From positions 372,001 through 436,000 of the forward strand of contig NZ_JAUCYU010000003.1 in NCBI RefSeq assembly GCF_030373445.1: a stretch of 64,000 bases of DNA, given 5' to 3'. Under the pieces are notes generated by a model that made no database searches, was not told the DNA's origin, and saw nothing but the letters and a program-made list of their open reading frames with translations. The position numbers were made by a program, and so were the translations under genes. How positions within the stretch are numbered: the first letter of the stretch is position 1; each line of letters opens with the position of its first letter. The DNA comes from Roseovarius sp. GTDB lineage: Bacteria > Pseudomonadota > Alphaproteobacteria > Rhodobacterales > Rhodobacteraceae. Below are positions 1 through 64,000 of the stretch, one piece after another.

Positions 1-824
1 CACGGCCGGCCGGTGACGTGGCCGGGCAGGTACTGCTTGCCGAAATGCTCGTTCGTGGTCCATGTCCGCCCGGTCAGCTCGGGGTCGTAGAACTCGCGCT
101 TGCTGTCCCAGTAGCCGGCATGGTTGGTGAACTCGATATCGGTGCCTTCGGGGTCGACGATGCGGGCGCGCTTGCAGGTGCGCACGCGGTCCCATGTCCA
201 GCGGTCGATGGCGTTCAGCACCTCGATCGGCATGGTATGCGCCGGCGAGGCCAGGATTTCCGGCGTGATGAACGGCATGCGCTGGATCTTGATGTGACGT
301 TCGGCCAGCACCGGGCCGCCATAGCCCATCAGGATCTTGTCATAGGCCTGTTCCTTCTCGGCCTCTTCCCACCAGTCCATCCATTCCGCCAGCTCGCGGG
401 TGCGGAACAGGTAGTAATCCACCTCGTCCGTGCCGATCCACTGGGGCACCGGGCCGCGGTCGATCTTCTTGATCTCGTACTTCACCCCGTATTTCTCGAG
501 GATCTTCTGGCAGGCCCGGATCACCAGGTCGGAATGCCAGTTGTCGACCCGCAGAAGCACGCGCTCGCCCGGTTTCAGATCCCAGCAGGCGTTGAGCCCG
601 TGGTTGTAGGGGCGCTGCGCCACATGCTCGAGGTAGGGCAGCAACTGGTCGGGGTCCGTCACCTCGACGAAGGGCGGGCAGCGCGGCGGTCGCGTCTCGA
701 TCAGCGGCGGGCGGTCGAAGCTGGGCACCGCCTTGGGGCGCGCGGCGATCCGCTCGCGGCCCGGCGTCGCGCCAAGCGCGTGCGGCGGGCGTTCGGCGGC
801 GATACGGGTGAAATCCTCTGGCAT
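1..824 (-). CDS. Hypothetical protein, possibly M29 leucyl-aminopeptidase/NicX-like (partial; C-terminus beyond window)
   Basis: Minus-strand reading gives a continuous protein MPEDFTRIAAERPPHALGATPGRERIAARPKAVPSFDRPPLIETRPPRCPPF... with no stop to the window edge. It starts 16 bp past the end of the co-directional upstream gene. Family assignment is weak. Confidence 0.6.
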   Translation of the reverse strand, partial: MPEDFTRIAAERPPHALGATPGRERIAARPKAVPSFDRPPLIETRPPRCPPFVEVTDPDQLLPYLEHVAQRPYNHGLNACWDLKPGERVLLRVDNWHSDLVIRACQKILEKYGVKYEIKKIDRGPVPQWIGTDEVDYYLFRTRELAEWMDWWEEAEKEQAYDKILMGYGGPVLAERHIKIQRMPFITPEILASPAHTMPIEVLNAIDRWTWDRVRTCKRARIVDPEGTDIEFTNHAGYWDSKREFYDPELTGRTWTTNEHFGKQYLPGHVTGRP

Positions 825-840
825 CCTGGTCTTCCTTAAC

Positions 841-1734
841 TCATTCCGCGGCGCTGGCCCGGATATCCATCAGCAGGAACTTCTCCTGCTGGTTCTCGAT
901 TTCCTCGAACCCAATGAAATCCTTGAAATCGCCCATGCTCATGACCGGATGCGGCAGGTCGCCGGTGTTCAGGTCGGCCATCAGCTTGGCGTAATTGTCC
1001 TGCATCGCCTGCGCGGCGGACATCAGGCCCACCAGCGGGTAAGTCGCAAGCCCCGCGATCTCGCGGATCTGGTCGGCGGTGATGTCCTTTTCCAGCCAGC
1101 CGAGGATCTGCAGCGACAGCGGCACGCCCGCCGCCTCGCGCAGTTGCTTGAGGCTGTCGAGATCGGTGAAGGTCTTGCTGATCGGCTGCACGAGATCGGC
1201 GCCCGCCTCGACATAGAGCTTCGCGCGTTCGATGGCGCCCGATACGGTGGGCGCGTCGGTGCGGGCGATGATCAGCGTGTCGGGGTTCCTGCGGGCCGAC
1301 ACGGCAGCGCGGATCTTGCCCGCCTGTTCATGCGCGGGCAGGATTTCCACCTGGTTCGCCACGGCGGGGCAACGCTTGGGGGCGAGCTGATCCTCGAAGA
1401 TCATCGCAGCGACGCCCGCGTGCTCGAACTCCCGCACCGTGCGCATGACGTTGATGGCGTTGCCATAGCCGGTATCGGCATCGGCAATGACCGGGATGTT
1501 GACGGCGTTTGCCACGTTGCGCACCACGCCGAGGTTCTCGGTCATGGTGTAGAGCTCGACATCAGGGAAGCCGAAATTCGTGGCCGACAGCGCGAAGCCC
1601 GAGGTCATGACCGCCGGCGCCCCCGCCTTCTCGGCCAGCATGGCCGACATCGCATCGAAGCAGCCGGCCACGAACTGTGTCTCGCCCGCGCGGGCCTTGG
1701 CTGCGAAGTCTCGTTTCACGTCATCGTTAATCAT
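841..1734 (-). CDS. PEP mutase/isocitrate lyase superfamily lyase (methylisocitrate- or dimethylmalate-lyase-like)
   Basis: 297 aa; MTSGFALSATNFGFPD, PVIADADTGYGN, FEDQLAPKRCP typical of the PEPM/ICL superfamily. Confidence 0.85.
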   Translation of the reverse strand: MINDDVKRDFAAKARAGETQFVAGCFDAMSAMLAEKAGAPAVMTSGFALSATNFGFPDVELYTMTENLGVVRNVANAVNIPVIADADTGYGNAINVMRTVREFEHAGVAAMIFEDQLAPKRCPAVANQVEILPAHEQAGKIRAAVSARRNPDTLIIARTDAPTVSGAIERAKLYVEAGADLVQPISKTFTDLDSLKQLREAAGVPLSLQILGWLEKDITADQIREIAGLATYPLVGLMSAAQAMQDNYAKLMADLNTGDLPHPVMSMGDFKDFIGFEEIENQQEKFLLMDIRASAAE

Positions 1735-1737
1735 GGG

Positions 1738-2253
1738 TCAGGCCTCCTCGCCTTCACGTGCATGCAGGTATCCGACGATTCCGCCGGCCTCCAGCATTTG
1801 CTTGTCGCTCTCGCTGAGCGGTTCGATGGGCAGTTCCGTCCCCGCCGTCAGGTTTCGCAGAACACCCGCGGCCCAATCGACCTCGATCTCGTCCCAGCGG
1901 CTGACCGCGCCGATGATGCCGGGGCAGATCACCTGCGGAAAGCCCATCGCGATCTCGCCGCGCCAGTAGCCGGGCGAGAAGCTTTCGCCGATCACGCCGC
2001 CGATGCCCAGCTTGCGCATGCCGATCATCGGCGGGTAATGCGGGTGGCCGTAGCCGAAATTGTGGTTGCCCACGAGCAGGTCGCCCGGCTGCACCTTTTC
2101 CGCAAAGTCGGGGTCGTCGGCGGCCATGCACAGCTTGGCCAGCTCGTCGGGGTCCTTGATCTTGATGTTCTTCACGCCGACGATCTGGTCGACGTCGAAA
2201 TCCTCGTCCTCGAAGATCCAGGCCACGCGCCCCCTGAGGTTGGCCAGCGTCAT
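1738..2253 (-). CDS. Aconitase/isopropylmalate-isomerase small-subunit-like hydratase (LeuD/DmdB-like)
   Basis: MTLANLRGRVAWIFEDEDFDVDQIVGVKNI...GNHNFGYGHPHYPPM...GVIGESFSPGYWRGEIAMGFP; overlaps the large subunit by 4 bp. Confidence 0.85.
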   Translation of the reverse strand: MTLANLRGRVAWIFEDEDFDVDQIVGVKNIKIKDPDELAKLCMAADDPDFAEKVQPGDLLVGNHNFGYGHPHYPPMIGMRKLGIGGVIGESFSPGYWRGEIAMGFPQVICPGIIGAVSRWDEIEVDWAAGVLRNLTAGTELPIEPLSESDKQMLEAGGIVGYLHAREGEEA

Positions 2254-3533
2254 GACGGCACCTTTTCCTTGGCCGCGGCCAGGTAGGGGCGCGGATCGGC
2301 GATCTTGCCCTCGATGGCAGAGGCCGCGACGGCCGCCGCGTTGACGATGTAGATGTCGCTGTCGGGCGACCCCATCCGCCCGCGCACGTTGAGCGTGCCG
2401 GTCGAAACCGCCTTCTGCCCCTCGCGCATCGCGCCCATGCGGCCGAAGCAGTAATCGCAGGAGGACGAGCTGATGAAGGCGCCCGCGTTGATCAGGCGGT
2501 TGAGGATCCCTTTCGAGGCCGCCTCCTCCATGATCTCCTGGCTGGTCGGGATCACGTAAAGCTGGAACCCGTCCTTGATCCGGCGGCCTTCCAGCACGTC
2601 GGCGGCCAGTGCCAGGTCCTCGACGCGACCGGAGGCGCAGGAACCGAGATAGCCCACCTGCACCTCGGTGCCCGCCACCTCGCTCAGGTCGCGGGTGTTG
2701 GCCGGGCTGGGCGGGATCACGGCGACGGGTTCGAGGTTGGTGATGTCGATCTCGTGCCGCGCGTGGTAGTTTGCGTCGGGGTCCGAGAAGAGCGGTTCGA
2801 TATCCAGCTTCTGGCGCTCGCGCATGTAGGCCAGCGCCTTCTCGTCGGGGTTGTTGATGGCCGTGATGGCGCCGGTGAACATGGCCAGGCAGTTGATCGT
2901 CTGCCGCGCCTCCAGCGACATCGCCTCGATCGCCGGGCCGCCGATCTCCATCACCATGCCGCGACAGGCGCGGGGCCCGAGCTCGCGCACGATATGGTGG
3001 AACACGTCGCGCGAGGTCACGCCCATCTGCAATTCGCCGGTGATGTCGATTCGCACCGTCTCGGGCACCTGGAACTTGATCCGCTCCTTCACGAACGCCT
3101 CGAGCAGGTGGCGCCGCACGCCGATGGCCAGCGTGCCGAAGGTGCCCAGCTGCGAGATATGCCCGTCGAAATGCACCACGAAAGCGCCGGGCGTGGCATA
3201 GCCCAGCTCGGCCGCGACCTGGTGGCCGATGCCCTTGCGCTCGTAGACGGGCACGTTGTTCTTCTTGCCCCAGCTGCGGGTGCCTTCGTGCAGGTCCTCT
3301 TCCGCCGCGGTGGCGGTGGGCACCATGTGGTCGATGAACAGCGCGTAGCGGTCGGGCTCGGCCACCTTCTCGATGCCGAACTCCTCTTCCATCTGGCGGA
3401 AGATCACGTCGGTGTAGCCCGGGAAATCGTAGGCGATGACGAAATCCGGCTTGGCGAGCAATTCGTCGCCGGCCCGCGCTTCGGTTTTGCCCGACACGCG
3501 GGCGAGAATCTTTTCGGCTATGGTGAAGCCCAT
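2250..3533 (-). CDS. Aconitase/isopropylmalate-isomerase large-subunit-like hydratase (LeuC/DmdA-like)
   Basis: MGFTIAEKILARVSGKTEARAGDELLAKPDFVIAYDFPGY...; contains GSCASGRVEDLALAADVL and SSSCDYCFGRMGAM, LeuC-type FeS/active-site motifs. Confidence 0.85.
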   Translation of the reverse strand: MGFTIAEKILARVSGKTEARAGDELLAKPDFVIAYDFPGYTDVIFRQMEEEFGIEKVAEPDRYALFIDHMVPTATAAEEDLHEGTRSWGKKNNVPVYERKGIGHQVAAELGYATPGAFVVHFDGHISQLGTFGTLAIGVRRHLLEAFVKERIKFQVPETVRIDITGELQMGVTSRDVFHHIVRELGPRACRGMVMEIGGPAIEAMSLEARQTINCLAMFTGAITAINNPDEKALAYMRERQKLDIEPLFSDPDANYHARHEIDITNLEPVAVIPPSPANTRDLSEVAGTEVQVGYLGSCASGRVEDLALAADVLEGRRIKDGFQLYVIPTSQEIMEEAASKGILNRLINAGAFISSSSCDYCFGRMGAMREGQKAVSTGTLNVRGRMGSPDSDIYIVNAAAVAASAIEGKIADPRPYLAAAKEKVPS

Positions 3534-3606
3534 GCTCCGACCTCCCTTCGGATTGGCTGAGCGCAATCGTGAGCCTTCTTGGCCCACAAGTCAACTAACA
3601 ACACAA

Positions 3607-3623
3607 ATTTCATCTGGTGAAAT
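3607..3623. promoter_or_regulatory. Candidate IclR operator, site 1 (ATTTCATCTGGTGAAAT)
   Basis: Dyad ATTTCA-N5-TGAAAT upstream of the hydratase operon; near-identical to the site at 4430-4446. Confidence 0.65.
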
Positions 3624-3624
3624 G

Positions 3625-4419
3625 CTAGATGGCCAGGCCCCGCACCGCGTTGCGCATGTCGGTGACAGCGGTCTGCATTTTCTCCAGGTGGACGGCCTGC
3701 GCCGCCCCGACATAGTTCGGCGTCAGCCCGCCGGACGAGATCGCGCCAAGCAGCCGGCCGTCGTCATCCAGCAGCGGCACCGCCATGGCCGAGATCCCCT
3801 CGACGATCTCGTCATGCTTGACGATGAACCCCTTTTCGCGGGCGCGGGCGATCTCGGCGCGCAGCGTCTTTTCCTCTCCGGCCTCGAGCTTGAGCGGGCC
3901 GGACAGGATTCGCTCCTGCTCCTCTTCTGACATGTGTGCAAGCAGCACGCGCGGCCCGGTGCCCCGGTCGAACGAGCGGATTTCCCCCACGGCCCACCAG
4001 CGCACCTCGATCGCCTGCCCGCCGTTGTGACAGGCCTGGCAGAGCGCGACGTCGCCCTCGACCGTCGACAGGTAGATCGTGGTTTGCGTGTCTTTCGCCA
4101 GCTGAAGCAGCCGGTCATCCACTAGGTTGATCAAGGTCAGTGATTCGGGCACCGCCCGGGCCAGTTCCAGAAGCCCCGCCGACGCGCTGTAGAGCCCGGA
4201 CGCAGGATCCTGGAACACCAGCCCCTCGTCCCTCAGCGTCACGAGAATGCGGCGGGTCGTGCCCGCGTCGAGCCCCGTCTCGCGCACGATTTCATTGAGC
4301 GCCCGGTGGGGATGCGCCCGCGAGAACGCCCTCAGGATCGCAACCGCGCGAGAGATGGATCTCACCCGCGGAAGGGTTGCGCCATGCTGCCCTCGCAACT
4401 TTACCGCGTCATTTGCCAT
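3625..4419 (-). CDS. IclR family transcriptional regulator
   Basis: MANDAVKLRGQHGATLPRVRSISRAVAILRAFSRAHPHRALNEIVRETGLDAGTTRRILVTLRDEGLV (IclR wHTH) plus IclR ligand domain. Confidence 0.92.
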   Translation of the reverse strand: MANDAVKLRGQHGATLPRVRSISRAVAILRAFSRAHPHRALNEIVRETGLDAGTTRRILVTLRDEGLVFQDPASGLYSASAGLLELARAVPESLTLINLVDDRLLQLAKDTQTTIYLSTVEGDVALCQACHNGGQAIEVRWWAVGEIRSFDRGTGPRVLLAHMSEEEQERILSGPLKLEAGEEKTLRAEIARAREKGFIVKHDEIVEGISAMAVPLLDDDGRLLGAISSGGLTPNYVGAAQAVHLEKMQTAVTDMRNAVRGLAI

Positions 4420-4429
4420 TTTGCTCCCC

Positions 4430-4446
4430 TTTTCACCTGATGAAAT
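4430..4446. promoter_or_regulatory. Candidate IclR operator, site 2 (TTTTCACCTGATGAAAT)
   Basis: Reverse complement ATTTCATCAGGTGAAAA matches site 1 at 15/17; located in the iclR/dctP divergent intergenic region. Confidence 0.65.
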
Positions 4447-4531
4447 ATAAATTGACTGTTGACACAACGCAATCCTCTCGTGCGATATTCGGCACGACTG
4501 GCCGCATCGGCCTGAACAGGGAGGAATATCC

Positions 4532-5608
4532 ATGAAACACATGATCAGGGGGCTTGTCGCCCCCGCACTCGTATCGGCAGGGCTCGTCACCGCGGCCCTG
4601 ACCACGGCCGCAGAGGCGCAGACCCGCGAATTGCGATTCGCGGAATTCGGCCCGAATGCCGGCGCCCGGGCGGGCGGCCTCGTCTGGCTCGACGAGGAAC
4701 TGCGCAAGCGCACCGATGGCGAGCTTGGCCTCGACATCATCTGGGGCGGCGCCCTTGTCGGCGCGTCCGGCGCGGCACAGGCCATCTCCGACGGCGTGGC
4801 CGACATGGGCTCGATCGTTCCGGTCTACGCCCCGGGCGAGCTTGTGGTCTACGAGGTCGTCGACACCGGCGAGATCGCCGACGAGTATGCAGGGATGATG
4901 GCCGCCTACGAGCTGATGACGACGCATCCCGACGCGCTGAAGGAAGCCGAGGATTTCAACGTCAAGTACTTCGGCAACTACACCACCGGCCCGACCCAGC
5001 TTCTGACGCGTGACAAGGCGGTCCGCAGCCTCGAGGATCTCGAGGGCCTCACGATCCGCACCACCGGCGCCCACGTGCCGGCGCTCGAAGCCTATGGCGC
5101 GGCCACCGTGTCGATGTCGCAGCCCAAGGTCTACGAGGCGCTGTCGAACGGCTCGGTCGACGGCTCGACCACCTATTACTACGTGGTCAACGGCTACAAG
5201 CAGTACGAGGTCGCCGACTACATGACCGAAACCGGGCTCGGCCAAACGCTGGGCTTCGGGATCATCATGAACAAGCAGACCTTCGAAAGCCTGTCGCCCG
5301 AGCACCAGGAAATCGTCGAGGAGCTTGGCCGCGACTTCACGCTGGAGATGGCGGAAATCATGGCCAACTCGCGCATCGAAACCAAGGCCAAGCTAGCCGA
5401 GGGCATCGACGGCAAGAAGGTCGAGATGATCGACGCCCCGGAAGAGATGCGCCAGGCGCTGATCGAGGAAGCCCTGAAGGACAACGTCAACTGGGTCGAG
5501 AAGGCGAACGCCAAGGGGCTCGAGGGCGAGACGATCTCGCAGGACTGGCTCGCGCTGGCCGAGAAGTACCGCAAGGAAGTCGAAGAAAACGGCTATCCCT
5601 GGGACTGA
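4532..5608 (+). CDS. TRAP transporter substrate-binding protein (DctP family)
   Basis: Signal peptide; LRFAEFGPNAGARAGGLVWLDEELRKRTDGELGLDIIWGGALVGASGAAQAISDGVADMGS; LEDLEGLTIRTTG. Confidence 0.92.
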   Translation: MKHMIRGLVAPALVSAGLVTAALTTAAEAQTRELRFAEFGPNAGARAGGLVWLDEELRKRTDGELGLDIIWGGALVGASGAAQAISDGVADMGSIVPVYAPGELVVYEVVDTGEIADEYAGMMAAYELMTTHPDALKEAEDFNVKYFGNYTTGPTQLLTRDKAVRSLEDLEGLTIRTTGAHVPALEAYGAATVSMSQPKVYEALSNGSVDGSTTYYYVVNGYKQYEVADYMTETGLGQTLGFGIIMNKQTFESLSPEHQEIVEELGRDFTLEMAEIMANSRIETKAKLAEGIDGKKVEMIDAPEEMRQALIEEALKDNVNWVEKANAKGLEGETISQDWLALAEKYRKEVEENGYPWD

Positions 5609-5632
5609 TCCCGCTCCTCTAACGGCACATGG

Positions 5633-5669
5633 CGCCGGGCACTCGATCGAACGGGTGCCCGGCGTTTTT
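5633..5669 (+). terminator. Stem-loop with T5 tract between dctP and dctQ
   Basis: CGCCGGGCAC ... GTGCCCGGCG TTTTT, perfect 10-bp stem. Confidence 0.85.
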
Positions 5670-5711
5670 GAAATCCCTTCCCTCTCCGCACAGCTTTAAG
5701 GTGTCGCACCC

Positions 5712-6254
5712 ATGACTTCCGTAGGCACGAGCGTCCGCAAGGCCCAGTCGTTGCTAGAAACCCTTGCCATGATCCTTGCGGGGATCGTCCTGCTGACGAT
5801 GGGCCTGATCATCGTCGCCTCGATCCTTGGCAAGCTCCTGTTCCTCAGGCCCATTCCCGACGACCTGCTGATGGTGGGTCTTCTGAACGTGGCGGTGATC
5901 GTCCTGCCGCTGGCCTACGTGGAACGGATGCGCGGCCATATCACCGTGACCGTCACCACCGATTGGCTGGGCACGCGCGCACTGGGGGCGCTGCGGGTGT
6001 TCGGCGCGCTGGCAATGGCGGTGTTCTTCGGCGGAATCGGCATCATGGTGGCCGGGCGCATGCCGAGCGAGATTGCCAAGGGCGCCTATTACGACGGTGT
6101 GCTGCAAGTGCCGACATGGCCGATGAAAGCGGTGTTCGGCGCCGCCATCCTGCTGTTCGTCGCCCGCCTTGTCCTGAGCATGATCGACGGCGTCCATACC
6201 ATCGTCACCGGTCGGGATGACGCCCCCACCGAAACCACCAACGAAGAGGTCTGA
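5712..6254 (+). CDS. TRAP transporter small permease (DctQ)
   Basis: 180 aa, four hydrophobic segments, between dctP and dctM. Confidence 0.88.
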   Translation: MTSVGTSVRKAQSLLETLAMILAGIVLLTMGLIIVASILGKLLFLRPIPDDLLMVGLLNVAVIVLPLAYVERMRGHITVTVTTDWLGTRALGALRVFGALAMAVFFGGIGIMVAGRMPSEIAKGAYYDGVLQVPTWPMKAVFGAAILLFVARLVLSMIDGVHTIVTGRDDAPTETTNEEV

Positions 6255-6257
6255 CCC

Positions 6258-7601
6258 ATGGATCCGCTTATGGTCGGCCTTGTCGCGCTTGGCATCACCA
6301 TCCTGCTTCTGGCCATCCGCGTGCCCATCGCGGCCGCGCTCGGCATTTCCGCCTCGGTCGGCGTGTTCATCATCTTCTCGTGGCGCCCCGGGGCCGAGTT
6401 CATGCCGGAATACGCCTGGCGCCCCACCCTGTCGCTGATCGCGAACGGGCCCTACGACTTCCTCAAGAGCTACAGCCTTGCCACCGTGCCGCTATTCGTG
6501 CTGATGGGGCACCTGGCCTACGAGGCCGGGTTCACCACGGATGTCTACCGCGCCGCACGCCTTTGGCTCGCGAAGCTGCCGGGCGGCGTGGCGATGGCCT
6601 CGGTCGTCGGTTGCGGCGGGTTCTCGGCGATCACCGGCTCGTCGGTGGCCTGCGCGGCGGCGATGGGGCGCATCGCGATCCCGGAAATGCTGAAATTCGG
6701 CTACTCCAAGCCGCTCGCCACCGGGTCGGTCGCCATCGGCGGCACGCTGGGCTCGCTGATCCCGCCCTCGATCCTGTTCATCCTTTACGGCGTCTTCGCC
6801 GAGCAATCCATCGCCCGCCTGTTCATGGCGGCGATCGTGCCCGGCCTCCTGTCGCTGCTGGCCTACCTGATGGTGATCTTCCTGTGGGCCAAGCTCAAAC
6901 CCTCCGCCGCGCCGCGCCCCGAAGAAACCATCTCGGCCCGCGACCGCTGGCAGAGCCTCGGGAACTGCTGGTCCATCGTGGCGCTGTTCGTCGTGGTGAT
7001 CGGCGGCATCTACGCCGGTTTCTTCACCCCGTCCGAAGCCGCCGGCGTCGGCGCCATCTCGGCGCTGGTCCTCGGCCTCGTCCTCGGCCGGCTGAACTTC
7101 AAACGCATCGTCTCGGCCCTGCGGGAAAGCGTGTTCCAGTCATCGATGATCTTCGCCATCGCCGTGGCGGGCAAGATCTACGTCAGCTTCATCGCCCTCA
7201 CCGGCCTCTCGGGCGCCATCGGCGACTGGATCGCCGCGTCGGAGGTGTCGATGGTGGCGGTGCTGCTGCTGATCGTGCTGTTCTACCTCGTGCTGGGTAT
7301 GTTCCTCGACCCGATCGGGATCATCCTGCTGACCCTGCCGCTCACCATTCCGATCGTCAGCGGCTACGACCTGTCGCTGATCTGGTTCGGCGTGCTGGTG
7401 ATCAAGCTGCTGGAAATCGGGCTGGTGACGCCACCCATCGGGCTGAACGTCTTCGTGATCAAGTCGATCCTGGGCGACAAGGTGCGGCTGGAATCGATCT
7501 TCGCGGGGATTTCGCTGTTCCTGATCGCCGAAGTCGTCGTGCTGGCGCTGATTGCCGCGATACCGGCGATATCGCTATGGCTGCCCTCGGTGCTCATGTA
7601 A
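6258..7601 (+). CDS. TRAP transporter large permease (DctM)
   Basis: 447 aa polytopic; GCGGFSAITGSSVACAAAMGRIAIPEMLKFGYSKPLATGSVAIGGTLGSLIPPSI. Confidence 0.93.
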   Translation: MDPLMVGLVALGITILLLAIRVPIAAALGISASVGVFIIFSWRPGAEFMPEYAWRPTLSLIANGPYDFLKSYSLATVPLFVLMGHLAYEAGFTTDVYRAARLWLAKLPGGVAMASVVGCGGFSAITGSSVACAAAMGRIAIPEMLKFGYSKPLATGSVAIGGTLGSLIPPSILFILYGVFAEQSIARLFMAAIVPGLLSLLAYLMVIFLWAKLKPSAAPRPEETISARDRWQSLGNCWSIVALFVVVIGGIYAGFFTPSEAAGVGAISALVLGLVLGRLNFKRIVSALRESVFQSSMIFAIAVAGKIYVSFIALTGLSGAIGDWIAASEVSMVAVLLLIVLFYLVLGMFLDPIGIILLTLPLTIPIVSGYDLSLIWFGVLVIKLLEIGLVTPPIGLNVFVIKSILGDKVRLESIFAGISLFLIAEVVVLALIAAIPAISLWLPSVLM

Positions 7602-7607
7602 ACCTTG

Positions 7608-7639
7608 GCCGGCCGGCTTTCCGATGGAAACCGGCCGGC
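7608..7639. terminator. Bidirectional stem-loop between convergent dctM and mvaA
   Basis: GCCGGCCGG-C-TTTCC GAT GGAAA-CCGGCCGGC. Confidence 0.65.
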
Positions 7640-7643
7640 AAGA

Positions 7644-8954
7644 TCACTGGTCGCTGCCGGATTTGAGCAGCTCCTTCGCGCGGCCCACGGTCACGTCGCC
7701 CAGCGCCGCAAGCTCGCCCGCCACCCGGTCAACCTCCATTCCGGTCGCCCCGGCAAGGATCGCGATGTTGCGCGCGTGGAGCGTCATGTGCCCCTTCTGG
7801 ATCCCCTCGGTCGCCAGCGCCCGCAGCGCGGCCATGTTCTGCGCCAGCCCGACTGCCGCCGTGACCTCTGCCAGCTCGCCGGCCGAGCCAACATCCATCA
7901 GCTTGATCGCGGCCTGCGCCGAGGGGTGCGTCTTGGTCGCGCCGCCAACCAGCCCGAGCGCAAGTGGAAGCTCGATCGAGCCGACCAGCTTGCCGGAGGT
8001 CGCAACCTCCCACCGCGTCAGCGAGGAATACCGCCCCGAGCGCGCGGCATAGCTGTGGGCGCCGGCCTCGATCGCCCGCCAGTCGTTGCCGGTGGCCACG
8101 ACGACCGGGTCGATACCGTTCATGATGCCCTTGTTGTGGGTCGCCGCGCGGTACGGGTCGATGATAGCCAGCGCACAGGCCTCCTCGATGCCGCGCGCCA
8201 CATCGGTGCCCTTCAGCGTCGCCGTATCCAGCACCGCCGGGTCCAGTTCGACCTTGGCCCGCACCAGCCGGAGGTCGGCAAGGTTGGACAGGATCCGAAG
8301 TCGCACCGTGCCCCCCGCAATCGCCTCGACATCGGGCGCCAGCGCCTCGGCCATGGTGTTGACCGTGTTGGCCCCCATGGCGTCGCGCACGTCGACGAGG
8401 ATATGCATGACGACCATCGGCCCGACCGGCGTCGACTCGAAGACATGCACTTCCACATCCCGGCATCCGCCGCCAAGCTCGACCAGCACGGGGTCGCGGG
8501 TGTTGGCCTTGTCGATCAGCCGCTGCTTCTCCTCGAGAAGCCGCTGGCGTGCGCCGAACGGGTCGGAGATCCGCAAGACCTGGATCTGCGCGCGCATGAT
8601 CGGCCGGTCCGACGCGGCGGTAAACCCGCCCTGCCCCCGCGCGATCTTGGCCATGTAGGACGCCGCCGCGACGACCGAAGGCTCTTCGACGGCCATGGGA
8701 ACGAGGTAATCCTTGCCGTTGACGACGAAATTCGTCGCCACCCCCATGGGCAACTCGAACTTGCCGACGACATTCTCGATCATCCCGTTGGCAAGTTGGA
8801 TCGGCAGGATGTCGGCGCCCGACAATATGCGCTCATCCTCCTGGTTGAGACCGGTGGCCCGGCAAATCGCGCTCCGGCGTTCTGCGGGTTCCATGTTGCG
8901 CATTCCGTCGACGCGGGAACGCCCCTTGGCGGTGCTGGCGGGTTCGTCCATCAA
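7644..8954 (-). CDS. mvaA: Hydroxymethylglutaryl-CoA reductase, class II (degradative type)
   Basis: [58 protein letters not shown]; class II length (436 aa). Confidence 0.9.
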
Positions 8955-9027
8955 ATCCTCCCCTTTGCTTTCTGATACGGGAAGTGGTAGCGCGCCTTAA
9001 GGGACAGTTGGATCGCACACAACCAAT

Positions 9028-9053
9028 GTGTACCAGTGGATTTACTGGGACAC
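9028..9053. promoter_or_regulatory. Candidate MocR operator (26-bp dyad)
   Basis: GTGTACCAGT-N6-ACTGGGACAC, arms 9/10 complementary, between divergent mvaA and mocR. Confidence 0.6.
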
Positions 9054-9068
9054 TTGAGGGAGGACACG

Positions 9069-10457
9069 ATGAACAAGGTCGAGCGGATCGTCGACGATCT
9101 CAGCCGGGAGATCCTCTCCGGCGCCCTGCCGCCGGGGCGGCGGCTGCCGTCCATCCGGCGCGCGGCGGAAGATTTCGACGTGTCCAAGAACACCATCGTG
9201 GAAGCCTATGACCGGTTGAACGCCCAGGGGCTTCTTCACGCCGTGCACGGCTCCGGCTTCTACGTCGCCGACCATGACGAGGACCGCGAAGACACCGGCC
9301 ACCAGCCCCAGCACGTGGTCGAGGCCTTCGACCGGGTCTCCCTCCTGTCGGCCCAGCTGAGCCAGGATCTGCCGGTGCGCGTCGGCGATGGCCGCCCGCC
9401 CTATTCGTGGATGCAGGATGCCCTGCCGCAAAAACTGACCGGCAACTTTCTCCGGCGATTCGAAGGCGACCAGACCGCCTATGGCAATGAGTTCGGCAAC
9501 CAGCAACTGCGCGAAGTCATCGCCCAGAAATACCGCCGCGACGGGATGCCGGTCGCGACCGACCAGGTCGTGACAACCTTCGGCGCGAACAACGCGCTCG
9601 ACCTGATCATCCGCCGATACCTCGAGCCCGGCGATACCGTCCTGGTCGACGATCCGGGCTATTACCCGTTGTTTGCAAAGCTGAAATTCTCGAAAATCGA
9701 CATGGTGGGCGTGCCCCGCACCCCCAACGGCCCCGATGTCGACTGCCTGCGTGACCTTGCCAAGCGCGTTAAACCCAAGCTGTTCTTCACTCAGTCCCGC
9801 TGCCAGAACCCGACCGGCTCTTCGATGAACCTGCCCACCGCCCACGAGGTTCTTCAGATCGCCGTGCAGTTCGGCATCATGATCGTCGACAACGAGCCCT
9901 TCGTCGATCTGCCCGGTCAGGACGGTTACCGCCTTGCCGGGCTCGACCAGTTCAAGCAGGTCATCGCGGTCTCGACCTATTCGAAGCTCCTCTCCGCCAG
10001 CTTCCGGGTCGGCTACCTGATCGGCCCGCCGCAGATCGCCAAGGACCTGGCCGAGCTCAAGCTCATCACCTCGGTCAACAGCTCCCGTTTCTCGGAGATG
10101 CTGATCGCCGACATGATCTCGAACCGGCGCTACCAGCGTCACCTGCGGAAGATGGCCACGCGGCTTCAGCAGCAAAGGCTCGAGTTCAACACCCGTCTGG
10201 CCGACCTCGGGCTGTCGGTGTCCGATCCGAACGGGGGCGGATACTATGCCTTCCTGACGCTGCCCGCCTCGGCGGACGAGGCGCAAGTGGCCAGACAGGC
10301 CATCGCGAAAGGCATTTTCATGGCGCCCGGAAAGTTCTTTCGGGTGGATGAACAGGTTCACACTCCCGCTTTCCGGATCAACATGACGCGCGTAGACAAT
10401 CCACGGTTTTACAGTTTCCTGGCCCATCTGAGCGCCGAGATGGGCGCAAAACCGTGA
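9069..10457 (+). CDS. MocR/GntR-type regulator with PLP-dependent aminotransferase domain
   Basis: N-terminal wHTH (MNKVERIVDDLSREILSGALPPGRRLPSIRRAAEDFDVSKNTIVEAYDRL) plus fold-I aminotransferase with STYSKLLSASFRVGYL. Confidence 0.93.
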   Translation: MNKVERIVDDLSREILSGALPPGRRLPSIRRAAEDFDVSKNTIVEAYDRLNAQGLLHAVHGSGFYVADHDEDREDTGHQPQHVVEAFDRVSLLSAQLSQDLPVRVGDGRPPYSWMQDALPQKLTGNFLRRFEGDQTAYGNEFGNQQLREVIAQKYRRDGMPVATDQVVTTFGANNALDLIIRRYLEPGDTVLVDDPGYYPLFAKLKFSKIDMVGVPRTPNGPDVDCLRDLAKRVKPKLFFTQSRCQNPTGSSMNLPTAHEVLQIAVQFGIMIVDNEPFVDLPGQDGYRLAGLDQFKQVIAVSTYSKLLSASFRVGYLIGPPQIAKDLAELKLITSVNSSRFSEMLIADMISNRRYQRHLRKMATRLQQQRLEFNTRLADLGLSVSDPNGGGYYAFLTLPASADEAQVARQAIAKGIFMAPGKFFRVDEQVHTPAFRINMTRVDNPRFYSFLAHLSAEMGAKP

Positions 10458-10580
10458 AACATGCAATAACCGTCAATTGCAAAAGTTATATTTTTTCATT
10501 ATAATTCAAATAATTATACGAATATCGAGCGCGTGCGCACACCCGGGAGACGCGCACACCCGTCTCACCACGCAAGGAAA

Positions 10581-10606
10581 GTGTACGAAAAAATTTAAAG
10601 GTACAA
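10581..10606. promoter_or_regulatory. Candidate MocR operator, second 26-bp dyad
   Basis: GTGTACGAAAAAATTTAAAGGTACAA; same 26-bp length as 9028-9053 and 17/26 identical; a further GTGTACCTGT half-site at 10627-10636. Confidence 0.5.
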
Positions 10607-10682
10607 TATGGCCACGTAGGGGCGGAGTGTACCTGTATCGCTGGCCCTCTACGCCATACGACGAAACCAAGGGGAGGAAAGA

Positions 10683-11921
10683 ATGGCTGATCACGACGGA
10701 GTTGCGCCTGATCCGGCAACACGGCAGACAGGCCCGCTGAGCGGAATAACCGTGCTCGACATCACGCGTGTCGTCGCCGGCCCGTATTGCTCGAAACTTC
10801 TGGCAGACCTGGGCGCCACGGTCATCAAGGTGGAAAACCCGTCAGACCCCGATTACGCGCGCACCTTCCCGCCCTTCGCCGGCGACACGAAGACAAGCGC
10901 GTTCTTCGCCCAGTACAATCACAACAAGAAGGGCATCACGCTCGATCTCAAGTCCGCGGAGGGGCGCGACCTTCTCCGTGCCCTCGTGCGCAAGGTCGAC
11001 GTGCTGGTCGAGAACTTCCGCCCCGGCACGATGGACAAGCTCGGCGTGGGCTACGACGTGCTGGCGACGGAGAACCCGGCCCTCGTCTACACCGCCATCA
11101 GCGGCTTCGGCCGCACCGGCCCCAACGCCTCGCGCCCGGCCTTCGACAATTCCGGCCAGGCCGCCGGCGGCCTGTGGTCGATGAACGGCTATGCCGACCG
11201 GCCGCCCGTGCGCGTCGGCACCATCATCGGCGACCTTTCCGCCTCGCTCTACGCCGCCTTCGGCACCCTCGCCGCCCTGCGCGAGGCCGAACGCACCGGC
11301 CGGGGCCAGGTGGTCGACATATCCCAGCAGGATTCGATCCTCAGCCTGACCGAGAACGCCGTCATCCGCTACACGCTGGAAAACGATCTCGCCGCGCCGA
11401 TGGGCAATGATCACCCCTTCGTGCGACCCTATGGCCAGTACCCCTGCAAGGACGGCTACGTGTTCTTCGGCGGCTATACCGACAAGTTCTGGGCCATCAC
11501 CTGCGAGATGTTCGGCGAGCCCGGGATCGCCAGCGACCCCGCCATCGACACGATGGAAAAACGCTTCGACAAGGACACCTACGAGACCCGCGTGCGCCCG
11601 ATCATCGAGACCTGGTTCAGCCGCCACACCAAGGCCGAGCTCGAGGAAATGGCAGGCGACCGCATCCCGCTCAGCGCCATCAAGACCATCGGCGAAGTCG
11701 TGGAAGACCCGCACATCGCCGAGCGCAAGATGATCATCGACGTGCCCGTCGACAGCGACATGGTGCGCATGTTCGGCAACCCCGTTCACCTGTCGGCCTA
11801 CACAAGCGACACGGCGGCCCCCGCCCCTCTCGTGGGGGCCGACAACGAGGAGGTCTATGCCGCCCTTGCCGGCGTCGACGCCGGGGAGATCGCGAAGCTC
11901 AAGTCGAAAGGGGTGATCTGA
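10683..11921 (+). CDS. CaiB/BaiF family (class III) CoA-transferase
   Basis: GPLSGITVLDITRVVAGPYCSKLLADLGATVIKVENPSDPDYAR...ENFRPGTMDKLGVGYDVL. Confidence 0.93.
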   Translation: MADHDGVAPDPATRQTGPLSGITVLDITRVVAGPYCSKLLADLGATVIKVENPSDPDYARTFPPFAGDTKTSAFFAQYNHNKKGITLDLKSAEGRDLLRALVRKVDVLVENFRPGTMDKLGVGYDVLATENPALVYTAISGFGRTGPNASRPAFDNSGQAAGGLWSMNGYADRPPVRVGTIIGDLSASLYAAFGTLAALREAERTGRGQVVDISQQDSILSLTENAVIRYTLENDLAAPMGNDHPFVRPYGQYPCKDGYVFFGGYTDKFWAITCEMFGEPGIASDPAIDTMEKRFDKDTYETRVRPIIETWFSRHTKAELEEMAGDRIPLSAIKTIGEVVEDPHIAERKMIIDVPVDSDMVRMFGNPVHLSAYTSDTAAPAPLVGADNEEVYAALAGVDAGEIAKLKSKGVI

Positions 11922-11922
11922 C

Positions 11923-12693
11923 GTGACCGTGCGCTACGACACCAGCGGACCCGTCGCGCAGATCACGCTCGACCGGCCGGACAAGCTGAACGCCATGACA
12001 CTCGCGATGTACGACGAGCTGGGCGAGGCCTATTGCACCGCGCGCGATGACACGTCCGTGCGCGCGATCGTCCTGACCGGCGCCGGCGACCGGGCCTTTT
12101 CCGTGGGCGCCGACCTGACGGAATCGATCCCCGCCCTTGCCGAAGGCCGGTTCGACATCAGCGCCTGGGACCCGGCCCATGCCAAGGGCATCGGCCTGTG
12201 GAAACCCGTGGTCTGCGCCATCCGCGGCCTCTGCATCGGCGGCGGGTTCGAGTTCATGCTGTCCACCGACATCCGGGTCGCCGGCGAGAATGCCAGCTTC
12301 CAGCTTCCCGAGCCGCGCCACGGCATCGTGCCGGCCGGGGGCACGCTGGTGCGGCTGGTGCGCCAGGCGTCCTACGCCCACGCGATGCAGATCATGCTGA
12401 TGGCCGACAAGCTTTCCGCCGCCGACCTGCACCGGATGGGCATCGTCAACGAGGTCGTGCCCGACGACCAGGTGCTGCCCCGCGCGCTCGAAATCGCGGA
12501 GGGGCTGGCGGACCTGGGCTCCGTCGCGCTCGAAACCATCAAGGAGGCGGCCCTGACCCTTCAGGCCGCCCCCCTCGAAACCGCCTTCTCGCGCGAGGCC
12601 GTTCTGGGCCAGCGCGCCTTCACGAGCGACGAGGCAAAACAGGGGCTCGCCCGGTTCGCCGCGCGCTCCGGAAACAGGGAGGCGCAGGAATGA
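11923..12693 (+). CDS. Enoyl-CoA hydratase/isomerase family protein
   Basis: ITLDRPDKLNAMT...GAGDRAFSVGADL...CIGGGFEFMLSTDIRVAGENASFQLPE crotonase signature. Confidence 0.92.
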   Translation: MTVRYDTSGPVAQITLDRPDKLNAMTLAMYDELGEAYCTARDDTSVRAIVLTGAGDRAFSVGADLTESIPALAEGRFDISAWDPAHAKGIGLWKPVVCAIRGLCIGGGFEFMLSTDIRVAGENASFQLPEPRHGIVPAGGTLVRLVRQASYAHAMQIMLMADKLSAADLHRMGIVNEVVPDDQVLPRALEIAEGLADLGSVALETIKEAALTLQAAPLETAFSREAVLGQRAFTSDEAKQGLARFAARSGNREAQE

Positions 12694-13706
12694 CAACGCC
12701 CAACCAATCGGCATCGAACCGGCGCGGGTTCGGCCTCGGGAACATCGCGGTCACGCAGGAACTGGTGGTCGCCGTCGCCGCGGCGATCATGTTCCTCGTG
12801 TTCTCCGCCACGCTCGACAACTTCCTGTCCTCGGCCAACCTCATCACCCTTGTCCGCAACGTCTCGGTCCTGGGCATGATGAGCCTCGGCATGGCGCTTG
12901 TCGTCATCGGGCGGGGGGTCGACCTGTCGCTCGTGGCAATCATGGCGGTGTCGATGACGCTCGCCATCGTGCTGGCCAATGGCGGGTGGTCCTTCGGGCT
13001 GGCGCTGGCCGCCGGCCTCGCCTTCTCGATCGCCATCGGCGCCGTCACCGGCTTCCTGGTGGCCTATGTCGAGATCCCGTCGATCTTCGCGACACTGGCC
13101 ATCGCCGCCATCGTCTACGGGCTCGGGCGCGGCGGCATCGCCGATCTCGACGTGAACAACCTGCCGCCCGGCGTCGACTGGTTCATCTTCCTCGGCCGGG
13201 GCAGCCTTCTCGGCATTCCCGTCTCCATCTGGCTGTTCGCGGCAACGGCACTCCTGCTGCACCTGTTCCTGCGCAAGACGGGCTTCGGCCGTTTCGTCTA
13301 CGCGATCGGCGACAACATCGAAACCGCCCGCATCACCGGCATTTCGGTGCGCCCGGTCCTGATGCTGAAATACATGCTTGCCGCCTTCACCGCCTTCATG
13401 GCCGGCGCCGTCACCGCCGCCTCGGTGGCCAGCATGAACATGCGGATCGTCAACTCGACGATGATCTACGACGTGCTGCTCGTGGTGGTCCTTGGCGGTA
13501 TCGGCCTGACCGGCGGGCGCGGCGGCATCCGCAACGTGCTGGTCGGCACCGTGCTGATCGGCCTGCTGCTGAACGCCATGACCATCCTCGACATCTCCTA
13601 CACCGTGCAGAACCTGATCAAGAGCGCCGTGCTTCTGGCCGCGCTCGTCGTCGAGGCGCTGCTCAATCCACGCGACGAACAGACATCGCAACAAGGCGAC
13701 ATCTGA
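12690..13706 (+). CDS. Ribose-type ABC transporter permease (RbsC-like)
   Basis: MTTPNQSASNRRGFGLGNIAVTQELVVAVAAAIMFLVFSATLDNFLSSANLITLVRNVSVLGMMSLGMALVVIGRGVDLSL; 4-bp overlap with upstream gene. Confidence 0.9.
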   Translation: MTTPNQSASNRRGFGLGNIAVTQELVVAVAAAIMFLVFSATLDNFLSSANLITLVRNVSVLGMMSLGMALVVIGRGVDLSLVAIMAVSMTLAIVLANGGWSFGLALAAGLAFSIAIGAVTGFLVAYVEIPSIFATLAIAAIVYGLGRGGIADLDVNNLPPGVDWFIFLGRGSLLGIPVSIWLFAATALLLHLFLRKTGFGRFVYAIGDNIETARITGISVRPVLMLKYMLAAFTAFMAGAVTAASVASMNMRIVNSTMIYDVLLVVVLGGIGLTGGRGGIRNVLVGTVLIGLLLNAMTILDISYTVQNLIKSAVLLAALVVEALLNPRDEQTSQQGDI

Positions 13707-13735
13707 AGAACAAGTCATCAAAGGGAGGAAAAGAA

Positions 13736-14746
13736 ATGAAACTGTTCAAGAACATGCTGGCCCTGACGGCCGCATCGGTGATCGGCGCCACGACGGTGAC
13801 GGCACAGGAAGGGATGGTCGACGAATTGCGCGAACCCGTCCTCGAGAAATTCAAGGACAAGAAAGTCGTCTTCGTGCCGATGTCGATGAGCTTCGACCTG
13901 CCCGAAGGCTGGGCCGCCGTCATGCAGAACGCGGCAGAGCTTCGGGGCTACCAGTTCGACATCCGCGACGCGAACTGGAGCACCGACACGGGCACCCGCG
14001 CCATCACCCAGGCCATCCTCGAAGAGCCGGACATCATCGTCGTCCAGAACTTCGACGTGACCTCCTACGCCCGCACGCTCAAGCGCGCCGAAGACAAGGG
14101 CATCCACGTGGTTCAGGTCAACATGCGCTCGACCTACCCCACCGACGCCTTCGTCGGCGCCGACTGGCACGGCATGGGCGAATACGCCGCCAACCGCATG
14201 GTCGAGGTCTGCGGCACCAGCCAGGGCAAGAGCGGCAAGATCGCCCTGGTCCAGGGCCCGGCGACCGCCGCGGCCAGCGTCTACCAGCTCAACGCCATCA
14301 CCTCCGTGCTGAACGAGACGGACGAGATCGAGATCGTCTCCAGCCAGACCGGCGACTGGGACCAGTCCAAGGCCCGTGCCATCACCCAGACCGTCATCCA
14401 GCAGAACCCCGACCTCTGCGGCGTCATCGGCTTCTGGGACGCGATGGATACCGGCACCGGCGCCGCCATCGCGGAATCCGGCAAGGACATCTACCTGATC
14501 ACCTCGGGCGGCGGCAACCAGACGGCCTGCCAGGGTCTCGAGAACGGCACTTTCGACGAGGTGATCTCCTACGACGTGCCGGGCCAGGGCCGCGACCTCA
14601 ACAACGTCATCAGCATGCTTCTGCAAAGCGAGGGTGAAGCCGGGAATTTCGAGTTCGCGCTCTACACGCCGAACAAGATCATCACGCCCGACACGATGAA
14701 CGAGACAAGCTGCTGGACGCTCGACCAACTGCGCGACGGCGGCTGA
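13736..14746 (+). CDS. Sugar-type ABC transporter periplasmic substrate-binding protein
   Basis: Signal peptide MKLFKNMLALTAASVIGATTVTAQ; periplasmic-binding-protein fold (RAITQAILEEPDIIVVQNFDVTSYARTLKRAEDKGIHVVQVN). Confidence 0.88.
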   Translation: MKLFKNMLALTAASVIGATTVTAQEGMVDELREPVLEKFKDKKVVFVPMSMSFDLPEGWAAVMQNAAELRGYQFDIRDANWSTDTGTRAITQAILEEPDIIVVQNFDVTSYARTLKRAEDKGIHVVQVNMRSTYPTDAFVGADWHGMGEYAANRMVEVCGTSQGKSGKIALVQGPATAAASVYQLNAITSVLNETDEIEIVSSQTGDWDQSKARAITQTVIQQNPDLCGVIGFWDAMDTGTGAAIAESGKDIYLITSGGGNQTACQGLENGTFDEVISYDVPGQGRDLNNVISMLLQSEGEAGNFEFALYTPNKIITPDTMNETSCWTLDQLRDGG

Positions 14747-14771
14747 ACGCCCCCCCGTCCGACATGACCGC

Positions 14772-14803
14772 GCGGTGACGGCTGCCTTACAGGCCGTCAC
14801 CGC
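14772..14803 (+). terminator. Strong stem-loop downstream of the substrate-binding-protein gene, before permease 2
   Basis: GCGGTGACGGC tgccttacag GCCGTCACCGC, perfect 11-bp stem, no T tract. Confidence 0.6.
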
Positions 14804-14842
14804 CTCCTGCCCGATACCGCCGATTACCAAAGGAGAGAACGC

Positions 14843-16957
14843 GTGGAAAAGATAGAGCGTCTCTACTACGCCTACTTCCCCGAAAAACTTCTGGGCGAGG
14901 TGCTCACCAAGCGGTGGAGCGACAACTTCATCCCGATCCTTGCCGCGATCCTCGTCATCGGCTTCTTCTTCCTGCGCGACCCGGGCTTCTTCTCGGTCGG
15001 CAGCGTCGTCGAAACCTCGCGCCAGCTGTCCGAGTTCGCCATCGTCGTCGTGGCGATGGGCATCGTCCTCCTGGCCGGGGGGCTCGACCTGTCGATCGGC
15101 AGCGTCTTCGCGCTGGCCAACATCGTCGCGCTGATCTGCATGAACCTGCTCGAATGGTCGGTCGGCGCGGCCTTCCTGGCCACGCTCGGCATCGGCGCGG
15201 TCTGCGGTGCGGTCAACGGCTTCCTCATCGGCTACCTGCGCATCCGCGCCTTCCTGACGACGCTCGTCACGCTCATCATCATCCGCTCGATCGTCGATAT
15301 CATCCTGCTCAAATACGCCGTGCCGATCTCCTCGGCCTTTCCGGATGCCGAGTTCTGGTACTTCATCGGCGAGGGGCTTCTCTTCGGCCTGCCCTTCTCG
15401 TTCCTCGTGGCCGCGGTGATCATCGCCTTCTGGCACATCGTGCTGACGCGGATGAAGTTCGGCTGGCACATCACCGCCGTCGGCGGCGCGCGGCGCTCGG
15501 CCTACAATGCCGGGCTCAACGTCAAGCGCATCGTCTTCCTCACCTATGTCTGCTCCAGCGTGATGACCGCCACCGCCGGCTTCTTCTTCGCCGCGCGGCT
15601 GGGCAGCGCAGGCTCGGATACGGGCGTCGGCCTCGAGATCACCGCGCTCACCGCCGCGGTCCTGGGCGGCAACAGCCTGGGCGGCGGCCGCGGCTCGGTC
15701 GCGAAATCGGTCTTCGGCGCGCTCGTCGTGCTGATCCTCACCGACAGCCTCGTCCGCATCGGGGTCAGCGGCGGCGTCAGCTCCACGATCCTCGGGCTGC
15801 TGCTTCTGGCGGTGGTGGCGATCGACGTGCGCTGGCTCAAGAACCGGCACAAGATCCTCAACAAGGTCTATGTCTCGCCCACCTATTTCAAGCTGCCGGA
15901 CATGCCCGAAACCGCGAAAGGCACCGACAGCCCCTATGCCATCAATGACCGGCTCCGCGAAGTGTCGCTGATCGGCAAGGGCCAGATCGAGGGGCCGGAG
16001 GACGTCATCTTCGACCGGCACGACAACCTCTACTGCCCCAACCGGCACGGCGATATCGTCCGGTTCAAGGCGCCCGACTACTCGGAATGGGAGATCTTCT
16101 CGCATATCGGCGGCCACCCGCTCGGCATGGCGTTCGACAAGCACGACAACCTCAATGTCTGCGTGGGCGGCATGGGCCTCTACCGTGTCTCGCCCGACGG
16201 CACGCCCGAGAAACTCACCGACGAGACCAACCGCACCCTCTTCTCGGTGATCGACGATTCCCGCCTGAAACTGGCCGACGATCTCGATATCGCGCCCGAC
16301 GGCCGGGTCTTCTTCTCCGAAGCCACGATCCGCTACGACATGCAGGACTGGCCGCAGGACGCGCTGGAAAGCCGGGGCAACGGCCGGCTCATCTGCTACG
16401 ACCCGAACACCGGCTCGACCCATACCGTGCTGCGCAACCTGCAATTCCCCAACGGCGTCTGCATGACGGGCGACGGCGAATCCTTCCTCTTCGCCGAAAC
16501 CTGGGGCTGCCGGATCAACCGCTACTGGTTCGACGGCAAGAAGAAGGGCCAGTGCGAAACCGTGATCCCCGACCTGCCCGGCTATCCCGACAACATCAAC
16601 AAGGCCTCCGACGGCACCTTCTGGCTGGCCCTTGTCGGCATGCGCTCGCCCGCTCTCGACGTGGCCCTGTCGATGCCGGGGATGCGCAAGCGCATGGCCA
16701 AGCGGGTCGCGCGCGATGAATGGCTCTTCCCCAACATCAACACCGGCTGCGTGCTGCGCTTCGACATCGACGGCAACGTCATCGAGTCGATGTGGGATCT
16801 GGGCGGCGTCAATCACCCGATGGTCACCTCCATGCGCGAGCACAAGGGCTACCTCTACCTCGGCGGCCTCTACAACGACCGGATCGGCCGGCTGAAGCTC
16901 GCCAACGCCGATCCCGACTGGACATCGCAAGACGACTACTGGGGGAAATCATCATGA
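14843..16957 (+). CDS. Fusion: RbsC-like ABC permease (N-term) plus strictosidine-synthase/SMP-30-like beta-propeller (C-term)
   Basis: 704 aa single ORF. Residues ~1-330 polytopic (LAGGLDLSIGSVFALANI, AVLGGNSLGGGRGSV). Then EGPEDVIFDRHDNLYCPNRHGDIVRF...LADDLDIAPDGRVFFSEATIRYD...NGRLICYDPNTGSTHTVLRNLQFPNGVCMTGDGESFLFAETWGCRINRYW. Confidence 0.88.
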   Translation: MEKIERLYYAYFPEKLLGEVLTKRWSDNFIPILAAILVIGFFFLRDPGFFSVGSVVETSRQLSEFAIVVVAMGIVLLAGGLDLSIGSVFALANIVALICMNLLEWSVGAAFLATLGIGAVCGAVNGFLIGYLRIRAFLTTLVTLIIIRSIVDIILLKYAVPISSAFPDAEFWYFIGEGLLFGLPFSFLVAAVIIAFWHIVLTRMKFGWHITAVGGARRSAYNAGLNVKRIVFLTYVCSSVMTATAGFFFAARLGSAGSDTGVGLEITALTAAVLGGNSLGGGRGSVAKSVFGALVVLILTDSLVRIGVSGGVSSTILGLLLLAVVAIDVRWLKNRHKILNKVYVSPTYFKLPDMPETAKGTDSPYAINDRLREVSLIGKGQIEGPEDVIFDRHDNLYCPNRHGDIVRFKAPDYSEWEIFSHIGGHPLGMAFDKHDNLNVCVGGMGLYRVSPDGTPEKLTDETNRTLFSVIDDSRLKLADDLDIAPDGRVFFSEATIRYDMQDWPQDALESRGNGRLICYDPNTGSTHTVLRNLQFPNGVCMTGDGESFLFAETWGCRINRYWFDGKKKGQCETVIPDLPGYPDNINKASDGTFWLALVGMRSPALDVALSMPGMRKRMAKRVARDEWLFPNINTGCVLRFDIDGNVIESMWDLGGVNHPMVTSMREHKGYLYLGGLYNDRIGRLKLANADPDWTSQDDYWGKSS

Positions 16958-18102
16958 GCCTCATGCGCCCCATCAAACAGGGCCTCGCCCGCGTACTGGG
17001 CGGCGGCGGCGGCGACTATTCCGTCACCGTGCCGGTCATGGACGGCCCCTTGAAACCCAATGACGTGATCGAGGCCACCGGCCGGATCGCCCACATCCCC
17101 GGCGGCGCCAACATCGCCGAGATCGACGGCACGCTCGTGGCCTCGCGCGGCCCCGACCTGCTGACCGTGAGCGCATCGGGCGAGGCCGCACCGCGTGGCA
17201 CGTATGACGCCGACATCACCGCCCTCGCGGTCTCGGATAGGGGCGCCATCGCCCTGGGTCTCTCCGGCCGGGGCGTCGTGATCGAAAACCCCGACGGAAC
17301 ACGGCGCCATGTCGACAGCGCCGGCGACCGCGCCCTCACCTGCGTGACCGCCCTCGCCTTCCTGCCGGACGGCGCGCTGGCCATCACCAACGGCTCGGCC
17401 GAGTTCGCGCCCGAAGCCTGGTTTCACGACCTGATGCACCACGGCGCATCCGGCGTCGTCGCCGTTCTCGACCCCGGCGCCGACACCGCCACGCTCGTCG
17501 CGACCGGCCTGCGCTATCCCAGCGGCATCTGCCCGATCGACGGCTCCGCCGACCGGCTGGCCGTCAGCGAAGCCTGGCGCCACCGCCTTGTCGAGATCAG
17601 CCGCACCGGCCGCAAGGTCGTCGGCGACTTGACCGAGGAACTGCCGCTCTACCCCTCCCGCATCGTGCCGCTGCGCGATGGCGGCTACGCGCTCTGCAAC
17701 CTGTCGGTCCGCTCGCAGCTGATCGAATTCGTCCTGCGCGAGCGCCGCTACCTCAGGCGCATGATCCGCGATGTGCCGCCCGAATTCTGGATCGCCCCCG
17801 CCCTGTCCAGCAAGCACAGCTTCAAGGAGCCGTTGCAGGCCGGCGGCGTCATCCGCCTCGGCATTCACAAGCCCTGGGCGCCCACCCGCTCCTACGGGGC
17901 CATCGTCGGCCTGACGCCCGACTTCCACCCGGCCTGGAGCGCACACAGCCGCGCCGATGGCCACCGCCACGGCGTTACCTCGCTCGTCCAGACGTCGCAG
18001 GGCCTTGTCGCGCTGGCGCAGGGCAACGGCGACCTCTTCGCGATCAGCGAGACGGGCGCCCCGCTGGCACAGGCAGAAGACACAGCGAAGGACGCATCAT
18101 GA
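16954..18102 (+). CDS. Second beta-propeller protein (strictosidine-synthase/SMP-30-like), no obvious signal peptide
   Basis: ATGA overlap with the fusion gene; ITALAVSDRGAIALGLSGRGVVIENPDG...LRYPSGICPIDGSADRLAVSEAWRHRLVEISRTG. Confidence 0.75.
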   Translation: MSLMRPIKQGLARVLGGGGGDYSVTVPVMDGPLKPNDVIEATGRIAHIPGGANIAEIDGTLVASRGPDLLTVSASGEAAPRGTYDADITALAVSDRGAIALGLSGRGVVIENPDGTRRHVDSAGDRALTCVTALAFLPDGALAITNGSAEFAPEAWFHDLMHHGASGVVAVLDPGADTATLVATGLRYPSGICPIDGSADRLAVSEAWRHRLVEISRTGRKVVGDLTEELPLYPSRIVPLRDGGYALCNLSVRSQLIEFVLRERRYLRRMIRDVPPEFWIAPALSSKHSFKEPLQAGGVIRLGIHKPWAPTRSYGAIVGLTPDFHPAWSAHSRADGHRHGVTSLVQTSQGLVALAQGNGDLFAISETGAPLAQAEDTAKDAS

Positions 18103-19601
18103 CCCCGCTCGTCGAACTCAGGAACGCCACCAAGGATTTCCGCGGCATCAAGGCCTTCTCCGATGTCAACTTCTCGCTCATGCCCGGCGAGATCCACGCC
18201 GTGCTGGGCGAGAACGGCGCCGGCAAATCGACCCTCACCAAGGTCATGGCCGGCGTCCACACCCTAAGCGAGGGCGAGCTTCTGATCGACGGCAAGCCCG
18301 AGCGCCTCGAGACCCCCTCGGCGGCGCTCGCCAAGGGCATCGCCATGGTCTACCAGGAAAACAGCCTCGTGCCGTCGATGACCGTGGCCCAGAACATCTA
18401 TCTCGGCCACGAGAAAACCTTCAACCGGCTGCGCGGCATCTACATCGCGGCCCAGCAATTCCTGCAATCGCTGTCCTTCCATGTCGACCCCACGGCGCTG
18501 GTCTCCTCCCTCGGGGCCGCGCAGAAACAGATGGTGGAAATCGCCCGCGCCGTGCACCAGCAGGCCCGCGTCATCATCTTCGACGAGCCGACCGCCTCGC
18601 TCACGCCGGAAGAAAAGAGGTATTTCTTCCAGCTCATCCGCAATCTCAAGAAGAACGGCGTGACGATCATCTTCATCTCCCACGCGCTCGAGGAAGCGCT
18701 GGAACTGGCCGACACGATCACCGTCCTGCGCGACGGCGAGCTGGTCGCCTCGCAGCCCGCGTCCAGCCTCGACCGCAACGGCATCATCCGCCTGATGGTC
18801 GGCCGCGAACTCTCGGGCGAAATCTACGCGGACACCACCGAGACGCGCAAGATCCGCCCCCTCGGCCGCAAGATCCTCTCGGTCGAGAACCTGTCGATGG
18901 GCGGCCTCGTGCGGAACAGCTCGTTCTCGGTCTACGAGGGGCAGGTCACCGGCATGTTCGGCCTCGTCGGCTCGGGCCGGACCGAGATGATGAAGGTCGT
19001 CGCCGGCGTCATCAAGCGCGACTTCTTCCATGGCGGCCAGGTCAGGCTCTTCGGCCGGCCGATCCGCTACCGCGTGCCCGCCCCCGCCATCCGCGACGGC
19101 ATCGTCTACGTCACCGAGGAACGCAAGCAGGAAGGCTTCTTCGAGACGATGAGCATCGCCGAGAACATCCATATCGGCCAGGTCGTCAAGAACCGCGGCG
19201 GCGGCTTCCAGGTCATGTCGATGAACAGCGCCCGCGAAGCCGCGGACACGTGGCGCAACCGGCTGAACATCCGCGCCATCAACCCCGATGCCAAGGTGAT
19301 CGAGCTGTCGGGGGGCAACCAGCAGAAGGTCGTGATCGCCAAGGCCCTGATCCAGAAACCCAGGCTGGTGATCTTCGACGAACCGACCCGCGGCGTCGAC
19401 GTGGGCGCCATCGCCGAGATCCACGCATTCATCAAGCAACTGGCCGATGACGGGATCGGCGTCGTCGTGATTTCCTCCTACCTGCCCGAGGTCCTCGCCA
19501 TATCCGACCGCATCCTGATCGCCCGCCAGGGCAAGATCGTCGAGGAGATGGAGGCCGGCACGGCGACCGAGGAAAGCATCATGTACGCCGCCGTCCACTA
19601 A
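18099..19601 (+). CDS. Ribose-type ABC transporter ATP-binding protein (RbsA-like, two NBDs)
   Basis: GENGAGKSTLTKVMAG, IIFDEPTASLTPEEK, LSGGNQQKVVIAKALIQKPRLVIFDEPTRGVDVGA. Confidence 0.95.
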   Translation: MTPLVELRNATKDFRGIKAFSDVNFSLMPGEIHAVLGENGAGKSTLTKVMAGVHTLSEGELLIDGKPERLETPSAALAKGIAMVYQENSLVPSMTVAQNIYLGHEKTFNRLRGIYIAAQQFLQSLSFHVDPTALVSSLGAAQKQMVEIARAVHQQARVIIFDEPTASLTPEEKRYFFQLIRNLKKNGVTIIFISHALEEALELADTITVLRDGELVASQPASSLDRNGIIRLMVGRELSGEIYADTTETRKIRPLGRKILSVENLSMGGLVRNSSFSVYEGQVTGMFGLVGSGRTEMMKVVAGVIKRDFFHGGQVRLFGRPIRYRVPAPAIRDGIVYVTEERKQEGFFETMSIAENIHIGQVVKNRGGGFQVMSMNSAREAADTWRNRLNIRAINPDAKVIELSGGNQQKVVIAKALIQKPRLVIFDEPTRGVDVGAIAEIHAFIKQLADDGIGVVVISSYLPEVLAISDRILIARQGKIVEEMEAGTATEESIMYAAVH

Positions 19602-19616
19602 GCCCGGCTCGGCCCC

Positions 19617-20909
19617 TCACGCCTCCGCCGTCTCGCGGCAGGGGGCCGGCCGGTAGTCGAGATAGGTTTGCCGCGTCGCGATATGGTCGGCGATGAACTT
19701 CGCGTCGTGCCACACGCCCCAGATGAACGACGATCCCCGCCGCGACAGCCACGGCAGGCCCACGAAGTAGACGCCCGGCTCCGGCGAGACCCCGCGCTGA
19801 TGGCGCGGCTTGCCGCCTGTGTCGAAGGCGTCGACATCCAGCCAGCCGTAATCCAGCGTGAACCCTGTGGCCCAGATGATCGAGGTGATCCCGGCCTCGG
19901 CAAGGTCAAGCTCGCAGATCGGGTCGGTCACGCAATCCGGGTCCGGCCCGATCTCCCTTGCCGCGGGCTCTTCCGGCAGGTCCAGCCCGTTGCGCGCGAC
20001 ATAGGCATCCGCCTCGTCCAGCACCGACAGGTAGTTGCGGTCGCCATGATCGATATTCCCCGCAAGATCCGCCGCGAAGCGCAGCTTGCCGCCCTCGCAC
20101 GCCTCCGTCCGGCCCACCAGCACCATGCCGCGCGCCGCCAGCCTGCGGAAATCCACCGTCTGCCCGCCATTGGCGCCGCTCACGGCAATCGTCACGTGCT
20201 CGGTCCCCGGCCCCGGCGTGGACAGGTCCCACTTGCCCAGCACGCCCAGCCACCAGGTGAAATCCCGCCCTCGGTAGCTGCGCGGCGGGCGGTCATGCGG
20301 ACCGACCGAAAGGTAGGTCTTGCGCCCCGCGCTCAGCAGCTCGTCGGCGATCTGCGACCCCGACGACCCGGCCCCCACGACCAGAACCGCCCCCTCGGGC
20401 AGCTGCTCCGGGTTGCGATAGGCGGTGGAATGCATCTGCACCACCCCCGCCTCCTCCGGCACGATCTGCGGGATCACCGGCCGCTGGAACGGCCCCGTCG
20501 CCGCCACCACGTTCTGCGCCTCGATCACGCCGGCCGAGGTCTCCACCCGAAACCCCGGCCGCCCGTCATTGCGCCGGACATGCGTCACCTCGACCCCGCA
20601 GCGCACCGGCGCGCCAATCATCTTCGCGTAGTCCACGAAGTAATCCGCCACCTCCTCCTTGCCCGGAAAGGCATCCGGCGCCGACGCGCTGAACTCCATG
20701 CCGGGAAACCGGTCATGCCAGGCCGGCCCGTTCGCCACCAGCGAATCCCACCGCTCCGAGCGCCAGCGCTCGGCGATCCGGTGCCGTTCCAGCACGATAT
20801 GGTCGATACCGTTCTTCGCCAGGTGCTCGCTCATCGCGATCCCGGCCTGCCCGCCGCCCACGACGAGCGTATTGGTTGTCTCGGGGGTCATCTCTGCGTC
20901 CTGTTCCAT
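19617..20909 (-). CDS. FAD/NAD(P)-dependent flavin monooxygenase-like protein
   Basis: TLVVGGGQAGIAMSEHLAKNGIDHIVLER; second dinucleotide motif VLVVGAGSSGSQIADEL; IIWATGFTLDYGWLD. Confidence 0.88.
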   Translation of the reverse strand: MEQDAEMTPETTNTLVVGGGQAGIAMSEHLAKNGIDHIVLERHRIAERWRSERWDSLVANGPAWHDRFPGMEFSASAPDAFPGKEEVADYFVDYAKMIGAPVRCGVEVTHVRRNDGRPGFRVETSAGVIEAQNVVAATGPFQRPVIPQIVPEEAGVVQMHSTAYRNPEQLPEGAVLVVGAGSSGSQIADELLSAGRKTYLSVGPHDRPPRSYRGRDFTWWLGVLGKWDLSTPGPGTEHVTIAVSGANGGQTVDFRRLAARGMVLVGRTEACEGGKLRFAADLAGNIDHGDRNYLSVLDEADAYVARNGLDLPEEPAAREIGPDPDCVTDPICELDLAEAGITSIIWATGFTLDYGWLDVDAFDTGGKPRHQRGVSPEPGVYFVGLPWLSRRGSSFIWGVWHDAKFIADHIATRQTYLDYRPAPCRETAEA

Positions 20910-21114
20910 GTCTCGTTGACTGCGTCCTGCGCTTGAGATTAGGCCAGCGCCCTGCCTGCAAAAACCATGATCTCTCTAACCCTTGCTTGGGATAAGCCTA
21001 ACACCGCCCCTTAGCTTGCGCCTAAGCCGCGATGAGGCATAGCGTGCTTTTGCAACGGCGCCCCGCGTGACAGGATCGCGCCACCGCCCGGACGCACGTA
21101 AATCGGAGAGACCC

Positions 21115-21540
21115 ATGGCCCATACCCGCATCCGCAAGTTCAACACCAAGGACACCTACCCCGAGCAGAAGCTCGACAACGATCTCTGCCAGGCCGTGGT
21201 GACGGAAGGCGGCCGGATCGTCTGGCTGCGCGGGCAATGCCCCCAGAACCTCGACGACGCGAAGAACATCGACAGCCACGACCCGGTCGAGCAGACCCAC
21301 AAGGTGATGCAGAACATCCAGCAGTTGATCGAGGAGGCCGGCGGGCGGATGGAACACCTCGTCAAGGTCGTCGTCTACATTACCGATGTCCGCCACCGCG
21401 AGGCCGTCTACCGCACCATGGGTGAATACATCAAAGGCGTGCATCCCGTCTCGACCGGGCTGGTGGTGCAGGCGCTGGCGCGGCCCGAATGGCTGGTGGA
21501 AATCGACGGCACCGCCGTGATCCCGCAGGGGGACGCATGA
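21115..21540 (+). CDS. RidA (YjgF/YER057c/UK114) family protein
   Basis: MAHTRIRKFNTKDTYPEQKLDNDLCQAVVTEGGRIVWLRGQCPQN...QIQQLIEEAGG-type RidA architecture. Confidence 0.85.
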   Translation: MAHTRIRKFNTKDTYPEQKLDNDLCQAVVTEGGRIVWLRGQCPQNLDDAKNIDSHDPVEQTHKVMQNIQQLIEEAGGRMEHLVKVVVYITDVRHREAVYRTMGEYIKGVHPVSTGLVVQALARPEWLVEIDGTAVIPQGDA

Positions 21541-22211
21541 CCTTTTCCCTCGTCGCCCGCTGCGCCGAGACGGGCATGTTCGGCGTCGCCATCTCCTCCT
21601 CCTCCCCCGCCGTCGCCGCGCGCTGTTCCTATGCCCGGGCCGGCGTGGGCGCCGTCGCCTCGCAGAACGTCACCGACCCAACCCTCGGCCCGCTGGCACT
21701 CGACCTGATGGAAGAAGGCCTCAGCGCGGCCGACGCCATCGCCGAGGTGCAGAAACGCGGCCGGTTCATCGAGTACCGGCAGGTCCTGGCGGTCGATGCG
21801 CAGGGCGGCACCGCCATCCATTCCGGCCCCAATTCCCTCGGTATCTGGACACAGGCACAAGGAACCGACGTCGCCTCGGGCGGCAACCTCTTGGCCAATG
21901 ACGGCGTGCCCAACGCCATCGTCGAAGGCTTCGAGACCGCCACCGGCCACTTGGGCGACCGGCTGATCGCCGCCATGCGCGCCGGCCTCGCGGCAGGGGG
22001 CGAGGCCGGGCCGGTGCATTCCGCCGGCATGATGCTGGTCGACCGCGTGCCATGGCCGGTCGCCGACCTGCGCTGCGACTGGACCGAGGATTGCCCCGTA
22101 GAGGCCATCGCCACCGCGTGGGCCGTCTACAAACCCCAGCTCGACGCCTATATCCAGCGCGCCCTCGACCCGCGCGAGGCGCCCTCCTACGGCGTGCCGG
22201 GCGACGACTGA
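21537..22211 (+). CDS. DUF1028 family protein
   Basis: MTFSLVARCAETGMFGVAISSSSPAVAARCSYARAGVGAVASQNVTDPTLGPLALDLMEEGLSA; ATGA overlap with ridA. Confidence 0.88.
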   Translation: MTFSLVARCAETGMFGVAISSSSPAVAARCSYARAGVGAVASQNVTDPTLGPLALDLMEEGLSAADAIAEVQKRGRFIEYRQVLAVDAQGGTAIHSGPNSLGIWTQAQGTDVASGGNLLANDGVPNAIVEGFETATGHLGDRLIAAMRAGLAAGGEAGPVHSAGMMLVDRVPWPVADLRCDWTEDCPVEAIATAWAVYKPQLDAYIQRALDPREAPSYGVPGDD

Positions 22212-22308
22212 GCCCCGGCCCCTCCCTTCCATGTACGCCCCCCATCGCTATACTCCCGCCCCAGCGGCCCGGGTGCCCCACCCCGCCCCGGCCGCCGGAG
22301 GCGCGCGC

Positions 22309-23232
22309 ATGCTAGGATACACGCTCAGGCAACTGGAATACTTCGTGGCGGTCGGCGAAACCGGCAGCATCGCCGCGGCGTCGGAAAAGGTGAACGTCTC
22401 CTCGCCCTCCATTTCCGCCGCCATCGCCCATCTCGAAGCCGTCTTCGGCCTGCCCCTCTTCGTCCGGCAACACGCGCAGGGCCTGTCGCTGACCTCGGGC
22501 GGGCGGCGGATGCTGGAGCAGGCCCGCACCGTGCTGCGCGAGGCCGACGCGCTGATGGACCTCTCCGGCGACATCTCCGGCCTCGTGCGCGGGCCGTTGG
22601 CCGTGGGCTGCCTGCTGACCTTCGCGCAGGTCGTCCTGCCCCCTGTCCGCCGCAGCTTTCAGGATGCCTACCCCGAGGTTCGTGTCGAACAGCACGAACT
22701 GAACCAGGCCGACATCTTCAGCTTCCTCCGCCGGGCCGAGATCGACGTGGCCCTCACCTACGATCTCGACCTGCCTGCCGACCTCACCTTCGAGCCGCTG
22801 ATAGAACTGCCCCCCTACGCCATCGTCGCCGAGGATCACGTGCTGGCCGACCGCAAGACCGTCGCGGTCGAAGACCTGCTGGGCCTGCCCATGGTGCTGC
22901 TCGACCTGCCGTTCAGCGCGGAATACTTCCTGTCCTTCTTCACCCGGATCGGCGCCAAGCCGGTCATCGCCGAGCGCACCCGCGACATGGCGGTGATGCG
23001 CGGGCTGGTGGCCAACGGCTTCGGCTATTCGCTGGCCAATGTCCGCCTGCCGAGCGACGTCTCACCCGACGGCAAGCCGCTGAAATTCATTCCCTTGGAG
23101 GGCGACGCCCGCCCGATGCGGCTGGGCCTGCTGATGGCCGAGGGCGCCGGCAGCGCCAGCGTGGTGCGCGCCTTCGTCGAGCATTGCAAGGCGCGCGTCA
23201 CCCCCGACCACCTGCCGGGTGTGAAGATATGA
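22309..23232 (+). CDS. LysR family transcriptional regulator
   Basis: LRQLEYFVAVGETGSIAAASEKVNVSSPSISAAIAHLEAVFGLPLFVRQHAQGLSLTSGGRRML. Confidence 0.94.
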   Translation: MLGYTLRQLEYFVAVGETGSIAAASEKVNVSSPSISAAIAHLEAVFGLPLFVRQHAQGLSLTSGGRRMLEQARTVLREADALMDLSGDISGLVRGPLAVGCLLTFAQVVLPPVRRSFQDAYPEVRVEQHELNQADIFSFLRRAEIDVALTYDLDLPADLTFEPLIELPPYAIVAEDHVLADRKTVAVEDLLGLPMVLLDLPFSAEYFLSFFTRIGAKPVIAERTRDMAVMRGLVANGFGYSLANVRLPSDVSPDGKPLKFIPLEGDARPMRLGLLMAEGAGSASVVRAFVEHCKARVTPDHLPGVKI

Positions 23233-23242
23233 GCGTCGCGAT

Positions 23243-24388
23243 ATGACACGCACAATGGAGCATCTCGAGAGACTTGTGGCCTTCGACACGGTCAGCCACC
23301 GCAGCAACCTGGCGATCATCGACTACATCGAAGGCGTCCTGCAAACCCTCGGCCTCCGCACCACCCGCCTGCCCGATGCCAGCGGGCAGAAAGCCGGGCT
23401 CTACGCCGAAACCGGGCCGGGCGAAGGCGGCATCCTCCTGTCGGGCCATACCGACGTGGTGCCGGTCGAGGGGCAGGACTGGACGCGCGACCCCTTCCGC
23501 CTGACGCCCGAGGGCGACCGCCTCTACGGCCGCGGCACCACCGACATGAAAGGCTACCTCGCCTGCATGCTCACCGCCGCGGAACCGGCCGCCGGGCAGA
23601 ACCTGCGCGAACCGCTGAAGCTCGTCTTCTCCCATGACGAGGAAATCGGCTGCGTCGGCATTCAGCAGATGGCCGACACCCTCGCCCCCCTCCTCGGCCA
23701 GCCCCGGGCCTGCATCGTGGGCGAGCCCACGCAGATGCAGATCGCCACCGGTCACAAAGGCAAGGCCGCGTGGCGCGCCACCTGCCACGGGCAGGCCGGC
23801 CATTCCGCGCTGGCGCCCGGCTTCGTCAATGCCCTGCACCTCGCGGGCGATTTCATGGCCGAACTGCGCGACCTGCAGGCATGGCTCGAACGGATCGGCG
23901 CGCGCGATCCGGGCCATGACGTCCCCTACAGCACCGTGCATGTGGGCCAGCTATCCGGCGGGCTCGCCGTCAACATGGTGCCCGACCGGGCCGAGATGCA
24001 CTTCGAACTCCGCCACCTCGCCGCCGACCCGGCCGACGAGATGTCCCAACGGATCGCCGAGGCGGCAGAGCGCGTCGCCGACCGCTACAAGGGCACCTTC
24101 CCCGACGCCCGCATCGAGCTTGACCAGACCACCGCCTATCCCGGGCTCGACGTGGCCGAAGATGCCGCAGTCACCCAACTCGCCCGCGGTTTTGCACAAA
24201 CTGAGCTCACGAAAGTCGCCTTCGGCACCGAGGCCGGCGTGTTCGACCGGATGGGCATCCCCACCATCGTCTGCGGGCCGGGAAATATGGCCGGCCAGGG
24301 CCACAAGGCCGACGAATACATCACCACCGCACAGCTTGACGCCTGCGACCGGATGATGGCCCGGATTGTGGGGAAAATATCCAACTAG
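23243..24388 (+). CDS. argE: Acetylornithine deacetylase-like M20 peptidase
   Basis: LLSGHTDVVPVEGQDWTRDPF, YGRGTTDMKGYLACML, FSHDEEIGCVG. Confidence 0.85.
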   Translation: MTRTMEHLERLVAFDTVSHRSNLAIIDYIEGVLQTLGLRTTRLPDASGQKAGLYAETGPGEGGILLSGHTDVVPVEGQDWTRDPFRLTPEGDRLYGRGTTDMKGYLACMLTAAEPAAGQNLREPLKLVFSHDEEIGCVGIQQMADTLAPLLGQPRACIVGEPTQMQIATGHKGKAAWRATCHGQAGHSALAPGFVNALHLAGDFMAELRDLQAWLERIGARDPGHDVPYSTVHVGQLSGGLAVNMVPDRAEMHFELRHLAADPADEMSQRIAEAAERVADRYKGTFPDARIELDQTTAYPGLDVAEDAAVTQLARGFAQTELTKVAFGTEAGVFDRMGIPTIVCGPGNMAGQGHKADEYITTAQLDACDRMMARIVGKISN

Positions 24389-24389
24389 G

Positions 24390-24420
24390 GTCAGGCCCCG
24401 CACCATCGGCGGGGCCCGAC
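24390..24420. terminator. Bidirectional stem-loop between convergent argE-like and adenosine kinase genes
   Basis: GTCAGGCCCCGC accatcg GCGGGGCCCGAC. Confidence 0.65.
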
Positions 24421-24425
24421 AAACC

Positions 24426-25427
24426 TTACGCCGCCGGCAGCGAGATCGCCTGCGCCGCCGCGCCGTTGCGGGCGCCGTAATGGGTCAGCACGCGCGCGGC
24501 CATCTCGGCGCCCCGCTTACCGGCCTCTTCGACCGTCCCGCCCCGCGCCAGCGCGCCGAGGAACCCGCTGGCATAGGCATCGCCCGCGCCGGTCGTGTCC
24601 ACGACCTTGGTCACGGGCGCGGCGGCAATGCGGTAGACGCCAGTGGCGTCCGCCACCATCGAGCCCTCGTCATGCAGCGTCACCGCCGCCACCGGCACGT
24701 TGCCGATGGCCCAGCCCATGGCATTCTCCGGGTCTTCCGTCCCGGCCAACTGCCCGACCTCGGCCAGGTTGCCGACAAGTATATCCACGTGCCGGGTGAT
24801 GAAGTTCCACATCACGTCCCGGTTGCGCTCGACACAGCCGGCATCCGACGGGGTCAGCGCGATCCGCGCGCCCGCCGCCTTGGCCTTCTGCGCCGCATCC
24901 TCGATCACCGCGGCGCCCTGCGGAGCGTCCCACAGGTAGCCCTCGATGAACAGGATATCGAGCCCCTCGGGCATCGCCTGCGCCAGGTCCGAGGGCGCCA
25001 TTGTCACGGCAGCGCCAAGGTAGGTGCTCATCGTCCGCTCGCCATCCGGCGTCACCAGCACGACGCAGCGGCCGGTGCCGGTGCTGGCATCCGGCGACGG
25101 TGCCACCGGGGCGGCGATGCTCAACCCTGACATCTCCTCGCGGAAGGTCTGGCCAAGGTCGTCATCCGCGACCTTGCCCAGGTAGGTGCCCTGCACCCCG
25201 GTTTCCGACAGGTGGGCGATGGAATTGGCCACCGACCCGCCCGATTGCCGCACGCCGGGGCCGACCTCGTCGAACAGCGCCTGCGCGGCACCGGCATCGA
25301 CAAGGTGCATGCCGCCGGGGGTCAGGCCGTGGCGGTCGATCACGGCGGTGTCCACCGCCGCGACCACGTCGACAATCGCGTTGCCGAGCCCCACGATATG
25401 GGGCGTCTCCTTGCTCATGTCAGCCAT
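24426..25427 (-). CDS. Adenosine kinase (PfkB family)
   Basis: MADMSKETPHIVGLGNAIVDVVA...GGSVANSIAHLSETG...VVDTTGAGDAYASGFLGALARG; adjacent to ahcY. Confidence 0.9.
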   Translation of the reverse strand: MADMSKETPHIVGLGNAIVDVVAAVDTAVIDRHGLTPGGMHLVDAGAAQALFDEVGPGVRQSGGSVANSIAHLSETGVQGTYLGKVADDDLGQTFREEMSGLSIAAPVAPSPDASTGTGRCVVLVTPDGERTMSTYLGAAVTMAPSDLAQAMPEGLDILFIEGYLWDAPQGAAVIEDAAQKAKAAGARIALTPSDAGCVERNRDVMWNFITRHVDILVGNLAEVGQLAGTEDPENAMGWAIGNVPVAAVTLHDEGSMVADATGVYRIAAAPVTKVVDTTGAGDAYASGFLGALARGGTVEEAGKRGAEMAARVLTHYGARNGAAAQAISLPAA

Positions 25428-25430
25428 CCC

Positions 25431-26846
25431 TCAATACCTGTAATGTTCCGGCTTGTAGGGGCCGTCCTTCGGCACGCCGATATAGTCGGCCTGGTCTTCC
25501 CGAAGTTCGCTCAACTTGACCCCGATCCGCTCGAGGTGCAGCCGGGCGACCTTTTCATCCAGGTGCTTGGGCAGGATGTAGACGTTGTTGTCGTACTGCT
25601 CGCCCTTGGTCCAAAGCTCGATCTGCGCCAGAACCTGGTTGGTGAAGCTGGCCGACATCACGAAGGACGGGTGGCCCGTCGCATTGCCGAGGTTCAGCAG
25701 GCGACCTTCCGACAGAAGGATGATCCGCGCCCCGCTCGGCATCTCGATCATGTCCACCTGGTCCTTGATGTTGGTCCACTTGTGGTTCTTCAGGTTCGCC
25801 ACCTGGATCTCGTTGTCGAAGTGGCCGATGTTGCCGACGATCGCCATGTCCTTCATGTCGCGCATGTGCTCGATGCGGATGACGTCCTTGTTGCCGGTCG
25901 TGGTGATGAAGATATCGGCCGATGTGACCACGTCTTCCAGCGTGACAACCTCGTAGCCATCCATCGCCGCCTGAAGCGCGCAGATCGGGTCGACCTCCGT
26001 CACCTTCACGCGGGCGCCCGCACCCGACAGCGAGGCGGCCGAGCCCTTGCCCACGTCACCATAGCCACAGACCACGGCCACCTTGCCGGCCATCATCGTG
26101 TCGGTCGCGCGGCGAATACCGTCGACGAGGCTCTCTTTACAGCCATACTTGTTGTCGAACTTCGACTTGGTCACGCTGTCATTCACGTTGATCGCCGGGA
26201 ACGGCAGGTGGCCCTTCTCCATCATCTTGTAGAGGCGATGCACGCCGGTCGTGGTTTCCTCGGAAACCCCCTTGATCATGTGCCGCTGCTTGACGAACCA
26301 GCCCGGGCTTTCCTTCATCCGCTTCTTGATCTGCGCGAAGAGGTATTGCTCCTCCTCGCTCTCGGGAGACTCGATCAGGTCGGTCTCGCCCTCTTCGACG
26401 CGGGCGCCGATGAGAACGTACAGCGTCGCATCACCGCCATCATCGAGGATCATGTTCGCGCCACCCTCTTCGAACTGGAAGATCTGGTCGCAATATTCCC
26501 AGTATTCCTCGAGCGTCTCGCCCTTCACGGCGAAAACGGGCGTGCCGCCTTCCGCGATGACGGCGGCCGCGTGGTCCTGCGTCGAGAAGATATTGCAGCT
26601 CGCCCAGCGCACGTCGGCGCCCAGCGCAACCAGCGTCTCGATCAGGCAGGCCGTCTGGATCGTCATGTGCAGCGACCCGGCGATCCGCGCGCCTTTAAGC
26701 GGCTTCGCCTCGCCATACTCCTCCCGCAGGGCCATCAGCCCCGGCATCTCCGTCTCGGCGATGTCCAGCTCCCGCCGGCCAAAGCCGGCGAGGTTGATGT
26801 CGCGGATCGCGCTGTCTTCGGGTGCAAAGCTTTCCGGCTTGTTCAT
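25431..26846 (-). CDS. ahcY: Adenosylhomocysteinase
   Basis: [69 protein letters not shown]-terminal YKPEHYRY. Confidence 0.98.
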
Positions 26847-26881
26847 GTCCCGTGTCCTTTCTATTCAGTCCGTGTTCCGTC

Positions 26882-28072
26882 TCACTCGGCCGCGGCAGAG
26901 GCGCCAAACGTGCGCGCCAGCTCGTCGGCGAGGTCGGTGCGTTCCCAGCTGAACCCGCCGTCATCGGCCGGCACCCGCCCGAAATGGCCATAGGCCGCGG
27001 TGCGGGCATAGATCGGCTTCAGCAGGTCGAGGTGATCGCGGATGCCACGCGGCGTCAGGCGCACCATCTCGCGCAGCATCGCGGCCAGCTTCGTCTCGTC
27101 CACCCGGCCGGTGCCCAGCGTGTCGACGTAAAGCGCCACGGGCTCCGGCACGCCGATCGCATAGGCGAGCTGGATCTGGCACTTGTCAGCCAGCCCCGCG
27201 GCCACGACGTTCTTGGCCATGTAGCGCGAGATATAGGCCGCCGAGCGGTCGACTTTCGTGGGGTCCTTGCCCGAGAACGCCCCGCCGCCATGCGGTGCGG
27301 CGCCGCCATAGGTGTCGACGATGATCTTGCGGCCTGTCAGGCCCGCGTCGCCATCCGGCCCGCCGATCACGAAATTGCCCGTCGGGTTGACGATGATCTT
27401 GTCCTGCGACGGCAGGCTCCAGCCCTCCGCCTTGAAGCAATCGGTGATGTAGGGCTCGACCAGCTTGCGCACGTCGTCCTGGCTCAGCCCCTCGGCATGC
27501 TGCGTGGACACGACGACCGTGTCGATCCCCACCGGCTTGCCGTTCTGGTACTTGAGCGTCACCTGGCTCTTGGCATCCGGCCCGAAATTCGGCTGCTTGC
27601 CGGATTTCCGGTCCTCGGCCATCGTGCGCAGGATCTTGTGCGCGAACTGGATCGGCGCCGGCATCAGCTCCTCGGTTTCGTTGCAGGCGTAACCGAACAT
27701 GATGCCCTGGTCGCCGGCACCTTCCTCGCCCTTGTCGCCCTCGTCGACGCCCATGGCGATATCGGCCGATTGCGCGTGCAGGCGGCAGACGATCTCGGCA
27801 TCCTTCCACGAGAACCCGTGCTGGTCATAACCGATGTCCTTGATCGCATCCCGCGCGATCTGCTCGACATCCTTCAGCACGCTTTCCGGGCCGCGCACCT
27901 CGCCGGCGATGGTCACGTGGTCCGTGGTGGCCAGCGTCTCGCAGGCCACGCGCGATTGCGGATCAGCGGCGAGGTAGGCATCCAGCACCGCGTCCGAGAT
28001 CCGGTCACAGACCTTGTCGGGGTGCCCTTCGGACACCGACTCGCTGGTAAAAAGCCATGACTTGTCGCTCAT
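26882..28072 (-). CDS. metK: S-adenosylmethionine synthetase
   Basis: [57 protein letters not shown]. Confidence 0.98.
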
Positions 28073-28113
28073 AATAGTCCTTTCTCCACTGTCGTGGGGT
28101 TGGGTCGCTTTTG

Positions 28114-28133
28114 GCAAAAAACCGAGTTTTTGC
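28114..28133. other. A/T-rich stem-loop in the metH-metK intergenic region
   Basis: GCAAAAAAC CGA GTTTTTGC (one A bulge) within the 66-bp leader upstream of metK. Confidence 0.55.
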
Positions 28134-28138
28134 TGGGG

Positions 28139-30805
28139 TCAGGCGATCTTGCGATCGGCCGATGACTTGTCGGGCGTGTAGGACAGGCTGGGTTGCAGCC
28201 ACGCCTCCACCTCGGCAATCTCCATGCCCTTGCGCTCGGCGTAATCGGCCACCTGGTCGGGACCAATCCGACCGATCCCGAAATAGGCCGAGTCCGGGTG
28301 GGCGAAGTACAGCCCCGACACCGCCGAGGCCGGCCACATCGCGCAGCTTTCGGTCAGCGTCACGCCGGTATGCTCGGGCGCGTTCAGCAGGTCGAACAGC
28401 GTGCGCTTCTCCGTGTGGTCAGGGTTGGCCGGATAGCCGGGCGCGGGGCGGATGCCGCGATACTGCTCGCGGATAAGCGCCTCGTTATCCAGCGCCTCGT
28501 CCGAGGCATAGCCCCACAGGCTGCGCCGCACGCGGGCATGCAGCGCCTCGGCAAAGGCCTCGGCAATCCGGTCGCCCAGCGCCTGCACCATGATCGAGTC
28601 GTAATCGTTGCCCTCTGCCTTCATCCGGTCGGAGATCTCGTGCACCTCCGGCCCGGCGGTGACGGTGAACCCGCCGACCCAGTCGTCGGTGCCCGCGGGC
28701 GCCACGAAATCGGCCAGGCACATCTGCGGCTTGCCGTTCGACTTGCTGCGCTGCTGGCGCAGCTGCGGCATCCGGGCGCTCACCGTCTTGCGGCTTTCAT
28801 CCGCCCAGACCACGATGTCGTCGCCCTGCGCATTAGCGGGCCAGAGCCCGACAACACCCCGCGGGCTGAACCAATCCTCTTTCTCGATCCGGTCCAGCAT
28901 CTTCTGCGCGTTGTCATACAGCTCGCGCGCGGCGGGCCCCTTGTCGGGATCCTCGAAGATCTTCGGGAACTTGCCCTTCATCTCCCACGTATTGAAGAAC
29001 GGCGTCCAGTCGATGAACTCCCGCAGCTTGGCGATGCCCATGTCGTCGATCACCGTCAGGCCCGGCGTCTGCGGCGCGGGCGGGGTGTAATCCTCCCATC
29101 CGCCGTCGAACTTGTCCTTCCGCGCCTCGGCCAGCGGGGCCGTGGGCCGGTCGCCCTGCCCGCTCATGCCGTCGCGCAGCTTCTCCTGTTCCTGCGAAAT
29201 CCCGGCCAGGTACTCCGGCCGCGCCGTCTTGGACAGCAGCCGCGACACCACGCCCACCGCCTTCGAGGCGTCATCCACATGGATCACCCCGTGCTCATAT
29301 TCCGGCGCGATCTTCAGCGCGGTGTGCTTCTTCGAGGTGGTCGCCCCGCCAATGAGCAGCGGCAAGTCCATCCCCTGCCGCTTCATCTCGGCGGCCACGT
29401 CGACCATCCGGTCAAGCGACGGCGTGATCAGCCCGGAAAGCCCGATGATATCCGCCTTCTCCTTCTTCGCGGCGGCCAGGATATCCTCGGTCGGCACCAT
29501 CACGCCAAGGTCGACCACGTCGTAATTGTTGCACTGCAACACGACGCCCACGATGTTCTTGCCGATATCGTGCACGTCGCCCTTCACGGTCGCCATCACC
29601 ACCTTGCCCTTGGCCGAGGTATCGCCCGACTGGCGCTTTTCCTCTTCCATGAAGGGCAGAAGATGCGCCACGGCGGCTTTCATCACCCGGGCCGATTTCA
29701 CCACCTGCGGCAGGAACATCTTGCCGTCGCCGAACAGGTCGCCGACCACGTTCATCCCGTCCATCAGCGGCCCCTCGATCACGTCGAGCGGCTTCTCGGC
29801 CCGCTGGCGGCACTCCTCGGTGTCATCCACCACGTAATCGGTGATGCCATGCACCAGCGCGTGCTCGAGCCGCTTCTCGACCTCCTGCTCGCGCCATTTC
29901 GGGTCTTCCTTCTTCGACGCCTCGCCCGAGCCCTTGTACTTGTCGGCGATGTCCAGCAGCCGCTCGGTCGCGTCGTCGCGCCGGTTCAGCAGCACGTCCT
30001 CGACCCGCTCGCGCAGCTCCTCGGGAATGTCGTCATAGACGGTGATCTGCCCGGCATTGACGATCCCCATGTTCATGCCCAGCGGGATCGCGTGGTACAG
30101 GAACGCCGAATGCATCGCCTCGCGCACGGCATTGTTGCCGCGGAAGCTGAACGACACGTTCGACAGGCCGCCCGAGACATGGCAATGCGGCATCGCCTCC
30201 TTGATCATCCGGGTCGCCTCGAAAAAGGCGTTGGCGTAATCGTTGTGCTCCTCGATCCCCGTCGCCACGGCAAAGATGTTGGGATCGAAGATGATATCCC
30301 ACGGCTCGAACCCCGCCTTCTCGACCAGCAGGTCATGCGACCGCTTGCAGATCTCGAACTTGTGCTGCGCGGTCTCAGCCTGCCCGTTCTCGTCGAAGGC
30401 CATCACCACCACGGCGGCGCCATAGCGGCGCACGGTGCGGGCCTGTTCGAGAAACGCCTCCTCGCCCTCCTTCAGCGAGATGGAGTTGACCACGGCCCGC
30501 CCCTGCACGCATTTCAGCCCGGCCTCGATCACCTCGAACTTCGAGCTGTCGATCATCACCGGCACGCGGCTGATATCGGGCTCCGACGCGATCAGGTTCA
30601 GGAAGGTCTTCATCGCCTCTTCCGAGTCGAGCAGCCCCTCGTCCATGTTCACGTCGATGATCTGGGCGCCGTTCTCGACCTGCTGGCGCGCCACGTCGAG
30701 CGCGGTGGCATAATCCCCGTCCATGATCAGGTTCTTGAACTTGGCCGAGCCCGTCACATTGGTCCGCTCGCCGATATTGATGAAGCTGGAAACACCTGTG
30801 TTCAT
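28139..30805 (-). CDS. metH: Cobalamin-dependent methionine synthase, C-terminal part (pterin-binding, B12-binding, SAM-activation domains)
   Basis: [102 protein letters not shown]. Confidence 0.95.
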
Positions 30806-31875
30806 GCCGCGCCCTCCTTGGTGGCCGCGCCCTGCGCTTCGAACATCTCCAGCCCGCTCAGGCGCATCCGGCGCACCTTCTGCGGTATCTTGCGCGGGCT
30901 CTTGCCCTCGACCGCCTGCGCGATGGCGCGGATATGATCGGGCGTCGTGCCACAGCAGCCGCCGACAATGTTCACAAGACCGGAACTGGCCCACTCTTCC
31001 AGGTGCTCGGCGGTCTCCTCCGGCGTCTCGTCATAGCCGCCCATCTCGTTGGGCAGGCCCGCGTTCGGATAGGCGCTGATGCGCGTGTCGGCGACCTCGG
31101 ACAGCGTGCGCACGTGCTGGCGCATCTCGCCCGCGCCCAGCGCACAGTTCAGCCCGATGGAAAACGGCCGCGCATGGCTCATCGAGACCCAGAACGCCTC
31201 GGGCGTCTGCCCGGTCAGCGTGCGGCCCGAGCGGTCGGTGATCGTGCCGGAAATCATCAGCGGCGGAATGGTGAGCCCCTCGTCCGACAGGCTGTCGATG
31301 GCGAAAAGCGCCGCCTTGGCGTTGAGCGTGTCGAAGATCGTCTCGATCAGCAGCACATCCGCGCCCGCCTCGATCAGCGCCCTCGCCGCCTCGCCATAAG
31401 CCTTTGCCAGGTCGTCGAACGTCACCCCGCGGAAGCCCGGGTCGTTCACGTCCGGCGAAATGCTGGCGGTCTGGTTCGTCGGCCCGATGGCGCCCGCCAC
31501 CCAGCGGGGTTTCTCGGGCGTCGCCACCGCGTCCGCCGCCTCGCGCGCCAGCTTCACCGACTCGACATTCATCTCGACCACCAGGTCGGTCATGTCGTAA
31601 TCGGCCTGGCTGATCGCGTTGGCCCCGAAGGTGTTGGTGCCAAGGATATCGGCGCCCGCCGCCAGGAAGTCATCGTGGATCTTCCGGATCATGTCCGGCT
31701 GCGTCAGCGACAGCAGCTCGTTGTTGCCGCCCACGTCGCTGGGATGGTCCTTGAACCTTTCCCCTCGATAGGTCGCCTCGTCCGGCTTTCCCTGCTGGAT
31801 CATCGTGCCCATGGCCCCGTCCAGCACAAGGATACGGTCCTCGATCGCGGCTCTTATGTCGTTGGTCTTGGTCAT
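30802..31875 (-). CDS. metH: Methionine synthase N-terminal part (homocysteine S-methyltransferase domain)
   Basis: [82 protein letters not shown] overlap with the downstream part. Confidence 0.94.
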
Positions 31876-31890
31876 GCGTCCTTCAATCCT

Positions 31891-32763
31891 TCAAGCGGCG
31901 TCTTCCGCAGGTATATCTGGTGTCAGCCCCAATGTCCTGCACACGGCCAGGGTCACCTTGGGCTGGTTGAGCGTGTAGAAGTGGAACTCCCTCACACCCT
32001 CGTCGATCAGGCGGCGGCACTGCTCGGCGGCCACGCCGGTGGCCACCATGGCGCGGGTCTCGGGCGCATCGTCAAGCCCGTCGAACATCTGGCCCAGCCA
32101 GTCGGGGATCGACGCGCCGCACCTCTCCGAGAACCGCTTAAGCCCGGCGAAGTTCGACACCGGCATGATCCCCGGCACGATCGGTGCCTCGATACCGGCC
32201 GCCCGGGCCCGGTCGATGAACCGCAGCACCGTATCGGTGTCGAAGGCATATTGCGTGATCGCCCGTGCCGCACCGTTGTCGATCTTGCGCTTGAGATGGT
32301 CAAGGTCTCCCTTCGCATCACTGGCTTCCGGATGCACCTCCGGGTAGGCCGCGACGGAAATGTCGAAATCCCCCACCCGGCGCAGCGCACCGACCAGCTC
32401 GGCGGCATCGCGATAGCCGTCCTCGGGCACCGTCTCGCCATCGGGCAGGTCCCCGCGCAGGGCGACGATCTTGCGGATACCGCTCTCCCAGAACCCCTCG
32501 GCCTGCCGGTCGATCTCGGCCCGGCTGGCACCGACACAGGTGAAGTGATGCGCCACCGGAAGGCCGGTGCGGTTGGCCACCATCTCGACCATGCGCGCGG
32601 TCCGGTCACGGGTCGTGCCGCCGGCGCCGTAGGTGACCGAGAAGTATTTCGGCTCGGCCGCGCTCAACTGCCTGACGGTGTCCTGAAGCCGGGTCACGCC
32701 GGCCTCGGTCTTGGGGGGGAAAAGCTCGAAGGATATCGACAGATCGTCGGACATGCCTGTCAT
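31891..32763 (-). CDS. metF: Methylenetetrahydrofolate reductase
   Basis: MTGMSDDLSISFELFPPKTEAGVTRLQDTVRQLSAAEPKYFSVTYGAGGTTRDRT...HFTCVGASRAEID. Confidence 0.95.
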   Translation of the reverse strand: MTGMSDDLSISFELFPPKTEAGVTRLQDTVRQLSAAEPKYFSVTYGAGGTTRDRTARMVEMVANRTGLPVAHHFTCVGASRAEIDRQAEGFWESGIRKIVALRGDLPDGETVPEDGYRDAAELVGALRRVGDFDISVAAYPEVHPEASDAKGDLDHLKRKIDNGAARAITQYAFDTDTVLRFIDRARAAGIEAPIVPGIMPVSNFAGLKRFSERCGASIPDWLGQMFDGLDDAPETRAMVATGVAAEQCRRLIDEGVREFHFYTLNQPKVTLAVCRTLGLTPDIPAEDAA

Positions 32764-32844
32764 GTGCGGGGTCTCCATCTCGGTGATCGGGAAGGAAGAA
32801 ATCGGGCGGCGGCGGGGGTGCCGGAACACCCCCGCCCCGTCGGG

Positions 32845-34536
32845 TCAGTGCCGCACGGGTTTGCGGAATTGCTGGATGCCCCAGGCGAGATGCCCGTCAT
32901 CCGCGGCCTTGACCCAGTTCTGCAGTCCCGTCGCCATCTTGTCGAGATACTCGGCCGAACAGCCTTTCTCGCGAAGCTGGTCGTAATGGGCCAGAAGCTC
33001 CTCGCGGACCCGGTCGTAATGCGTCCGCAGGTCGGCGACCGCCTCTTCCTGCTTGACCGTCTCGAAGCCCAGCTTCTCGGCCGTCTCGCGATAGAAGGCG
33101 GGCGAGCCCAGGCTGTTGAGCTGCAGCCGGTCATAGACGGGCTGTAACACGCCCTCGGGCACGTCGTCGGCCTGCATCGGGTCGGTAAAGATGAGGTGCC
33201 CGCCGGGCTTCAGCACGCGGAACGCCTCCGCCAGGACCTGGTCGCGCTGGTCGGAATGCAGGAACGCATCCTGGCTCCAGACCACGTCGACACTGTCGTC
33301 GGCTTCGGGCACATCCTCGAACACGCCGTGGCGGATGCCGATCTTGCCGGCCAGCCGCGCGGCCCGCACCTTGCCGAGATTGTACTCGTTCTGCGTCTCG
33401 GAAATGTTCAGGCAGACGGCCTCGCACCCGGTCTTCTTCACCAGTTGCCGCATGGCCCCGCCATAGCCGGCCCCGAGGTCCAGGACACGCGATCCCGATT
33501 TCAGCTCCGGCAGCGCCTCGATCATCGCGTCGATCGACAGGTCGCTCGCCTCGCGGATGTTCTTGGTGGTCTCGTACCGCCCGATATGCAGGTCCTCGCC
33601 ACCCCAGATGGTGGAATAGAACGTGTCGGCATCGTCGCTGTCGTAATAGGTCTCGGTGATATCGCGGATATCGGCCTGCCCATCGGCGCCGTTACCACCC
33701 CAGCGCGCCACGTGCTCGGCGGATTTCTCCGCGACGTGGATGAAGAAGTCGGGCTCGTCCTCGGCATAGGTCTCCTGGAAATCGCCATAGGTGCGCACCC
33801 GCTCGAACCCGGCCTCGCGGAACAGGCGGCGCATGTAGTCCTTGCGGATCGGGCACAGGTTCAGCGTGTAGGACGCCCCGTCCGGGAAGTCATAGCGCAT
33901 CCGGCACAGGCCCTCGTCGATATGCTCGGGCTCGGCGCTCACGTCGTCGCCACAGTAGTAATACTTGTGCTTGCTCGAAAACCCGTGGTCCAGCATCTCG
34001 TCATAGTTCCGCTGGTCGAGGATCAGCACGCCGTCATGCTTCAGCGCGGCATAGAACTCGGCCAGCGCGCGGCGACGGTCCTGTTCCTCGTGCAGGTGGG
34101 TAAAGGAATTGCCGAGACAGATGATCGCGTCATACTTGCCGTGGATGTCGCGGTTGAGCCAGCGCCAGTCCGCCTGCGAGGTCTTCAGGATCAGGCCCCG
34201 CGCCTGGCCGTTCTCGAACGCCTTGGCGACCATCGCGGCATTGCCATCCGACGCGGTCACGTCGAACCCCGCCTCGGTCAGCCGGACCGAGTGGAACCCG
34301 GTCCCGCAGGCCACGTCCAGCACCCGCTCCTTGCCGCGGGCCTTGAGGATATCGATGAAGAACTGGCCCTCGCTCTGCGCCCGGCCGTCCCAGTCGATCA
34401 GCTCGTCCCACTTGTCGACGAACGGGGTGACGTATTCCTTCCGGTAGTGCCCCGTCTCACGATCCTCCAGCGGGTCCTTGCTATAGGCCTGCTGGGTCAT
34501 GGTCAGTTCGGCATTGCCGGCAACGTCGCTGGTCAT
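32845..34536 (-). CDS. Glycine/sarcosine N-methyltransferase fused to sarcosine/dimethylglycine N-methyltransferase (glycine betaine synthesis)
   Basis: 563 aa with two Rossmann methyltransferase motifs (VLDVACGTGFHS and VLDLGAGYGGAMR). First half YRKEYVTPFVDKWDELIDWDGRA; second half DITETYYDSDDADTFYSTIWGGEDLHIGRY typical of SDMT. Confidence 0.93.
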   Translation of the reverse strand: MTSDVAGNAELTMTQQAYSKDPLEDRETGHYRKEYVTPFVDKWDELIDWDGRAQSEGQFFIDILKARGKERVLDVACGTGFHSVRLTEAGFDVTASDGNAAMVAKAFENGQARGLILKTSQADWRWLNRDIHGKYDAIICLGNSFTHLHEEQDRRRALAEFYAALKHDGVLILDQRNYDEMLDHGFSSKHKYYYCGDDVSAEPEHIDEGLCRMRYDFPDGASYTLNLCPIRKDYMRRLFREAGFERVRTYGDFQETYAEDEPDFFIHVAEKSAEHVARWGGNGADGQADIRDITETYYDSDDADTFYSTIWGGEDLHIGRYETTKNIREASDLSIDAMIEALPELKSGSRVLDLGAGYGGAMRQLVKKTGCEAVCLNISETQNEYNLGKVRAARLAGKIGIRHGVFEDVPEADDSVDVVWSQDAFLHSDQRDQVLAEAFRVLKPGGHLIFTDPMQADDVPEGVLQPVYDRLQLNSLGSPAFYRETAEKLGFETVKQEEAVADLRTHYDRVREELLAHYDQLREKGCSAEYLDKMATGLQNWVKAADDGHLAWGIQQFRKPVRH

Positions 34537-35019
34537 GTGAATCTCTCCGCTATCTGGATGGCACGAGCCCCGAGGCGGGCGCTCGTCAGCCTCCCGCAAT
34601 CCACCTCGTGGAAAACGGAAGCATCGCCATCGGTGTCGTTGTTTTCGCCCCGCACCTCTGGTCGGATGCAAGGCCTGTCAGCCCGCGCGGCCGGCGTGAT
34701 CCGCCTCACCGCCGAGGGTCGGGATGCTTTCCTTGTCGAAGCATTTCTATTCCCGACTCGATGTGCCTAGAGTTATCACTGGCAAGGTACGACTATTCAA
34801 GGTTTGTATGCGACTTTTTCATGAAGTTTGGTACTTTGCCGCACAAACCATTAGTCTTGCCCGAAAATCCATCTGCGCAAACATTCGGCAGAGCGCGCAA
34901 AGTACAACCTAAAGATGAATTTTTTAGCAGTTCATTCGCGTAAAAGCAGCAAATCATCAAGCTAAGCATTTCGTTTCTGCTGACCTTGCGACACCCGGCC
35001 AAGACCGGGCAGGCCCCGT

Positions 35020-35724
35020 TCACCGTTTCGCGGCTTCTTCCGCCTCCAGCTTGCGGAAGCGGCCGACCACGGTCTCCCGCGCCACGCCGATATGATAATC
35101 CAGCGCCGCCCGCGCCTCGTCCTGGTCCCCCGACAGAAGCGCGTCGATGATCAGGTAATGGTTCCTTGCCACCAGCCCCGGCTCGTCGAACACCGTCTCG
35201 ATCATCGCCGTACAGGCCTGGATTTCCGAGGCCAGCTTGTCGAACGCCGCAACGAAGCGCTTGTTGCCGCTGCTCTCCACGATCAGCCGATGAAACTGAA
35301 GGTCCACCCCGATCTGCAGGATAAGCTGGTTCTCCTCCGACATGCCCACCATGTCCTCGATCTGCGCCCGCAGCCGGTCGATGATGCCCGCCACCTTCCC
35401 CTCGCGCACCACGCGCGCGGCGGCCTCCCGCTCAATGCACAACCGCAACTCGTAAAGCGAATCGAGGTCCTCGGCATCGATCGTCCGGACAAAGAAGCCC
35501 CGATTCGCGTGCGACACCAAAAGGCCCGTGCTTTCCAGCAGCCGCGCCGCCTCGCGCACCGGCGCCCGGCTGACCCCGAACTCCCTTGCAATCACCGATT
35601 CCGCCACCCTGTCGCCGGGCTTGAGCTTTCCCGACACGATCGCGTCTGTCAGCATTCTCGCGATCTGCTGCGACAGCGCATCGCGCGCAAGGGGCTGGAA
35701 CAGGGGTTCGGGCTTCGATGACAT
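35020..35724 (-). CDS. GntR family (FCD) transcriptional regulator
   Basis: SQQIARMLTDAIVSGKLKPGDRVAESVIAREFGVSRAPVREAARLLESTGLL. Confidence 0.94.
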   Translation of the reverse strand: MSSKPEPLFQPLARDALSQQIARMLTDAIVSGKLKPGDRVAESVIAREFGVSRAPVREAARLLESTGLLVSHANRGFFVRTIDAEDLDSLYELRLCIEREAAARVVREGKVAGIIDRLRAQIEDMVGMSEENQLILQIGVDLQFHRLIVESSGNKRFVAAFDKLASEIQACTAMIETVFDEPGLVARNHYLIIDALLSGDQDEARAALDYHIGVARETVVGRFRKLEAEEAAKR

Positions 35725-35744
35725 GACCCCAAATTAGCCACCCG

Positions 35745-35763
35745 ATTGTCGTTTGTCGACAAT
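35745..35763. promoter_or_regulatory. Candidate GntR operator (19-bp perfect-arm dyad)
   Basis: ATTGTCG-N5-CGACAAT, 20 bp upstream of the gntR start codon, containing TTGTCGACAA. Confidence 0.65.
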
Positions 35764-35973
35764 TTCGCTTGACTCGGCGCGGGCCAGCCGATGAAGTTGC
35801 CCCATGGTGGCCGGCGGCGAAACGCTGCCGCGCCACGTGACAGCCTGCGCCGCAGACCGGGCCAACCGGCAAGGCGCGCAAGCACGAACGAAGCGGGGGC
35901 CGGCGCGCATCATCGGCGCATGGCTCTGGCCGGACGAACCGGCGCCCGCGAAACCAAAATCAGGGAGCCACAG

Positions 35974-37518
35974 ATGAAGAACCTATTCACAGCGTCGATC
36001 CTGAGCCTCGGGCTGGCCATGCCGGCCGCCGCGCAGGATTCGGGCGGACGCCTCGACATCGTCGTACAACCCGAGCCGCCCAGCCTGATGCTGGGCCTCG
36101 TGCAGAACGGCCCCACCCAGCTGGTCGCGGGCGACATCTACGAAAGCCTTCTGCGCTACGACACCGACCTCAACCCGATGCCCTCGCTGGCCAAGTCGTG
36201 GGAAGCCTCGGATGACGGCCTGACCTACACTTTCACCCTGCATGACGGCGTGACATGGCACGATGGCGAGCCCTTCACCGCCGAAGACGTGGTCTTTTCC
36301 GTCGACACCTTCCTGCGTGAAACCCATGCCCGCCTGCGGGTGAGCCTCGAACATGTGGAGTCGGTCACGGCGCCCGACGACACCACCGTCGTCTTCAAGC
36401 TGAAGAACCCCTTCGGGCCCTTCATGGGCGTCTTCGAGGTCGGCACCATGCCGATCGTGCCCAAGCACATCTACGAAGGCACCGATTTCGCCAACAACCC
36501 GGCGAACAACACGCCCATCGGCACCGGCCCCTTCAAGTTCGAGGAATGGGAAAAGGGCAGCTACATCCACCTGGTGAAGAACGAGGATTACTACCTCGAC
36601 GGCCAGCCCTACCTCGATGAGGTCTACTACCGCGTCATCCCCGACGCCGCCTCGCGCGCCGTCGCCTTTGAAAACGGCGAAGTCGACGTGCTTCCCGGCG
36701 GCTCGATCGAGAACTGGGACGTCAAGCGCCTGACCGAGATGGAAGGCGTCTGCTCCACCGGCAACGGCTGGGAATACTTCGCCCCCCACGCCATGGCCTG
36801 GATGAACAACCGCGAGGGCCCGACCTCCGACAAGCTCTTCCGCAAGGCCGTCATGTACGCGATGGACCGCGAATTCGTGAAAGACGTGATCTGGAACGGC
36901 TTCGGCACCGTCGCCACCAGCCCCGTGTCGTCCAAGACCAACTTCTACACCGACGACACGATCATGTACGACCACAACCCTGACAAGGCCAAGGAACTGC
37001 TCGAGGAAATGGGCTATGACGGCGAAACCGTCCGCATCCTGCCCCTGCCCTACGGCGAAACCTGGCAGCGCTGGGCCGAGGCGATGAAGCAGAACCTCGA
37101 AGAGGTGGGCATCAACGTCGAGATGGTCGCCACCGACGTGGCCGGCTGGAACCAGAAACAGGCCGAGTGGGACTTCGACATCGCCTTCACCTACCTCTAC
37201 CAGTACGGTGACCCGGCGCTCGGCGTGGCCCGCAGCTACCTGACCTCGAACATCGCCAAGGGCAGCCCGTGGAACAACGTGGCCGGCTACGAGAACGCCG
37301 AAGTCGACGCGATGTTCGAAGAAGCCGCCGTCGCCGCCAGCGCCGAAGAGCGTCAGGAGATCTACACCGAGATCCAGAAACAGCTCGTCGACGACGTGCC
37401 CGTGGCATGGCTCCTCGAGATCGAGTTCCCGACGATCTACCGCTGCAACGTCAAGGACCTCGTGACCACCGCGATCGGCGTCAATGACGGCCTGCGCGAC
37501 GCGTGGATCGAGCAATAA
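35974..37518 (+). CDS. Peptide/nickel-type ABC transporter substrate-binding protein (DppA/OppA family)
   Basis: Signal peptide; YESLLRYDTDLNPMPSLAKSWEASDDGLTYTFTLHDGVTWHDGEPFTAEDVVFS. Confidence 0.94.
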   Translation: MKNLFTASILSLGLAMPAAAQDSGGRLDIVVQPEPPSLMLGLVQNGPTQLVAGDIYESLLRYDTDLNPMPSLAKSWEASDDGLTYTFTLHDGVTWHDGEPFTAEDVVFSVDTFLRETHARLRVSLEHVESVTAPDDTTVVFKLKNPFGPFMGVFEVGTMPIVPKHIYEGTDFANNPANNTPIGTGPFKFEEWEKGSYIHLVKNEDYYLDGQPYLDEVYYRVIPDAASRAVAFENGEVDVLPGGSIENWDVKRLTEMEGVCSTGNGWEYFAPHAMAWMNNREGPTSDKLFRKAVMYAMDREFVKDVIWNGFGTVATSPVSSKTNFYTDDTIMYDHNPDKAKELLEEMGYDGETVRILPLPYGETWQRWAEAMKQNLEEVGINVEMVATDVAGWNQKQAEWDFDIAFTYLYQYGDPALGVARSYLTSNIAKGSPWNNVAGYENAEVDAMFEEAAVAASAEERQEIYTEIQKQLVDDVPVAWLLEIEFPTIYRCNVKDLVTTAIGVNDGLRDAWIEQ

Positions 37519-37531
37519 CTCCGACAGGATC

Positions 37532-37563
37532 GCGGCCGGCCCCGACACGCGCGGGCCGGCCGC
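37532..37563 (+). terminator. Strong stem-loop between SBP and permease genes
   Basis: GCGGCCGGCCC cgacacgcgc GGGCCGGCCGC, perfect 11-bp stem, no T tract. Confidence 0.6.
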
Positions 37564-37606
37564 TTCCGGCGACCGACGTCTTCAACAAACCGGGTAGCCT
37601 GATCTC

Positions 37607-38572
37607 ATGACACTCGCCGCCGCCATCCTCGGGCGTGCCGCCAAGGCGGCGATCACGCTCCTGCTGATCGTCATCCTCAACTTCTTCCTGATCCACGCCG
37701 CCCCCGGCGACCCGGCCATGGTCATGGCGGGCGAGGCGGGCGCCGCCGACGAACAGTTCATCCAGCAACTTCGCGAACAGTTCGGCCTCGATCAGCCCCT
37801 CTACGTGCAGTTCTGGAACTACGTCTCGGGCGTTCTCCAGCTCGACCTCGGCTATTCCTACCGCCAGCAGATGCCGGTCCTCGACCTGATCCTCGACCGC
37901 CTGCCCGCGACCCTGCTTCTCACCCTCACCGCCTTCTTCATGTCGCTCCTGCTGGGCATCGCCTTTGGCCTCGCCGCCGCCGCGCGCCAGGGCCGCATGG
38001 GCGACACCGCGATTACCTCGATGGCGCTCTTGTTCTACGCCACGCCGCTCTTCTGGGTGGCGCTGATGGCAGTGGTGCTCTTCTCGGTGAAACTCGGCTG
38101 GTTCCCCGCCTTCGGCTACGAGACCGTCGGCGCCGGCTATACCGGGCTCGACATGGTCCTCGACCGGCTCAAGCACCTCTTTCTGCCCGCCCTCACGCTC
38201 GGCCTCTTCTTCATGGCCGTCTACCTGCGCATGACCCGGTCCTCCGTGCTGGAGGTCAGCCAGATGGATTTCGTCAAGACCGCCCGCGCCAAGGGCCTCG
38301 GCGAAGGCACGATCCGCCGCCGCCACATCCTGCGCAACGCGTTACTGCCCGTCGTCACGCTCGCGGGCCTTCAGGCCGGCCAGCTCGTCGGCGGCGCGGT
38401 CCTGACCGAGACGGTCTTCGCCTGGCCCGGCATCGGCCGGCTGATGTTCGAAAGCCTCACCGCCCGCGATTACAACACCCTCCTTGGCGTCTTCCTCGTC
38501 TCGGCGGCCATGGTCATCGCCTTCAACATCATCACCGATATCGTCTATCGGCTGATCGACCCGCGGATATGA
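37607..38572 (+). CDS. Dpp/Opp-type ABC transporter permease (DppB-like)
   Basis: HAAPGDPAMVMAGEAG...LREQFGLDQPLYVQFWNYVSGVLQLDLGYSY; QMDFVKTARAKGLGEGTIRRRHILRNALLP. Confidence 0.94.
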   Translation: MTLAAAILGRAAKAAITLLLIVILNFFLIHAAPGDPAMVMAGEAGAADEQFIQQLREQFGLDQPLYVQFWNYVSGVLQLDLGYSYRQQMPVLDLILDRLPATLLLTLTAFFMSLLLGIAFGLAAAARQGRMGDTAITSMALLFYATPLFWVALMAVVLFSVKLGWFPAFGYETVGAGYTGLDMVLDRLKHLFLPALTLGLFFMAVYLRMTRSSVLEVSQMDFVKTARAKGLGEGTIRRRHILRNALLPVVTLAGLQAGQLVGGAVLTETVFAWPGIGRLMFESLTARDYNTLLGVFLVSAAMVIAFNIITDIVYRLIDPRI

Positions 38573-38582
38573 GGAGCCAGCC

Positions 38583-39422
38583 ATGATCGACTTCCTCAAA
38601 CGCTTCTCCCGCAACCGCGGCGCGCTCTTCGGGATGGTCATCCTGACCATCGTGATCCTGCTCGCGATCTTCGCCCCGCTGATCTACCCCGACAGCCCGT
38701 GGAAGATGGTCCAGCGCCCCTTCCTGCCGCCCTTTTCCACCGATGGCTTCCCGCTGGGCACCGATACTCTGGGCCGCGACGTGGCCGCCGGGCTCGTCCA
38801 CGGCGCCCGCGTCTCGCTCATCGTCGGGCTGGTCTCGACCCTCGTGGCCCTGCTGATCGGCGTGCCGCTCGGCGCCTTCGCCGGCTTCTACGGCGGAATC
38901 GTCGATGACGGCGCCATGCGCTTTACCGAGTTCTTCCAAACCATCCCCAACTTCGCGCTCGCCATCGTCCTCGTCGCGATCATGGAGCCGACGCTCCCCA
39001 CCATCACGCTCGCCATCGCCATCGTCAGCTGGCCCCCCGTCGCCCGCCTCGTCCGGGCCGAGGTGCTCTCCTTGCGAAAACGCGAATTCGTCGATGCCGC
39101 GCGTCTGGCAGGCCTGTCGAACATCCGCATCCTCTTCGGCCACGTCCTTCCCAACGCCATGTCGCCGATCATCGTCATGGCCTCGCTGATGGTCGCCACC
39201 GCGATCCTGCTGGAAAGCTCGCTCTCCTTCCTCGGCCTCGGCGACCCCAACATCATGAGCTGGGGCTACATGATCGGCGCCGCCCGCACCGTGATCCGCA
39301 CGGCATGGTGGCTCAGCTTCATCCCCGGCGTCGCCATCCTCCTGACGGTGTTGTCGCTCAACCTCATCGGCGAGGGGCTCAACGATGCCCTGAACCCCCG
39401 GCTGGCACGGAAGGGGCGCTGA
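38583..39422 (+). CDS. Dpp/Opp-type ABC transporter permease (DppC-like)
   Basis: FPLGTDTLGRDVAAGLVHGARVSLIVGLVSTLVALLIGVPLGAFAGFYGG; EFVDAARLAGLSNIRILFGHVLPN. Confidence 0.94.
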   Translation: MIDFLKRFSRNRGALFGMVILTIVILLAIFAPLIYPDSPWKMVQRPFLPPFSTDGFPLGTDTLGRDVAAGLVHGARVSLIVGLVSTLVALLIGVPLGAFAGFYGGIVDDGAMRFTEFFQTIPNFALAIVLVAIMEPTLPTITLAIAIVSWPPVARLVRAEVLSLRKREFVDAARLAGLSNIRILFGHVLPNAMSPIIVMASLMVATAILLESSLSFLGLGDPNIMSWGYMIGAARTVIRTAWWLSFIPGVAILLTVLSLNLIGEGLNDALNPRLARKGR

Positions 39423-39424
39423 TC

Positions 39425-41040
<1,616 letters not shown>

Positions 41041-41047
<7 letters not shown>

Positions 41048-41220
41048 GGCCCGCCCTGACGTTGAGGAGCCGCGCATCGACGGGCCGTGGTACGGCGAAC
41101 CAACGATGGTCGCTGCCACTTTATCCCTGCCAAGCACATACTACCCAAGAGCGTGGCACTCCGACCGCAAAATCGCCGTGCCGTGGGTACGGCCCGTAGA
41201 TGCGCGGCGGGCTAAAGCCC
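41041..41220. repeat. Long nested imperfect palindrome (~140-180 bp)
   Basis: CCGCGCATCGACGGGCCGT (41070-41088) vs reverse complement of 41189-41207, 18/19. Inner arms 41089-41098/41173-41182 and 41108-41119/41153-41166; outer arms 41041-41055/41206-41220, 12/15. Confidence 0.7.
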
Positions 41221-41280
41221 TTTGTTCCGCGCAGGCGCTTCATGGATATGTCCGTAGTGGGCCCGGTAAAGACCCTAACC

Positions 41281-41904
41281 CTACCCCGCCCTCAACTCCG
41301 CCACCTGCTGCTCCACATACTGCGCCATCAGCGCCTCCGCCGAGGCGCCGAACATCCGGATCCGCCCGGTGTGCAGCAACAGCAACAAGCCCGTGGCATG
41401 GGCAAAGATATTCACCATCGACAGCCCCGCCGCCTCCTCCCCCGCGCCCATATCCCTCGCTGCCGCCGCCAGCGGCCGCAATGCCCCCTCCAGCGCCGCG
41501 TTCAGCTCGCGGTCGGTCTCCCGGTCGAGCCCGGCGGGTTTCATGCCCCCGCGAAACAGGTAGAACCCCAGGTCCAGCTCGCTCGGGTTCGCCGCGTAAT
41601 ACCCGAAGAACGCCATCCCGGCCGCACGAAACCGCGCCTCTGCCGTGTCGGCCCCCGTCACCGCCGCCGCCACGCTCTCCCCCAGCGACGCCAATGAACT
41701 CCGCAGCAACTCCGCGTAAATCGCCTCCTTCGACGGGAAATGGAAATACAGCGCCGCCGGCGTATACCCCGCCTTCGTCGCGATCGCCCGCAGGCTCGCC
41801 TTCTCCAGCCCGTCCTCGGCAAATGCCTCCCGCGCGGCATCCAGGATATGCTGCCGCTTGCTCTCCGCCAGCCGTCTCTGCCGTGCCGCCTTCCGATCGT
41901 CCAA
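41281..41904 (-). CDS. TetR family transcriptional regulator
   Basis: QRRLAESKRQHILDAAREAFAEDGLEKASLRAIATKAGYTPAALYFHFPSKEAIYAELL. Confidence 0.94.
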   Translation of the reverse strand: MDDRKAARQRRLAESKRQHILDAAREAFAEDGLEKASLRAIATKAGYTPAALYFHFPSKEAIYAELLRSSLASLGESVAAAVTGADTAEARFRAAGMAFFGYYAANPSELDLGFYLFRGGMKPAGLDRETDRELNAALEGALRPLAAAARDMGAGEEAAGLSMVNIFAHATGLLLLLHTGRIRMFGASAEALMAQYVEQQVAELRAG

Positions 41905-41921
41905 GACGCGCCTCCAATTCG

Positions 41922-41949
41922 AACACTTGACGTAAAATCTAACAGTGTT
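41922..41949. promoter_or_regulatory. Candidate TetR operator region
   Basis: AACACT-N16-AGTGTT, with an overlapping GTAAAA...TTTTAC dyad (41932-41959), between divergent tetR and the downstream operon. Confidence 0.4.
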
Positions 41950-42005
41950 TAATTTTTACCGCAACCCAGGCTCTCACGCCCCGGCACCCAAGGGAGGACC
42001 ACCTC

Positions 42006-43538
42006 ATGCTGATGACCGCGCAAGACTACCGCGAATCCCTTCGCGCCTATTCCCCACGCGTCTTCATCGACGGCGACCGCATCGACAGCGTCGCCGACGA
42101 ACCCCGCCTCGCCCCCGGCATCAACGGCGTCGGCATCACCTACGATTTCGCCCACCGGCCCGAGTCCGAACGCCTGCTCACCGCCACCCAGTCGACCAGC
42201 GGCAAGACGGTCAACCGCATGCTCCACATCAACGAGTCGAGCGACGACCTCCTGCAAAAGCTCGAAGCCGTCCGCCTTGTCTGCAAGGTCTCCGGCTGCG
42301 CCCAGCGCTACCTCAGCCACGACGCCCTGAACGGCATCTACCAGGCCACCCACCGCACCGATGCCACCCACGGCACCGACTATGCGCAACGCTTCATGGC
42401 ATACCTCCATGACGTGCAGGACCGCGACCTCACCCTCGGCGTCGCCATGACCGACGCCAAGGGCGACCGCTCCAAGCGTCCCGGCCAGCAAGCCAACCCC
42501 GATGTCTATGTCCACATCAAGGAACGCCGCGCCGACGGCATCGTCATCCGCGGCACAAAGGCCATCGTCACCGGCGCGCCCTACATGCACGAATTCCTCG
42601 TCATGCCCTGCCGCACCCATACGGCGGAAGACGCCGATTATGCCGTCTGCTGCGCCGTCCCCGTCGATGCCGAGGGCGTGACCATCGTCGCCAAACCCGC
42701 AGGCCGCCCCGGTGAAGCGGCGGCGAAATTCTCCGCCCGCTACGGCCAGTCCACCGGCGTGGTGATCTTCGACGACGTCTTCGTGCCGCATGACCGAGTC
42801 TTCCTCGCCGGCGAGACGACCGAGGGCGGCTACCTCACCACCTCCTACGCCACCCATCACCGCCATTCCTGCATCGGCGCCCGCGCGGGCTTCGGCGACC
42901 TGCTCATCGGCGCCGGCGCCATGATGGTCGACGCCAACGGCCTCGACGTCGACCGCCACGCCCATATCCGCGATGCCATGGTCGACCTGATCACCATCAC
43001 CGAAAGCTTCTACGCCTGCGGCGTCGCGGCCTCGGTCTATTGCGAAAGCGACCCGGCCGGCTCGGTCATGCCAGACGCCGTCTTCTCCAACATCGGCAAG
43101 CTGCTGCTCGCCACCAAGATCTACGACATGCACCGCGTCGCCCACTACGTCTCCGGCGGCCTGATCGTCGCCCTCCCCGGCCCCGACGAGGATCACAACC
43201 CCGAAACCCGCGCCGACCTCACCGCCGTCCTCGGCGGCCGCCCCGACATCCCGGCGGAACGCCGCATGGAAATCTCCCGCATGATCGAAGACCTCACCGT
43301 CTCCAACCAGGGCAACTGGTACTCCGTCATCTCCCTCCACGGCGGCGGCTCGCCCGAAGCCATGAAGCGCGAGATCTGGCGCAACTACCCCGTCGCCGAA
43401 CGGCAGGAGCTGGTCTCCGACCTGATGGACCGCGGCGTTCTGGCCGAAGGCCGCAAGGTCTCCCGCCAGCCGGGCCGCTGCTGCGCCACCGGCTGCCAGC
43501 CGCCCGAGAAAATCTCCACCACCGAAGCCGCGGAATGA
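42006..43538 (+). CDS. 4-hydroxybutyryl-CoA dehydratase / HpaB-family flavoprotein
   Basis: 510 aa; LTLGVAMTDAKGDRSKRPGQQANPDVYVHIKERRADGIVIRGTKAIVTGAPYMHEFLVMPCR; HHRHSCIGARAGFGDLLIGAGAMM. Confidence 0.85.
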   Translation: MLMTAQDYRESLRAYSPRVFIDGDRIDSVADEPRLAPGINGVGITYDFAHRPESERLLTATQSTSGKTVNRMLHINESSDDLLQKLEAVRLVCKVSGCAQRYLSHDALNGIYQATHRTDATHGTDYAQRFMAYLHDVQDRDLTLGVAMTDAKGDRSKRPGQQANPDVYVHIKERRADGIVIRGTKAIVTGAPYMHEFLVMPCRTHTAEDADYAVCCAVPVDAEGVTIVAKPAGRPGEAAAKFSARYGQSTGVVIFDDVFVPHDRVFLAGETTEGGYLTTSYATHHRHSCIGARAGFGDLLIGAGAMMVDANGLDVDRHAHIRDAMVDLITITESFYACGVAASVYCESDPAGSVMPDAVFSNIGKLLLATKIYDMHRVAHYVSGGLIVALPGPDEDHNPETRADLTAVLGGRPDIPAERRMEISRMIEDLTVSNQGNWYSVISLHGGGSPEAMKREIWRNYPVAERQELVSDLMDRGVLAEGRKVSRQPGRCCATGCQPPEKISTTEAAE

Positions 43539-45220
43539 CCCCCATGCCCGATACCTTCACCACCCACGAAGTCCGCAACCAGGCCCGCCCCGCCACCGGG
43601 TTCAACGCCTTCACCGGCGACACCGTCCTGCGCGAGGCCATCGCCCGCGAAGCCCCCTGGGCCGCCGACAAATGCGCCGCCCTCGGCGCCATGGCGGGCG
43701 ACGAACACGTGCAGGAGCTGGCCCACCTCGCCAACCGCCATGCGCCCGAGCTGAAGACCCATGACCGCTTCGGCAACCGCATCGACTGGGTCGAGTTCCA
43801 CCAAAGCTGGCACGACCTCATGTCGCTGGCGTGGAAGCACGAGGTGCCCAACCTCGCCTGGCGCACCAACCAGCAGAACGGCCATTACGCCCGCGCCGTC
43901 CTCTCCTATGTCTGGAACCAGGTCGAACAGGGCACCGGCTGCCCCACCGGAATGGCCTACGCCTCCTATGCCGGGTTCGAAGCCGAACCGGCCCTCGGCA
44001 TCTGGGCCGAAAAGGTCAAGGGCACCGAGTACGAGTTCAGCCGCCGCGAAGTCGCCGACAAACCCTCCGTCGTCATCGGCTACGGCATGACCGAGAAACA
44101 GGGCGGCTCCGACCTGCGCGAAACCCAGACCACGGCCCGCTTCCTCCATACCGAGGACTACCACGGCAAACCCGCCCACTGGTACGAACTGACCGGGCAT
44201 AAATGGTTCTGCTCCGTCCCCCAATCCGACGGCTTCTTCACGCTCGCCAAGGTCGATGGCGGCGTGACCTGCTTCTTCCTGCCCCGCACCCTGCCCGACG
44301 GAAGCTACAACCGCTTCAACATCCAGCGGCTCAAGGACAAGGCCGGCAACCGCTCCAACGCCTCCTCCGAGGTGGAATACAACGGCACCCTCGCCATCCG
44401 CGTGGGCGAGGAGGGCAAGGGCATCCGCGAGATCCTCTCGCATTCCCACCTCACCCGGCTCGACTTCGCCATAGGCTCCGCCGGGCTCATGCGCCAGATG
44501 CTCACCCTCTCCATGACCCACACCTCCACCCGCACCGCCTTCGGCACCTCCATCGCCGACCGCCCGATGATGACCAGCGTGCTGGCCGACATGGCGGTCG
44601 AGACCGAGGCCTGCACCCTGATGGCGCTCCGCGTCGCCAAGGCCACCGACCGGCTGGCCGAGGACGCGCATGACCGCCTCCTCGCCCGTCTCGCCACGCC
44701 CGCGGCCAAGTACTTCAACTGCTCCCGCGTGCCCGCCATCGCCAACGAGGCGCTGCAATGCCACGGCGGCAACGGCTTCATCGAGGAAAACCCGATGGCC
44801 CGCCTCTACCGCGAGGCGCCGCTCAACTCGATCTGGGAAGGCACCGCCAACATGATGTGCATGGACGTCCGCCGTGCCATGCTGAAAGACCCCGCCACCA
44901 TCGACGCCCTGCATGACGAGGTGGCACCGCTCAAGGGGGACGACGACCGCTTCGACGCCATGATCCGCCACACCGACGGCCTCATCGACGCGGCCCGGGA
45001 AGACGAATTCTATGCCCGCCCCATGACCGAGGCCGTCGCCCGCCTCCTGCAGGGCGCCGAGCTTCTCCGCGCCAGCACGCAGGAGGTGGCGGATACCTTC
45101 CTCACCACCCGCACCCCCGGCACGCCGGGCACATGGGGCGCGCATTTCGGCACCCTCGCCCGGCCCGTCACGCAGGCCACGGCGAAAACCATCATGGACA
45201 GGGCGATGGTCACCGACTGA
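43535..45220 (+). CDS. Acyl-CoA dehydrogenase, AidB-like
   Basis: VVIGYGMTEKQGGSDLRETQTTA, LTGHKWFCSVPQSDGFFTLAKVDGG, LQCHGGNGFIEENPMARLYREAPLNSIWEGTANMMCMDVRRAM; ATGA overlap. Confidence 0.92.
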   Translation: MTPMPDTFTTHEVRNQARPATGFNAFTGDTVLREAIAREAPWAADKCAALGAMAGDEHVQELAHLANRHAPELKTHDRFGNRIDWVEFHQSWHDLMSLAWKHEVPNLAWRTNQQNGHYARAVLSYVWNQVEQGTGCPTGMAYASYAGFEAEPALGIWAEKVKGTEYEFSRREVADKPSVVIGYGMTEKQGGSDLRETQTTARFLHTEDYHGKPAHWYELTGHKWFCSVPQSDGFFTLAKVDGGVTCFFLPRTLPDGSYNRFNIQRLKDKAGNRSNASSEVEYNGTLAIRVGEEGKGIREILSHSHLTRLDFAIGSAGLMRQMLTLSMTHTSTRTAFGTSIADRPMMTSVLADMAVETEACTLMALRVAKATDRLAEDAHDRLLARLATPAAKYFNCSRVPAIANEALQCHGGNGFIEENPMARLYREAPLNSIWEGTANMMCMDVRRAMLKDPATIDALHDEVAPLKGDDDRFDAMIRHTDGLIDAAREDEFYARPMTEAVARLLQGAELLRASTQEVADTFLTTRTPGTPGTWGAHFGTLARPVTQATAKTIMDRAMVTD

Positions 45221-45224
45221 CCCC

Positions 45225-46619
45225 TCAGCCCAGTACCAGCCCGAACAACAGCACCCACCCCGTCAGGATCGAGGTCGCGACGAGGAAATACACCCCGTTC
45301 CAGCGCAGCCCCACATGGGTTGCGCTGACCCCGCCGAACGACCCGATCAGCAGCGTCGTCGCCGTGAAGGGCGAGGTCGCCCCGCTCATCGCCCAGCCCG
45401 CGGTGATCGCCGCCACCATCGCGGCCGGCGGAATGCCCAACGCCTCGGGGCTGGGAAACAGCGGCGAGATCAGCGTCACCGCCAGGATCGGGTTCATCCC
45501 GAACTGCCCCAGCACCGGCACGATCCAGACAAGGATCACCAGCACCGCCCAAGTCGGCAAGGCCTCCGGTGAAAACCCCAGCGACATCAGCAACGGCTGC
45601 AACACCGGCGCACCCACCGTGCCGATATAACCCGCCATCATCAGCAGCACGATCTCGCCCCGGTAGCCCGGCAACTCTCCGGTGACATACCCCCGCGCCC
45701 GTCCGCGCAAGCTGCCCTCCCGGCCCAGCCCGACCCGCTGGATCACCGCCCAGACCGCCGCGATCGCCGGCACCACCACCATCACCACGCCCACGACCCG
45801 GATACCGGTCAGGAAATGCGCCCCCGACACCATCCCGGCCAGCAGGAACAACAGCAACACCAGCGGCAGCATCAGGCTCCACGACCCCTCCACCTCCCGC
45901 TTCGGCGCCGGCCGGCCCAGCCGTGGCTTGAAGATCGAATCCATCGCCCATCCGGTCATCGTGATGATCACCGCCGATATCACGCCCGGCACCGCCGCCC
46001 CGGCCCAGCTCGCACCGGGGATAAGCGCCGTGGTGATCGCCAGCGAAAACGCCAGCGGCGACCAAGGCAGCGAGGCGATGAACCCCCGCTGGATCGCCAA
46101 CAGCATCCGCCGCGTCCGGTGCCCCCGGATCACCGGGTCGGCCTCTGCCCGCGCCGCGTTCGATGCCAGGCTCCCCAGAAGCGAGATCGACCCGTAATTG
46201 ATCAAGAGCGCAAAGAGGTGCCCGCCAATCGTCAACGCCCCGTAGCGCCGCCCCGGCGGCTGCGCGGCAAGGAACGCCCCGCCCTTCCGCAGCGCGGGCG
46301 AGGTCTCCGCCACGTTCCGCAGGGTCGACAGCGCCACGAAAAACGCCGCCACGAAGGCCGCCTTCTCCAGCCCCCGCCGCGCATGGCCCAGCCAGTCCTC
46401 CCCGGTCAGCGCCAGCCACAGCGTCAGCGCGAGGCCCACGAGGATGAACGCCTTCCGCGTCAGCCGGACATTCAAACCCAGCAGCAGCAGGACCAGAAGC
46501 GACAGCCCCTCGATGATCCCCCCCGGCACGCCTGCGCCCCATTCCCTTGCCGCGAACAGCGCCGTCAGCACGATCAGAAGCCCGGCGGCGGCACGGTCGA
46601 TAAGGGGGTTCGGGGTCAT
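45225..46619 (-). CDS. Polytopic membrane protein, putative transporter
   Basis: MTPNPLIDRAAAGLLIVLTALFAAREWGAG... many hydrophobic segments; GWAMSGATSPFTATTLLIGSFGG. Confidence 0.7.
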   Translation of the reverse strand: MTPNPLIDRAAAGLLIVLTALFAAREWGAGVPGGIIEGLSLLVLLLLGLNVRLTRKAFILVGLALTLWLALTGEDWLGHARRGLEKAAFVAAFFVALSTLRNVAETSPALRKGGAFLAAQPPGRRYGALTIGGHLFALLINYGSISLLGSLASNAARAEADPVIRGHRTRRMLLAIQRGFIASLPWSPLAFSLAITTALIPGASWAGAAVPGVISAVIITMTGWAMDSIFKPRLGRPAPKREVEGSWSLMLPLVLLLFLLAGMVSGAHFLTGIRVVGVVMVVVPAIAAVWAVIQRVGLGREGSLRGRARGYVTGELPGYRGEIVLLMMAGYIGTVGAPVLQPLLMSLGFSPEALPTWAVLVILVWIVPVLGQFGMNPILAVTLISPLFPSPEALGIPPAAMVAAITAGWAMSGATSPFTATTLLIGSFGGVSATHVGLRWNGVYFLVATSILTGWVLLFGLVLG

Positions 46620-46863
46620 CGGGCTCGGGGATGTCGCGAAAGGGGCATGACCCGCTTTAATCCCCTCGCCCGGCATCGCCAAGGGCCCGGCGCAACATCG
46701 GCGGGTTCTGCCGGAATTATGGGCATTTGCGCCGATCCGCCCTGCCGCCATTCGGCCCTGCGACCGGATCGTGCTATGCTGCACCGGCCCGCCCGCCCGA
46801 ATACGTGACGGATCGTCATTTCGGACTAGTTGCAGCCCAGACCCGGACCGCAGGGAACAGCCG

Positions 46864-47973
46864 TTGAAGAAAACCGCCTTCTGGAAACAAGCCCTCGTCT
46901 CCGCCGTTCTCATCGGCGGCGCCGTGCTGGCATGGCAGAACCGCGACGACCTGCGCAGCCTCTGGGCCTCCGCCACCAACCCCGGCCAGCGGCAGGCCGA
47001 GGTCGAAGCCCAGGGCCCCGGCACCCCCGTCATCGTCGCCGACGTCCGGCAGGTGCAGGACGACCTCGCCTTCTCCGCCATCGGCACCGGCTTCGCCCTG
47101 CGCTCGGTCACCCTGCGCGCCCCTTCCTCGGGCGAAGTGACGGCGCTCGACATTGCCCCCGGCGCCAAGTTCGCCGCCGGCGACACGCTGATGCAGCTCG
47201 ACGACACCGACGAACGCCTCGCCGTCGCCCTGGCCGAGGCCCGCCTCGAACGCGCCACCTCCGAACGCGACCGCTACCAGGCGCTGCAGGACACCGGCGC
47301 CGCCGCCACCGCCCGCTTCGAACAGGCCCAGACCGATTTCAAGGTCGCGCAGATCGAGCTCGACCAGGCCCGCGCCGACCTCGCCGACCGCACCCTGCGC
47401 GCGCCCTTCGACGGCGTCACCGGCCTCGCCTCGGTGGAAACCGGCGACCGGATCGCCACGGATGAGACCGTCTCCAGCTTCGACGACCGTAGCCGCATCC
47501 TCGTCGAGTTCGACCTCCCCGAGGCGCTGCTCGGCCGCATCGAGATCGGCCAGCCCGTCACCGCCAGCACCCCGGCGGTCGAAGACCGCAGCTTCGACGG
47601 AGAGATCACCGCCATCGACAGCCGCGTCGACGTCTCCACCCGCACCGCTCGCATCCGCGCCGCCATCGACAACGCCGCCGATGTCCTCCGCCCCGGCGCC
47701 TCCTTCAGCCTCCGGATCGACCTGCCCGGCAAGACCTACCCCGCCGTGCCCGAACTCGCCCTGCAATTCTCCCGCGGAGAGCTCAACCTCTGGCGAGTCA
47801 CCGACGGCACCGCCGAACAGGTCACCGTCCGCCTCGTCCGCCGCCGCGAGGGGCTCGTTATCGTCGACGGCCCCATTGCCGAAGGCGACCACATCGTCGT
47901 CGAGGGCACCCAGCGCCTGCGCGAGGGCGCCCCCGTCAACGTCCTCAACACCGCCACGGATGGCAGCTCATGA
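46864..47973 (+). CDS. RND efflux periplasmic adaptor (HlyD/MFP family); predicted TTG start
   Basis: VTLRAPSSGEVTALDIAPGAKFAAGDTLMQLDDTDE...ARADLADRTLRAPFDGVTGLASVETGD. Confidence 0.9.
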   Translation: MKKTAFWKQALVSAVLIGGAVLAWQNRDDLRSLWASATNPGQRQAEVEAQGPGTPVIVADVRQVQDDLAFSAIGTGFALRSVTLRAPSSGEVTALDIAPGAKFAAGDTLMQLDDTDERLAVALAEARLERATSERDRYQALQDTGAAATARFEQAQTDFKVAQIELDQARADLADRTLRAPFDGVTGLASVETGDRIATDETVSSFDDRSRILVEFDLPEALLGRIEIGQPVTASTPAVEDRSFDGEITAIDSRVDVSTRTARIRAAIDNAADVLRPGASFSLRIDLPGKTYPAVPELALQFSRGELNLWRVTDGTAEQVTVRLVRRREGLVIVDGPIAEGDHIVVEGTQRLREGAPVNVLNTATDGSS

Positions 47974-50900
47974 CCCCCGGCGGCCGCGGCCTCTCCGACA
48001 TCAGCGTCCGCCGCCCCTACCTCGCGGCGGTGATGAGCCTTCTCATCATGATCGCCGGCATCGGCGCGCTCTGGGGCATCGAGGTGCGCGAGCTTCCCGA
48101 TGTCGACCGCCCCATCGTCTCGGTCCGCGCCAACTATCCCGGCGCCTCCCCCACCACCATGGATGCTGAAGTCGCCTCGCTGGTCGAGGGCGCCGTCGCC
48201 CGCGTGGCAGGCGTCGAATCCGTCCGCACCTCCTCGGAAGAGGGCAATTTCCGCATGCGGGTCGAATTCAGCCCCTCCCGCGACCTCGCCAACGCCTCCA
48301 ACGACGTGCGCGAAGCCGTCAGCCGCGTGGAAAACCGCCTCCCCGACGGGGTCGAGGATCTCTTCGTCGTCAAGTCCGAGGAAGACGCCGACCCCGTGCT
48401 CGACGTCACCGTCTGGAGCAACGAGCGCTCCATCGATGAGCTCACCCAGCTTGTCGAGGACGCCATCGCGACCGAGTTCACCGCCGTCGACGGCGTGGCC
48501 GAGGTGGTGCTCTTCGGCGACCGCCAGCGCGTCCTCCGCGTCGAGGTCAAACCCGACCGCCTCGCCGCCTTCGGCCTGTCGATCGGCGAGGTGGCCGACA
48601 CGCTCGACTCGGCCCAGTTCGACGTCCCCGTGGGCAGCTTCGCCTCCGGCCCGCTCGAGGTGCTGGTTCGCGCCGACGCCACCGTCGCCGACCCCCGGCG
48701 CATCGAGGACCTGATGCTGCGCGAGGGCGTCCGCCTCGGCGACGTGGCCGATGTCTATTTCGGCCTCGCCACCCCCGACAGCGTCGCCCGCCTCAACGGC
48801 CGCCTCGTGGTCAGCCTCGGCATCGTCCGGCAGGCGCAATCGAACACCGTCCGCATCTCCGACGAGGTCAACCGCGCCATCGACCGGCTCGAAACCCGCT
48901 TCCCCGACCTCGGCTTCCAGGTCACCAGCGACGACGCCGTCTTCATCCGCGGCGCCATCGCCGAGGTGCTCAAGACCCTCGCCGCCGCCTTCTGCATCGT
49001 CATCGCCGTCATCTGGGTCTTCTTCGGCCGTTTCACCGCCACGCTCATCCCCGCCATAGCCATCCCCATCGCGCTGGTCGGCTCCGTCGCCGGTATCTGG
49101 CTGATGGGCTTCTCCATCAACCTCATCACCCTCCTCGCCCTCGTCCTCGCCACCGGCCTCGTGGTCGACGACGCCATCGTCGTCACCGAGAACATCCAGC
49201 GCCGAAGACAGGAAGGCATGGGGCCGAAAGCCGCCGCCGTCCTCGGCGCAGGGCAGGTCTTCTTCGCCGTCATTGCCACCACCCTCACCCTCGTCGCCGT
49301 CTTCGTCCCGATCTCCTTCCTCCCCAGCGACGCCGGCCGCCTCTTCACCGAGTTCGGCTTCGCGCTCGCCATCACCGTCATCATCTCCACCTTCGTGGCG
49401 CTCACCATGTGCCCGATGCTGGCCTCCCTCTCCGACAGCCTCGGCCGCTCCGGCGGGCTCTTCACCGGGCTCGGCCGCCGGCTGATGGCACTCTATGCCG
49501 CGATGATCGGCCCGATGATCCGCGCGCCCCTCGTCACCATCGTCGGCGCCGGCGTGCTCGCCGCCGGCGCCGCCCTCTTCTACGGCGAGCTGGGAGAGGA
49601 ACTGGTCCCGCCGGAAGACCGCGGCATGGTTTCCGTCTGGCTCCAGGGGCCCGACGGCGCGGGCCTCGACTATACCGACCGGCAGGTCGTGAAAGTGGAA
49701 GAGATGCTGCAGCCTTTTGTGGACAACGGCGTCGCCGAGGGCCTCTATTCGATAACCGGCCGCTACGACCTCAACCGCGGCAGCATCGGCGTCCGCCTGA
49801 TCCCGTGGTCCGAACGCACCACCACCCAGGCCGAGATCGAGGACGCACTCCGCGACCAGCTCGACAGCCTGCCCGGCGCCGATCCCCGCATCCGCAGCGG
49901 CAACAGCCTCGGCCTGCGCGGCGGCTCGGGCGGCGGGCTCAGCATCGCGCTGACCGGCCCCAACTACCCCGACATCGCCGCCGCCGCCGATACCTTCGCC
50001 CGCGACCTGGCCGAGGTCACCGGCCTCTCTGGCATCCGCGTTCAGTACCAGGCCACCCAGCCCCAGCTTTCCATCAGCGTCGACCGAGACCGCGCCTCCG
50101 ACCTGCGCGTACCGATCTCCACCCTTTCCGGCACCCTCCGCGCCCTGATCGACGAAGACGAGATTTCCGAGCTCACCATAGATGACGAGGCCGTGCCGAT
50201 CCTCCTGCAATCCGCCGCCGGCGCGGTGCGCGATCCCGCCGACCTGATGAACCTCTACGTCCGCGCCGACACGGGCGACCTCGTCCCCCTCAACCAGATC
50301 GTTTCGCTCAACGAGGAAGGCGTCGCCGCCGAGCTTGACCGCCACGCCCAGCGCCGCGCCATCGAGATCGACGCCTCCGTAGCCCCCGAGGTCACCCTCC
50401 GCGAGGTCATTGACGACGTCCGCGCCCTGTCACAGGAAGGCCTCCCCGACGGCATCGGCCTGATCTTCCTCGGCGAAGCCGCCTCGCTCGACGAAACCTC
50501 CACCGCCATGACCGCCACCTATGTCATCGCGCTCCTCGTCGTATTCCTCGTGCTGCTCGCGCAATTCGAAAGCCTCACCAGCGCCCTCGTCGTCATGACA
50601 ACCGTCCCCTTCGGCGTCTGCGCCGCGATCTACGCCATGCTGCTCACCGGCACCACGATCAATATCTACAGCCAGATCGGCGTGCTGATGCTCATCGGGG
50701 TCATGGCCAAGAACGGCATCCTTCTCGTGGAATTCGCCAACCAGCTCCGCGACCAGGGCCGCTCGGTCCCCGACGCCGCCTACGAGGCCGCGCTGGCCCG
50801 CCTGCGGCCGATCGCCATGACGCTGATCTGTACGGTGATGTCCGGCCTGCCCCTGATCCTCGGCACCGGCCCGGGGGCCGAGGCGCGCGCCTCGATCGGC

Positions 50901-51044
50901 TGGGTCATCGTCGGCGGGCTTGGCATGGCCGCCGTCTTCACCCTGTTCCTGACCCCCGCCGCCTACGCGCTGGTCAGCAGCACCACCCGCTCCCGCGCCT
51001 CCTCCGCACAGGCGCTGGAAGAGGAACTCCGCGCCGCCGAATAA
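47970..51044 (+). CDS. RND family efflux pump inner-membrane transporter (AcrB-like)
   Basis: 1024 aa; DISVRRPYLAAVMSLLIMIAGIGALWGIEVRELPDVDRPIVSVRANYPGASPTTMDAEV; LALVLATGLVVDDAIVVTENIQRR; MLIGVMAKNGILLVEFAN. Confidence 0.96.
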   Translation: MTPGGRGLSDISVRRPYLAAVMSLLIMIAGIGALWGIEVRELPDVDRPIVSVRANYPGASPTTMDAEVASLVEGAVARVAGVESVRTSSEEGNFRMRVEFSPSRDLANASNDVREAVSRVENRLPDGVEDLFVVKSEEDADPVLDVTVWSNERSIDELTQLVEDAIATEFTAVDGVAEVVLFGDRQRVLRVEVKPDRLAAFGLSIGEVADTLDSAQFDVPVGSFASGPLEVLVRADATVADPRRIEDLMLREGVRLGDVADVYFGLATPDSVARLNGRLVVSLGIVRQAQSNTVRISDEVNRAIDRLETRFPDLGFQVTSDDAVFIRGAIAEVLKTLAAAFCIVIAVIWVFFGRFTATLIPAIAIPIALVGSVAGIWLMGFSINLITLLALVLATGLVVDDAIVVTENIQRRRQEGMGPKAAAVLGAGQVFFAVIATTLTLVAVFVPISFLPSDAGRLFTEFGFALAITVIISTFVALTMCPMLASLSDSLGRSGGLFTGLGRRLMALYAAMIGPMIRAPLVTIVGAGVLAAGAALFYGELGEELVPPEDRGMVSVWLQGPDGAGLDYTDRQVVKVEEMLQPFVDNGVAEGLYSITGRYDLNRGSIGVRLIPWSERTTTQAEIEDALRDQLDSLPGADPRIRSGNSLGLRGGSGGGLSIALTGPNYPDIAAAADTFARDLAEVTGLSGIRVQYQATQPQLSISVDRDRASDLRVPISTLSGTLRALIDEDEISELTIDDEAVPILLQSAAGAVRDPADLMNLYVRADTGDLVPLNQIVSLNEEGVAAELDRHAQRRAIEIDASVAPEVTLREVIDDVRALSQEGLPDGIGLIFLGEAASLDETSTAMTATYVIALLVVFLVLLAQFESLTSALVVMTTVPFGVCAAIYAMLLTGTTINIYSQIGVLMLIGVMAKNGILLVEFANQLRDQGRSVPDAAYEAALARLRPIAMTLICTVMSGLPLILGTGPGAEARASIGWVIVGGLGMAAVFTLFLTPAAYALVSSTTRSRASSAQALEEELRAAE

Positions 51045-51048
51045 CGCC

Positions 51049-51474
51049 TCAGCGCACCACCAGCACCGGCCGCGTCGCGTGCCTGACCACCTTGCCGACA
51101 TGCGAGCCCACGAGGAAGGTCCGCAACTCGCTCGGCGGATGCGCGGCGATCACGATCACGTCCGCCGCCACGTCCTCGGCCGCCGACAGGATATGCTCCG
51201 GCACGTGCCCGTGCCCCACATGCGCCACCGCCTTCGTGCCCTCGGGCACCTCCGTCTCGACAAAGGCATCGAGATCCGCCTTCGCCCCCTGAAGCGCCTT
51301 CTCCTCGAAATCCTTCGGCAGGTAGCTGGCCACCATGGCAGAACCCACGTCATGCACGATCGCCAGAACGTGCAGCGTGCCGCCCCCGCCGCACATCTTC
51401 ACGGCAAGCGGCAGGGCCTTTTCCCACGATTCCGGATGGGTCAGGTCGATGGGCAGCAGGACGTTATCGAACAT
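51049..51474 (-). CDS. Universal stress protein (UspA family)
   Basis: MFDNVLLPIDLTHPESWEKALPLAV...DVAADVIVIAAHPPSELRTFLVGSHVGKVVRHATRPVLVVR. Confidence 0.93.
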   Translation of the reverse strand: MFDNVLLPIDLTHPESWEKALPLAVKMCGGGGTLHVLAIVHDVGSAMVASYLPKDFEEKALQGAKADLDAFVETEVPEGTKAVAHVGHGHVPEHILSAAEDVAADVIVIAAHPPSELRTFLVGSHVGKVVRHATRPVLVVR

Positions 51475-51487
51475 CTCTCACACCTCC

Positions 51488-54253
51488 TCAGGCCGGTTGC
51501 GCCTGCGCCACCGGCCGCCGCCGGCGCTGCAGGACCACCACCAGCGCCAGCAGAACCAGCGCGGGAATGAACATCCAGTATTTCGACGGCTGCGACGCCG
51601 GCGCCTTCACCTCGAGGATCTCCTGGTCCCAGTCGAGCCCCGCCTTCTGCGCCACGCTGTCGAAGGTGACGTTGTCGATGATCACCTTGCCGTCATTGTC
51701 GATCCACTCGATCCCGGCGGCCAGCACGCGGTCGGCCCCGGTCTCGCCCTCGGGCACCGGGATCAGCGCGGTAAACGTCACCGGGTCGCCCACGGCGTTC
51801 ATCCCGTTGACCGTCATCCGGATATCCTGCCCCACCTGCGCCTCGCCGAACGCCTGCTCGATCTGCGCGGGCGGCACGTCCTCGAAGGGCGGCACCATCA
51901 TGTCCATCCAGAACCCCGGCCGGAACAGCGTGAACGCCACCAGCAACAACAGCACCGTCTCGTAAATCCGGTTCCGCGCCAGGAACCACCCCTGGGTCGC
52001 CGCCGCGAACAGAAGCATCGCCACGGTCGATACCACGAAGACGAAGATTCCCTGCGCCCAACCCACCTCGATCAGCAACAGGTCGGTGTTGAAGATGAAC
52101 AGGAACGGCAGCGCCGCGGTCCGCAAGCTGTAGAAGAACGCCACCACCCCGGTCCGGATCGGGTCACCGCCCGACACCGCCGCCGCCGCGAAGGACGCCA
52201 GCCCCACGGGCGGCGTCACGTCCGCCATGATCCCGAAATAGAACACGAACAGGTGGACCGCGATCAGCGGCACGATCAGCCCGTTCTGCTGGCCGAGCGT
52301 CACGATCACCGGCGCCAGCAGCGCCGACACCACGATATAGTTCGCCGTCGTCGGCAGCCCCATGCCAAGGATCAGCGACAGGATCGCCGTCAGCACCAGG
52401 ATCGCCATGATGTTCCCGCCCGACAGCACCTCGACCACGTCCGCCAGCGCCGAGCCGACGCCGGTCTGGCTGACCGCGCCCACGATCACGCCCGCCGTCG
52501 CCGTGGCGATGCCGATGCCGATCATGTTGCGCGCCCCGGCTTCCAGCCCCTCGAGCAGCTCGCGGAACCCCCGCTTCACCGCCCCGCCGAAATCGCCCTC
52601 GCCGCGGAACATCGCCTCGATCGGGCGCTGCGTGATCAGGATGAACACCATGAACGCCGCCGCCCAGAAGGCCGACAGGCCCGGCGACAACCGGTCGATC
52701 ATCAACGACCAGACCAGCACCACCACCGGCAGCAGGAAGTGCAGCCCGCTGCGGATCGTCGGCCCCGGCACCGGCAGCTTGGTGACCGGCGCGTTCGGGT
52801 CCTCCATCTTCAGCCGCGCCTCGCGGCACGAGACGTAAAGCAGCCCCACGTAGACCGCCACCAGCAGCGCGAACACCACGTACCCCGCCGAGGCGCCGAA
52901 CGCGGGCCGGATCCAGCCCATCCCGTAATAGACCGCGAAGGACAGCGCACAGATCGCCGCGATGGTGAACGCGAGCGAGATCAGCCAGGCCACCAGCGGC
53001 TTCGGCTCATAGGCCCGCGGCAAACCTTGCATGTTGGCCTTCATCGCCTCCAGGTGCACGATATACACCAGCGCGATGTAGGAAATCACCGCCGGCAGGA
53101 AGGCGTGTTTCACCACGTCGAAATACGGGATGCCCACGTATTCCACCATCAGGAAGGCCGCGGCCCCCATCACCGGCGGCATGATCTGCCCGTTGACAGA
53201 GCTGGCCACCTCGACCGCGCCCGCCTTTTCCGAGTTGAACCCCACCCGCTTCATCAGCGGAATGGTGAACGTGCCCGTCGTCACCACGTTGGCAATCGAC
53301 GAGCCCGAGATCAGCCCCGTCATCGCCGAGGACACCACCGCCGCCTTGGCCGGCCCGCCCCGCATGTGGCCCATCAGGCTGAACGCCACCTGGATGAAGT
53401 AATTCCCGGCCCCCGCCTTGTCGAGCAGCGAGCCGAACAGCACGAACAGGAACACGAACGAGGTCGACACCCCCAGCGCGATCCCGAAAATCCCCTCCGT
53501 GGTGATCCACTGGTGGTTCACCACTTCCGACAGGTTGTTGCCCTTGTGCGCGATGATCGAGGGCATGTGCGGCCCGAGGAACGTGTAGATCAGGAAACAC
53601 GACGCCACGATCATCAGCGCCGGGCCCAGCGCCCGCCGCGTGGCCTCCAGCAGCACCATGATCCCGATCACCGCGATCACGAAATCCTGCAGGATCGGCG
53701 CGCCGACCCGTTGCGCGATGCCCTCGTAGGCGAAATAGATGTAAAGCGAGGCGACGGCGCCGGCGATGGCCAACGCCCACTCCCACGGCGGCACCCGGTT
53801 CTTGGGCGAGCCCAGCAGCACGGCCCCGATCACGGCGGCACCAACGACGGGAATCCACCAGATCGGCGTGCCGTCCTTGGCGCCGTAGATGAACAGGAAG
53901 GTCAGCAGCGCCGGCACACCCACCGCCAGCACAAGCTGGAACGGGCTGCGCGCCGCCGGATAGGCGAGGAACGCCAGGAACAGCGCGAAGGCCAGGTGGA
54001 ACGACCGCGCCTCGGTATCGTTGAACACGCCCCAGCCCAGCATGAAGGGCAGCGGGCTCGCGATCCACAGCTGGAACAGCGACCAGACGATCGCCACCAC
54101 CATGATCAGCCTCGTGATGAAGGGCCCGGCACTGCGCCCGCCCGTGTCCGACGAGGCGACAAGCTCGTCCAGTTCCGACTGGCTCAGCCCGCCGCGGCCC
54201 GCCGCTTCCTGTTCGACGGCAGAGGCCTCGAACTGCTTGTCATCATCGGTCAT
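51488..54253 (-). CDS. TRAP transporter fused 4TM/12TM permease (TAXI type)
   Basis: 921 aa; SSAMTGLISGSSIANVVTTGTFTIPLMKRVGFNSEKAGAVEVASSVNGQIMPPVMGAAAFLM. Confidence 0.95.
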   Translation of the reverse strand: MTDDDKQFEASAVEQEAAGRGGLSQSELDELVASSDTGGRSAGPFITRLIMVVAIVWSLFQLWIASPLPFMLGWGVFNDTEARSFHLAFALFLAFLAYPAARSPFQLVLAVGVPALLTFLFIYGAKDGTPIWWIPVVGAAVIGAVLLGSPKNRVPPWEWALAIAGAVASLYIYFAYEGIAQRVGAPILQDFVIAVIGIMVLLEATRRALGPALMIVASCFLIYTFLGPHMPSIIAHKGNNLSEVVNHQWITTEGIFGIALGVSTSFVFLFVLFGSLLDKAGAGNYFIQVAFSLMGHMRGGPAKAAVVSSAMTGLISGSSIANVVTTGTFTIPLMKRVGFNSEKAGAVEVASSVNGQIMPPVMGAAAFLMVEYVGIPYFDVVKHAFLPAVISYIALVYIVHLEAMKANMQGLPRAYEPKPLVAWLISLAFTIAAICALSFAVYYGMGWIRPAFGASAGYVVFALLVAVYVGLLYVSCREARLKMEDPNAPVTKLPVPGPTIRSGLHFLLPVVVLVWSLMIDRLSPGLSAFWAAAFMVFILITQRPIEAMFRGEGDFGGAVKRGFRELLEGLEAGARNMIGIGIATATAGVIVGAVSQTGVGSALADVVEVLSGGNIMAILVLTAILSLILGMGLPTTANYIVVSALLAPVIVTLGQQNGLIVPLIAVHLFVFYFGIMADVTPPVGLASFAAAAVSGGDPIRTGVVAFFYSLRTAALPFLFIFNTDLLLIEVGWAQGIFVFVVSTVAMLLFAAATQGWFLARNRIYETVLLLLVAFTLFRPGFWMDMMVPPFEDVPPAQIEQAFGEAQVGQDIRMTVNGMNAVGDPVTFTALIPVPEGETGADRVLAAGIEWIDNDGKVIIDNVTFDSVAQKAGLDWDQEILEVKAPASQPSKYWMFIPALVLLALVVVLQRRRRPVAQAQPA

Positions 54254-54313
54254 CGCATGTCCCCCGTTGGTTGTCTCGCATCCCGGTCATGGCCGGCACG
54301 TCGCTTGTTATGG

Positions 54314-54339
54314 GCGGACCCGCCCGAAGGCGGGGCCGC
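54314..54339 (-). terminator. Stem-loop between TAXI SBP and permease genes
   Basis: GCGGaCCCGCC CGAA GGCGGGgCCGC. Confidence 0.6.
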
Positions 54340-54362
54340 AAGGGCATGTCACGAAACGCGGA

Positions 54363-55325
54363 TCACTCGATCCAGCCGCGCTCGCGATAGTATTTCTCCG
54401 CACCGGGGTGCAGCGGCGCCGACAGGCCGGCGGCGATCATGTCTTCCTCGGCCAGGGTCTCGAAGGCCGGGTGCAGCCCCTTGAACCGGTCGAAATTCTC
54501 GAACACCGCCTGGACCACCGTGTAGACCACGTCTTCCGGCACGTCCGCCGAGGTCACGAAGGTCGCCTTCACGCCGAAGGTCTCGACATCCTCGTCGGTG
54601 CCGGCATACATGCCGCCCGGAATGGTCGCCTTGGCGTAATAGGGGTTCTCGTCGACCAGCGTATCGATCGCCTCGCCGGTCACCGGCAGGATCTTCGCCT
54701 CGACGGTCGATGTCGCCTCCTGGATCGAGCCGTTGGGGTGGCCCACGGTGTAGACGATGGCGTCAACCTTGTTGTCGCCCAGCGCCGCCGACTGCTCCGC
54801 CGGCTTCAGCTCCGAGGCCAGGACGAAATCGTCCGTCGACTTGCCCATCGCGTTCAGCACCACGTCCATCGTCGCGCGCTGCCCCGAGCCGGGGTTGCCC
54901 ACGTTGACGCGCTTGCCGAACAGGTCGTCGAAGCTCTCCGCCCCGGAATCGGCACGGGCCACCACGGTGAACGGCTCGCCATGCACCGAGAAGACGGCGC
55001 GCAGCTTCTCGACCTGCTTGCCCTCGAATTCCGAGCTGCCGTTATAGGCGTGGTACTGCCAGTCCGACTGGGCCACGCCCATGTCCATGTCGCCCGCCGA
55101 GATGGCGTTGATATTGGCAATTGAGCCGCCGGTCGACGGCGCGGTGCATTTCAGGTTGTGCTCCGACGTGCCGCGGTTGACGAGACGGCAGATCGACTGG
55201 CCGACAACGTAATAGACGCCCGTCTGCCCGCCCGTGCCGATGGTGATGAACCGCTCCTGCGCCGTGGCGGCGGAAGCGGTCACTGCGAGAATCGCGGCCG
55301 TGGCCGATTTGATGAAGATATTCAT
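54363..55325 (-). CDS. TAXI family TRAP transporter solute-binding protein
   Basis: Signal peptide; FITIGTGGQTGVYYVVGQSICRLVNRGTSEHNLKCTAPSTGGSIANINAISAGDMDMGVAQSDWQYHAYNG. Confidence 0.95.
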   Translation of the reverse strand: MNIFIKSATAAILAVTASAATAQERFITIGTGGQTGVYYVVGQSICRLVNRGTSEHNLKCTAPSTGGSIANINAISAGDMDMGVAQSDWQYHAYNGSSEFEGKQVEKLRAVFSVHGEPFTVVARADSGAESFDDLFGKRVNVGNPGSGQRATMDVVLNAMGKSTDDFVLASELKPAEQSAALGDNKVDAIVYTVGHPNGSIQEATSTVEAKILPVTGEAIDTLVDENPYYAKATIPGGMYAGTDEDVETFGVKATFVTSADVPEDVVYTVVQAVFENFDRFKGLHPAFETLAEEDMIAAGLSAPLHPGAEKYYRERGWIE

Positions 55326-55501
55326 GCTGTCTCCCTGGTTGCATGTCAGTTCGCCGCTCGGTCGTTCCTGGCGACTGCCTCAAGTTTACTGCCACGTTAG
55401 CAGCTTGTTGATACCGTTCAACTTTTAATCGCCTTACCCGGCAAATCAACGATTTTGCGCACAACCGCGACGAGTCGGGCCACCCCGCGGCGCCCCCGCG
55501 G

Positions 55502-57481
55502 TCACCCTTCCCCGGCCCCCGCCGCGGGCAGCCAGACACAGAATTCCGCCCCCCCTTCGGCAAGGTTCCGATAGGTGATCCGCCCCCCGGCCCGCTGGAT
55601 CAGCGTCTGCGAAATCGACAGGCCCAGCCCCGTGCCCTCTGCCTGTTTCGTGGTGAAGAACGGGTCGAACATCTTGTCGATCAGCGTATCCGGCACCCCC
55701 GGCCCGGTATCCTGCACCGACAGCAGCGCCCCCTCGCGCCCCTCGCGCTTCTCCGCCCGCAGCCGCAGCCGGATCGTGCCCGCCGCCGTCATCGCCTGCG
55801 CCGCGTTCACCAGCAGGTTCACCACCACCTGTTGCATCTCCCCGGCCTCGATCCTGACCCGCGGCGCCTCTGCCAGGTCGGTCTCCACCTCGATCTCCGC
55901 CTTCGACAGGACGTGCTCCACCAGCACCAGGCAATCATGCACCAGCGGCCGCAGGTCCACCGCCTCCTCCGCCCCGGAAAACTCGTGCGGCCGGGCGAAC
56001 TGCAACAACTTGCCGACGATCGAGTTGATCCGCGCCACCTGCCGGTCGATCAGGTCCAGCTCCACAGCCACCCCGTCCGCCCGCTCGCCCAGGCTCTCGC
56101 GCATCACGTCGAGATTGCCCTGGATCACCGCCACCGGGTTGTTGATCTCGTGCGCCACCCCCGCCGTGATCTCGCCGATCGAGGCCAGCTTCTCGCTCAT
56201 CACCAGCTGCTGCCAGGTATCCTCCAGCTTCGCATTCGCATCGCGCAGCTCGGCGGTCCGCTCCTCCACCCGCTGCTCCAGCTCGTCCGCCCAGGCCCGC
56301 AGCTTCGCATCCCGGTCCTGCAACTCGTCCAGCAGGTCGTCCAGGTGCCCCGCCACCTGCCCGATCTCGTCATGCGACCGCGTCTCGCCGTTCCGCGCGT
56401 TCAGGTCTCCCTCGCCCACCCGGCGCATCGTCTGGTTCATCTTCTCCAGCGGCGCGAAAATCCCCTTCGCCATCCACAGGAACAGCGGCACCGACAACAG
56501 CAGAACCCCGCTGAACGCGGCGAATATCACCAGCACCGCCTGCCGCTTGGCCGCCGTGAACGGCGCCTCGAGGAACCCCACGTACAGCATCCCCACCGCC
56601 TCGCCGAAACTGTCGCGCAGCGGCAGGTAGCCGGATATATACCAGTCATTCACCACGAAGGCCCGGTTCAGCCATGTCCGCCCCTCGTCCAGCACCGCCT
56701 CGCGCACCACCGCCGACACCCTTGTGCCCAGCGCCCGCACATCCTCGAAAAGCCGCACGTTGGTCGACACCCGCACATCATCCAGGAACAGCGTCGCCGT
56801 CCCCTGCCGCTCGCCCCCGGTCACGGCGTTGAGGTACACCAGCGCGTTGATCGTATCGATGAACTGCAGGTTCCGGTTCAGAAGGATTCCGCCCACCAGC
56901 ACCCCCTCGAACCCGTCCCGGTCGATCGGCGCGGCGGAATGCACCACCATGCCCCGGCTCTCGACCACCCGGTCCGTCGGCACGGCGGCCCGCGTCGGGA
57001 TCAGGTCGATCCGTGCCTGGTCGGCCAGGTCCGCGTCGAATGCCGCCAGCTCGTCCGACCGGAAAATGTCGATCTCCGTCGCCGGCCGCCCGCCCAGCGC
57101 CGCCGCCACCACCGGCCAGCGCTCGGCGGTGGGCCCCGCCTCCCCCTCCGGCAGGATATACAGGAAATCGAGCCCCAGCCGCGCCTGCGTCTCTTCCAGG
57201 AACCGCGCCTGCGCCGCCCCCTCGGCCCCCAGCACCTCGGCGAACCGCACCGATTCCGCCACGCCCGTCAGCTCCTCGCCGGTCGTCTCCATGATCCGCG
57301 CAAGGTACTGCTCGGCAATCCGCAAATCGGATTCCACGTTCGCGATCAACACCTTGTCGTAATCCGCCGTCCACCGGGTCATCCCCAGCAGCAGCAGCAT
57401 CGGCATCAGCAGCACCAGCGGCGCCAGCGCAAGGAAAAGCAGGCGTACCCGTATCGAGCGAAAGACGCCCAGCGCCCTCAC
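55502..57481 (-). CDS. Membrane sensor histidine kinase (Cache-like sensor, HAMP, HisKA, HATPase); GTG start
   Basis: KMNQTMRRVGEGDLNARNGETRSHDEIGQVAGHLDDLLDEL (HAMP); GVAHEINNPVAVIQGNLDVM (H box); VQDTGPGVPDTLIDKMFDPFFTTKQAEGTGLGLSISQTLIQRAGG. Confidence 0.93.
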   Translation of the reverse strand: MRALGVFRSIRVRLLFLALAPLVLLMPMLLLLGMTRWTADYDKVLIANVESDLRIAEQYLARIMETTGEELTGVAESVRFAEVLGAEGAAQARFLEETQARLGLDFLYILPEGEAGPTAERWPVVAAALGGRPATEIDIFRSDELAAFDADLADQARIDLIPTRAAVPTDRVVESRGMVVHSAAPIDRDGFEGVLVGGILLNRNLQFIDTINALVYLNAVTGGERQGTATLFLDDVRVSTNVRLFEDVRALGTRVSAVVREAVLDEGRTWLNRAFVVNDWYISGYLPLRDSFGEAVGMLYVGFLEAPFTAAKRQAVLVIFAAFSGVLLLSVPLFLWMAKGIFAPLEKMNQTMRRVGEGDLNARNGETRSHDEIGQVAGHLDDLLDELQDRDAKLRAWADELEQRVEERTAELRDANAKLEDTWQQLVMSEKLASIGEITAGVAHEINNPVAVIQGNLDVMRESLGERADGVAVELDLIDRQVARINSIVGKLLQFARPHEFSGAEEAVDLRPLVHDCLVLVEHVLSKAEIEVETDLAEAPRVRIEAGEMQQVVVNLLVNAAQAMTAAGTIRLRLRAEKREGREGALLSVQDTGPGVPDTLIDKMFDPFFTTKQAEGTGLGLSISQTLIQRAGGRITYRNLAEGGAEFCVWLPAAGAGEG

Positions 57482-57957
57482 TCGTCCAGCGATCCGTGGA
57501 TCGCGAATTGCTCCAGCCCCGCATCCTGCGGCTCGATCACCCGGAACACCTCCCTGACCCCGGCCTCGGTCAGCTCCCGCGCCACGGTCAGAAGCGTGTT
57601 GGGCTCATGCTCCTCGCACAGCTCCGCCATGTGCCGGATCTCCTCCCGTGCCACCGGAAGCGCCGCCTCCGCCGAGGGCGCGCCGTAATAGACCACGAAA
57701 TGCTCCGCCAGCGCCCGCTCCAGCACGTCGAGCTCCGCCGCCTCCACCTGCGTCACCGCCACGAACGTGACCCGCCCGAACGTCTCCAGCCCCAGCCAGC
57801 CATTCGCGAAGGCCTGCCGCGCCTTGCCGACAAGATCGCCCTCGCCCCAGTCGGAAAACTCGAACCCGCCCGGCACGCACCATTCCCCGGTGCGGGCGGG
57901 CTTGGCAAAGACATTCATGTCGCTCTCGTCGAAATGGATCGCACGCGCCAGGTTCAT
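57478..57957 (-). CDS. DUF6505-like small protein
   Basis: MNLARAIHFDESDMNVFAKPARTGEWCVPGGFEFSDWGEGDLVGKARQAFANGWLGLETFGRVTFV; 4-bp overlaps with both neighbours. Confidence 0.7.
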   Translation of the reverse strand: MNLARAIHFDESDMNVFAKPARTGEWCVPGGFEFSDWGEGDLVGKARQAFANGWLGLETFGRVTFVAVTQVEAAELDVLERALAEHFVVYYGAPSAEAALPVAREEIRHMAELCEEHEPNTLLTVARELTEAGVREVFRVIEPQDAGLEQFAIHGSLDE

Positions 57958-58667
57958 GGGCTCTCCTCCAGGTTTCTCGTCAGCGGGATCAGCACCGTCT
58001 CCTCGCCCTGCCGCACCAGCATGCCAAAGCTTTCGTCAAGGCCAAGGAACGTGCCGCTCACCCCGTCCACGCTCACATCCTCGCCCACGCCATGGGCCAG
58101 CCCGCGCCATTCACCATGCAGCGGCCCGGCGCCAGCATCCTCCCACTTGGCAATCCAGTTCAGCGTGTGCCTTGCCCACGCCTCAACCAACTGCCCGGCA
58201 TCCACGTCGGCACAGCCTTCCACGTAAAGCGCCGTCTCCTCCGGCGTCAGCCCGGTCTCCTGTCCCGGCGGCAGAAGCGGCATCTCCCACCCCACCACCA
58301 GCCAGTCCGGCACCGCCGCGACGTCATCGCTCGACGCGAACGCCCGGAACCGGCCACAGCCCGCACCGTTCACCCTTACGCCGCCCGACCATTCCAGGTG
58401 CACCGCCACCTCCGGCGGCGCCAGCGCGCCCAGCGCGTTCTGAAACCCCACCTGGCACAGCGGCAGCATCACCATCGCCTTGGCCAAGGGAACCTCCGGC
58501 GCAAAGATCAGCGCGGCCCCCACCCGGTCCGCCGCCACCCGGTAGACGACCAGCCCGGCATCGACCCCCTGGATCGCCCGCAGAACCGCCGCCTCCGCCG
58601 GGTCGCCCGACACAGCCTCCCCCGCCATCGCGGGCGGAAAGACCAGCGTATCGAGCACGGCACTCAT
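57954..58667 (-). CDS. Biotin/lipoate A/B protein ligase-like protein (DUF4444-like C-terminus)
   Basis: DAGLVVYRVAADRVGAALIFAPEVPLAKAMVMLPLCQVGFQNALGALAPPEVAVHLEWSGGVRVNGAGCGRF...HTLNWIAKWEDAGAGPLHGEWRGLAHG. Confidence 0.75.
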   Translation of the reverse strand: MSAVLDTLVFPPAMAGEAVSGDPAEAAVLRAIQGVDAGLVVYRVAADRVGAALIFAPEVPLAKAMVMLPLCQVGFQNALGALAPPEVAVHLEWSGGVRVNGAGCGRFRAFASSDDVAAVPDWLVVGWEMPLLPPGQETGLTPEETALYVEGCADVDAGQLVEAWARHTLNWIAKWEDAGAGPLHGEWRGLAHGVGEDVSVDGVSGTFLGLDESFGMLVRQGEETVLIPLTRNLEESP

Positions 58668-59719
58668 ACCGCCCCCGCTTCCACCAGCGCCTTGGCCACG
58701 GCATGAAACGCCTGCGCCTGCGCGCTGTCCGGTTGCGTCACGACAATCGGCGCCCCCCCGTCCGAGGCCAGCCGGATCTGCAGGTCAAGCGGCACCTCCG
58801 CCAGCAACGGCACGCCAAGGCCAGCCGCCTCCTTCGCCACGCCGCCATGGCCGAACACATGCTCCTCGTGCCCGCATTCCGAGCAGATATGCGTCGACAT
58901 GTTCTCGACCATGCCCAGGATCGGCACGTTCAACTGCTTGAACATGTCGATCCCCTTGCGCGCATCCAGGAGCGCCACGTCCTGCGGGGTCGACACGATC
59001 ACCGCGCCATCCACCACCGCCTTCTGCGCCAGCGTCATCTGCACGTCACCGGTGCCCGGCGGCAGATCGACGATCAGCACGTCGAGCGCCCCCCACTGCA
59101 CCTGCATCATCATCTGCTGCAACGCGCCCATCAGCATCGGCCCACGCCACACAACCGCCTGGTCCTCGTTGGTCATCAACCCGATCGACATCAGCGTCAC
59201 ACCGTGGTTCCTCAGCGGCAGGATGGTCTTCCCGTCAGGCGACGCCGGCCGCCCGGAAACCCCCATCATCCGCGGCTGAGACGGGCCATAGACATCCGCA
59301 TCGAGCAAGCCAACCCGCTTGCCCTGCTGCGCCAAGGCGCAAGCAATATTCGCCGACACCGTCGACTTGCCGACCCCGCCCTTGCCCGAGGCAATGGCGA
59401 TGATGTGCTCGACCCCCGGTATCCGCTCCGGCCCGGTCTGCGCGGGCTTCGACGGCTTCAGCTCCGGCGGCGCCTTCTCCACGTGGCCGGTCAGCGCGAT
59501 GGCAACCTCCGTCACGCCCGCGCCCTTCAGCGCGCCTTCGGCCTTCTGCCGCACGGCCTCCCACGCCTCGGCCTCCTTCGGCGGCACCTCCATCACGAAG
59601 CGCACCGCGCCGCCCTCGCCCACCGTCAGCGCGCGCACCACGCCCGCCGACACTATATCGCCGCCGCGCGGCGCCTCGACGCCCTTCAGAAGCTCCAGAA
59701 CCTCGTCCCGTGTTGCCAA
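58664..59719 (-). CDS. mrp: Mrp/NBP35-family P-loop FeS carrier ATPase; predicted TTG start
   Basis: N-terminal MIP18/DUF59-like domain; HIIAIASGKGGVGKSTVSANIACALAQQGKRVGLLDADVYGPSQPRMMG. Confidence 0.94.
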   Translation of the reverse strand: MATRDEVLELLKGVEAPRGGDIVSAGVVRALTVGEGGAVRFVMEVPPKEAEAWEAVRQKAEGALKGAGVTEVAIALTGHVEKAPPELKPSKPAQTGPERIPGVEHIIAIASGKGGVGKSTVSANIACALAQQGKRVGLLDADVYGPSQPRMMGVSGRPASPDGKTILPLRNHGVTLMSIGLMTNEDQAVVWRGPMLMGALQQMMMQVQWGALDVLIVDLPPGTGDVQMTLAQKAVVDGAVIVSTPQDVALLDARKGIDMFKQLNVPILGMVENMSTHICSECGHEEHVFGHGGVAKEAAGLGVPLLAEVPLDLQIRLASDGGAPIVVTQPDSAQAQAFHAVAKALVEAGAV

Positions 59720-59724
59720 GGGGA

Positions 59725-59916
59725 TTACTCCTGACCCTTGATCTCGCCCGTCACCTCGTGGTGCAGGTCCAGCTCCTCGATGGTCACGACCGCCTTGATC
59801 GCATAGGTCTTGCCGGCCGTGTCGGCCTCCCGCATCGCCTCCTCGATCGCCTGCTGAGAGGTCACGCCGACCTGCTTCAGGAACTTCCGCATCGACATGT
59901 TGAAATCGTCGCTCAT
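59725..59916 (-). CDS. DUF6494-like small protein
   Basis: 63 aa MSDDFNMSMRKFLKQVGVTSQQAIEEAMREADTAGKTYAIKAVVTIEELDLHHEVTGEIKGQE, directly upstream of mrp. Confidence 0.75.
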   Translation of the reverse strand: MSDDFNMSMRKFLKQVGVTSQQAIEEAMREADTAGKTYAIKAVVTIEELDLHHEVTGEIKGQE

Positions 59917-59972
59917 CGTCTCTCTCCATTGAACGTTGACGCCCGCACACCCCGCCCCGTAGGCTTGGGGCC

Positions 59973-60713
59973 ATGCGATGGCTTCTGCTGATACTGGCTC
60001 TTTCGCTGGCGCCCTTCAAGGCAGCGGCGCAGGACGGGCCGGTCCGCCTCCATGCCCCGGCAGCCCTCGTCGACACCGGCCTCTTCGACTACATCCTGCC
60101 CCGCTTCACCCTCAAGCACCGGGTCCGCGTGGCCCTCGTCGATACCCCCGCCGACGCGCATATCACCCTCGGCCCCGAAGGCCGCCCGCTCTTCAACGGC
60201 CCCGCGCAACCCTGGGCCATGGACATCCGCGACCCCGATCACCCCGGCACGGCCACCCTTACCGACTGGCTGACGGGCGAGATCGGCCGCAACACCATCC
60301 TCGCCTACGCCCCCGACGGCGACGCCCTCTTCTCCGAGGCCGACACCATCGAACCCGAAACCGCCCCCGCCGACCTCTCGGGCGACCCCGCGCTCGGCCT
60401 GCGCATCTCGAAAGCCAAATGCACCCGCTGCCACGCCGTCGACGACAGCACCCGCATGGCCGGCATCGGCTCCACCCCGTCCTTCGCCGTGTTGCGCAGC
60501 CTGCCCGACTGGGAACAGCGCTTCGCCGCCTTCTACGTCCTCAACCCCCACCCCAGCTTCACCCAGATCGCCGAGGTCACGCCCCCCTTCGACGACCTGA
60601 ACCCAAGCCCCATCGTGCCCATGGAAATGACCCTCGACGAGGTCGACGCCGTGCTCGCCTACGTGGCCGCGATGGACGCGGCCGACCTTGGCGCCCCCCT
60701 GCAACATCAGTGA
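59973..60713 (+). CDS. Secreted c-type cytochrome with degenerate tungstate/molybdate-binding-like N-terminal domain
   Basis: Signal peptide MRWLLLILALSLAPFKAAAQ; ALVDTGLFDYILPRFTLKHRVRVALV resembles TupA-type SBP; KCTRCHAV heme motif and PIVPMEM distal Met candidate. Confidence 0.75.
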   Translation: MRWLLLILALSLAPFKAAAQDGPVRLHAPAALVDTGLFDYILPRFTLKHRVRVALVDTPADAHITLGPEGRPLFNGPAQPWAMDIRDPDHPGTATLTDWLTGEIGRNTILAYAPDGDALFSEADTIEPETAPADLSGDPALGLRISKAKCTRCHAVDDSTRMAGIGSTPSFAVLRSLPDWEQRFAAFYVLNPHPSFTQIAEVTPPFDDLNPSPIVPMEMTLDEVDAVLAYVAAMDAADLGAPLQHQ

Positions 60714-62650
60714 TCCCGCCGCTTCGACAGGTAATCCTCCGTCGTGCGCACCTTGGGCCGCTCGCCCGCCGCAAACGGGTTGTCCTCGGAATGGAACTGC
60801 GCGTTCACCCGGCAATCGTCGCACATCTGGATCATCCGCAGCTTGTCGCCGCCGAACATCGAATGTCCCTCCAGCTTCGCCGTGATCCGCTCCACCGTGC
60901 TCTTGACGCCGAACAGCGCCCCGCACTCGATGCAGGCAAACGGCTCCTCCTCCTTCAGCACCCGCTGTCCCAGCGCCGCATCGGTCAGGTCCAGCCGCGG
61001 CTCGTATGAAATCGCATCCTCCGGACAGACATTCGCACACAGCCCGCATTGCAGGCACGCATCCTCCTGGAACCGAAGCTCCGGCCGGTCCGGGTTGTCC
61101 CCCAGCGCCCCCGAGGGGCAGAGCGACACGCAGGACAGGCACAGCGTGCAACTGTCGTCATCCACCACGACGGCCCCATACGGCGCCCCGTCGGGCAGCG
61201 CCAGAACCTCCGTCCCGGGGTGCAGCGCCTTCGCCGCCTGCCGCGTGATCTGCCGCCGTGTCCCCATGGGCCGCACCGGCGTCGCCACCGTGCCGGGCAC
61301 TTCCTCGCCATACAACGCATCGGCCATCACGTCCGGATCCGGCGTATCGATCACCGCAACCGCATCGCCACCAATCGCCCGCGCCAGCTCCACCTGCGCC
61401 CCGATCGCATCCATATCCGCGCCCTGCCCAACCAACAGCCGAACAGACGCAAACCCGGCGGCCAAGGCCGCCACCATCTCGGCATGGCCGAACGCCCCAA
61501 CCTTCGGCAGCTCCATCGGCACCACGTCCGCCGGCAACCCGCGCCCATGCCGCGCGGCAAGCCGGATCATCTCCGCCCCATGCGCATCATGCACCAGCAA
61601 GCGCGGCGCCTCGCCCCCCGCCTCCAGGTAAGCCTTCGCCAGCACCTGCACCCGCCGCATCACCATATCCACCGGCGGCGCGTCATAGGAAATCGCCCCC
61701 GACGGGCAGACCGCCGAACACGCCCCGCACCCGGCGCAGACCATCGGGTCCACCGTCACATGCTCGCCGGCCGGCAGGATCGCCCCGGTCGGGCACAGGT
61801 CCAGGCACCGCGTACATCCCGTCTGCTCCGCCCGCGAATGGGCACATAGCAGCGGCTCCATCTTCACATGCAGCACCTTCTCGAAGGTCCCCACCATGTG
61901 AGAGGCCGCCATCACCGCCGCCGACACCGACGGCCCATGCCCCGGATCGGCCCTGAGATACCCCTCGCGCTTCTCATGCGACGGGAAGAGCGGCAGCTCC
62001 CCCCGCAGATCCAGCAGGATATCGCATTCCGACCGCCCGCCATCCTTCGGCGCGCTCAACCCGAAGCCCCCGCGCCCGCCCGGCTCCACCATCCGCAGCG
62101 CGTCGATCACCACCTCGAACTGCCCCAGCGCCCCCTTGGCCTGCCGCAGCCGCCCGGTCACCACGTCATAGGCCCGCGTATCCGGTACCTCCGTCCCCTC
62201 GGGCAGCAACACCGTCACGCCCAGGTGATCCTGCAACTGCTCCGCCGCCGGCAACGCCACCTCCGGCGCCCCGACGATCAGGCACAAGCCTTCCGAAATC
62301 ACGTCCATCGTCTTCTCGCCCGCCGCCGGCAATTGCGCCTCGGCGATCAGGGCGGACATTTTGGGCACATTCGACGCGGGGTCATCGCTCCATCCGGCCC
62401 GGTCGCGCAGGTCCAGAACCGGGGGGGCTTCCACCCCCACCTCCTCGGCCAGCGCTTCGAACACCCGCGCCTCCTGCGTGCAGCAGAAAATCGTCTCGCC
62501 CTGCGCCATGGCCTCCGCCGCGCGGTCCAGCTGGGTGGTGCAAAGCGCCGAACAGGGGGTTTTCACCTCCAGCCCCGTCACCCGCGAAAGCGCCTCGGAA
62601 TCGATGCGCTGACTCCCCTCGCAATCACATGTTATCAATGACTTGGCCAT
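60707..62650 (-). CDS. Polyferredoxin, multi-[4Fe-4S] protein (formate dehydrogenase-associated type)
   Basis: CTRCLDLCPTGAI, CAGCGACSAVCPSGAI, CTLCLSCVSLCPSGAL, CLQCGLCANVCPEDAI plus C-terminal CIEC...CDDC. Confidence 0.88.
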   Translation of the reverse strand: MAKSLITCDCEGSQRIDSEALSRVTGLEVKTPCSALCTTQLDRAAEAMAQGETIFCCTQEARVFEALAEEVGVEAPPVLDLRDRAGWSDDPASNVPKMSALIAEAQLPAAGEKTMDVISEGLCLIVGAPEVALPAAEQLQDHLGVTVLLPEGTEVPDTRAYDVVTGRLRQAKGALGQFEVVIDALRMVEPGGRGGFGLSAPKDGGRSECDILLDLRGELPLFPSHEKREGYLRADPGHGPSVSAAVMAASHMVGTFEKVLHVKMEPLLCAHSRAEQTGCTRCLDLCPTGAILPAGEHVTVDPMVCAGCGACSAVCPSGAISYDAPPVDMVMRRVQVLAKAYLEAGGEAPRLLVHDAHGAEMIRLAARHGRGLPADVVPMELPKVGAFGHAEMVAALAAGFASVRLLVGQGADMDAIGAQVELARAIGGDAVAVIDTPDPDVMADALYGEEVPGTVATPVRPMGTRRQITRQAAKALHPGTEVLALPDGAPYGAVVVDDDSCTLCLSCVSLCPSGALGDNPDRPELRFQEDACLQCGLCANVCPEDAISYEPRLDLTDAALGQRVLKEEEPFACIECGALFGVKSTVERITAKLEGHSMFGGDKLRMIQMCDDCRVNAQFHSEDNPFAAGERPKVRTTEDYLSKRRDH

Positions 62651-62989
62651 GGTGTCCTCCCTGCGTTCACCGGCGCTTGCAGACGCCCTCCAAGCGTGCC
62701 CGCACCGGTTAGCTACACATGATTCGACCACGCTCACAACCGGTTTCGGACCACGCGATTCGCCACATGCCGCCCGCCCGACGGGGTGATTCGCACCCAG
62801 TCACGCCCCGAACCGCCCGATCCCGATTCCCGACCAAAAAACTCAATTTGGACAAAAAGTCGGCCCGGCCACACCCGACCCCCGCAACCCGGACAAAATG
62901 ACTTGATCGGGCAGTTTGCAGGCCACCCGGCGCAAAAACCCTTTCGCGTCAAAGCCCCGCTCGGCCATCCTGAACCAAGGGAGGACGAC

Positions 62990-63559
62990 GTGATCTACAA
63001 TCCGAACGCCTATCGATCGATGCCGGTGGGGGTGGTCATGCGCCGCGCCCCGGGGGTGACCCGGTGGGCGAAATGGCACTGGACGGCCGTCGCCGTCCTG
63101 CCCGGCGCCGGCCCCGCCGACTGGCGAGAGCTGCGGCGCGAGGGCGAGACCATCGAATACCACGCCGCCACGCCGACGCTCGAACTCCACGGCGCCGAGA
63201 CCGAGGCCTACCTTCACGGCATCAGCGCCGAGATCCCCAGCCTCTACGTCGTCATGCGCGAAACCGGCACGCCCGGCCCCGTCCCCTACGAGGTGCTGCT
63301 GATCACCGCCTCCCCCTACCAGGCCCAGGATTACACCGACAGCGGCGAGGAGCTGGTCGGCAAGATCCCCATGCCCCACGGCCTCGTCGCCTGGGTCCGC
63401 GACTTCGTCGAGGAACACCACCAGGACGAGGTCTTCGTCAAGCGCAAGCGCGACCGCAAGCGCATCGACGAGGTGCAGGACGGCATCGGCGACCCGCGCA
63501 TCGGCAAGCCGGGCGACGTCTACGCCTCCCCCGCCCTCAAGCGGAGGCGCGTGCAATGA
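62990..63559 (+). CDS. DUF3305 family protein (GTG start)
   Basis: MPVGVVMRRAPGVTRWAKWHWTAVAVLPGAGPADWRELRREGETIEYHAATPTLELHGAETEAYLHGI. Confidence 0.8.
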   Translation: MIYNPNAYRSMPVGVVMRRAPGVTRWAKWHWTAVAVLPGAGPADWRELRREGETIEYHAATPTLELHGAETEAYLHGISAEIPSLYVVMRETGTPGPVPYEVLLITASPYQAQDYTDSGEELVGKIPMPHGLVAWVRDFVEEHHQDEVFVKRKRDRKRIDEVQDGIGDPRIGKPGDVYASPALKRRRVQ

Positions 63560-64000
63560 CCGCATCCACCGGATTCTGGACCCGCCGCAAGGCCGCCGTC
63601 GCCGCCGAGGAACAGGCCGAGACCGCCGCCCGCGACGCGGCCGAGCGACAGGCCCACGAACAGGCCCTCGCCGAGCGCCCCGATGCCGAGCTTCTGGCCG
63701 AGGCCGGCATGCCCGAGCCCGAAACCCTCACCACCGCCGAGGAGGTGCAGGACTTCCTGAAAACCGCCCTGCCCCAGCGCCTCAAGGCCCGCGCCCTCCG
63801 CCGCCTCTGGCGGCTGAACCCGGTGCTGGCCAATCTCGACGGGCTGGTCGATTACGGCGAGGATTACACCGACGCCACCCGCGTCATCGAGAACATGCAA
63901 ACCGTCTACCAGGTCGGCAAGGGCATGTTCGACAAGTTCGCCGAGCCTGATCCGGAACCGGAGCCCGAGGAAGAGCCCCTGCTCGCCGAGGCAGAGGAAG
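63556..64000 (+). CDS. DUF3306 family protein (partial, runs off window)
   Basis: FWTRRKAAVAAEEQA...LPQRLKARALRRLWRLNPVLANLDGLVDYGEDYTDA; ATGA overlap with DUF3305 gene. Confidence 0.8.
   Translation, partial: MTASTGFWTRRKAAVAAEEQAETAARDAAERQAHEQALAERPDAELLAEAGMPEPETLTTAEEVQDFLKTALPQRLKARALRRLWRLNPVLANLDGLVDYGEDYTDATRVIENMQTVYQVGKGMFDKFAEPDPEPEPEEEPLLAEAEE

Follow-up and report, generated by a model that had tools for sequence, protein, structure and literature searches.

A conserved operator pair flanking iclR connects a TRAP transporter with a hydro-lyase/lyase operon in a predicted local regulon of Roseovarius sp.

Genes at the locus

The window analysed was the whole stretch of 64,000 nucleotides from Roseovarius sp.; coordinates are window positions unless preceded by a locus number. 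An IclR-family regulator is encoded by iclR (3625–4419, minus strand), whose product scored 48.5 bits with HTH_IclR (cut-off 22) and 49.4 bits with IclR_C (cut-off 24). Further along the minus strand are a dmdA-like gene for the large subunit of an aconitase/isopropylmalate-isomerase-type hydro-lyase (2250–3533), a dmdB-like gene for the small subunit, of the LeuD/DmdB family (1738–2256), a gene for an ICL/PEP-mutase-superfamily lyase with a KRC catalytic-type cysteine (841–1734), and the gene for U541, a 541-residue protein whose N-terminal part is encoded at 1–824. The U541 gene runs past the left end of the window and continues as L012:9199-10824; the C-terminus of the protein is Cys/His-rich. 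On the plus strand, dctP (solute-binding protein, 4532–5608), dctQ (small permease, 5712–6254) and dctM (large permease, 6258–7601) are adjacent. Their products scored above the cut-offs of PF03480, PF04290 and PF06808, identifying a TRAP transporter. Solved relatives among TRAP binding proteins were too distant from DctP to indicate its substrate.

The dmdA-like product scored 217.8 bits with PF00330 (cut-off 28.7) and was thereby assigned to the aconitase-superfamily hydro-lyases; its score with each of its best models was under the respective cut-off. The dmdB-like product scored 104.9 bits with TIGR02087 (LeuD/DmdB), just under the cut-off of 108.95, and the lyase scored 186.2 bits with TIGR02317 (PrpB, 2-methylisocitrate lyase), far under the cut-off of 354.4. 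No substrate is named for the hydro-lyase or the lyase, because none of the curated equivalog cut-offs was reached. Isopropylmalate/citramalate isomerase and homoaconitase are relatives of the hydro-lyase; those of the lyase, which retains the KRC motif, are methylisocitrate and dimethylmalate lyases. The superfamily fold and the KRC cysteine motif are common to the lyase and to methylisocitrate lyase (PrpB) and its relatives. The residues that follow KRC are PA, AA or similar, whereas the PDB relative 3eoo has GH.

The nicotinate fermentation of Eubacterium barkeri comprises 2,3-dimethylmaleate hydratase (DmdAB) and 2,3-dimethylmalate lyase. The present locus is similar in that a two-subunit aconitase-type hydro-lyase is encoded beside an ICL/PEP-mutase-superfamily lyase. 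To our knowledge, a TRAP transporter, an IclR regulator and U541 are no part of the E. barkeri pathway. No described system with these parts was found in the open-access literature. Acting in turn, the hydro-lyase would add water to an unsaturated di- or tricarboxylate and the lyase would split the product.

A degradative-type HMG-CoA reductase gene (7644–8954; product above the TIGR00532 cut-off) adjoins dctPQM on the opposite strand. It is followed by a MocR-like gene, a CoA-transferase gene and an enoyl-CoA hydratase-like gene, outside the conserved cassette. To the left of U541, the minus strand of L012:576-8983 carries a second TRAP set and genes for an NtaA/DmoA-type flavin monooxygenase, a flavin reductase, a GMC oxidoreductase and an amidohydrolase; a second flavin-reductase ORF lies on the plus strand. 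The L012:576-8983 genes were not seen as recurrent neighbours of other cassettes.

Operator pair flanking iclR

Operator 1 (ATTTCATCTGGTGAAAT) occupies 3607–3623, in the gap that separates the end of iclR (stop codon, 3625) from the start of the hydratase (dmdA-like) gene (3533). Operator 2 (ATTTCATCAGGTGAAAA, given on the opposite strand) occupies 4430–4446, where iclR and dctP diverge, and is separated by 10 nt from the start codon of iclR (4419, other strand). The two sites, compared in opposite orientations, are identical at 15 of 17 positions. Each is itself near-palindromic, and the inner palindrome TTTCA-N5-TGAAA is common to both. The operator 1 core, TTTCACCAGATGAAA (3608–3622, minus strand), reads toward dmdA, and the operator 2 core, TTTCACCTGATGAAA (4431–4445, plus strand), reads toward dctP. 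In a first-order Markov simulation, a comparable palindrome arose by chance with a probability of approximately 3e-4 in one gap and 6e-4 in the other.

An earlier sequence-only reading of this DNA had reported the pair, and its coordinates, 15/17 match and orientation were all correct. The same reading had placed the sites at the hydratase promoter and at the iclR/dctP divergent promoter. That placement stands, and operator 1 serves the dmdA promoter; one correction is required, as iclR and the hydratase gene are co-directional, both being on the minus strand.

Conservation of the sites and gene order

In 397 genomes of the family, an iclR orthologue (E <= 1e-40) was present in only six and a dmdA orthologue (E <= 1e-130) in seven, the seventh being a truncated match in an incomplete genome. 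Genome contigs were searched with the IclR alignment, and 19 loci were obtained, some from genomes also in the 397-genome set. These loci were mostly from Rhodobacterales, with some from other Alphaproteobacteria, at an IclR identity of 42–71%. Aestuariivita boseongensis is one cultured carrier. The recognition-helix stretch LD[AS]GT-x-RR was present in all IclR homologues. All 19 loci have an exact TTTCA-N5-TGAAA between iclR and dctP, and 18 of them also have one between iclR and dmdA. In the remaining locus (L034), the iclR/dmdA gap contains AATCATCAGGTGAAA, which has two mismatches in one arm and unchanged downstream spacing.

The gene order dctPQM/iclR/dmdA/dmdB/lyase was kept wherever the contig was long enough. 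The U541 gene was next in order in most close relatives and nearby in others. Beyond the eight cassette genes, no family recurred as a neighbour in more than three loci; the one found in three was ABC-transporter ATPase-like.

Promoter architecture

The hexamer TTGAC[AT] lies exactly 13 nt past the operator, in the direction of dctP or dmdA, in 39 of 39 promoters with an exact site. These 39 sites were picked for exact arms and not for TTGAC or its distance. A TT at site positions 22–23 and a purine at position 24 (the TTR element) were equally invariant (39/39). TTR(Y) begins 6 nt after TGAAA and 21 nt from box 1 in every case, and matches part of a half-site. In the dmdA promoter (minus strand), the element is TTG (3599–3601), between operator 1 and the −35-like hexamer TTGACT (3589–3594), and is a candidate degenerate third half-site. 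In the dctP promoter (plus strand), it is again TTG (4452–4454), between operator 2 and the −35-like hexamer TTGACA (4459–4464). The dctP promoter also contains an extended −10-like GATATT (4484–4489, plus strand) with TG at 4481–4482 and a 19-bp spacer. TG-N-GATANT at a spacer of 19 was present in 12 of 20 dctP promoters; −10 boxes were poorly conserved in dmdA promoters. No consensus sigma-70 promoter with a 16–18 bp spacer was present in the region. If TTGAC is the −35 box, as was assumed, the operator centre is at approximately −57 in both target promoters.

The arms and TTGAC were 100% identical, and mean pairwise identity at the spacer positions was 55% for dctP and 49% for dmdA promoters. 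The dctP and dmdA promoters of the same genome agreed at 50% of spacer positions. Spacing is thus kept between promoters that are otherwise little alike, which indicates that the operator and the −35 box are a functional unit. The fixed 13-nt distance from operator to TTGAC and the TTR between them are new here. The earlier reading had overlooked this spacing, as well as the U541 gene downstream and the absence of additional regulon members.

Comparison with known IclR operators

Suvorova and Gelfand 2021 (PMC8222616) give GKTYCRYW3-4RYGRAMC as the consensus of IclR-family group 1, and WTTYCRYW3RYGRAAW as that of the WTT-11-AAW subgroup. The operator arms, ATTTCAY/RTGAAAT, fit the subgroup, with the central W3 matched in part only. 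According to the same paper, an IclR-family regulator typically acts on its own gene and on one or two operons next to it, and DctPQM is listed among the transporter sets co-occurring in IclR regulogs; dctPQM is present here too. A regulog with a hydratase-lyase set of this kind is absent from the main text of that paper, in which no description was found of the 13-nt distance to TTGAC or of the TTR element.

The Acinetobacter IclR-family activators PcaU and PobR are described in PMC8222616 as using a three-box operator, comprising a palindrome and an external direct half-site. The TTRY here begins where the third box of those operators would be expected but is degenerate. The TTTCA arms are also unlike the GTTCG/GTCCG of PcaU/PobR operators. 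The best NCBIfam match of the IclR protein was the PcaR/PcaU/PobR subfamily model TIGR02431, with 94.1 bits, far below the cut-off of 284.75. Published amino-acid/nucleotide correlations for the IclR family were ambiguous here (A at the Arg47-equivalent, R at the Gln51-equivalent) and were not used.

Predicted activation of both operons

We infer that the binder of the two sites is the IclR protein encoded between its targets. It would bind TTTCA-N5-TGAAA and a weak third half-site at both promoters. From approximately −57, at the fixed 13 nt from the −35 box, it would activate the divergent dctPQM and dmdA-dmdB-lyase-U541 operons, triggered by its binding of the imported substrate or of an intermediate. 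Import and the hydration-cleavage of an organic acid would be switched on together. Binding at operator 2 would also repress iclR, whose start codon is 10 nt away. An operator upstream of RNA polymerase, combined with the lack of a consensus sigma-70 promoter, suits an activator. A dedicated local IclR-type regulator that activates both operons from approximately −57 and represses its own gene is the probable explanation of the locus.

IclR could instead be a repressor of the dctPQM and dmdA operons, sitting ligand-free at both sites and released by substrate, perhaps with looping over iclR (approximately 0.8 kb). Repression is the commoner mode of IclR-family catabolic regulators (PMC13273656), a pair of sites flanking one gene suits looping, sites upstream of a promoter can repress too, and operator 2 is clearly able to block iclR. 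However, at both target promoters the sites are upstream of the −35/−10 region and not over it, and the spacing is invariant. A −35 box near consensus, combined with a −10 box that is either weak or 19 bp away, is also what an activator needs. Repression of the two operons is accordingly considered rather unlikely.

U541 and the flow of substrate

U541 copies across cassettes were 78–96% identical to the L025 copy; at 80–92%, conservation of U541 exceeded that of the other proteins in the cassette. Searches of Pfam, NCBIfam and the PDB revealed no relative of U541. An AlphaFold2 model built from ten close homologues had a pLDDT of 42, too poor for use. Similarity of U541 to the Peptidase M29/NicX-like fold found no support: there was no Pfam match, and hhalign gave a probability of 0.1 against PF02073, both profiles being shallow.

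In other alphaproteobacteria, a related dctPQM accompanies U541 at loci that lack dmdA/dmdB (L052, L054). U541 and dctPQM lie there beside an ORF that by eye resembles the enolase superfamily and a GntR-like regulator gene, an arrangement that is apparently an alternative cassette. Because U541 is conserved and is found elsewhere beside dctPQM without dmdAB, a connection between U541 and the imported compound is plausible.

The conserved linkage and the shared promoter architecture lead us to infer that the TRAP substrate would feed the hydratase-lyase pathway, as the earlier reading had proposed. The regulator could also be common to the two operons while substrate flow is separate, the importer bringing in, for example, an inducer or a co-substrate. 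The dctPQM sets of L052 and L054 indicate that the importer can serve other downstream enzymes. Against separate flow, complete loci keep the order dctPQM/iclR/dmdA/dmdB/lyase, as is usual for genes of a single uptake-and-breakdown route. Separate flow is improbable on this evidence and would in any case be compatible with IclR acting as the activator of both operons. As a tentative extension of the activator explanation, the cassette may represent an undescribed route in which a TRAP-imported organic (perhaps ring-containing) acid is acted on first by U541 and then hydrated and cleaved by the DmdAB-like enzyme and the lyase, under activation by IclR through the rigid promoter geometry.

Specificity of the site across genomes

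The pattern proposed in the earlier reading, with up to three mismatches allowed, matched just operators 1 and 2 within the window, where 0.06 matches were expected. In the 4.8 Mb genome, exact TTTCAYCWGRTGAAA occurred at operators 1 and 2 only, which rules out random genome-wide abundance of the motif, the outcome that had been named as refuting a shared regulon. With one mismatch, TTTCAYCWGRTGAAA gave a single match in the same genome, within a 2-hydroxyacid-dehydrogenase-like ORF; with two mismatches, matches were in or over long ORFs. A scan for other regulon members had also been proposed. It was run on this genome with exact and looser patterns, and none turned up.

The looser pattern TTTCAN5TGAAA was exact at four places in the genome: the two operators, an intergenic match near a pcaH-like gene (L044) and a match within a phage-like ORF (L045). 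The intergenic match, TTTCATATTTTGAAA (L044:1501-1515), lies in the gap between protocatechuate-dioxygenase-like and 3-hydroxyacyl-CoA-dehydrogenase-like genes. Its core differs from those of the operators and the TTGAC module is missing; it is possibly a site of another regulator or a chance match.

An exact search for the 33-bp module across the 20 carrier genomes matched only the two iclR-flanking promoters, apart from one apparent extra copy (G789), which precedes another dmdA-dmdB-lyase set at the end of a contig. A reversed control pattern gave 0 matches in these genomes. Across 385 genomes of the class, a stricter form of the module was found only in the own genome, in three genomes of one other genus and in G680. 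The G680 match (L110) led to one more dctPQ-iclR-dmdA locus, whose IclR has 41% identity. This cassette was absent from the loci used to build the pattern, so the pattern predicted it anew. The conserved sites and gene order, together with the genome-wide specificity, strongly support the earlier proposal that the TRAP transporter and the hydratase-lyase operon belong to a single local IclR-type regulon.

In the three genomes of the other genus (L107, L108 and L109), the module TTTCATTGAATGAAATTCATTTTATAAATTGAC or a near copy has a MarR-type gene on one side and a peptide-binding ABC solute-binding gene on the other, and no IclR gene was present within the 3 kb fetched. The sequence is therefore no proof of an IclR protein, and another transcription factor could bind the sites at the present locus, iclR being merely a neighbour under its control. 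The confinement of the module to the flanks of iclR across the 20 carrier genomes argues against this, as do the fit of the sites to the IclR consensus of PMC8222616 and the invariance of the recognition helix together with the arms. A broader regulator would also be expected to have additional sites. Control by a different factor is thus very unlikely. Chance similarity of two AT-rich palindromes might have been considered when just two sites had been seen, and is refuted by their uniqueness in the whole genome and their conservation in 19 other genomes.

Significance of the cassette

The arrangement is kept in approximately 20 bacterial genomes and represents local control of a textbook type, with no new principle. 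For a so far uncharacterised cassette of uptake and breakdown genes, common to scattered Rhodobacterales and other alphaproteobacteria, it yields a predicted operator, a predicted regulator and a full list of targets. The rigid spacing between operator and −35 box leads to a clear prediction, that the regulator is an activator and not a repressor. As sensing would be regulator-based, reporter screening of compounds could reveal the substrate. The sharper mechanistic prediction and the unexplained, conserved U541 are the most interesting parts; U541, a conserved family without annotation, is now tied to a defined metabolic context.
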